Shown one piece after another: positions 1 to 36,851 of a stretch of DNA of 36,851 bases (the stretch's first letter is position 1; each line of letters opens with the position of its first letter). Source of the stretch: Candidatus Thorarchaeota archaeon. GTDB lineage: Archaea; Asgardarchaeota; Thorarchaeia; Thorarchaeales; Thorarchaeaceae. The stretch spans positions 1-36,851 of the forward strand of contig JAGXOC010000014.1 of the NCBI GenBank assembly GCA_019894665.1. Direction: 5' to 3'. Position numbers and translations under genes: made by a program. The notes under the pieces are model-generated. The model was not told the DNA's origin, did not search any database, and saw nothing but the letters and a program-made list of their open reading frames with translations.

Positions 1-2
1 AC

Positions 3-1835
3 CTATACACAACAGAAGGTCTTGCTGAAGACACACCTGTTTTTGTTGCAGAGAAACACAAGGTCTTTCATGGATCAGTGGATGGCGATATGCTCCTTCT
101 ACTCGTGACCGATGGACGTGACGAGGACAGAGTAATTCAACACCGTGTTCGCGAGGGATCTGCTCGAGTTTCTACAGCTCTTCGTGGAAACAGTATTGGC
201 TACATCCGAGATAATCTGGATGACATTCTAGGTGAACTCATCTTTACAAGATTCAAAGTCAGCTTCGTAGGGAGTGGTGGTGTAGGTAAGAGTACACTAC
301 TCCGACTTCTATTTGGAAAGGAACCTGCACCTGGAGGCTACACGCCTACCATCAACGTTGCTGTTGATTCATCTGAAACGATACAGTTCGGTACGTTCCT
401 TGTTACCGTCTGGGACTTTGCTGGACAGTCTGTATTCCAAGACCTCTGGAGCTTCTACTTTTCAGGTACAGACGTAATCTTCCTGATTACGGATTCAAGT
501 TTTAGGAACGTGATGCAGACAAAGTCCCTCTTGCGTACCATTCGAAAGGAAGCTCCTGCTGTTCCTCTATTCATAATTGCTAACAAACAGGACTTACCCG
601 AGTCAATGAAAGCTGATAAGATCAAACGACTCTTGGGTGCTCCAACGTTTGCTATGGTGGCCACTGACAAGACCAGACGTGAGGAGTTCATCCGCCTCAT
701 GCTTGAAATGGCTGCTAAGACTGTTGGAGTAACACTTCCAGATTTGCCTATCAGTGAGATGATTACTGTTAGAAGAGGTACTGAAGAAGTAGCCCAACCT
801 GGAACTGCTGGAGCCCCGACCCCCCCCAGAGACAGTGGATTCGAGGACGTGCCATACGCAGATGGCGGTATAGAGGCCATTAGCAAAACACAGATTCCAA
901 CCATAACTGAATCTGTTGCAATAGCTGAAGCTGCGGAAATAACAACCGATACAACCCAACCTGAAACGATAGTGGCACAAACTTTTCCTGACCGCACAAA
1001 GCTCCTTCATTTCTTGCACATCGTACAGAAAGAGGGAATGCCAGATGTTGCATATTCCCTCAAGTATGCTGACGACGAGATTGACCCGAATGCTGTTGCT
1101 TCCCTGATCTCTGCACTTGACTCGTTTGGTGGGATTGATGCAGAACCAGCTGATGGCTCTGGCACTACAGATGCTCTTGAGACCATCGAACATGAAGGAA
1201 ATCTTGTCATGGTCGAGAAGTCCAAGCATTTTGTACTTGCACTCATTGTCACAAATGATAGTGAAGAAGACGTGCAGCGAAGTATTCTAACTTCTCTTTT
1301 GTTTGAGTTTGAACAGAAATATCAGAACGTATGGGACACCTGGGACGGCGACAAGACAATCTTCGAGCCCTCTGTATTCGATGTTCTAACTAAACTGCCA
1401 TTGAAACCAATAAGCTTTGACTACATTGTTCGTGCACGAGAAGCTGGGAAACCACTCCCCTTTGAAAATCGTGATGTGGGTCAAGCTATAGTTGCCGTTA
1501 AAACTGCAATTGAAAGTAATGACACCATTGGTGGTCTTGTGCGAAGCCTTGACTTACCTCGTGAAACCGTTCTTGGTTGCCTTCAGATAATGAGCCAGTT
1601 TGGTTGGATTGACTTTAAGGTTGAGATAGGTCCAACAAGCCATCTCAAGAAAATGGGCACTGTCGATGAGGATACTCAGAAAGCCTATGGGAACGTTGTT
1701 GTCGAGTTTGTTGACCTATGTGATGGTACCATAGCACTCCAAGATGTTGTCCGGAAACTCAACGTCAGTCTTCCAGCTATGAAGTTTGTAGCAACAAAGC
1801 TGGTTCTCGATGGAGTACTCGAGGTTGTAGCTTAG
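3..1835 (+). CDS. Arf/Ras-like small GTPase domain fused to flanking longin/roadblock-like and C-terminal winged-helix-like regions (5' partial; continues off the window)
   Basis: G1 GSGGVGKST, T in YTPTINV, G3 WDFAGQ, G4 NKQD. The frame has no stop upstream of the tracked GTG at 78 back to base 3 (LYTTEGLAEDTPVFVAEKHKVFHGS...), so 78 is not the real start. Confidence 0.85.
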   Translation, partial: LYTTEGLAEDTPVFVAEKHKVFHGSVDGDMLLLLVTDGRDEDRVIQHRVREGSARVSTALRGNSIGYIRDNLDDILGELIFTRFKVSFVGSGGVGKSTLLRLLFGKEPAPGGYTPTINVAVDSSETIQFGTFLVTVWDFAGQSVFQDLWSFYFSGTDVIFLITDSSFRNVMQTKSLLRTIRKEAPAVPLFIIANKQDLPESMKADKIKRLLGAPTFAMVATDKTRREEFIRLMLEMAAKTVGVTLPDLPISEMITVRRGTEEVAQPGTAGAPTPPRDSGFEDVPYADGGIEAISKTQIPTITESVAIAEAAEITTDTTQPETIVAQTFPDRTKLLHFLHIVQKEGMPDVAYSLKYADDEIDPNAVASLISALDSFGGIDAEPADGSGTTDALETIEHEGNLVMVEKSKHFVLALIVTNDSEEDVQRSILTSLLFEFEQKYQNVWDTWDGDKTIFEPSVFDVLTKLPLKPISFDYIVRAREAGKPLPFENRDVGQAIVAVKTAIESNDTIGGLVRSLDLPRETVLGCLQIMSQFGWIDFKVEIGPTSHLKKMGTVDEDTQKAYGNVVVEFVDLCDGTIALQDVVRKLNVSLPAMKFVATKLVLDGVLEVVA

Positions 1836-1837
1836 AC

Positions 1838-3985
1838 TCATGGTTTGATTACTATTCTTTCTCTATATTCAGGGATACTGATACCTTTGGGTGCTTTCTC
1901 CGTGGGCGTGTGAACCATGATTTTCTTTCCACTGCAAGAGTTGATGTAAGTCTGAAGATTGGATGCAGACGAGTGAGCACTGAGTCTGGCTAATTCCAAC
2001 TTGCACTCGTGTTGTTCATATCCATGAAGCAAGTTCCAACCTGGGGTTCTTGGCGCTAGGTACCCGCAAAGAATCACAGCCGCATTTGCGTTGTTTCGAT
2101 GTTCGTTGAAATGGTGTTTTGCCAATCCTCCACCCATCATTCCACCTCCGGCAACAAGGACATCATCCTTATCGAGATGCACCTTGTTCTTCTTGATGCT
2201 CTGCCAGTGTCCTTGAACTCCAACGAGGCTCGTAATATGATCCGCCATTCCTCCCACTATGACGTTCCGGTTCTTAGTGACACCTAGATTTTCAAGAATC
2301 ATTAATATCTCTTGAGACCGACCAACAGCAAAACTCGGAATTACAACAGGTCCATAGTTTCCGACAATGTCAGTAATTGTTTGACTTACCTTTTTCCGGT
2401 CGAAATCCTCTCTTCCCCAGTATGTTCCATCGAAAATTACGTAATCAGAGTCTGTCGGAATATTAGCTCCAGGAAATAGGACTGACTCATCCATATTGAA
2501 ATCGCCTGTGTATAGAATCTTCACGCCCTCGATGTCAATGGAGTAAGCAGCACTTCCAGGGATGTGACACGCCTCAACGGGGGTCACAACAATACCTGGT
2601 CCCACCTCATTGCTTTTCCCATATTCCAAGCGTACATGGTTGTCTGTCACTTTCTTGATGTTGTCCTCAGTGTATCGAGAAATCAGGTCAAGCTTGTTGT
2701 ATCTTCTTGGTGGCGCCGGAGTTCCAACCTTGATTGCATCGTTGAGAAGAACTTTCGCGATACCTCCTGTTGGACCTACAGAACACCATTTACCATCGAA
2801 CTTGTCGAAGAGAACTGGAAGACCTCCTAAGTGGTCTAGATGCGCATGGCTCACCAGAACTGTATCAATCATCTCAAGTTCAGGCACCCACTCAGGTATC
2901 ATATGATTAGCTACAGATATACCAAAATCAAGTAGCACACCACCAGTATCTGTTTTGATTAGTATGCCACTTCTCCCTATTCTTGGACCCCCAAGAAATA
3001 TGATCTCGATCTTTTTTGTTTTGCTAGAGTATGCGACAGAAGGTAGCAATCCCATTCTGAGTTTCTGTGGGATCAGCTCGAATATCACCGGATTGATAGC
3101 TTCACCCGGTGGTGGGTCTTCTAACTGCTGAAGACGTACAGGTAAGACCGCACCCTTGTGGCTCTGGAACTGAATCTTTTCGAAATATTTCTTCATTACC
3201 TCAATGGATTCGCTTACACTCATGTTCTGAGTTACTATGTTCTTTGCTTCAGAGTAGACGAGTTCTTTTGCGTCATCCAGTAACTGCGAAAGCAAGGCAT
3301 CTGGAGTCCATTCCCTGCATGCCGCCATTACTTCCATGAAGGGTTTTCCTTCGACTGCTTCTCGAATATACTCTGGATGTCGGGTTAAGGAGTCAACAAG
3401 TCTCAATTCTTCGGAATCAAGATATGACTTGATATCAACTCCAAACACATCACCTATGTCACTAAACAATGCTGGGCTAAAGACTGGTGCCCCCAGAAAT
3501 TGAAGCCAGTACCTGATTTCAGACATCACTTCTTTTGAAGATTCATATTTAGTTGCAGCAAGAAAGACAAGTGCCTTACGAAGCCAACTCTCGATTTGAT
3601 TCTGATTCCTGACATGTCTTAACGAGTATCTATAGAGATACCTGAAGTCTTCCTCGTTATAATTTCCAAGGGCGACCCCATACAAACATAATGTCATTGA
3701 CAGAGTAATATCTGATGGAGTTGGGTCAGCACGTGCATCTCTGAAAATCTCCAATAGAACCACGTCGGCTGCTTCTGCCTTGGCTAAGTCCTTGACCGGG
3801 ATCTCCGTGGCTTTTGCTACTTCGAAGGCTAGGAATTCCCTTGATTCATCAAATGGTCCCTTCTCATCCGGAACCTTCTTTCCATTCTTCATTAAATCAA
3901 CATCTGAGATGGCTTGATTGAACAATTCTTTGATTGCATTGTTCTTAGTTTTTGGAATTCCTGTCGCTGTGGTCATAGTAATCAC
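1838..3985 (-). CDS. MBL-fold beta-CASP (CPSF/RNase J-like) metallo-hydrolase with a ~300-aa alpha-helical N-terminal extension
   Basis: HAHLDHLGG, GDFNMD, DGTYWG, PSFAVGRSQEIL, VLVAGGGMMGGG, SAHSSASNL. GTG start or internal ATG at 3976. Confidence 0.85.
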   Translation of the reverse strand: MITMTTATGIPKTKNNAIKELFNQAISDVDLMKNGKKVPDEKGPFDESREFLAFEVAKATEIPVKDLAKAEAADVVLLEIFRDARADPTPSDITLSMTLCLYGVALGNYNEEDFRYLYRYSLRHVRNQNQIESWLRKALVFLAATKYESSKEVMSEIRYWLQFLGAPVFSPALFSDIGDVFGVDIKSYLDSEELRLVDSLTRHPEYIREAVEGKPFMEVMAACREWTPDALLSQLLDDAKELVYSEAKNIVTQNMSVSESIEVMKKYFEKIQFQSHKGAVLPVRLQQLEDPPPGEAINPVIFELIPQKLRMGLLPSVAYSSKTKKIEIIFLGGPRIGRSGILIKTDTGGVLLDFGISVANHMIPEWVPELEMIDTVLVSHAHLDHLGGLPVLFDKFDGKWCSVGPTGGIAKVLLNDAIKVGTPAPPRRYNKLDLISRYTEDNIKKVTDNHVRLEYGKSNEVGPGIVVTPVEACHIPGSAAYSIDIEGVKILYTGDFNMDESVLFPGANIPTDSDYVIFDGTYWGREDFDRKKVSQTITDIVGNYGPVVIPSFAVGRSQEILMILENLGVTKNRNVIVGGMADHITSLVGVQGHWQSIKKNKVHLDKDDVLVAGGGMMGGGLAKHHFNEHRNNANAAVILCGYLAPRTPGWNLLHGYEQHECKLELARLSAHSSASNLQTYINSCSGKKIMVHTPTEKAPKGISIPEYRERIVIKP

Positions 3986-4233
3986 TTGATTTCCACGTGC
4001 CTTTTTGTGTAAGAGCCCTTCTTAGGCTTTGTTGGTAACGTGGTAGAGACCCTGCCTGCTATCCCTTCACTCATTAACAGTGAGAGCGAAAATCTTAGTG
4101 TACGTGAAGGTACATCGTTCTTACTGCTTGAATCCTCAATGAAGAGCAATGTATACTTAAATGAAACTGACAGATTGGCAAGAGTTGCCGTTTGGAATTT
4201 GATTAAAAGCGCTGACAAAGGAGCTTACACAAG

Positions 4234-5205
4234 GTGCAATCAATGGTTACCGACACCAGAGACCTGCAAGAGAAAATCCTCAAGTTGAAGAAAGAGCGTA
4301 AAGCACTCATACTTGCCCACAACTACCAAATCATTGAGATTCAAGAGATCGCAGACTTTGTAGGTGACTCTCTGCAGCTCGCTCGGAAATCTGCTGAGAG
4401 TGATGGTTTCGAGATGATCATCTTTGCGGGTGTTAAATTCATGGTCGAGATGGCGGCAGTGTTATCCCCCAACGTTCCTGTTTACATTCCCGACCCCAAA
4501 GCACTCTGTCCACTTGCTGGCTACCTCGATGCAGAGAAACTCCGGAAGAAGAAGAAGGAATATCCCGGTGTTCCGGTTGTTGTCTATGTCAACACGACAG
4601 CAGAAGCTAAATCAGAAGCAGATATGATATGCACTTCAGGAAGTGCAGTTGAGGTTGTGGAATCTCTTGGGGTTGATCGCGTCATTTTTGGACCCGATGC
4701 AAATCTTGCAGACTACGTACGGACTCACACATCTATTGAAATCATCGATATTGATCAAAGAGGTCATTGCTATGTTCATAACATGTTTGACCTTAGCATG
4801 TTGATTGAATTGAAAGAAAAGTATCCTGAATCTGTGGCAATAGCTCATCCTGAGTGTCCGATTGAAGTTCAAGAGCAGGCGGACATGATAGGGTCAACAG
4901 GGATGATGGCACGCACGGTGGCAGAATCTGATGCGAAGGTGTTCATAATTGCAACTGAAATGGGAATGCTTCAGCAGTTACAGAAACGGCATCCTGAGAA
5001 GACGATTATTCCCATGTATGAAGGGGCTGTCTGTCGGCAGATGAAGAAACACACTCTTGAGAAAATACTAGATGTTCTTGAGAATCTACCATCGGACAAC
5101 GTCGTCACTGTTCCAGAACCGTTTGTTCCTCATATTCGTGAGATTCTGGAGAAGATGAACAAACTCCGTGGTGGAGGTCCCGCTGTCGCAGTCAAAGTAG
5201 ACTAG
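4234..5205 (+). CDS. nadA: quinolinate synthase NadA
   Basis: LAHNYQ, CPLAGYLDAEKL, YVNTTAEAKSEADMICTSGSAVEVV, HPEC, CRQMKKHTLEKIL (three Fe-S Cys positions present); SD AGGAG upstream. Confidence 0.95.
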   Translation: MQSMVTDTRDLQEKILKLKKERKALILAHNYQIIEIQEIADFVGDSLQLARKSAESDGFEMIIFAGVKFMVEMAAVLSPNVPVYIPDPKALCPLAGYLDAEKLRKKKKEYPGVPVVVYVNTTAEAKSEADMICTSGSAVEVVESLGVDRVIFGPDANLADYVRTHTSIEIIDIDQRGHCYVHNMFDLSMLIELKEKYPESVAIAHPECPIEVQEQADMIGSTGMMARTVAESDAKVFIIATEMGMLQQLQKRHPEKTIIPMYEGAVCRQMKKHTLEKILDVLENLPSDNVVTVPEPFVPHIREILEKMNKLRGGGPAVAVKVD

Positions 5206-5209
5206 TTTG

Positions 5210-6088
5210 CTAATGTCGCCTCCTTACAAATACGACAACCAATATTAAAGCGATAATGACTACACTACCTCCAATTCCCACTATTTGCGCAACATTGTAC
5301 GGAACTGGGAGCACACGGACGTACTCTGATACCTTTCCCCTGAAATGGACCACACTGACATTACAACTGGAATCAATAATCATATCCCACGTTGCAGTAG
5401 TTCCTGTGTCATTGGTGGAAACAGTCATGAAGTTTTCAGGGTAAAATGAGAATTCAAGAAATTGTTTCTCCTCTACAATATGCATTTCCACTGTTTGATG
5501 TGTGATATCCCCAAAGGTCTTCGCAGAACCTACAATGTATGAGAAATAGGAATAGTGCCCGTTTTCCATTGGATATGCCTCTGTAATTACCTTGATGAGA
5601 CTTGTTTCATCCGCAACCATTGGATATGAAAATAAGACAAACTCTGCACCCTCTATCCAAGTTCCTCCAAACTCCGTGGGATCGGTTTGAAAATTGTAGG
5701 TAGTCAGGTTTTCCCAGGATATGATGGTGTAGTTAACTGATATCCCATTCACGAATATTTGTTGCTCGATATTGATATAGCTCTGGCCATAATTTGCCCA
5801 GTACTCTGGGTAGACGAATGCGAGATGAGCTGTCTGATTAACATTCGATATCACACTGAACTGACCTACAACACTTGCATTCATTCCTTCTTCAGTATGC
5901 ACTAACCTAATACCGACATCAGCTCTGAGCATGGATAGACCTGAACTATTACTCATGGTGCCTCCCATGTCTAGATCAGTTGTATTTGCAATATCTGCCT
6001 GGCAGGGAATCGGTTGGTATGAACCCACTATGAATACAACTAGAAGACCAAGACACATTATCGAACGGTGTGATCGCGACCACTCCAC
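5210..6088 (-). CDS. exported protein, N-terminal signal sequence and C-terminal transmembrane anchor ending RRRH
   Basis: Hydrophobic N-terminus SIMCLGLLVVFIVGSYQPIPCQA; C-terminal VGIGGSVVIIALILVVVFVRRRH. Confidence 0.75.
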   Translation of the reverse strand: MEWSRSHRSIMCLGLLVVFIVGSYQPIPCQADIANTTDLDMGGTMSNSSGLSMLRADVGIRLVHTEEGMNASVVGQFSVISNVNQTAHLAFVYPEYWANYGQSYINIEQQIFVNGISVNYTIISWENLTTYNFQTDPTEFGGTWIEGAEFVLFSYPMVADETSLIKVITEAYPMENGHYSYFSYIVGSAKTFGDITHQTVEMHIVEEKQFLEFSFYPENFMTVSTNDTGTTATWDMIIDSSCNVSVVHFRGKVSEYVRVLPVPYNVAQIVGIGGSVVIIALILVVVFVRRRH

Positions 6089-6148
6089 TCCAATTCACCA
6101 CTACTCGTTCATTGGATAATTATGATATGAATCCTATTGTGTTTCTCA

Positions 6149-6805
6149 TCACTCAAAATAGTCGATTATCTCCTGTATCTCTGAGAGCTGGGAAATCGTT
6201 CGCCCCTTGTGTCCTGCTTCATGGAACCTCTCACTATCAAACATACCCTTCACAGCTATAAAATCACAAAAACCCCTAGACCGCTCATAGTCTTTCAAAG
6301 AGTCTCCAACAAAGACCATCTCATCAAGTGGAATTTCATACCCTGAGCTGATGTGATTGAAGTGATCTGCACCCTTCTCGAAACCTGGTCTGTATCCAAT
6401 AATCGCCTTGAATAGATCAAGAATTCCTTTTCGACTGAAGTATTCCTCAATAGTTGGTTGAAATGTTGATGAGGACACAAAGACATCAAATCCCATCTTG
6501 TTGAGTTTCCTAACAGTCCTTTCAGCGTCTGGAAATAGTTCTTGTTCAAAGATGCGCTCAATCTTCAATTTCTCAAACTCTTCAATTGCTGCTTCGTTTC
6601 TTGGGCTATCTGGAAAGTTCATTTTGATCTGATGTTCATACGGTAGCCCTGTGGTTGACACATACTTCTCTGTAGCATCTTCCTTAGACACTCCAAAGTG
6701 TTTCATCATGATGTCGACACCGATACTCTGTAGAAATGGCATACTGTCTGCAATTGTTCCATCGAAATCGAAGATGACTGCACGATAGAGCTTTTTTTCT
6801 TCCAT
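6149..6805 (-). CDS. HAD superfamily hydrolase (phosphoglycolate phosphatase-like)
   Basis: VIFDFDGTIADS, SSSTFQP, GRD-like MVFVGDSLKDYE. Confidence 0.9.
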   Translation of the reverse strand: MEEKKLYRAVIFDFDGTIADSMPFLQSIGVDIMMKHFGVSKEDATEKYVSTTGLPYEHQIKMNFPDSPRNEAAIEEFEKLKIERIFEQELFPDAERTVRKLNKMGFDVFVSSSTFQPTIEEYFSRKGILDLFKAIIGYRPGFEKGADHFNHISSGYEIPLDEMVFVGDSLKDYERSRGFCDFIAVKGMFDSERFHEAGHKGRTISQLSEIQEIIDYFE

Positions 6806-6862
6806 ATGACCAACTCGAGTCTTTGCTGCTCTGTGATGCGCTTTAGATGCTTTTGGTTTAGA

Positions 6863-7390
6863 TTAAGTCTTGATTCCCGTTTTGTAATCGTTCATGCATC
6901 TCTTTATGGTCTGGTATGCATCTTTCAATTCTCGGAACTTTTTGATTTCTGTGTGGCCTCCCTCTTGAATCTTGTATGTTGCATAGAAGTGACGCAGCTC
7001 ATCCATCTGGCTGCGAGGAAGGTCGATGATACTCTTCACGTCTCTATAGTATGGTTCTTTCATTGGAACAGCGATTATCTTGTCATCGATTTTTCCAGCG
7101 TCATCCATCTCCATTATCCCAATAGGTCTCGCGTGTACCACACATGATGTGAATGTTGGCTCGTTAATGAGAAGGATCACATCCAATGGGTCGTCATCAT
7201 GATCTAGTGTCTGAGGGATGAATCCATAGTCGAAAGGAGCAAATGTATAGAGAACTCGATCCAGCTTGAAGAGATTGAGGTCTGCATCATATTCATACTT
7301 GTTCTTACTCGCTTTTGTGAGTTCCACAATGACATAGATCTCACTTGGAGGGTCTGGTCCCGCGGGAATATCATCGATAAAATTGACCAT
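6863..7390 (-). CDS. ppa: inorganic pyrophosphatase, class I
   Basis: YVIVELTKASKNKYEYDADLNLFKLDRVLYT, DYGFIPQTLDHDDDPLDV. Confidence 0.93.
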   Translation of the reverse strand: MVNFIDDIPAGPDPPSEIYVIVELTKASKNKYEYDADLNLFKLDRVLYTFAPFDYGFIPQTLDHDDDPLDVILLINEPTFTSCVVHARPIGIMEMDDAGKIDDKIIAVPMKEPYYRDVKSIIDLPRSQMDELRHFYATYKIQEGGHTEIKKFRELKDAYQTIKRCMNDYKTGIKT

Positions 7391-7567
7391 TGTATCAACG
7401 CCAATTGGACATGTACCCGTCTCTTATTGAGCTTTCTCACTCAAGACAACAAGTCTTTATGAAGCCTCACAACTCACTACATATGCACGCAATCGGAGGG
7501 AACTATTCTGTCTGATGAATCAACAACCACATCGTCGACTGATGAAGAAATTCTTGACGTAGGGTCT

Positions 7568-8074
7568 ATGTTTCGAGGAACAGCAACGATTACCCTTGTT
7601 GCTGAAATTGTAGCAGCGATAATGCTACTTGGTTCTGCCACAGCTTATATTATCCGGGACTATGTTGCAGTTATCGAACCTGATGTAGCAATTTTCCTGT
7701 TACTAGTCGGTGCGATGATCACCCTCTTCATATTCTTGGGTGCAATAAGTTTCTTTGTAAGGTTCAACCGTCGGATTGGTCGTATTGTGATTGCTGAGGG
7801 CGTTGGCGAGGTTGATCTCAAAGGACCGGGTGTGAAGACCGTAGTCATAATCTATGGACTAGCTGTTGGATTCATCCTGATTCTCGGAATTTATGGTTAC
7901 TATCTTCTATGGACATACTTCCTAGCTGCACAAGCTGCTGCATCGCTTAGCTTCTTTGGAATGTCATTGTCTGTAGGTATCTTCTTCATTGCCTTCTTGG
8001 TCCAGATTGTGATCACAGTAATCGGTAGAACGGCAACAACCATGATTCGGAAAGTCCTTGCTGACGACGTCTGA
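7568..8074 (+). CDS. small polytopic membrane protein, unknown function (N-terminus may extend to ~7505)
   Basis: About four hydrophobic segments. The reading frame is open upstream to 7463, and GGAGGG lies at 7495-7500. Confidence 0.65.
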   Translation: MFRGTATITLVAEIVAAIMLLGSATAYIIRDYVAVIEPDVAIFLLLVGAMITLFIFLGAISFFVRFNRRIGRIVIAEGVGEVDLKGPGVKTVVIIYGLAVGFILILGIYGYYLLWTYFLAAQAAASLSFFGMSLSVGIFFIAFLVQIVITVIGRTATTMIRKVLADDV

Positions 8075-8145
8075 CCGAAGTTCATCCAAAGGGGAGAAGT
8101 TTAATTGGGGGTCATTATGCCCCATCTAAGTGCAGGTGTCAAGCG

Positions 8146-9306
8146 ATGAAGCTGAAGTTATGGCAAATATCATACATTGTTGGACTGGCCATTGTCCTAT
8201 CGTTGATTGTGTTGGAATTCTTCAGTTTCCATCTTCCAGAAAACACTCTTGCTATTACGGAACTTTTTGGTGGCATCTTACTCATTGCTGGATCCTGTGA
8301 GGCATTTGTACTGTCGGTTGAGGGCATTGCACATAATGCGAAAATGACGGACTATGTCGCTGGGATATATGCAAGTCTAGCAAGCACAATACCTGAGTTA
8401 GTTCTAATCGCATTCCTTCTATTTCGCGGTCAATATGAAATGGCTTGGGTACTAGCGCTGGCAACCATTTTCATGAACTCTATAGTCTTTGCACTCTACA
8501 CGTTGGTTCTTCCGAAGGATGAGGACGGTAACTACACCTTGCCTGACGCTATAATGTGGGTCGGGTCTGACCTGCTCAGTATGGGAGCTGTCATCAGTCT
8601 AGCCGTGGGTCTTTCTATGATGGTTGTGTATCTTTTCTCAATAGATGATGCGCACCTACTTTCTGCTAGAAGTCTGAGCTCGGGAGAACTCATTGTTTTT
8701 GGTTCTTGTCTCCTGGGAGTATTTGTAGCGTATCTTTACAGAATCACAAAATACTTTGGAAAATATGAACCCGATTCCGACGATCCTCTCATGACCGGTG
8801 AGGTTCATCATCCAAAGATGAGTAAACAAACTGTCCTAGTCTTCGTGGCTCTTGCATCACTTGGTGCATTGTTGGGTGGAGAGGCTCTTGCTAACTTTGC
8901 CAACTTCGCAATCGATACACTTCAATTGAACATGATTCATGCTGCTCTCTTACTTGTCATTTTCGGAGGAACTCCAGAGTACATTATAGTTGCCAGTAGT
9001 CATAGGAAGGACCAGCTTGAAATTGCCCTGTCCAATGCCTTTGGGGGAATAGTACAGGTGTTCTTCGTGATCTTTGGTTTCACACTTGTAGTAGGTGGCA
9101 TATTAGGTTGGATTACCACCGGTGGAAATGCAGTCATACCAATCGACCTAGCGTCTCTGATACTCCTGGTGTTCGCCTTCCCCTCGATGTTCATGCTTAG
9201 GGTGATGATCACTGACGATTCGAAGGTCAATGCGTTAGAATCAGTATCCATGATTGCGGTGTTTGTGATGATGCTGTATATCTTACTGGCTTATGGTATC
9301 TACTAG
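8146..9306 (+). CDS. CaCA superfamily (Na+/Ca2+ exchanger-like) cation antiporter
   Basis: Two alpha-repeat-like segments, SLASTIPELVLIAFLLFRGQ and VIFGGTPEYIIVASSHRKDQLEIALSNAFGG, in a ~10-TM protein. Confidence 0.75.
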   Translation: MKLKLWQISYIVGLAIVLSLIVLEFFSFHLPENTLAITELFGGILLIAGSCEAFVLSVEGIAHNAKMTDYVAGIYASLASTIPELVLIAFLLFRGQYEMAWVLALATIFMNSIVFALYTLVLPKDEDGNYTLPDAIMWVGSDLLSMGAVISLAVGLSMMVVYLFSIDDAHLLSARSLSSGELIVFGSCLLGVFVAYLYRITKYFGKYEPDSDDPLMTGEVHHPKMSKQTVLVFVALASLGALLGGEALANFANFAIDTLQLNMIHAALLLVIFGGTPEYIIVASSHRKDQLEIALSNAFGGIVQVFFVIFGFTLVVGGILGWITTGGNAVIPIDLASLILLVFAFPSMFMLRVMITDDSKVNALESVSMIAVFVMMLYILLAYGIY

Positions 9307-9339
9307 ACTATGGAGCCAACAGGTCTATTGTATTGTAAC

Positions 9340-9576
9340 TCAATAGTGACGATACTCGCCCAAAGTCTGGACCTTGATGATGCATTCAATGCAGACGAAC
9401 TCATCCGCATCCTTGGTGTCACCGTGCTTTATGCCGACAACATCCTCTCCAACAAAGGCGATTTGTCCTTCAGCGACAATCATCATACCCGGTCCGTAGA
9501 ATCTCATCCGTTCTCCCGACTTTGCCGCATCGAGTAACACACTCCGCAGGGTTGCATCCTTCTCGAATTCCGACAT
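9340..9576 (-). CDS. small conserved-looking beta-rich protein, unknown function
   Basis: ATG-started 78-aa ORF in a gene-sized gap with strand-rich pattern (RMRFYGPGMMIVAEGQIAFVGEDVVGIKHG...). Confidence 0.6.
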   Translation of the reverse strand: MSEFEKDATLRSVLLDAAKSGERMRFYGPGMMIVAEGQIAFVGEDVVGIKHGDTKDADEFVCIECIIKVQTLGEYRHY

Positions 9577-9587
9577 GTACTAATCTA

Positions 9588-9605
9588 TATCTCCTCTAGG
9601 AGATA
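9588..9605. repeat. near-perfect palindrome TATCTCCT-CT-AGGAGATA
   Basis: 8-bp inverted arms with 2-nt spacer, 12 nt upstream of the ATG of the 9340..9576 gene. Confidence 0.6.
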
Positions 9606-9752
9606 AGTGCTTCTTACTATTTTCTTAATCGAACATTAAAATATCACAAATATGAAAAAGGGTGATTTCCTGAAGAATTTCAAAAAATGCCATTTCACAA
9701 TGCTCTTAACTAACTATAGTGAATTATACTTGAGTTTCATGGAGTTGATTCA

Positions 9753-10031
9753 ATGAAGTATATCATGTTCTGGGAATACGATTCTGGAGATCATAATGCG
9801 GTCATGGATAAATTGAAGGAATTTCGAGACATAGTAAAGAAAGATCCTGAACAACATGCAAAGTTCATCTCAAAGAACTTTACGATGGTTGATGGGCCTG
9901 AAGGCTTCCAGCTTGTGGAGACTGATGATGCGGAGCATCTCATCAAGATTACCCGTTATTATCTTCCGGAAGTCAGTTTTAGATTCGCACCCATTGTAGA
10001 ACTTGAGACCGTCGATCAGAAAGTCAATTAA
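9753..10031 (+). CDS. small DUF3303-like protein
   Basis: MKYIMFWEYDSGDHNAVMDKLKEF...; GGAG ahead of ATG. Confidence 0.6.
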   Translation: MKYIMFWEYDSGDHNAVMDKLKEFRDIVKKDPEQHAKFISKNFTMVDGPEGFQLVETDDAEHLIKITRYYLPEVSFRFAPIVELETVDQKVN

Positions 10032-10064
10032 TTCAGTGTGCGTTGCATTCACAAAAAGAGCAAG

Positions 10065-10093
10065 GTGGTGCATCCCCTTAGGAGATGCTCCAC
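10065..10093. terminator. bidirectional hairpin between convergent genes
   Basis: GTGG-T-GCATC / GATGC-T-CCAC stem with 9-nt loop; TTTT on the + side, CTCTTTTTG on the - side. Confidence 0.65.
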
Positions 10094-10102
10094 TTTTGAA
10101 TC

Positions 10103-11293
10103 TTAGATGATGCCCACTTGTTTTCCGACCTTCTCGTATGCTGCTAGCGCAATATCTAGCTGTTCCATTGATAGACCGGAGGTCATCATGTTTCGAATCC
10201 TTGCCTTGTCACGAGCAACCATTGGGAATACGATAGGTAGGGCGAGAATGCCTTCCTTGAACAAACCGTCACTCAGGGCAACTGCTTTTGAACTCTCACC
10301 GGTCATTGCTGGAATGATCGGCGTCTGACTAAATCCAGTATCAAAGCCCATCTGTTGGAGACCCTTTACAAAGTACTCTCTGTTCTCCCAGAGATTCTTG
10401 ACGTGGTGTTCTTCGGTCTCAAGAATATCAATTGCTGCAATGCAAGCAGCCGCAGTTGCTGGGGGATGTGAACCGCTTAGGAGCCATGACCTGCTCTTGT
10501 TCAGAGCATAGTTCACCATGTCTCGACTTCCTGCAACATGACCTCCCATTACTCCAAATGCTTTTGAGAAGGTCCCCATCTCAAAATGGACTTGCTTGTG
10601 AGTCAAATTGAAGTGGGATACGATTCCTCTTCCACCCTTACCAAGGACTGCTTCACCGTGTGCATCGTCGACATAGATCATAGCGCCGTGAGGCTCTGCT
10701 GCCTTGACAACACCGTCCAGTGGAGCGATATCTCCATCCATACTGAAGACTCCGTCCGTGATGACGAGCATCTTTTTGGGATTCTCTTTTTCAGCATCGG
10801 CGAGAACTCTTTCAAGATCTGCAACATTATTGTGCTTGTACACGAAACGTTTAGCCTTGGTCAGACGGACTCCATCAATAATACTGCCGTGATTCAACTC
10901 ATCGGAGATGATCGCATCTTCCTTAGTGACAAGTTGGGGTATCAGACCCTCGTTTGTTGTGAAACCAGCACTGTAAGTGAGAGATGCTTCGGCACCCTTG
11001 AAGTTGGCTAATCTGCGCTCTAACTCTAGGTGAATGTCCATGGTTCCAGCAATTGCTCGAACTGACCCAGAACCGACTCCATGGGACTTTATTGCCTCTA
11101 GAGCCGCTTCCTTCATCTTTGGATTGTTGCTCAAGTTGAGGTAGTTATTGCTACAAAGCATGATTACCTCTTTACCATCAATCTTTGCGATGGGTGTTGA
11201 AGGACCTTGCAGTTCCCTGATTTTCCAGTCAAAATTCTGTTCAACGAGTTTGTTGTACTCGTCTCTCATCCAGCCTGTTGGGTCCCTAGTCAT
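10103..11293 (-). CDS. kbl: 2-amino-3-ketobutyrate CoA ligase / glycine C-acetyltransferase-like PLP enzyme
   Basis: NNYLNLSNNPKMKEAA, HGVGSGSVRAIAGTMDIHLELE, VDDAHGEAVLGKGGRG, GTFSKAFGVMGGHVAGS. Start likely ATG 11293 (MTRDPTGW), not 11362. Confidence 0.85.
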   Translation of the reverse strand: MTRDPTGWMRDEYNKLVEQNFDWKIRELQGPSTPIAKIDGKEVIMLCSNNYLNLSNNPKMKEAALEAIKSHGVGSGSVRAIAGTMDIHLELERRLANFKGAEASLTYSAGFTTNEGLIPQLVTKEDAIISDELNHGSIIDGVRLTKAKRFVYKHNNVADLERVLADAEKENPKKMLVITDGVFSMDGDIAPLDGVVKAAEPHGAMIYVDDAHGEAVLGKGGRGIVSHFNLTHKQVHFEMGTFSKAFGVMGGHVAGSRDMVNYALNKSRSWLLSGSHPPATAAACIAAIDILETEEHHVKNLWENREYFVKGLQQMGFDTGFSQTPIIPAMTGESSKAVALSDGLFKEGILALPIVFPMVARDKARIRNMMTSGLSMEQLDIALAAYEKVGKQVGII

Positions 11294-11396
11294 AATCTTC
11301 ACCGCGAATGTTAATGGTATAGTGCCCCTCAATTTTGGGCCGTACACACAAACGGGGGCCAAATTTTCGACTATATATGCCCTTCGTTTCGTGCGA

Positions 11397-12266
11397 CTAA
11401 TCGTGTTTGATAAATGTACCCTCTCGATATTCTTGGAATGCTAGGTCAAGTTCCTCTCTGTTGTTCATTACGATGGGTCCGTACCAAGCAATTGGTTCTC
11501 CAATTGGCATTCCTGATACTAACAGGAATCGAAGTTGGTTTTCTCCTGCCTTGGCAATTATCTGGTCACCATCCTCGAACAACACAAGATGGTCTGATTC
11601 GATGAGCTGCTTCTTGTCTTCATCGAAGTATCCATTACCTTCGAATACAAACGCAAAGACTGTGTGTCCTTTCTTCACAGAATGAGTGAACTCCTTACCA
11701 GGAGGCACGATTACATCCATATACTCTGGGTCCGTGACAATCTTAGTGACTGGTCCACAAGTTCCATTTAATTTGCCGCAGATGATCCTTACCGTAGCAC
11801 CACTCTCTGTAACAATTTCAGGTATCTCTGATTCTTTGACATCTTGGTAGCGCGGATGCATCATCTTGTCTGACTTGGGTAGATTCGCCCATAGTTGAAA
11901 ACCCATCATCATACCATTCGACCGGTCGGGCATCTCTTGATGGATGATTCCACTTCCAGCAGTCATCCACTGAACATCTCTTGATTCAATAGAGCCGCTG
12001 TTACCAAGACTATCCTCATGCTTCACCCGACCCTCTATCATGTATGTGATAGTTTCAATTCCTCTATGAGGGTGCCAGGGAAATCCCTTCATGTAGTCGT
12101 CAGGATTGTCAGAACCAAAATGATCAAGGAGAAGGAATGGATCCATGAGGGCTGTTTCTCTGTGTCCGAAGACACGCTTCAGCCGAACTCCAGCACCTTC
12201 CATTGTTGGCTGGCTTTTGATAAAAATCTTAATTCGTCGAATTTCAGCCACTTTATTGTACTCCAT
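11397..12266 (-). CDS. pirin family bicupin protein
   Basis: DPFLLLDHFG, HPHRGIETITYMIEG, DVQWMTAGSGIIHQEMP. Confidence 0.93.
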   Translation of the reverse strand: MEYNKVAEIRRIKIFIKSQPTMEGAGVRLKRVFGHRETALMDPFLLLDHFGSDNPDDYMKGFPWHPHRGIETITYMIEGRVKHEDSLGNSGSIESRDVQWMTAGSGIIHQEMPDRSNGMMMGFQLWANLPKSDKMMHPRYQDVKESEIPEIVTESGATVRIICGKLNGTCGPVTKIVTDPEYMDVIVPPGKEFTHSVKKGHTVFAFVFEGNGYFDEDKKQLIESDHLVLFEDGDQIIAKAGENQLRFLLVSGMPIGEPIAWYGPIVMNNREELDLAFQEYREGTFIKHD

Positions 12267-12318
12267 TGAATTGATAATTACAATAGGATAATATTCACAA
12301 TATTGAATTTAAGTATTG

Positions 12319-12342
12319 TATCAGTGGCAACAATCACTGATA
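12319..12342. terminator. hairpin TATCAGTG-gcaacaat-CACTGATA overlapping the stop of the 12334..12591 gene
   Basis: 8-bp perfect inverted repeat, 8-nt loop, between tandem - strand genes. Could instead be an operator. Confidence 0.45.
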
Positions 12343-12591
12343 TTGATGCAATAACTTCTGAGACTCGTTGACAACCTTCTCTCTATCTTCCATGTGTATG
12401 AAGAACATGGAGTGAAAACAATCAACGCAAATGTAAGCTTGATGAATTACTGAGTTGAATAGACCAAAGAAGGATCTAACAGCATCATAAGGACCGATTA
12501 TATTCACTGAACCACAATTGTGACATTTCTTCGGACCCCTCATGTTTTTATCTTCAACCATGCATATATCACCATTGTAGCAAGTAGACAT
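12334..12591 (-). CDS. small zinc-ribbon-like protein (two CxxC motifs)
   Basis: KKCHNCGSVN...YICVDCFHS. Confidence 0.6.
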   Translation of the reverse strand: MSTCYNGDICMVEDKNMRGPKKCHNCGSVNIIGPYDAVRSFFGLFNSVIHQAYICVDCFHSMFFIHMEDREKVVNESQKLLHQYQ

Positions 12592-12639
12592 GAAGCTAGA
12601 AAAACCTCTTCATTGAAAATAACTCTGGAAAGGAATACT

Positions 12640-13344
12640 ATGAAGAAACGGATTCTGATAACAGGTGCTTCAAGCGGAATTGGAGAAGCAATTGCTCTCG
12701 AGATGGCTCCTGAGGGTCATACATTCTATCTTACTGGTAGGAATGAAGAACGACTGAAGATGGTGTGCAAGAAAGTCAAGTCTCTGGGCGGTAAGGTATT
12801 CCTTGGAGTTGGAGATGTCTCTAGTGAAGAGTCGGTAGACACCCAATTTTCAGAAGCAGAAGCCATGATGGGTGGTGTGGATGTACTGGTAGCAAACGCG
12901 GGTGTGGGTCACTTCGGAAATTTGGAGGACATGACAGTTTCTCAGTTTGACGAGCAATTCAACACGAATGTCCGAGGCGTGTTCCTGTGGATGAGAAAGG
13001 TCCTGCCTGGAATGAAGTCCCGAAACACAGGACAGGTCATCGTGACCTCCTCAAACCTGGGGCTGCATACTTCACCTAGGACAAGCATCTATTCTGGCAC
13101 CAAGCATGCAGTCCAAGCTATGGTCTGGTGTCTGAGGTCAGAGCTGAGGGGAACGATGGTAAAAGCTGCGACGATTAACCCCGGCTCAGTTTCGACTCCT
13201 TGGTTTGATGGGAAGGAAGTCAATCGAAACAATATGCTCACTGCATCAGATGTAGCGAAGGCTGCCAAGCTCATCATTGACCAAGATGAGACTAGCAACA
13301 TCGATCACATCCTATTGCATCCTGGGCGAACACAAGCGTCTTAG
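12640..13344 (+). CDS. short-chain dehydrogenase/reductase (SDR)
   Basis: LITGASSGIGEAIALEM, NAGVGHFG, YSGTKHAV; likely start ATG 12640, not 12520. Confidence 0.92.
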   Translation: MKKRILITGASSGIGEAIALEMAPEGHTFYLTGRNEERLKMVCKKVKSLGGKVFLGVGDVSSEESVDTQFSEAEAMMGGVDVLVANAGVGHFGNLEDMTVSQFDEQFNTNVRGVFLWMRKVLPGMKSRNTGQVIVTSSNLGLHTSPRTSIYSGTKHAVQAMVWCLRSELRGTMVKAATINPGSVSTPWFDGKEVNRNNMLTASDVAKAAKLIIDQDETSNIDHILLHPGRTQAS

Positions 13345-13347
13345 AGG

Positions 13348-14115
13348 TTACATTTTCCCAATTTCTTTGATGAAGCTCACTAGACGTTCAAGAACCAAGT
13401 CTGCAATGAGCTTGCCTTTCTCCTTCGTAGCCTTCGTGGAATATCCAACAACACCTGATTCAGTTATCTCCTTGAAACTATATGATACAGTTGCACGTGG
13501 TGGTGGCGCGAGTCCATCCGGAATAATGAAGCCTGGTACCAGTACTTTTCCGGGCTCATCAACTCTCTTGTCCTCCAGAACTCGTTGACCCAGATACCAA
13601 GCAACGGAAGTTTCCATGTCACATGCATGATATACAGGTGGAGTGACTATTTCTTTGATCTTATCTCCTGCCATATCATACCAATTCAAATGGTAGACCT
13701 TTGCATCGATGTTACCATGCATATCATGCAGAGCATTTGAGATTGCAGTTTCATTTCCGCCGTGACCATTGACAATTACAATTTTCTTAAACCCATGCTG
13801 AGCAAGGGAGTGACAGATATCCGCAATCATGCTTGACAGAGTCAACTCACTGAGCGTGATTGTCCCCTTGAACTCCATATGATGTGGAGAGAATCCAAAG
13901 GTGATTGGTGGAGTAACCACAACTTTGTGATTATCCCAGACCGTTTCAGCAGTTTTGTGTGCAAACTGTGTTGCAATGAAATGATCCGTACTCACAGGAA
14001 GTGCGGGTCCGTGTTGTTCAGTGGAACCAAGAGGGACAAGTGCGATATCACAATCTTCAAGCCTCTTCTCGACCTCTTGCCAGGTCATATTTGCTAGTAG
14101 ATATTCTTTCTCCAT
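13348..14115 (-). CDS. creatininase family amidohydrolase
   Basis: LVPLGSTEQHGPALPVSTDH, FGFSPHHMEFKGTITLS, IVNGHGGN. Confidence 0.92.
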   Translation of the reverse strand: MEKEYLLANMTWQEVEKRLEDCDIALVPLGSTEQHGPALPVSTDHFIATQFAHKTAETVWDNHKVVVTPPITFGFSPHHMEFKGTITLSELTLSSMIADICHSLAQHGFKKIVIVNGHGGNETAISNALHDMHGNIDAKVYHLNWYDMAGDKIKEIVTPPVYHACDMETSVAWYLGQRVLEDKRVDEPGKVLVPGFIIPDGLAPPPRATVSYSFKEITESGVVGYSTKATKEKGKLIADLVLERLVSFIKEIGKM

Positions 14116-14124
14116 GGACAGACC

Positions 14125-14871
14125 TCATTCTTCACTACCGAACATAGGTGAAAGATGAATTATCATCTGACCCAAGAGGTATGTTACACCCACCGCTTCT
14201 ATGCCACTGAGGAAACCACCATCATTCAGGATTTTGTATCCTAGGATGTAATCCGATATGAAGAACAACAGAAAGCCTATGATTAAGCAAAGACTGAAGA
14301 TTTTTGGGAAGTTATCAAACCACTTTGTTATACTGAATACAAGAGACGAGGTCAGGAAAATCCCATAGCCAAACAACCCAATACTGATTATCATATCAGC
14401 TGGATTGTACAGAGTGAAAAAGAAGAGGATAAAGACCCCCGCAATGCTCACAATCCAAATTGCTAGATTTCGAGTGATTAGTTTTGGAGACTCACTTCGC
14501 AGCAGTAGTGATGAGCGGTCTCTTAGCGCAAATATGTAAATCACATGTCCCATCATGAAGAAGAGAACTCCGTTGATGAGACTCTCTCCGGGGATTATGT
14601 AGAACACTCCTGCCATTAGGAGGTCTGCAAAGAAACAGACAAACATTGCAATGAACATTAGTAACCCGAAACGAGACCAATTAGCATCGTTTTTCTTGTC
14701 AATATAATTGACCAAAGCTAGAACTACAATCATCGCAGAACCAGAAAGGAAGATCCAATTCGGCGAAAATAGACCCACAAAAACTTGAACCATCACGACT
14801 GTAGATAAGATTGCTAACACAATCAACAATCGCAGGATTCCAAGTGGTGTTTTCCATGAAGTATTTGACAC
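14125..14871 (-). CDS. YhhN/TMEM86-like membrane protein (lysoplasmalogenase family)
   Basis: Polytopic; FFADLLMAG...GHVIYIFAL...SDYILGYKIL pattern; GTG start. Confidence 0.65.
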   Translation of the reverse strand: MSNTSWKTPLGILRLLIVLAILSTVVMVQVFVGLFSPNWIFLSGSAMIVVLALVNYIDKKNDANWSRFGLLMFIAMFVCFFADLLMAGVFYIIPGESLINGVLFFMMGHVIYIFALRDRSSLLLRSESPKLITRNLAIWIVSIAGVFILFFFTLYNPADMIISIGLFGYGIFLTSSLVFSITKWFDNFPKIFSLCLIIGFLLFFISDYILGYKILNDGGFLSGIEAVGVTYLLGQMIIHLSPMFGSEE

Positions 14872-14977
14872 TCAGCATTCACCTCAATGAGTTAAATATC
14901 ATTAGACAATCTGGTGAATGTTAAGGATTCCGGCTCTGATGAACCACCTTTATCAGAGGAACTTACACAGACTAGGT

Positions 14978-15547
14978 ATGTACACAGGAGAACTTGTCCG
15001 TCTTCGTGCGCTAGAGATGTCAGACCTCGATGACATTCTGAAATTCTATAACACCCTTGAATTGAGAAGGTTCCTAGGTCCGCCGATTGTCAGGTCTAGA
15101 AAGTTTATTGAACAGTGGTTGCACAAGGTTTCAATTTGGAATCCTTGGAACGATGGGCATCTCTATCTCGCTGTTGAGGAGAAAGAGACTCAGGACTTCC
15201 TTGGCATCGCCCGATTGGAAGATATCAAGTTTCCACACAATCGAACAGAATGCGGGATCTCAATCTACAATCCCGAGAAGCGAGGGAAAGGATACGGGAC
15301 TGATGCGATGCTTGTACTGCTTGGTGTTGGGTTTTACATCCTCGGTCTGAATAGCATCTATCTTGACACTATGGAGGACAATGAGCGGTCGATTCAAGTC
15401 TATGAGAAAATCGGATTCAAACGAGTTGGACTTCTCCGTGAGACAGAATTCATGGATGGAGCACACAAGGGTCTTCTAATCATGGACATCCTTCAAAAGG
15501 AGTTCGTAGAGAAATATCCTGATGGTACGTTCAAAGACCCTCAGTAG
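14978..15547 (+). CDS. GNAT acetyltransferase, RimJ/RimL type
   Basis: LVRLRALEMSDLDDILKFYN, RGKGYGTDAMLVLLGVGF, NERSIQVYEKIGFKRVG; likely start 14978. Confidence 0.88.
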   Translation: MYTGELVRLRALEMSDLDDILKFYNTLELRRFLGPPIVRSRKFIEQWLHKVSIWNPWNDGHLYLAVEEKETQDFLGIARLEDIKFPHNRTECGISIYNPEKRGKGYGTDAMLVLLGVGFYILGLNSIYLDTMEDNERSIQVYEKIGFKRVGLLRETEFMDGAHKGLLIMDILQKEFVEKYPDGTFKDPQ

Positions 15548-16820
15548 TTCGGGCTATTACTAATTCTCGATTTCTCTTCACAGCGAAATACATTGGAATA
15601 ACGCTGATTGGATAGAGAGTCATCGCGATAGGAAATACAATCACGCCAAATTCGGTCATCGAAGTGAACATTCCCAGACTGAGCATCACTGATGTCAATA
15701 GTGTTCCAGTTTGTCTTGGAAATGTCCACATGACTCTAGTAAGAGCATATGTACGGCCTCTTCTCTTCTGACTAATCTCTTCCATTAAGAGTGAATTATT
15801 AGCTGGCTGAGCCATGTTCGATACAGCTTGGCGAGAAATGTAGAAAACAGCCATCAGGATAAAACCTTCAGGTCGAGGTGAGTGCACTATTCCTATTGTT
15901 AGAATTGGGGCTAAAATATACAAACCTGTGATCATCTTTAGTTTTCCAGTCCGTTCACTCATCAGACCAACAAACAACGCTCCTGACGCAAGGGTCAGGT
16001 TAGCGATAGCTGGCAGACTTCCTAAAACAATCTCGCTGGGGTTGAATGCATCAATGATCCAGAGTACCATATATGGGACAACCATTCCTGAACTGAAACC
16101 CATGATGAGACGACTGACTCCAAACATTGTTGCTGTCTTGGTATCGTTCTTAGCGTCTTGAGTTTGTTCGAGTGGAGCATCGGCTGTATCAACATGATTC
16201 AACATGCCTTGTGTCTTCAACCATCTCTCTGTCATGAATCCGACAATTCCTGCCAAGATTCTAAGAGCACCCATGATGAAGAACAGAATCATATACCTGA
16301 CCACTACAGGGTCGATTCCCGGGAATGCTGTTTCATCAAGTATGAATCCTCCGATGAAGGGACCTGCCACGGCGACAACTGTAGCAATGGCCGTTGTATA
16401 ACCGTATGATTTTGTTCGCTCATCCCCTCTCTTTGTGGCATCAGCTATCAATGCTTGAACAGAAGACATCCGAAAGCCAGATCCAATTCCCGTGGCTGCA
16501 TATAGAACAAGTACAATTATGGGGTCCACTGCGAAGGGAAGGAGTATTATCACTACGCCAGAGAATAGCCCACCGAAAAGGATTGCAGGCCCCCTTCCTT
16601 TTTTGTCACTGAACATACCTGCCGGGAAAACAAATGCGGACTGGACATAGCCTGCCATTGCGACTATTAAGCCATAGAACGCTTCATCAGAACCAATGGA
16701 TAGCACGAAGAGTGGAAGAACAATCGTATTGAATGATTGGGACAATCTGTTCAATGCTGATAATAACGACAGCCTTGCAATCTTTGATGCGTTAGATCCA
16801 TTAGCACTATGCTGTTCCAA
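15531..16820 (-). CDS. MFS transporter
   Basis: ~12 hydrophobic segments; GMFSDKKGRGPAILFGG; GLMSERTGKLK. Confidence 0.88.
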   Translation of the reverse strand: MEQHSANGSNASKIARLSLLSALNRLSQSFNTIVLPLFVLSIGSDEAFYGLIVAMAGYVQSAFVFPAGMFSDKKGRGPAILFGGLFSGVVIILLPFAVDPIIVLVLYAATGIGSGFRMSSVQALIADATKRGDERTKSYGYTTAIATVVAVAGPFIGGFILDETAFPGIDPVVVRYMILFFIMGALRILAGIVGFMTERWLKTQGMLNHVDTADAPLEQTQDAKNDTKTATMFGVSRLIMGFSSGMVVPYMVLWIIDAFNPSEIVLGSLPAIANLTLASGALFVGLMSERTGKLKMITGLYILAPILTIGIVHSPRPEGFILMAVFYISRQAVSNMAQPANNSLLMEEISQKRRGRTYALTRVMWTFPRQTGTLLTSVMLSLGMFTSMTEFGVIVFPIAMTLYPISVIPMYFAVKRNRELVIARTTEGL

Positions 16821-16996
16821 TCTGATGTCACATTCCTATACACGACAAAGTTTCGATTCATCCTCCTGATAATCTTTTATCATACAGCTATTGAGTTCGG
16901 TACATTCAAATCATTTCGTCACGATTGTAAATCTGCGTGAGGAGGTAGTTTGCTATTACGCCACTTAGTGACACACCCGCTGATTTTGACACACAG

Positions 16997-18562
16997 ATGT
17001 ATCTAGACATTCTTAGAGAAGACCCTCCTTTGAGGAGATATGTTTCGAGAGGTGATATGCCGGATGATGTTGACATTCCCGGTCCTCACCAAGATGCTGA
17101 CCGAGCCATCTGGCGTGTTGCTCGATTCACAATGAAGGATCATACCCCCAGACTTCAACCAATCCTCGGATCGGCTGGAATGGGAAAGACTCACCTGTAT
17201 TGGGTCATAAAAGAACAAGAAGATATCTTCGCAGCTGGGAACTTTCTTGCTGTCTATGTACCCTCTCCACCTTCTTCTGTTCGAGTACCTCTTCATCTTC
17301 ATGCATGCATTGTTGATGAAGCAGGAGATGAGCTGTTCGAAGAAACAGTGGATATGCTAATCTCGAAATTCGGAGGTGTGAAAGGTGTAACACATGAGAT
17401 CTATGACTACACCTACGCAATGGAACGACTTCTGGTGGATTATCCTGGGATATCTTCAGATGCAGTCAAAGCATTGCTTCGGTACCGGCTTGATCCTGCC
17501 ACACGAGACCTTGCTAGAAGGTGGTTACTTGGAGATGCCCTCAGTGAGCAGGAACTCCAACGGTTGGGAGTAAGAACAATCCTCGACGAAGATGATGTAA
17601 CAATGGCTATGCTCAAGATTCTTGCTGAAGGTTCAGAGAGACCGATCGTTCTGTTTATTGACGAGATGGAGGGTCCGTACAATGCATATGGAGAGGATGC
17701 GGAACGACACTTCCTTGAAATCTTGAAACGCCTCTATAATGAAACGAAAAACGTAGTTATTATTGCTTCATGCTTGTCAGAGATTTGGGACCGTATATAC
17801 GCCATAGCCGATGGTCCCATGAAATCTAGAATGGAGGCACCGGTCCATCTCAGACCATTCTCAAGGGACGATGTTGCTTCCTTTGTGTCTGAGACTATGA
17901 ACAAATATTGGCGACAGCAGAACATCGAACCACCACCAGACCAGCTGTACCCGTACACTGCAGAAGACATTGAAATAGCTTTCAAAAAGAGCGAGGGTAA
18001 TCCCCGCGAAGCAATCCGATATCTGATTCCTCGATTGGATGAGATACTGTTCGACAAAGTAGATGTAGAAGTCGCTCCGCAAGAGGATTATGTTATCAAG
18101 TTGACATCAACGGTTGTTATGAACTCTATAGTGGAAGCAATCATCCTTGCAGCCAACCCTCTTGGTATCGAGGTTGAACTACAGGTCTCCGGAACAGGAA
18201 CGCAGAAACAACAAGCAGCTATTGTCGAATTGAACAAAGACGGTGTAACTCAATACGTCGGTATCGATCTACCTAACGTGAAAGATTGGGATAGAAGTGG
18301 CGGAGTTGCAGCATTCTATTCAGCAAAGCGTCTTAAGAAAGTCCTAGATGCTAAAGCAGTCAAAGCTATCATTATTGCTATTCCTGCCGCAACGAAGGGT
18401 GCAAAGTTTGAAGCATTATCAGCAGAGCTAGGTTCCAAGATGTTAGCTCTTCGATTTGAAGAAGAAACCGCTACCGCCTTTATACGTGACACTGCAGAGA
18501 GTATTCTACCCCACGGTTACGCTGAATCATTCACAGGTCTTGTTGATACTTTGTTTGACTAG
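16997..18562 (+). CDS. AAA+/STAND-like P-loop ATPase with an uncharacterised C-terminal domain
   Basis: Walker A GSAGMGKTH, Walker B IVLFIDEME, sensor-like VVIIASC, GNPREAIRYL (ORC/Cdc6-like sensor 2), C-terminal ~150 aa extra domain. Confidence 0.8.
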   Translation: MYLDILREDPPLRRYVSRGDMPDDVDIPGPHQDADRAIWRVARFTMKDHTPRLQPILGSAGMGKTHLYWVIKEQEDIFAAGNFLAVYVPSPPSSVRVPLHLHACIVDEAGDELFEETVDMLISKFGGVKGVTHEIYDYTYAMERLLVDYPGISSDAVKALLRYRLDPATRDLARRWLLGDALSEQELQRLGVRTILDEDDVTMAMLKILAEGSERPIVLFIDEMEGPYNAYGEDAERHFLEILKRLYNETKNVVIIASCLSEIWDRIYAIADGPMKSRMEAPVHLRPFSRDDVASFVSETMNKYWRQQNIEPPPDQLYPYTAEDIEIAFKKSEGNPREAIRYLIPRLDEILFDKVDVEVAPQEDYVIKLTSTVVMNSIVEAIILAANPLGIEVELQVSGTGTQKQQAAIVELNKDGVTQYVGIDLPNVKDWDRSGGVAAFYSAKRLKKVLDAKAVKAIIIAIPAATKGAKFEALSAELGSKMLALRFEEETATAFIRDTAESILPHGYAESFTGLVDTLFD

Positions 18563-19665
18563 TGAAATCTTCTCCGATAGTACCAGATGGCGAACAGAAA
18601 AACTCCACCGCCTCCAGCTGCAAGCCCTCCAATACCCAGATTGAAGTTGAAAATATCTCGCTGAAGTTCGCGATATTCTATCCACGGATCTGTGAATGAT
18701 AACCTCAATGAAACTACACTTTCGGGATTTTCTGCAAAGAGGTCAGTTTCAAAGTTCAATTCTTCATTTCCAAAGGTGTCAAAAAAAATGTAGAGGTCAG
18801 GTTCCCAAGAGCCAATGTCAATCCAAAAGTTATAACGATGTCCACTCTCACATGCGAAAATTCCACTGCATGAATAATTGGCGATGGTCCAAAGATAGAG
18901 GACCTCCTGGTCTTCTTCTCCAATATCTTCGAAATCAATGATGTATGCTGTCAGTGATGGGTAGGGTTCGATATAAGGCAGACCGAGAATTCCTACGAAC
19001 AAGTCAGTAGTATTGCCTTTGTTGTAAATCATGAAGTAAAGTTCATCACTGGTGCTAAAGGTGCTATAGGAAATGTATTCCGCAACAACGCGTGAATTAC
19101 CGCTGCTCTCGAAGCGGAAAAGGTATGGATTGGTACTTTGGAAATATGTGATTGAGATTGTATTAGATTGAGGGTCAACAATATCATCAATATCAAAGAT
19201 GGAGGTGTATTGAAAATCGATACTGTCCACTGAAGAAAATGTGATGTTGTACACTGCATCATCCACTTGGTCTAGGTTTTTCACAGCAACAACATACTTG
19301 TCATGACCTGACGCATCGAAATTTAGTCGACAAGTGTAATTGTCACTCGTTCCACAACTAGCGAGAGCACCGGTGCCGTATGAATAGTCTTCATACGCGA
19401 AGATTTTGATTGATAGCTGAGGCCATCCAGTTGAACCTACAAATTCAAGGACCGATGCATTGACTTCTAAGGATATGGCATCTTCACCATGAATCCAGAG
19501 AACGTAGTATTGAGACGTGTCGGCATTGATGCCCTCCAGATCATAGTCTATGATATTGATACTAGAAGCCGCGGCGTTGTTCACAATTGCAGGCACAATG
19601 AGAATTGCTACTATGATAGAAATGACGAACAAGCTTGAATATCTTCTAACACTTCGAATGGCCAT
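18559..19665 (-). CDS. exported protein, N-terminal signal and C-terminal TM anchor ending RRRFH
   Basis: SLFVISIIVAILIVPAIVNNAAAS; GLAAGGGGVFLFAIWYYRRRFH. Confidence 0.75.
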   Translation of the reverse strand: MAIRSVRRYSSLFVISIIVAILIVPAIVNNAAASSINIIDYDLEGINADTSQYYVLWIHGEDAISLEVNASVLEFVGSTGWPQLSIKIFAYEDYSYGTGALASCGTSDNYTCRLNFDASGHDKYVVAVKNLDQVDDAVYNITFSSVDSIDFQYTSIFDIDDIVDPQSNTISITYFQSTNPYLFRFESSGNSRVVAEYISYSTFSTSDELYFMIYNKGNTTDLFVGILGLPYIEPYPSLTAYIIDFEDIGEEDQEVLYLWTIANYSCSGIFACESGHRYNFWIDIGSWEPDLYIFFDTFGNEELNFETDLFAENPESVVSLRLSFTDPWIEYRELQRDIFNFNLGIGGLAAGGGGVFLFAIWYYRRRFH

Positions 19666-19691
19666 GGTTTCAGAGTTAGAAGAACCCCCAT

Positions 19692-20273
19692 TTAGGCATT
19701 GAGGGCATTGTTTTCGGGCTCAGACATACCTTCCTCGACTTCCTTTTCTACTTCTTTCTTAAATATGAACTCGGGGATGACCATTATCAGGATGAGTAGA
19801 AAAACTACCACCGGTAGGACACCAGGTGTCTGTAGAAAAAGTGTGATATTTCCTATCCACGGTATTGCGGCCACAACAACTCCCACAATGTCATCATAGG
19901 TCCGATAGAAAGGATCTGCCTGGTTATTGTTATCCCCTTGAGTATAATATCTATATTCTTCGTCAACATATTCTCGTTGGATCACTCGGTGCACCACAGG
20001 TGCCTGAGAGTGCCAATCGGCGTTGTATACAATGATATCCCCAACATGGACATCTTCTGGGGCTTGCCTTTGTAGAACAAGAAGATGGCCCCGTTCGAGA
20101 GTGGGTGACATAGACTCACTTGTTACTACCACAAGAGGCGATGAGGTCCCCATTGCGATCGTGAAAATTCCATATCCGGCAAATGTGACCCCGACGATGA
20201 GCACAACAAAGAATACTGTCTTCCCGTACTCAGGCCATTTGTTCCAATTGAGTTTTTGACGAATTTTCTCCAA
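19692..20273 (-). CDS. signal peptidase I, archaeal/Sec11-type (S26B)
   Basis: SESMSPTLERGHLLVLQ, GDIIVY, VVHRVI (His in place of bacterial Lys), TQGDNN; TTG start. Confidence 0.9.
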   Translation of the reverse strand: MEKIRQKLNWNKWPEYGKTVFFVVLIVGVTFAGYGIFTIAMGTSSPLVVVTSESMSPTLERGHLLVLQRQAPEDVHVGDIIVYNADWHSQAPVVHRVIQREYVDEEYRYYTQGDNNNQADPFYRTYDDIVGVVVAAIPWIGNITLFLQTPGVLPVVVFLLILIMVIPEFIFKKEVEKEVEEGMSEPENNALNA

Positions 20274-20330
20274 TGTTCTCTCGCCTAGTGAGTTCTGGAA
20301 TTCGGGTGTTTAATAAAACTGACGAATGCT

Positions 20331-20825
20331 TCATGAATATCTTCTTGTAACATTTCCGACTAGACCAAGAACATCCACAGCCTCGCCCTTCAAGTCTGGC
20401 TTCCAGTTTTGAACGTCCCTTACATGATCGGCTCCCGCTTCTGCAATCAGGAATCGCTCAAGGATACGGAGATTTTGTTCATCCATCTCTGCTGCTTTCA
20501 TTGCATCCCGCCCGGATGGATAACCACTCTTTGGTGTTTCAGATGTAGCATTGAGATACCAGAAGTTTCTGATTATTTTGACTGCTATAACTCGTGCAGG
20601 GCAATTTTGAATCTTCTCTTCGAATAATACAGTATCACCAGTTTGAATCTCGCTATCACCAGGACGAACTTCTCCGTGCATATCAATGATACTCTCATTG
20701 TATTCGTACAATACTTTCGTCGCTGCTTTCCTCAGGACATCAAGTGATGTGTCTACGACTATTCCCTCTTCTGCGTCTAATGTTTCACAATGCTCGTCCA
20801 TAACAAATCCATATTGAATTAGCAT
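20331..20825 (-). CDS. hypothetical soluble protein
   Basis: 164-aa ATG ORF filling the gap between two genes; no recognised motif. Confidence 0.55.
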   Translation of the reverse strand: MLIQYGFVMDEHCETLDAEEGIVVDTSLDVLRKAATKVLYEYNESIIDMHGEVRPGDSEIQTGDTVLFEEKIQNCPARVIAVKIIRNFWYLNATSETPKSGYPSGRDAMKAAEMDEQNLRILERFLIAEAGADHVRDVQNWKPDLKGEAVDVLGLVGNVTRRYS

Positions 20826-20902
20826 CTGTTTAATCTTTTCCTACCGAGTAAACTACTATCAACACCTCACTTCTTAAAAGCCAGTTCACCAAATTTGATG
20901 AA

Positions 20903-22294
20903 GTGAACTCTGAGATGAAGATAAGAACCATAAAATCCGAAGGGATTGCAGCTCTTTCGTATTTCGTTAGTTCCGGAAGAGAAGCCATGGTTGTTGATCC
21001 CCGTAGAGATGCTTCGATCTACAAACATTTTGCCGATGAAGAGGGTGTTGAGATCACACACATTTTTGAGACTCACAGAAATGAGGACTATGTCATAGGG
21101 TCTCTCGAACTGAAGGCAATGGTCCCAGAGGCTCGAATCGGACATTCGAATCAAACTAATTTCCGGTATGGTGACAACAGTTTAGCAGATGGTGAGACCT
21201 TTACAATTGGGAAAATGAGCATCACCTGCCTTCAGACTCCTGGTCATACTGATGATAGTATATGCTATGTTGTTGCAGACCGAACTGTTGGACCTGACCC
21301 AATTGTTGCTTTCACCGGCGACACATTGTTTGTGAATGAAGTGGGCCGAACAGATCTAGTCGACCTGAAGAAACATGAAGAGATGTCAAGAAAGCTCTAC
21401 AATAGTCTTAATCAGATACTTCTTCCTCTTGGTGATGGTGTTATTATACATCCCGGTCATGGAGCTGGGTCTGTATGTGGAAAGGATATCGGTGACCGCG
21501 AGTTCTCAACAATAGGTTTTGAGAAAGCAAACAATGCTTGGTTAGGTATGAGTGAGGATGTATTTGTGGCATCGAAAGTTCGCCAACGTCTCACTCGTGC
21601 TTTATACTTCAAACATTGTGAACATCTGAATACAATAGGTCCTCCAATTATCGCTGATCTTCCTGAGCCTCAAGAACTTGACATTGAATCGTTCAGCAAA
21701 ATGTTGGAGGACGATGGTCATCGTGCTCTTGATATTCGTCCAGCTGCTGAGTTTCTGAAACGCCATATACCCCGTTCGATTAGCATCAAACTCAAGATCA
21801 TGGGATGGTTGGCTGGATGGGCCTTGCGACCTGAACAGACATTCTCCATAATTCTCAGTATTGATGGTGATGATTTGGTCTTAGCAAAGGCCATGCTTCA
21901 TCGAATTGGATATGACAATATTCTAGGTTTCTTAAGAAATGGAGTTAACCAATGGTCTGCTAGTGGACGTGAAACTGACTCCATTGAAGTATTGTCACTC
22001 GATGAATTTGGAGCCAAGCAGACACGACGTGAGGTTGTTGTTATTGATGTTCGCGAACCCCATGAGTATGACAAAGAGCGTATTGAAGACTCAGTCTCGT
22101 CCCCCATGACTGGATTTGAGGAAAAAGCAAAGGATTTCATGGCGGCGGGTCCTACTGTAATTTTGTGTCCTGTAGGAAACAGGAGTACAACAGCAGCTAG
22201 TATTCTCAAACACAAAGGTGTGGATGATATTGCTGTCAGCTTAGATGGGCTAAAAGCATGGAAAGCCTTTGATTATCCATTGGAAATAGATTGA
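20903..22294 (+). CDS. persulfide dioxygenase-like MBL protein fused to two rhodanese domains
   Basis: ETHRNEDYVIGS, TPGHTDDSICY, TGDTLFVNEVGRTDL, HPGHGAGS; rhodanese 1 lacks catalytic Cys, rhodanese 2 has CPVGNRS. Confidence 0.88.
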   Translation: MNSEMKIRTIKSEGIAALSYFVSSGREAMVVDPRRDASIYKHFADEEGVEITHIFETHRNEDYVIGSLELKAMVPEARIGHSNQTNFRYGDNSLADGETFTIGKMSITCLQTPGHTDDSICYVVADRTVGPDPIVAFTGDTLFVNEVGRTDLVDLKKHEEMSRKLYNSLNQILLPLGDGVIIHPGHGAGSVCGKDIGDREFSTIGFEKANNAWLGMSEDVFVASKVRQRLTRALYFKHCEHLNTIGPPIIADLPEPQELDIESFSKMLEDDGHRALDIRPAAEFLKRHIPRSISIKLKIMGWLAGWALRPEQTFSIILSIDGDDLVLAKAMLHRIGYDNILGFLRNGVNQWSASGRETDSIEVLSLDEFGAKQTRREVVVIDVREPHEYDKERIEDSVSSPMTGFEEKAKDFMAAGPTVILCPVGNRSTTAASILKHKGVDDIAVSLDGLKAWKAFDYPLEID

Positions 22295-22309
22295 ACCTGA
22301 ATGGAGTGA

Positions 22310-23902
22310 ATGAAATTGTATTGGGGAAGACCAACGGGTCGTTCTGATGTAATCGCACGAGATGGAGTCGTGGCCTCCTCCCAACCTCTGGCTACTCAAG
22401 CTGGTTTGGAAGTCATCAGAAAAGGAGGTAATGCTATCGATGCTGCAGTCGCCACAGCAGCTGTTCTTGATGTTGTTGAACCCTTCAGCACAGGATGTGG
22501 TGGTGACGCTTTCACGTTAATTCATCTATCAGGAAAGTCTCAACCCCTGAGCTACAATGGCTCTGGCCGATCTGGATCGCTCGTTTCTCTGCAGGAACTT
22601 CTTGATCTCGGATGGACAAGTATGCCTGCTCGTGGTGGTCCTCCAGTCACTGTTCCAGGTGCACTTCATCTTTGGAGTCATGTCATTGAGAAGCATGGCG
22701 CACTTGAATTGAAGGAAGTACTTGCCCCTGCAATCCATTATGCTAGGAACGGGTTTCCAGTATCACCCCTCATCGGACAAAGTTGGAAATGGATTCCTGG
22801 AGTTCTCAAGAATGACGCCGCTCGTGAGATTTACGCACCCAATGGAGAAACTCCTAGTGTGGGTCAGATAATGAAGAACAAGGATCTCGCTGACACATTC
22901 GAGAGTGTGGCAAAAGAAGGACCTGACGCTTTCTATTCAGGAAAAATTGCCGAATCCATTGTCAATACAGTACAAGAGCATGGAGGTTTCCTAACATTAG
23001 AAGATCTGACTGCTCACAAAACAGAAGAAACCAAGCCAATTTCAGTTTCATATCGAGGTGTTGATGTCTTCGAGCACCCCCCCAATGGCCAAGGATTTGC
23101 CGCGCTCTCAATGTTGAACATAATGGAGACCTTTGATTTCTCGAAATACAATCCCCTAAGCACTGAGAGATATCATCTAATGATTGAGGCGAAGAAACTA
23201 GCCTATGCCGACCTGCACCAGCACAATGCTGACCCAAAGTTCTATGATGTGCCGCTGGAAAAACTTCTTGCGAAACCATATGCCAAGGAGAGAGCAAAGA
23301 CCATTGATACCAAGAGAGCCATGAGCGGCTATACTCCAGGTCTCAACTTGGGTCATGACACTGTCTATCTCGCCACTGCTGATGGTGAGGGCAATGCTGT
23401 GTCATTCATCAACAGTCTCTACATGGGCATCGGAAGTGGCCTCGTTGCTCCTGGAACTGGAATAAAGCTACAGAACCGGGGTGAGCTGTTCTCTCTTGAT
23501 TCAACGCATCCAAACTGCTATGCTCCCAAGAAACTACCATTCCACACGATAATCCCTGGAGCACTGTATAAAGACAAAAAGCTGATGGGCGTATTTGGAA
23601 TCATGGGTGGCGCACATCAATCTCAGGCACATGCTCAATTCGTGAGCAATGTGATCGACTATGGAATGGGTCCTCAGGAAGCACTTGATTATCCACGATT
23701 CGATCATGACCATGAAACTAACAAGGTCGGGTTGGAGAACGGTATTCCTCCTCATATACAGGGTGAACTTCGAAAGCGTGGCCACAACCTCGTTCATGAA
23801 ACCACTACTTATTTTGGTGGAGGCCAAGCCATTCTCAGACTTGATGATGCATGGATTGCAGGCTCAGACTGTAGAAAAGATGGGCAAGCAGCAGGTTTCT
23901 AA
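22310..23902 (+). CDS. gamma-glutamyltransferase (GGT) family
   Basis: STGCGGDAFTLIH, NGSGRSG, GHDTVYLATADGEGNAVSFINSLY; SD-like GGAGTGA. Confidence 0.9.
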   Translation: MKLYWGRPTGRSDVIARDGVVASSQPLATQAGLEVIRKGGNAIDAAVATAAVLDVVEPFSTGCGGDAFTLIHLSGKSQPLSYNGSGRSGSLVSLQELLDLGWTSMPARGGPPVTVPGALHLWSHVIEKHGALELKEVLAPAIHYARNGFPVSPLIGQSWKWIPGVLKNDAAREIYAPNGETPSVGQIMKNKDLADTFESVAKEGPDAFYSGKIAESIVNTVQEHGGFLTLEDLTAHKTEETKPISVSYRGVDVFEHPPNGQGFAALSMLNIMETFDFSKYNPLSTERYHLMIEAKKLAYADLHQHNADPKFYDVPLEKLLAKPYAKERAKTIDTKRAMSGYTPGLNLGHDTVYLATADGEGNAVSFINSLYMGIGSGLVAPGTGIKLQNRGELFSLDSTHPNCYAPKKLPFHTIIPGALYKDKKLMGVFGIMGGAHQSQAHAQFVSNVIDYGMGPQEALDYPRFDHDHETNKVGLENGIPPHIQGELRKRGHNLVHETTTYFGGGQAILRLDDAWIAGSDCRKDGQAAGF

Positions 23903-23939
23903 TAGTCTTTTAAGTCACTGAATTCATCATTGCACTGGT

Positions 23940-25403
23940 GTGAGGTTCATGAATCCGGATGACCCGCAGTATCGTGAAGAGAGTGACTTACTGGGCACGA
24001 GACAGATTCCCAAAGATGCCTATTGGGGAATACAGACGCTTCGTGCGCAGGAGAACTTTGGTGTATCACTTGTTCGTCTTTACAACTATTCGACATTAGT
24101 GAAAACAATGGCTATGGTCAAGAAAGCCTGTACTCAGGCAAACCAAGACCTTGGGCATATCAGTACAGAATTTGCCGAAGCAATCATCCAAACCTGTGAT
24201 GAGATTATTGCTGGTGAGCTTGAAGACCAATTTGATGTCGATATGCTTCAAGGCGGCGCAGGTACGTCAACCAATATGTGCACGAACGAGGTGATAGCTT
24301 CTCGTGCTAACGAGATCCTAGGCGAATCTCGAAATACAATGAGTCCAATTTCTGCACACGATCATGTGAACCTATCACAGTCGACAAATGATGTCTATCC
24401 TACTGCAATCAAAATTGCTACCATCTATGGTCTTCGTAATCTCTCCTCCAATCTTCAAGATTTGATAGATGCACTTGATGAGAAATCTGTGGAGTTCAAG
24501 GACACTTTGAAGCTCGGCAGGACTGAAATGCAGGATGCTGTTCCGATTACTCTTGGACAAGAGTTCGGAGCCTGGTCTGCAGCTTTAAAGCGTGATTTGA
24601 AGAGGATAGCATCAGCAATTGACATTCTGAAAAGTCATAATATTGGAGCTACCGCAATCGGCACGTCTCTCAATGCTGACCCAGAATACATCAAGCTGGC
24701 TGAAAAACATCTCAGAGTGGTCACAGGTATTGAACAACTGAAAACTGCAGAGAACCTCATCGATGACACGCAGAACTCGGATGAGTTCGTTCATGCCTCA
24801 GGTCTTCTGAGAGTACTTGCAACAAATCTCTCAAAGATTTGCGGGGACCTTATCCTCTTATCATCTGGCCCAATTGGTGGGTTTCATGAAATTATTCTTC
24901 CACCTGTCCAACCCGGATCATCAATTATGCCAGGCAAAGTGAATCCTGTGATTCCAGAGATGATTACACAGGTATCATTTCAGGTGCTTGGTCATGACAT
25001 GGTAATCTCAATAGCTGCCCAGTCAGGTCAACTAGAACTCAATGCCTTCGAACCCGTGATTGCTTTCAACTTCTTTCAAGCCCTAAAGATTCTAAAGAAT
25101 GCGATACCCATTTTTACAGAGAAGTGTGTCAAAGGCATCAAACCCAATCCTCAAGGTCTAGATATCGTACACAAAAGTGTGGGTCTTGTCACTGCATTGA
25201 ATCCTGTAATCGGATACAAGGCTGCATCTCGGATTGCAAAGACGGCATTAGATACAGGTCGTCCTATCCGCGAGATTGTCTTAGAAGAAGGTCTCTTGGA
25301 TGCGGAATGGCTAGATGTTATCCTTTCACCTAAGCGCATGACTCAAGCTGGTACACCAGGTCATGTGCATAAAAAGACAAAGGAACTTCATGATCCAGAT
25401 TAG
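23940..25403 (+). CDS. aspA: aspartate ammonia-lyase / class II fumarase superfamily (aspartase-like)
   Basis: ESDLLGTRQIPKDAYWGIQTLRA, LSQSTNDVYPTA, GRTEMQDAVPITLGQEF, GSSIMPGKVNPVIPEM. Confidence 0.85.
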   Translation: MRFMNPDDPQYREESDLLGTRQIPKDAYWGIQTLRAQENFGVSLVRLYNYSTLVKTMAMVKKACTQANQDLGHISTEFAEAIIQTCDEIIAGELEDQFDVDMLQGGAGTSTNMCTNEVIASRANEILGESRNTMSPISAHDHVNLSQSTNDVYPTAIKIATIYGLRNLSSNLQDLIDALDEKSVEFKDTLKLGRTEMQDAVPITLGQEFGAWSAALKRDLKRIASAIDILKSHNIGATAIGTSLNADPEYIKLAEKHLRVVTGIEQLKTAENLIDDTQNSDEFVHASGLLRVLATNLSKICGDLILLSSGPIGGFHEIILPPVQPGSSIMPGKVNPVIPEMITQVSFQVLGHDMVISIAAQSGQLELNAFEPVIAFNFFQALKILKNAIPIFTEKCVKGIKPNPQGLDIVHKSVGLVTALNPVIGYKAASRIAKTALDTGRPIREIVLEEGLLDAEWLDVILSPKRMTQAGTPGHVHKKTKELHDPD

Positions 25404-25410
25404 TAGGGCA

Positions 25411-25809
25411 ATGTTCAACAAGATCCTGGTCGGGATAGTTTCCATCCGCTCCAAGTTAAACTCAGTATTAAACCAAACAATGCCAGTGGAAAGAGGAACG
25501 GTAGTATCGAAACTGTACATGCGGGATAATAACGTAGTAAACTTGGAGGTTGGAGACGAGAAAGTTGTTTTGTTCTATGATAGCTCGCTTGATACCGTTC
25601 GTGCTTTCTCTCATACTCAAAACAGCCAGAATTTCACATTCACATATTCAAATGGAGATATCATAGACGAAGAGACCTCATCTATTTGGAGTACGGAGGG
25701 TACTTCAAATCAAGAATTATTATTTGTCGTAGACAGCTTTGATGTGATGTGGTTTGCATGGGTAGCTTTCTATCCTCAAACAGGTTTACTCTGCTTTGTA
25801 TGTAGTTAG
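25411..25809 (+). CDS. possible DUF3179-like C-terminal fragment or short protein
   Basis: VVLFYDSSLDTVRAF...SSIWSTEG...MWFAWVAFYPQTGL resembles the C-terminal signature of DUF3179; much shorter than that family usually is. Confidence 0.45.
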   Translation: MFNKILVGIVSIRSKLNSVLNQTMPVERGTVVSKLYMRDNNVVNLEVGDEKVVLFYDSSLDTVRAFSHTQNSQNFTFTYSNGDIIDEETSSIWSTEGTSNQELLFVVDSFDVMWFAWVAFYPQTGLLCFVCS

Positions 25810-25826
25810 AACTTTGCCCTCGAGAA

Positions 25827-27443
25827 TCATCTGTCCATAATCACATCATAGGCTATATTGTCAGCATGGTCGCTGATTCTCTCCAGATTTCTCAGGGTCT
25901 CAATAAAGACTGGGTCTGCTTCAGGCTGACATGTTCCCGTTCTGACCCGTTCAATATGCAAATCTTTCAGTTTTCTCTCTAGATCATCAACGTCATCCTC
26001 AAGTTTCACTGCGGTTTTGGCAAGATCCTTGTTCCTGGTTTTGAGGGCTTTGATCGCAGTAGAGTATGTTTCCTCTACAAGGTCAAACATCTCAGTTAGA
26101 TTCTTAGATCCTTCCGGAGAGAATGATACTCCATTCTTTAGTTTCTCGATCACAAATTCAGCAATATTGGATGCGAGGTCTCCAACACGCTCGATATCCG
26201 TGAGGATTGCTAGGAGCTTTATTCTCCAAATAGCATCTTCCTTGTTGAGTTCCTCTTCTCTTATTTTATCAATGAAATCTTCAGTGCTTCTACAGCTCTC
26301 GTCGACCTCATCTTCAAGTCGGATGACTTTTCTTGCGTCATCGAGGTTTTTTGTAAGAAGCGCGGTTTTGCTGAGAACAATCATCTCAATAGTTTTCTCA
26401 GCGGTTCGGAGTGCTTCTCTCTCAGACTCAAGTAGTGCTGCTTGAGGCATATGGAGCATCTCATCGTCGAAGAAGTGTTTACCGATGACCTCTCCCTCTT
26501 TATCTGGGATGAGTCTTTCACAAAATCTGACTAGTAGTCCTACTAAGGGGATGAAAATCAAGCTCACAATCACATTGAAGATAGTATGTGCGTTCGCAAT
26601 CTGACGTGGAAGACTTGCATCTGTTACTAAAACAAGATCTGAAAATGGACCAAGAAATGGTAAGAATATTGCAACACCCACTATGTTGATGATTGTCTGC
26701 GCTATTGCCGTACGTTTTGCTGGGGTTGTTGCTCCTAATCCTGCAAAGAGTTCTAAGAAACATGTTCCAATGTTAGCACCCATCACAAGTGCGATTGCTG
26801 GTCCGAGTGTAATCACATCTGCGGCACCCATTGCAATAACCAGACTAGTGGTGGCGGAGCTACTCTGAGTCACTCCTGCAATTAGGGCTCCAATGAGAAT
26901 CCCAATAATTGGAATCGAACCATAATCATTGATGAGATTACTGAAGAATGGATAGTCCGTAGTCAATGGTCTGGCTCCTTCCTTCATGAACTCCATTGCG
27001 AGGAAAAGTAGACCTAGACTGAAAATCACTGTGCCTATTAATTGCACTTTCTCATTCTTTGAAAACATTTTCATGAAGAAACCAATGGCGACAAGTGGCC
27101 AGAACACGCCACCAATGTCAAAGGATACGAGTTGTGCAGTGACGGTGGTTCCGATCTCTGAACCTAACATGACATTCACTGATTGTCGAAAGGTCATCAT
27201 CCCTGCGTTTACGAAGCCAATCAGTGTCAAGACGGTGATACTAGAGCTCTGAGTCATGAATGTGGCTGCTGTACCTGCAGCCATTCCCTTGACAGGATTA
27301 TTGCTCACTTTCTCAAGTACGCGTACTACACTCTTACCGGATATCTTACCAAGTGTTTCTCGAAGAAGAGTCACACCATACATAAAGAGAGCAAGTCCGC
27401 CGATGATGTTGAAAGCGATTGTCAATTCTTCCCACATAGTCAA
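25827..27443 (-). CDS. Na+/Pi cotransporter family protein with C-terminal PhoU-like domains
   Basis: GGLALFMYGVTLLRETL, two QSS motifs (TQSSSITVLT, TQSSSATTSLV), PhoU-like helices. Confidence 0.9.
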   Translation of the reverse strand: MTMWEELTIAFNIIGGLALFMYGVTLLRETLGKISGKSVVRVLEKVSNNPVKGMAAGTAATFMTQSSSITVLTLIGFVNAGMMTFRQSVNVMLGSEIGTTVTAQLVSFDIGGVFWPLVAIGFFMKMFSKNEKVQLIGTVIFSLGLLFLAMEFMKEGARPLTTDYPFFSNLINDYGSIPIIGILIGALIAGVTQSSSATTSLVIAMGAADVITLGPAIALVMGANIGTCFLELFAGLGATTPAKRTAIAQTIINIVGVAIFLPFLGPFSDLVLVTDASLPRQIANAHTIFNVIVSLIFIPLVGLLVRFCERLIPDKEGEVIGKHFFDDEMLHMPQAALLESEREALRTAEKTIEMIVLSKTALLTKNLDDARKVIRLEDEVDESCRSTEDFIDKIREEELNKEDAIWRIKLLAILTDIERVGDLASNIAEFVIEKLKNGVSFSPEGSKNLTEMFDLVEETYSTAIKALKTRNKDLAKTAVKLEDDVDDLERKLKDLHIERVRTGTCQPEADPVFIETLRNLERISDHADNIAYDVIMDR

Positions 27444-27551
27444 CGGGTGACGTCCTGTCTATACGCTACATATGAACTTTGTGAGTCATCAATTCTACTG
27501 TCGCAAGAAAATGAAACTCCAGGATTGATTCCCGGAGCATGTTCTCTTCAA

Positions 27552-28505
27552 TTAGCTTCTCTTGTTGCGTGTGAAACCTGAACACGCATATGACTTGATG
27601 CCTTCTTTCTCAAGCACATCTAGAATCAGGTTCATTCCAATAGAGTCTGAGCTATCATGTCCAGCAATCACAACATAGAGACCCTCTTCCTCGCAGGCTT
27701 TCTTGAGGTCCTCGGGCATATGCATTGTGACTATTGTACTCACTCCTGCACGAGCTAATTTCGGGATTGATTTGGGTCCAGCTGAAGTTCCCCCAGTGAA
27801 GAAGACAAACTTCTCTCCCACACTACCTTCATTTTTCCCTACAATAATCTCAGGACCTGCTCCAACCTTTTCAGCCTCCTGGTACTCAGGAATCTCAAGA
27901 AGTTCGTCAACTAAGTCTCCCAAGGTCTGTGGATCTTTATCTTTCAGATATTTGGTGAGGAATTGATATCCTACTGAGTCCGCTGGTGTATGTGAACACA
28001 TGAATGGCATATCAAGTAGCTTAGCTGCATCAGTGGTCTGAGTATGGTTTCTCGCTTTAGTGAGAAGATGAACATCTTTCATCCGTTTTGCCATGGCTGA
28101 TTCAGCTTGAGCAATTGGGACTCCAGCTGCTGCCCATTGTTCAGGTTGAATTCTCATCACATAGTCCAAGTTTGAAACACCAATACCATGAGGATGGTGA
28201 GCTAGAACTAGATCTATCTGGTCACCCTTCTGGGTAAGACGGTCGGCAAGGACGATTTCACCTGTCCCGATGTCAATTCCACAAAGTAGACTAGTTATCT
28301 CTTGGTCCTCATTTCCATAGAGAAGTCTACAGTCAGTGTACGGATTCCAAGCAACATCCTTGTCAGCTAGTTCTTTCTTTCGACCTTCAAGCTTCTCCAA
28401 GCCTTTCTTCGATTTCTCAAGAATCTGATTGACCCTATCTCTACCTCGGGGATCAGCTTCGATTCCGATATCTACTATCTTTCGATAAATTTCGTCGAGT
28501 TTCAT
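27552..28505 (-). CDS. NIF3 / DUF34-like metal-binding protein
   Basis: LVLAHHPHGIG, CSHTPADSVGY, VIAGHDSSDSIG. Confidence 0.75.
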   Translation of the reverse strand: MKLDEIYRKIVDIGIEADPRGRDRVNQILEKSKKGLEKLEGRKKELADKDVAWNPYTDCRLLYGNEDQEITSLLCGIDIGTGEIVLADRLTQKGDQIDLVLAHHPHGIGVSNLDYVMRIQPEQWAAAGVPIAQAESAMAKRMKDVHLLTKARNHTQTTDAAKLLDMPFMCSHTPADSVGYQFLTKYLKDKDPQTLGDLVDELLEIPEYQEAEKVGAGPEIIVGKNEGSVGEKFVFFTGGTSAGPKSIPKLARAGVSTIVTMHMPEDLKKACEEEGLYVVIAGHDSSDSIGMNLILDVLEKEGIKSYACSGFTRNKRS

Positions 28506-28608
28506 AATACTACTGTAGTGTATCCTCAGTTTGAACCTTTCGACACATGCTGAAACTAAGCCTGGTAGCTCACGTTAAAACTCGACGAACTTGAGGATGT
28601 CTGATTTA

Positions 28609-29634
28609 CTAATACCCCCGTTCGATATCAACCTGGTTTAGAAAGTCAGTCCTTCCTTGAGCAAATCTTGTGATATTCTCTATCACTTCATTCCAGCGTT
28701 CAAGATCATCCATCGGAGATGCCCCTCGGTGTGGTGATAGTACAATGTTGTCGAGCTTATGGAATGAGTGATTAAATGGATATTTTCGCTCTTTGTCATC
28801 AGGTTCCGGGCGGTACTCATACCAAACATCAATGGCGGCACCTGCAATTGTCCTCTCAGATAGTGCTTTGAACAATGCATCCTCGTCTATCACTGGACCC
28901 CGTGCGATGTTCACCACAAGTCCATCACTACCCAGTAGTTCCAGTTCCTTTTGACCAATGAGTCCTAGTGTGTCAGGTGTCTGTGGCACTGCTACAATCA
29001 GTATGTCAACCTCTTGGAGGAACTCATTCAATTGACCAGTTTCATACTTCTTCGCAGGTGTTGGCAGGCTCTCTGTCTTTCCATCCCAATTGTTTCTACA
29101 GATAAAGAAATTGACATTGAAACCTGATAGGAACCGATGTACTTTCTTATTGATCGCACCATAGCCGAGGAGACCAATGTTCCTATCTCTAAGGGGTTTT
29201 GACTTTCCATGGTTGTCACCCCTTCTCCAGAGACCCTCGGCCATCCAGTTGTGGTGAGGGACAACCTTGTTTGTCAAAGCAAGTAATAATGCGATGACGT
29301 GCTGAGCAGTGAAGTATGTGTTTCCATGTCCATTGACTAGAACTACATCCCGCGTCTTTACCAATTCTCTGAATGGCTCGAGGTGATGCTGAACACCAAC
29401 TCCTGGATTGATGAATAACCGGAGATTCTCTGCGGAATCAAGAAACTCTCGAGTCGGGCGCCATCCTACAACAACGTTGGCATCTCGTGAGTGTTTCAGA
29501 TATACTTCTTCTGTTTCTTCATCTGGAAATATCAAGTTCAGGTTGTCAACTGATGAAAGCCCCTTGCGCAGGTAGTTCTCTAGTTCCTCGCGAGGTTTCC
29601 AGATGAATAAAACATTGGTCTCTTCCATGATCAA
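28609..29634 (-). CDS. D-isomer-specific 2-hydroxyacid dehydrogenase
   Basis: NIGLLGYGAINKKVHRFL, VNIARGPVIDEDALFKAL, GAAIDVWYEYRP, LSPHRG. Confidence 0.9.
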   Translation of the reverse strand: MIMEETNVLFIWKPREELENYLRKGLSSVDNLNLIFPDEETEEVYLKHSRDANVVVGWRPTREFLDSAENLRLFINPGVGVQHHLEPFRELVKTRDVVLVNGHGNTYFTAQHVIALLLALTNKVVPHHNWMAEGLWRRGDNHGKSKPLRDRNIGLLGYGAINKKVHRFLSGFNVNFFICRNNWDGKTESLPTPAKKYETGQLNEFLQEVDILIVAVPQTPDTLGLIGQKELELLGSDGLVVNIARGPVIDEDALFKALSERTIAGAAIDVWYEYRPEPDDKERKYPFNHSFHKLDNIVLSPHRGASPMDDLERWNEVIENITRFAQGRTDFLNQVDIERGY

Positions 29635-29762
29635 TGACCTCCTTTGGCCACCTTAATAGCTCTTCTGCAACTCAGTTTTTTTGTGCTATGGAAGAATAAT
29701 CAACTAATCATTACTATACTTTGAAGTGCACGAAGTCTGAATCACTAAGTGAAAATAAAAGA

Positions 29763-29783
29763 ACGGGAGCCAAACGTTCCCGT
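29763..29783. repeat. inverted repeat ACGGGA-N9-TCCCGT in a divergent intergenic region
   Basis: Perfect 6-bp arms read directly. Confidence 0.5.
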
Positions 29784-29868
29784 CCGACACGATATTGGAT
29801 GACTATCTAATGAATGCTGATTGTCGATATCGTAATAGAGAAGCTAGTTTTCTTTCTATAATCTAAGA

Positions 29869-29887
29869 TGTAATATGTAAGCTGTAA
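29869..29887. repeat. three 7-nt-phased TGTAA repeats upstream of the MFS gene
   Basis: TGTAATA TGTAAGC TGTAA at 29869, 29876, 29883, followed by TATATG-TTA-CATAT. Confidence 0.5.
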
Positions 29888-29903
29888 TAAATATTGCTAT
29901 TAT

Positions 29904-31283
29904 ATGTTACATATGGAAGAAGGAGTAGATAGTTGGCCCGGACAACCAAAGTGGATGATCAACCAAACCAAAAATACCCACAGGCGAATAAAGAAAAGGC
30001 CGTTCGATTCAGAGATCACTAGCATGTCAGTCGAGCTAAGGAAACTACGGTACATGGATAAGATACGACTCATTAGTCGGGATGCTCGATTGACAATTGT
30101 TGCCTTCATGTTCTCGGCGTTTGGTTTCGGGATAAATGATGTATTGTTCAATCTGTATATGCTCGAGGCTGGGTTTGGAGAGGACTTTCTTGGTTTCTTC
30201 CTCTCTATCTCTATGTTTCTGGCTGGCGCCCTCGCAATTCTAGCTGGAATGGTAGCTGATAGATATTCCAGAAAGAAGATACTCCTTGTAGCAAATGTCA
30301 CTCTCTTCATTGCGATATTCATTCAATACTCTACTCTCTCCCCAATCTTCCTCCTACTATCTCAGATTCTCAATGGAATTGGCTATGGATTCACTGCGGT
30401 CTGTTGGGGCCCGTACACAGTAAGTGTCACAACTGAAGAGGAACGAGTCCATGTGTTTAGCGTTCGATTCGCGTTCTTTTTGGTCGCCAGTCTTCTTGGC
30501 TCTCTGACAGGAGGGTTCTTGCCTACAATCTGGACCAATTTGGGTGTCGCAATGAATCTACTGACTGCTTACAGATTCTCTCTCTGGACAGCGTTGATTC
30601 CTCTTGCATTGTTAGTGCTAACCATTATCCGAATGACCCCTGACAAAGTCAATACGAATAGAAGGCGCCTCAGTTTTGACAATGTCCGTAATCGTGGGTT
30701 TATTGGTAAGTATGCGTTCGCCTGGACAGTATCTGGACTAGGTGCTGGCATGTTCGTTCATTTCTTCAATGTGTTCTTCAGCCGTGCATTCAATGCTGAC
30801 GCAACCACAATTGGCATCATTTTCGCAATCAACACATTGGTTATGGCCGTAGGGAATTTTGCATCACCTGCTATTGTAGATCGATTTGGAAAGCTTGCTA
30901 CAATCATTTGGTTCCAGGTGATCTCAATACCGTTTCTCCTGTCGCTTGCGTGGTCACCAGTCCTTTATTTTGCAATCTTCGGATTTGTAGGGCGTGCCTT
31001 GTTCATGAACATCGCATGGCCAGTGATGGATGTATTCTATATGGAAGGTCTCGAAAAAGAGGAACAGTCAACTGCGATGGGTGTCATCAACACAGGCGAC
31101 TCTCTCAGCCGTGCCATAGGTCTCAACATCGGTGGTTGGCTAATGGCTGCGGGATTTCTTCGGGCACCATTCGCATTAGCTACTGTGCTCTATACTGCCA
31201 GCATTATGCTGTTCTATTGGTTCTTCGGAAAGTCCAGTGAGGAATCCACATCTAGCGATGAATCAGTTGCATACATAGAATGA
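29904..31283 (+). CDS. MFS transporter
   Basis: ~12 hydrophobic segments; GMVADRYSRKKILL motif. Confidence 0.88.
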   Translation: MLHMEEGVDSWPGQPKWMINQTKNTHRRIKKRPFDSEITSMSVELRKLRYMDKIRLISRDARLTIVAFMFSAFGFGINDVLFNLYMLEAGFGEDFLGFFLSISMFLAGALAILAGMVADRYSRKKILLVANVTLFIAIFIQYSTLSPIFLLLSQILNGIGYGFTAVCWGPYTVSVTTEEERVHVFSVRFAFFLVASLLGSLTGGFLPTIWTNLGVAMNLLTAYRFSLWTALIPLALLVLTIIRMTPDKVNTNRRRLSFDNVRNRGFIGKYAFAWTVSGLGAGMFVHFFNVFFSRAFNADATTIGIIFAINTLVMAVGNFASPAIVDRFGKLATIIWFQVISIPFLLSLAWSPVLYFAIFGFVGRALFMNIAWPVMDVFYMEGLEKEEQSTAMGVINTGDSLSRAIGLNIGGWLMAAGFLRAPFALATVLYTASIMLFYWFFGKSSEESTSSDESVAYIE

Positions 31284-31420
31284 GGTGTGGCCAGGTCGCG
31301 GCAGAGCTCAATGTGGTAGGAGGGGGGGAGTTATGTAATGAGGGCATGTTACGAAAACTAGGCCCTACCGATTCTCTGACCACGCGCATACGTGGGTTTT
31401 GGGTCCTATTAAGCTTCTCC
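31284..31420. ncRNA. candidate structured RNA or complex terminator between convergent genes
   Basis: GC-rich relative to flanks; paired segments GGTAGG/CCTACC, CAGAG/CTCTG, GGT/ACC nested, plus hairpin CCACG-CGCATA-CGTGG; strand uncertain. Confidence 0.35.
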
Positions 31421-31473
31421 ATCAGTGTATAATATTCGCGCTGATATGCATAATCAAGCCAGTCGCTAATATT

Positions 31474-34467
31474 TCACAGTAAATCAGGTATTCCAATTTC
31501 GAATGTGGTTTCTCGCTCATTCAGAAGTTTGATTGTCCATCCATGTGCTTCAACAAGACGCTTGACGATAGCAAGTCCATAGCCTTGTCCTTTCTTGCTC
31601 GTTGTAAAACCCCGAAGGAAAATCTTGGAACGTTGAATCTCAGGGATTGTCTTCCCATCATTCGTTACTCTGATTCGATATGCACCATCTGTCTTTGTTG
31701 ATCTCACATCTATCCTACTTGGTTGTCCATGTTGGATAGCGTTGTCAAAGAGATTTCGAAAGATTTGAGCGACCTTACGTTGATCTGCACTAATGACGGG
31801 CAGCCCTTCTTGTGAATAGCTTACGCTCGCTGGGATGATTGAATCTGCGACTTCTTTCACTAGCGACGTCAAATCAACATTCTCAGTTTCTTCAATAATC
31901 AACCCCGCATCTGCAAGAGCTACTGAGTGATCAACCATCTCACTAGTTTCATTCAGCAGAGTTCGCAGTTTTGTGAGATGGCTAAAGTTCTGCTCTTCTT
32001 CCAGCAACTCGATAAAACCAAGCATATTATGAAAGATGTTTTTCAGATCGTGACTCATAGTATGAGCGAAGTCGCTAAGTTCTTCCTTCTGTTTCTTCAA
32101 CATCTCTAGGGCCGTTTTCTGTTCTGTGATGTCAGTTATGACTCCCTCAATGTATCCCTTATCGGACCAGAGACTGATTGAGAAGCGCATCCACCTACGT
32201 TCTCCATCCTTCGTTGACACAGGGAGTTCGGTAACAAGCCTCTGCTCCTCACGGATTTTCTTTTTCAGCTCCTCCCATTCATTCGGTTGAATGAGAATGT
32301 CTCTGATGAAACTTGAACCATCAATCACTGACCCTTTCTTTTCAAATCCAAAACTCTTGGCAAACTGGTCATTATATTCGAGTATCATTCCATCGGAAAT
32401 TCTGACCCTGAACAATCCTACCAGTGCATTATCGTACAGTTCTTTGTAGCTCTCTCTGCTCTCTACTAATGCTTGTTCTACAAGAGTCCTATCTGTAATA
32501 TTCTGTACATGAATGATGAATCCTTGGAGGTCTTCTTCTTTCCCATATTTGATTGGCGAACAAACGCAATCAATATGCATGATGCCACGCTTGTTAGTTT
32601 TGTAGAGGTCATGATTTTTGACTTTCGAGAAATCAAATCGATATTGAGTCATTGCAATATCTCCTCTACGAAGACTATCCTTCACATAATCTGGAGTGTT
32701 AGGATCACCAAATAAATCGAAACCGATGAAATCCTCCTGTGCATCCAGTCCAAAAAGATCAAGGGCTGCCTTGTTTGCCCCCACCAATATGCCATCTGAG
32801 TCAAAGAGTTCAATGCAGATTGGTGACTCTTCGAAAATTGTGCGAAACATCTCTTCATTTGCTTTAAGAGCAGTTTCAGTCAATTTACGCTCGGTCGTAT
32901 CTGAAACATGAAGAACAAATCCACGTGGTTTCCCCTCCTCATCTTGGAGGGCTGAAAGTGTAACATCCATGTATATGGCGTCGGTACGAGAGGTCTCTAA
33001 GAGACCCCGCTCTGCAATGTACTCAAAGTCCCATTTGTAATCAAAGCGATACACTTCTCCTCTACGTACACTCTCCAAAACCTCCTCTGGTAATCTTGAG
33101 TCTTTGAAAAGATTAAGACCTAGGATGTTTTCTCGGTTCTTTACGCCAAGTAACTCTAGACCGGCTTTGTTAATATCAATGAGCAATCCTTCTGAGTCGA
33201 AGATTCCTATTGCCCCCGGCGCATGATCAAAGACACCCTGCCACCACTTCTCTCGAAATTGCATTGTTTCAGTCATCAATGATGCATCTTTTTTATCCAA
33301 CTCAATTTCCTGAGCGGAGCAAAGGATAGTAGTAACATTACCTTCATCGTTAGTGAGAACCCTATCTTGGCAAAGTATCTTCTTCTGAACTCCTCTTGGA
33401 GTTTCGATGACCATTTCACAGGACCCACCAGGTCCTCCTACAAGCAATGACTGGAGATATTCCGTAGCTTTGTCCCTACTATGCTCTGGGATATAATCCT
33501 CAATCCAGTTTGTACCTACTACTCCACTCTCTTCACGCTCAAGAAGTTGGCAGCCCTTCTGGTTGATCATTGTCACGTTGTATTGAGTGTCTAGTGCCAG
33601 AATCATTGTGCCTGCTATGTCAAGATATCTCTGAGCTTTGTCCCGTTCTTCTCTTAGGAGGCTCTCCTGTTGAACTCTTTCTGTGATGTCTTGTACTGTC
33701 CCCATCATCCGAATTGCTTCACCCTCTTCATCAAATGTCACTTCACCTGCTTCATGAACAAAGCGGATTGTCCCATCACTGTGTGCAACTCGATGGTCAG
33801 TACTGTATTTCTGATTCTCATGAATTGCTTTTTCTACTGACTCGCGGACGAACTCTCTATCATTTTCATGAACTGCATTGAGGAATGCCTCGTATGTGGC
33901 CTCGAATTCTTGTGGGGCCAACCCGAAAATCCGAAAGATCTCATCAGACCACACTATGTTGTCTTTGACGATATCCCAATCCCAGTGTCCTATTTGCGCA
34001 ATACGTTGTGCTTCGGCAAGTTTCGCCTCACTCTCCCGAAGTCTATGTTCTGAATCAACGAGCGCACCCTCTGTCCTCCGTTTCTCAACCGAGGTGAGAA
34101 TATAGTACGATAGCTCAGCGTACAAACCTTCAATCTTGGACGAACTCTTTCGAATATAGTAGTCCGCCCCTAGATTGAGTGCCTGAATCGCAATTTCTTC
34201 TCGACTCTTCCCAGTGAAAATGATTACAGGAATATCATTCTCATTTACTCTAATCTGTTTCAGAATATCAAGACCTGTGGGTTTGTTTTCACCAAGATCG
34301 ATGTCACAAACTGCGACATCGAACTTTTCCTCAAGAAGGAGATTCATCGCCTCCTCTGGAGTTTCCGCAGGTACAATCTCATAATCTGAACTCTGACGTT
34401 TCAAGAACTGTTCACTAAGTTCTAGATGAACTGGGTCGTCGTCTACCATAAGAACACGAATGGCCAT
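31474..34467 (-). CDS. REC - 5x PAS - histidine kinase
   Basis: VLMVDDDPVH...VAVCDIDL...IIFTGK (REC); five PAS-like segments; FAHTMSHDLKNIFHNMLG; HATPase NLFDNAIQHG...GYGLAIVKRLVEAHG. Confidence 0.92.
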   Translation of the reverse strand: MAIRVLMVDDDPVHLELSEQFLKRQSSDYEIVPAETPEEAMNLLLEEKFDVAVCDIDLGENKPTGLDILKQIRVNENDIPVIIFTGKSREEIAIQALNLGADYYIRKSSSKIEGLYAELSYYILTSVEKRRTEGALVDSEHRLRESEAKLAEAQRIAQIGHWDWDIVKDNIVWSDEIFRIFGLAPQEFEATYEAFLNAVHENDREFVRESVEKAIHENQKYSTDHRVAHSDGTIRFVHEAGEVTFDEEGEAIRMMGTVQDITERVQQESLLREERDKAQRYLDIAGTMILALDTQYNVTMINQKGCQLLEREESGVVGTNWIEDYIPEHSRDKATEYLQSLLVGGPGGSCEMVIETPRGVQKKILCQDRVLTNDEGNVTTILCSAQEIELDKKDASLMTETMQFREKWWQGVFDHAPGAIGIFDSEGLLIDINKAGLELLGVKNRENILGLNLFKDSRLPEEVLESVRRGEVYRFDYKWDFEYIAERGLLETSRTDAIYMDVTLSALQDEEGKPRGFVLHVSDTTERKLTETALKANEEMFRTIFEESPICIELFDSDGILVGANKAALDLFGLDAQEDFIGFDLFGDPNTPDYVKDSLRRGDIAMTQYRFDFSKVKNHDLYKTNKRGIMHIDCVCSPIKYGKEEDLQGFIIHVQNITDRTLVEQALVESRESYKELYDNALVGLFRVRISDGMILEYNDQFAKSFGFEKKGSVIDGSSFIRDILIQPNEWEELKKKIREEQRLVTELPVSTKDGERRWMRFSISLWSDKGYIEGVITDITEQKTALEMLKKQKEELSDFAHTMSHDLKNIFHNMLGFIELLEEEQNFSHLTKLRTLLNETSEMVDHSVALADAGLIIEETENVDLTSLVKEVADSIIPASVSYSQEGLPVISADQRKVAQIFRNLFDNAIQHGQPSRIDVRSTKTDGAYRIRVTNDGKTIPEIQRSKIFLRGFTTSKKGQGYGLAIVKRLVEAHGWTIKLLNERETTFEIGIPDLL

Positions 34468-34552
34468 ATTGGCACAGCCCCATTTTCAGATTACATTGTA
34501 CCTTCTTATTACCTTTGACAGGATGGAAATCAAGGGGGGGAAATATCTGCAA

Positions 34553-34562
34553 ACCTTATATC
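34553..34562 (+). promoter_or_regulatory. archaeal TATA-like element upstream of the 34605 gene
   Basis: accTTATATC followed ~30 nt later by GGAGG (34591-34595) and TTG 34605. Confidence 0.45.
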
Positions 34563-34604
34563 TGTCCAAACCCTCCCACTGTATAGTCAGGGAGGTTGCT
34601 ATTA

Positions 34605-35993
34605 TTGGGAATCCCATTGTTTGACGGTATTGGTGTTTTCTTCCGAAAACGAAGATATCTAGCTTATCTCATTGTGTTTGTTGCTACTACCTTTCTCGCG
34701 CTTTTCATGGGATGGTTGATGAATACTTTTGCTGGTGATCCTATTGAGGATATGCTTGTATTGTTATTTGCATACATCGGCTCTGCAGGTACAATTTATT
34801 TTGCATTTGGCTCATTACTCACTGGCATTGGTGCTGATCGACTATGGATTACAAGACGAGGTAGAGGTAGAACTACAGAGCTGAAAGGTCTCAGTTGGAT
34901 GGTTGTTTCATTCGCTATCTCCGTATTCCTTTCGATTTTAACTGGTCCTCTTACAATGCTATTCTTTGCCATGTTCTGTTGGGTCGGTTGGATTGCGTTC
35001 CAAGGCTATCTGTCTACCAGAACAAGCCTGAGAATTGCTACAATTGCAGAACCAAAAAAAGGTGGTTTCCTACTAGGAACAGGGAGCTTCATTCTCCTGC
35101 TAATTGGATTGGTTCTAATCGGAGCAGAAGCACTCCTTGCTCTATATTTGATTCCGAATGATGTCCTCGGATTGGGTACTATGATAAATAGTATCTTCTC
35201 TAATGCGACTTTGAATATAATGACCCAGTTCAACTTTCTAGTCATTGCTTATGCAGCGATGGGTCTGTTTGCTCTTGTTATGTTATTCTCATTTATCAGG
35301 AATGCTGGGAAAGGTGCAGCACTGAACATTGCACTTCTGACCAACTTCATTGCAATTTACGCAGGATACTTCCTCGTCAATGTATTAAGAAGGAATGATA
35401 GCTTTAGTATGACTCCTGTGGATATTGGTATGTCCCTGTTCTTCTTGGCGTATGCGCTGAGTGGTATCGGTCGAACTGCAACTGAAGCTGCTGAAAAGCC
35501 TGGTGGACGAACTGGAGATTTTGGACCACTTATCACCTTCTTCTTGGCGAGTGGATACTTCTTTGTTGACAGCATAATCGCAGTTGCTTCAAATCCCTCG
35601 AGTCAGATTTGGAGCTGGTTCCAAGCAGGTATTCTAGCTGATCCACGGTTCTTCTTCCTATTTAGAGACGTTGCAAAATTGATTGCATTCCCCCTAGCCG
35701 CAATCTTTACTGCACTCTATTATCTACGTAGCGAACGTACCGAACGTATTGTGGAGCGAGCGAGAGAGGATGGTGAAACTTTCGATCCTGATGAAGTGGA
35801 TAAAGACATTGCAGATAGAACTCCAGACCCTGGTGAGACTTGGGCAAGTGAAACTGCTGAGGGTGTCAAAGAAGGGAAACCTGGACATGACCTGTCAGCA
35901 CCAGATCCTGATAGAATGTCAGTTGGCGATAGTCGCCGTCTTGGCAAAGCAAAGCGCTTTGGTGATGACGACGAGGATGACGCAAGCAATTAG
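34605..35993 (+). CDS. polytopic membrane protein with an acidic cytoplasmic tail, unknown function
   Basis: Multiple TM segments; C-terminal DEVDKDIADRTPDPGE...FGDDDEDDASN. TTG 34605 has a better SD spacing than the tracked 34596. Confidence 0.75.
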   Translation: MGIPLFDGIGVFFRKRRYLAYLIVFVATTFLALFMGWLMNTFAGDPIEDMLVLLFAYIGSAGTIYFAFGSLLTGIGADRLWITRRGRGRTTELKGLSWMVVSFAISVFLSILTGPLTMLFFAMFCWVGWIAFQGYLSTRTSLRIATIAEPKKGGFLLGTGSFILLLIGLVLIGAEALLALYLIPNDVLGLGTMINSIFSNATLNIMTQFNFLVIAYAAMGLFALVMLFSFIRNAGKGAALNIALLTNFIAIYAGYFLVNVLRRNDSFSMTPVDIGMSLFFLAYALSGIGRTATEAAEKPGGRTGDFGPLITFFLASGYFFVDSIIAVASNPSSQIWSWFQAGILADPRFFFLFRDVAKLIAFPLAAIFTALYYLRSERTERIVERAREDGETFDPDEVDKDIADRTPDPGETWASETAEGVKEGKPGHDLSAPDPDRMSVGDSRRLGKAKRFGDDDEDDASN

Positions 35994-36003
35994 TTCGCTG
36001 GAA

Positions 36004-36026
36004 TGAGGGTTTCTTTCAGACCCTCA
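36004..36026 (+). terminator. intrinsic-terminator-like hairpin
   Basis: TGAGGGTTT-ctttc-AGACCCTCA (one G-U), then cttcccctctttctttt, just after the stop at 35993. Confidence 0.7.
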
Positions 36027-36086
36027 CTTCCCCTCTTTCTTTTAAAACAAAAAACCTGACTGGGCCATAAGATACTCTAACCCAGA

Positions 36087-36236
36087 CTAGAGAACCATTG
36101 CCACCATCAGCAGAATTGTGAACATGATTGATACCAATGCACAGTTCACACAAAGCCCTTCCTTGATCTCTTTCTTATCTCGTGGGCTCAATTTCTGAGA
36201 TTCAGCAACTTCGTCATCCTTTTTGTCATCAGTCAA
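36087..36236 (-). CDS. 49-aa tail-anchored microprotein, not in the supplied ORF track
   Basis: AGGAGG SD 7 nt before TTG; MTDDKKDDEVAESQKLSPRDKKEIKEGLCVNCALVSIMFTILLMVAMVL*. Confidence 0.7.
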   Translation of the reverse strand: MTDDKKDDEVAESQKLSPRDKKEIKEGLCVNCALVSIMFTILLMVAMVL

Positions 36237-36304
36237 TTGGTGGCCTCCTGAATGCAGAGTGATTTGCTTAAGACGTATTAAAGGTACGTGTTTTTGTGAG
36301 TTCT

Positions 36305-36802
36305 CTACCTGTTCAGTAACTTCTCAAGCTCAATTTCATCTGCTATCAGGATTCCATCTATACTGACAAGGGGAATCTCTGGTTTTAGTTTCCGAGATTC
36401 GTTGACAGCATCTTTGTGAACTGCTACTATTGTAAATCCCAATGCTCCGTAGAACTTCTGTGCTTGAATGTTATCGTTCGTTGTGATAACCCAAACTCGG
36501 GAACACCTGAGGGATTCGGCTTCTTCAACTGCTGCGTATACTAAAGCTCTCCCTACTCCAGCTCTTTGTTTGAGGACATTCAAGGTTATTATTTCGAGCA
36601 TATTATCGTTTACGTTCCAAGTGAGTATCCCGATATATTGACTATCAATCTCTGCAACAAATCCCGGAAGTCTATCAGCTTGAAGAATAGCGCCTCTAGT
36701 TACGACCCTAGTAGATCCCCACCTCTCACTGAGAATTCTCTGTACCCACTCTCTATCGGAATCCTCAATTTTACGGATGAGATGTTCGTTAGTATTTTTC
36801 AG
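36305..36802 (-). CDS. GNAT acetyltransferase; N-terminal half lies upstream of the tracked ATG and lacks a canonical start
   Basis: LKNTNEHLIRKIEDSDREWVQRILSERWGSTRVVTRGAILQADRLPGFVAEIDSQYIGILTWNVNDN is in frame with MLEIITLNVLKQRAGVGRALV...; in-frame stops TAG TGA just upstream. Confidence 0.75.
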   Translation of the reverse strand: MKNTNEHLIRKIEDSDREWVQRILSERWGSTRVVTRGAILQADRLPGFVAEIDSQYIGILTWNVNDNMLEIITLNVLKQRAGVGRALVYAAVEEAESLRCSRVWVITTNDNIQAQKFYGALGFTIVAVHKDAVNESRKLKPEIPLVSIDGILIADEIELEKLLNR

Positions 36803-36851
36803 TTTCTCTCACTAAATAAAAATGCGTAAAGTTTGAAGATAAAGCATCTCT

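Follow-up and report, generated by a model that had tools for sequence, protein, structure and literature searches.

A longin-flanked small GTPase of Thorarchaeota and its upstream pseudoGTPase paralogue: a putative Rag-like pair

We analysed a 36,851-nucleotide stretch of DNA, referred to below as the window, from Thorarchaeota, which are archaea closely related to eukaryotes, and found that the gene at its start encodes a small GTPase flanked by two predicted longin modules and that a paralogous gene with a degenerate G domain almost always precedes it. Our best reading is that the two genes form one module and would encode a longin-paired, Rag-like heterodimer, analogous to RagA-RagC, with one active and one dead G domain and with an NPRL2/3-like part fused on. 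We give this reading a probability of roughly 0.55. By analogy, the arrangement resembles the nutrient-sensing machinery of animal and yeast cells.

Gene structure and domain order

The open reading frame at window positions 3-1835 (plus strand) encodes the C-terminal 610 residues of a Thorarchaeota protein that is ~650 residues long. Because the window is the entire contig C55 of a fragmented 3.04 Mb genome (G000), the frame is open at its 5' end. The first-pass annotation, which was made from the sequence of the window, had called for the upstream sequence. This sequence exists on contig C85 of the same genome, which overlaps the first 414 bp of the window gene at 99% identity and supplies the missing ~40 N-terminal residues; the N-terminus of the protein read from C85 is MIHNVLLIEKADGNVVVKTRFWKIDFLESDIAEFLAGFRD.... 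The small mismatch between the overlapping ends of C55 and C85 suggests strain variation. The same gene is split at contig ends in independent assemblies (G000:C55/C85, G009:C93/C243 and Thorarchaeota AB_25, L059 and L085), and these recurrent breaks are probably due to strain variation in the conserved G-domain DNA.

Full-length orthologues of 640-680 residues were found in most genomes of the same family. Several statements of the first-pass annotation hold up: the reading frame is real and carries the G1, G3 and G4 motifs, its assignment to Asgard archaea is correct (orthologues with a name come from Asgard MAGs, which with few exceptions are labelled Thorarchaeota), and the two winged-helix-like segments that it had noticed behind the G domain are borne out by the AF2 model and by HTH_NPRL3 matches among relatives. 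From N- to C-terminus the protein consists of a longin, an Arf/Rag-like G domain, a disordered linker, another longin and two winged helices (wH). The individual features are as follows.

3..239, plus strand: the C-terminal two thirds of longin module 1, from the end of helix 1 through strands 3-5 to helices 2-3 (AF2 model of orthologue L054)
G000:C85:415-534, minus strand: strands 1-2 and most of helix 1 of module 1, off the window and read on C85
240..737, plus strand: Arf/Rag-like small GTPase domain (Pfam and TIGR00231)
270..293, plus strand: G1 motif (P-loop) GSGGVGKS, from the sequence
411..428, plus strand: G3 motif WDFAGQ with an invariant catalytic-type Gln, from the sequence; W, D, F, A, G and Q are all invariant in alignment A2
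582..593, plus strand: G4 motif NKQD, from the sequence; invariant in alignment A2
738..1001, plus strand: acidic disordered linker between the G domain and module 2 (pLDDT <50 at orthologue residues 295-374; mean pI 4.3)
831..857, plus strand: conserved linker motif DSGFEDVPY, consensus G[FY]-x-x-VP[YF], from the sequence
1002..1394, plus strand: longin module 2, comprising strands 1 and 2, helix 1, strands 3-5 and helices 2 and 3 (AF2 and hhalign)
1404..1832, plus strand: two winged-helix domains with homology to the C-terminal region of the stand-alone longin-wH proteins (hhalign, HTH_NPRL3)

The G domain shows the marks of a Ras-superfamily small GTPase, namely the G1, G3 and G4 motifs together with family matches. 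It scored 66.2 bits against Arf, 60.2 against Roc, 49.7 against Ras and 22.8 against Gtr1_RagA (cut-off 22) in Pfam, so by sequence it scores better as Arf than as Rag (66 vs 23 bits), and it matched TIGR00231 small_GTP above the cut-off. All three motifs were present in 30 of 31 orthologues, the remaining row being truncated. Since the confidence of the AF2 model is low in this domain (pLDDT ~32-74, orthologue L054), its fold assignment rests on Pfam and on the sequence. The G domain is basic with a mean pI of 9.5, in contrast to the acidic longin modules and the partner's dead G domain (pI 4.3-5.0). The linker is poorly alignable apart from the motif G[FY]-x-x-VP[YF], which was kept in 26 of 31 orthologue linkers.

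Two longin modules flank the G domain

In the AF2 model of orthologue L054 both flanks are predicted with the same eight elements in longin order and with good confidence outside loops. Module 1 comprises strands at residues 2-9 and 15-20, a helix at 28-43, strands at 53-55, 59-66 and 70-76 and helices at 82-102 and 105-119 (pLDDT ~83-92). For module 2 the corresponding strands are 379-388 and 391-399, followed by a helix at 407-420, strands at 440-442, 445-451 and 455-461 and helices at 467-484 and 496-509. The order beta-beta-alpha-beta-beta-beta-alpha-alpha was also predicted for both modules of the upstream partner. By sequence neither module 1 nor module 2 matched a Pfam longin or a PDB longin, and the name longin therefore denotes a predicted topology at the level of the fold. 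Neither module has the roadblock arrangement in the models, that is, an N-terminal helix before strand 1 and one C-terminal helix: strand 1 of module 1 begins at residue 2, and in module 2 strand 1 is preceded by a disordered stretch while strand 5 is followed by two helices.

The first-pass annotation had proposed that longin-like modules flank the G domain, a proposal that flanks of other or unrelated folds would contradict. That test was run and gave the same longin order on both sides, and the proposal is further supported by a profile comparison through an intermediate family. Compared on their own, the two modules gave no significant hhalign match (E=0.25), and the score of the whole modules was not above that of shuffles (p=0.48). 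As neither the pairwise nor the two-profile comparison was significant, we rejected the claim that direct comparison of the sequences proves modules 1 and 2 to be repeats. The bridge is a shorter longin-GTPase family (LG1) found in several Asgard families, whose N-terminal module matched module 1 with E=3.9e-10 and module 2 with E=9.6e-6. With the intermediates merged, the N-side and C-side longin profiles matched over 116 columns (E=1.4e-9), while control comparisons of longin against G or wH profiles gave E values of at least 0.17. At the level of sequence, modules 1 and 2 are thus homologous only by way of this intermediate family. The pattern EK.K...xLxLLxVTD..ED, which had been read as shared by the two flanks, fared less well. 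The two quoted segments scored above shuffles (p=0.0055), but they were hand-picked. The VTD..ED half is in structural register in both modules, running from strand 5 into helix 2 in the model, whereas the EK.K half is out of register, preceding strand 4 in module 1 and ending strand 4 in module 2; the motif alone does not show homology.

The C-terminal half and its stand-alone relatives

Module 2 and the winged helices matched stand-alone proteins of ~280 residues with the order longin-wH-wH, which occur as a tandem pair (SA/SB) across the family. The hhalign E values were 1.9e-12 and 2e-7 for module 2 and 1.2e-19 and 1.3e-17 for the wH part against SA and SB. A joint profile (A4) found matches in 215 of the 228 phylum genomes. 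These profile comparisons make the C-terminal half a homologue of a pan-Asgard longin-wH family. Proteins with an 'NPRL2-like longin domain' are already a named class in Asgard archaea (PMC9834061). The Pfam family HTH_NPRL3 (GATOR1) matched 11 of the 32 proteins in alignment A4 with a best E of 8.7e-9; the window's own C-terminal half gave no NPRL-family match by sequence. A longin followed by winged helices, a feature of NPRL2 and NPRL3, is found in the C-terminal half according to the AF2 model and the homology to SA/SB.

In the genome of the window the tandem longin-wH-wH paralogues lie at G000:C110:6368-8059 (L006, L118) and are kept together across the family. They are a candidate NPRL2/NPRL3-like pair. 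Another protein, of ~1500 aa and encoded on G000:C144 (L023), carries extracellular-type repeats and probably a membrane span, and its tail matches module 2; it is possibly a receptor with the same type of longin.

The upstream partner, a probable pseudoGTPase

In nearly all loci with enough flanking sequence a gene of ~565 residues lies directly upstream in the same orientation. Over 543 columns its profile aligns colinearly with that of the GTPase protein (E=1.4e-13), and its model (mean pLDDT 84.5) shows the same domain order of longin, G-like fold, longin and winged helices. Individual domains matched as well: module 1 against the partner module U1 with E=1.8e-5 (hhalign), the partner's middle domain against G domains with E=1.4e-7 and the two wH parts against each other with E=2.5e-13 (hhalign). 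The best PDB match of the partner's wH part was NPRL2, though weakly (E=0.016). The P-loop was absent from all 28 partner rows and none of them had a G3 or G4 motif in place; G3- or G4-like strings occurred in eight rows, all outside the expected positions. Both genes are under purifying selection, with dN/dS values of roughly 0.05-0.07 for close pairs, which are approximate as dS is near saturation. In a profile search of 228 phylum genomes full partners were found at E<=1e-6 in this family only, and the single match outside it covered 104 positions in a genome of another family (G121). Our search of the openly accessible literature found no paper on Asgard pseudoGTPases.

Linkage of the two genes

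The partner adjoins the GTPase gene directly upstream and on the same strand in 33 of 38 genomes. Three of the five exceptions are at contig ends and one is beside a 100-N gap. The fifth is real: in genome G040 (contig L075) the GTPase gene is relocated and no partner was detected, and the partner may be dispensable or unassembled there. For the fragmented genome G031 we found only partner pieces, located at contig ends on contigs without a GTPase match. Gene order is generally conserved in this region and flanking genes are kept too. A DNA cytosine methyltransferase gene upstream (L094:2414-3571) and a beta-CASP-type nuclease gene downstream (window:1838-3985) are syntenic with the pair in most loci. 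Elsewhere in the window, the list of open reading frames contains a 997-aa receiver-PAS-histidine-kinase-like protein (window:31474-34467, minus strand).

The first-pass annotation had pictured a self-contained GTPase plus platform. This is now doubtful: a paralogous longin-pseudoGTPase-longin-wH gene almost always precedes the GTPase gene, and therefore two chains working together are more likely than a self-contained protein. A self-contained switch would have its longins pair within one chain or in a homodimer, with the upstream duplicate doing a job of its own and being linked by gene order only. Both longin modules do lie in one chain, the GTPase gene stands alone in G040, the conserved surroundings could account for the linkage, and AF2 homodimers of Rag-like fusions have been proposed for MK-D1 (PMC10933270). 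However, purifying selection is strong on the upstream neighbour, which is a paralogue over its full length, and nearly all genomes have either both genes or neither (G040 with the GTPase only and G031 with partner pieces only are the exceptions). Moreover, paralogue pairs recur in the same genomes, as in the SA/SB tandem. We regard a self-contained switch as unlikely.

Comparison with known systems

A Foldseek search with the GTPase model returned RagA and Gtr1 as the best PDB matches over about 370-390 columns, followed by Arfs. The best matches of the partner model were Rags, SEA/GATOR1 subunits, Mon1-Ccz1, CPLANE and BLOC-3. The TM-scores to Rags were low (about 0.2 by query), and because of such low scores the matches reflect shared domain types and not a shared overall arrangement.

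As in RagA/RagC and Gtr1/Gtr2, a G domain is followed by a domain of the roadblock/longin class, there is a paralogous partner, and these proteins are the top Foldseek matches. Unlike in the Rag/Gtr proteins, where a roadblock domain directly follows the G domain, the domain at this place has longin order and stands behind a disordered linker of ~80 residues; there are also an extra longin before the G domain, winged helices at the end and a higher Arf score. Both Rags bind nucleotide, whereas the partner here is degenerate. The C-terminal half shares with NPRL2/NPRL3 of GATOR1 the succession of longin and winged helices and, in the stand-alone relatives, the HTH_NPRL3 matches. The difference is that the longin-wH part is fused behind a GTPase in Thorarchaeota, while the eukaryotic NPRL2/3 are separate proteins acting on RagA. 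The NPRL winged helices mediate protein contacts in GATOR1.

Mon1-Ccz1, CPLANE Fuz-Intu and BLOC-3 consist of paired chains with several longins each, as the two Thorarchaeota proteins would if they associate, and they are among the Foldseek matches of the partner, whose model aligned with Mon1-Ccz1, CPLANE and BLOC-3 chains over 460-609 columns. Those chains are not known to have a built-in G domain, unlike the Thorarchaeota GTPase chain. The pair might serve a different small GTPase as a platform for exchange or activation, with the fused G domain as a permanently bound client or regulatory element. The alignments are in keeping with this, and in known systems GTPases use longin dimers as platforms (PMC10933270). 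We nevertheless consider such a platform improbable, given TM-scores of only 0.14-0.15 by query and a fused G domain that keeps all its motifs and looks like a working switch. DNA binding by the C-terminal domains was considered and is not favoured. The protein would then be a GTP-controlled transcription regulator whose G domain gates DNA binding by the winged helices. Weak matches to DNA-binding wH families, the DNA methyltransferase gene upstream and the common role of winged helices would agree with this, but we consider it improbable: the wH part lacks a basic character (mean pI 6.6, net charge about -0.6; wH2 pI 4.8), and the closest named wH families are the NPRL ones.

Published proteins of Lokiarchaea include fusions of a longin with an Arf-like GTPase and a GTPase that has a longin on one side and a roadblock domain on the other (PMC4917890, PMC10933270), and one MK-D1 Rag-like pair is operon-encoded and was modelled as a heterodimer (PMC10933270, PMC4917890). 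For this reason we see the present system as a variant of a published type and not as new in kind. Like the Lokiarchaea and MK-D1 fusions it joins a G domain to a longin; unlike them, by their published description, it has longins on both flanks, a tail of two winged helices and an operon partner without nucleotide-binding motifs.

Proposed origin and mechanism of the pair

Under the preferred reading of a Rag-like heterodimer, the GTP-switch subunit would be a fusion of a longin-GTPase with an NPRL2/3-like longin-wH-wH protein. The fused gene would then have been duplicated, the upstream copy being an old duplicate that lost its nucleotide-binding motifs. Fusion, duplication and motif loss in the partner are supported. 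The two chains would pair via their longins, module 1 with U1 and module 2 with U2, which would give a heterodimer in which one G domain is active and the other dead. Binding and hydrolysis of GTP would shift the position of the active domain relative to the longin platform and the acidic dead G domain. As a result the linker motif and the winged helices, which may dock other proteins, would become exposed or covered. We infer that the chains pair physically, that there is only one active site, that the winged helices dock effectors and that the pair has any role in nutrient or membrane signalling. The reading is favoured by the longin predictions and the homology of the modules, the colinearity and motif loss of the partner, the gene linkage, purifying selection, the Foldseek matches and the second linked longin-GTPase pair described below. 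The low TM-scores to Rags, the higher Arf score of the G domain, the G040 exception, the generally conserved gene order and the unconfirmed longin in the second pair weigh against it.

A more far-reaching reading, which we think is more probably wrong than right, is that the switch came to share a single polypeptide with the NPRL2/3-like part in Thorarchaeota and that duplication of this fused gene later produced one active and one dead copy. If it is true, the working link between a Rag-like GTPase and an NPRL-type longin-wH protein, whose eukaryotic counterpart is GATOR1 acting on RagA, would be older than eukaryotes and could be approached with two archaeal proteins.

Further longin-GTPase gene pairs

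A 2016 review asked whether operons would reveal the partners of Asgard small GTPases (PMC4917890), and in MK-D1 the small GTPase genes are reported not to be generally in operons with roadblock or longin genes (PMC10933270). In the genomes analysed here linkage is strong, both for the GTPase with its dead paralogue and for a second longin-GTPase with a longin/wH-like gene. The linked genes are concrete protein pairs to purify and bear on whether the Rag-NPRL connection predates eukaryotes.

The second longin-GTPase (285 aa) is unfused and adjoins an upstream gene of ~370 residues in 33 of 35 genomes, with gaps of -1 to 57 bp. This count includes three genomes of two other Asgard families (f4 and f11), a pair in a further family was seen in L189, and the linkage spans at least three Asgard families. 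A longin-like N-terminus was recognized by eye in the upstream gene (LW1); the profile comparison against longins left it unconfirmed, with E values of at least 0.02. In the genome of the window the pair is located as follows.

G000:C395:7185-9139 (L004, L178): second pair, a longin-GTPase beside a longin/wH-like gene

A longin-GTPase with a long acidic tail was also observed at L003:1351-3135 (G000:C381), and the gene preceding it is related to the longin/wH-like neighbour of the other longin-GTPase.
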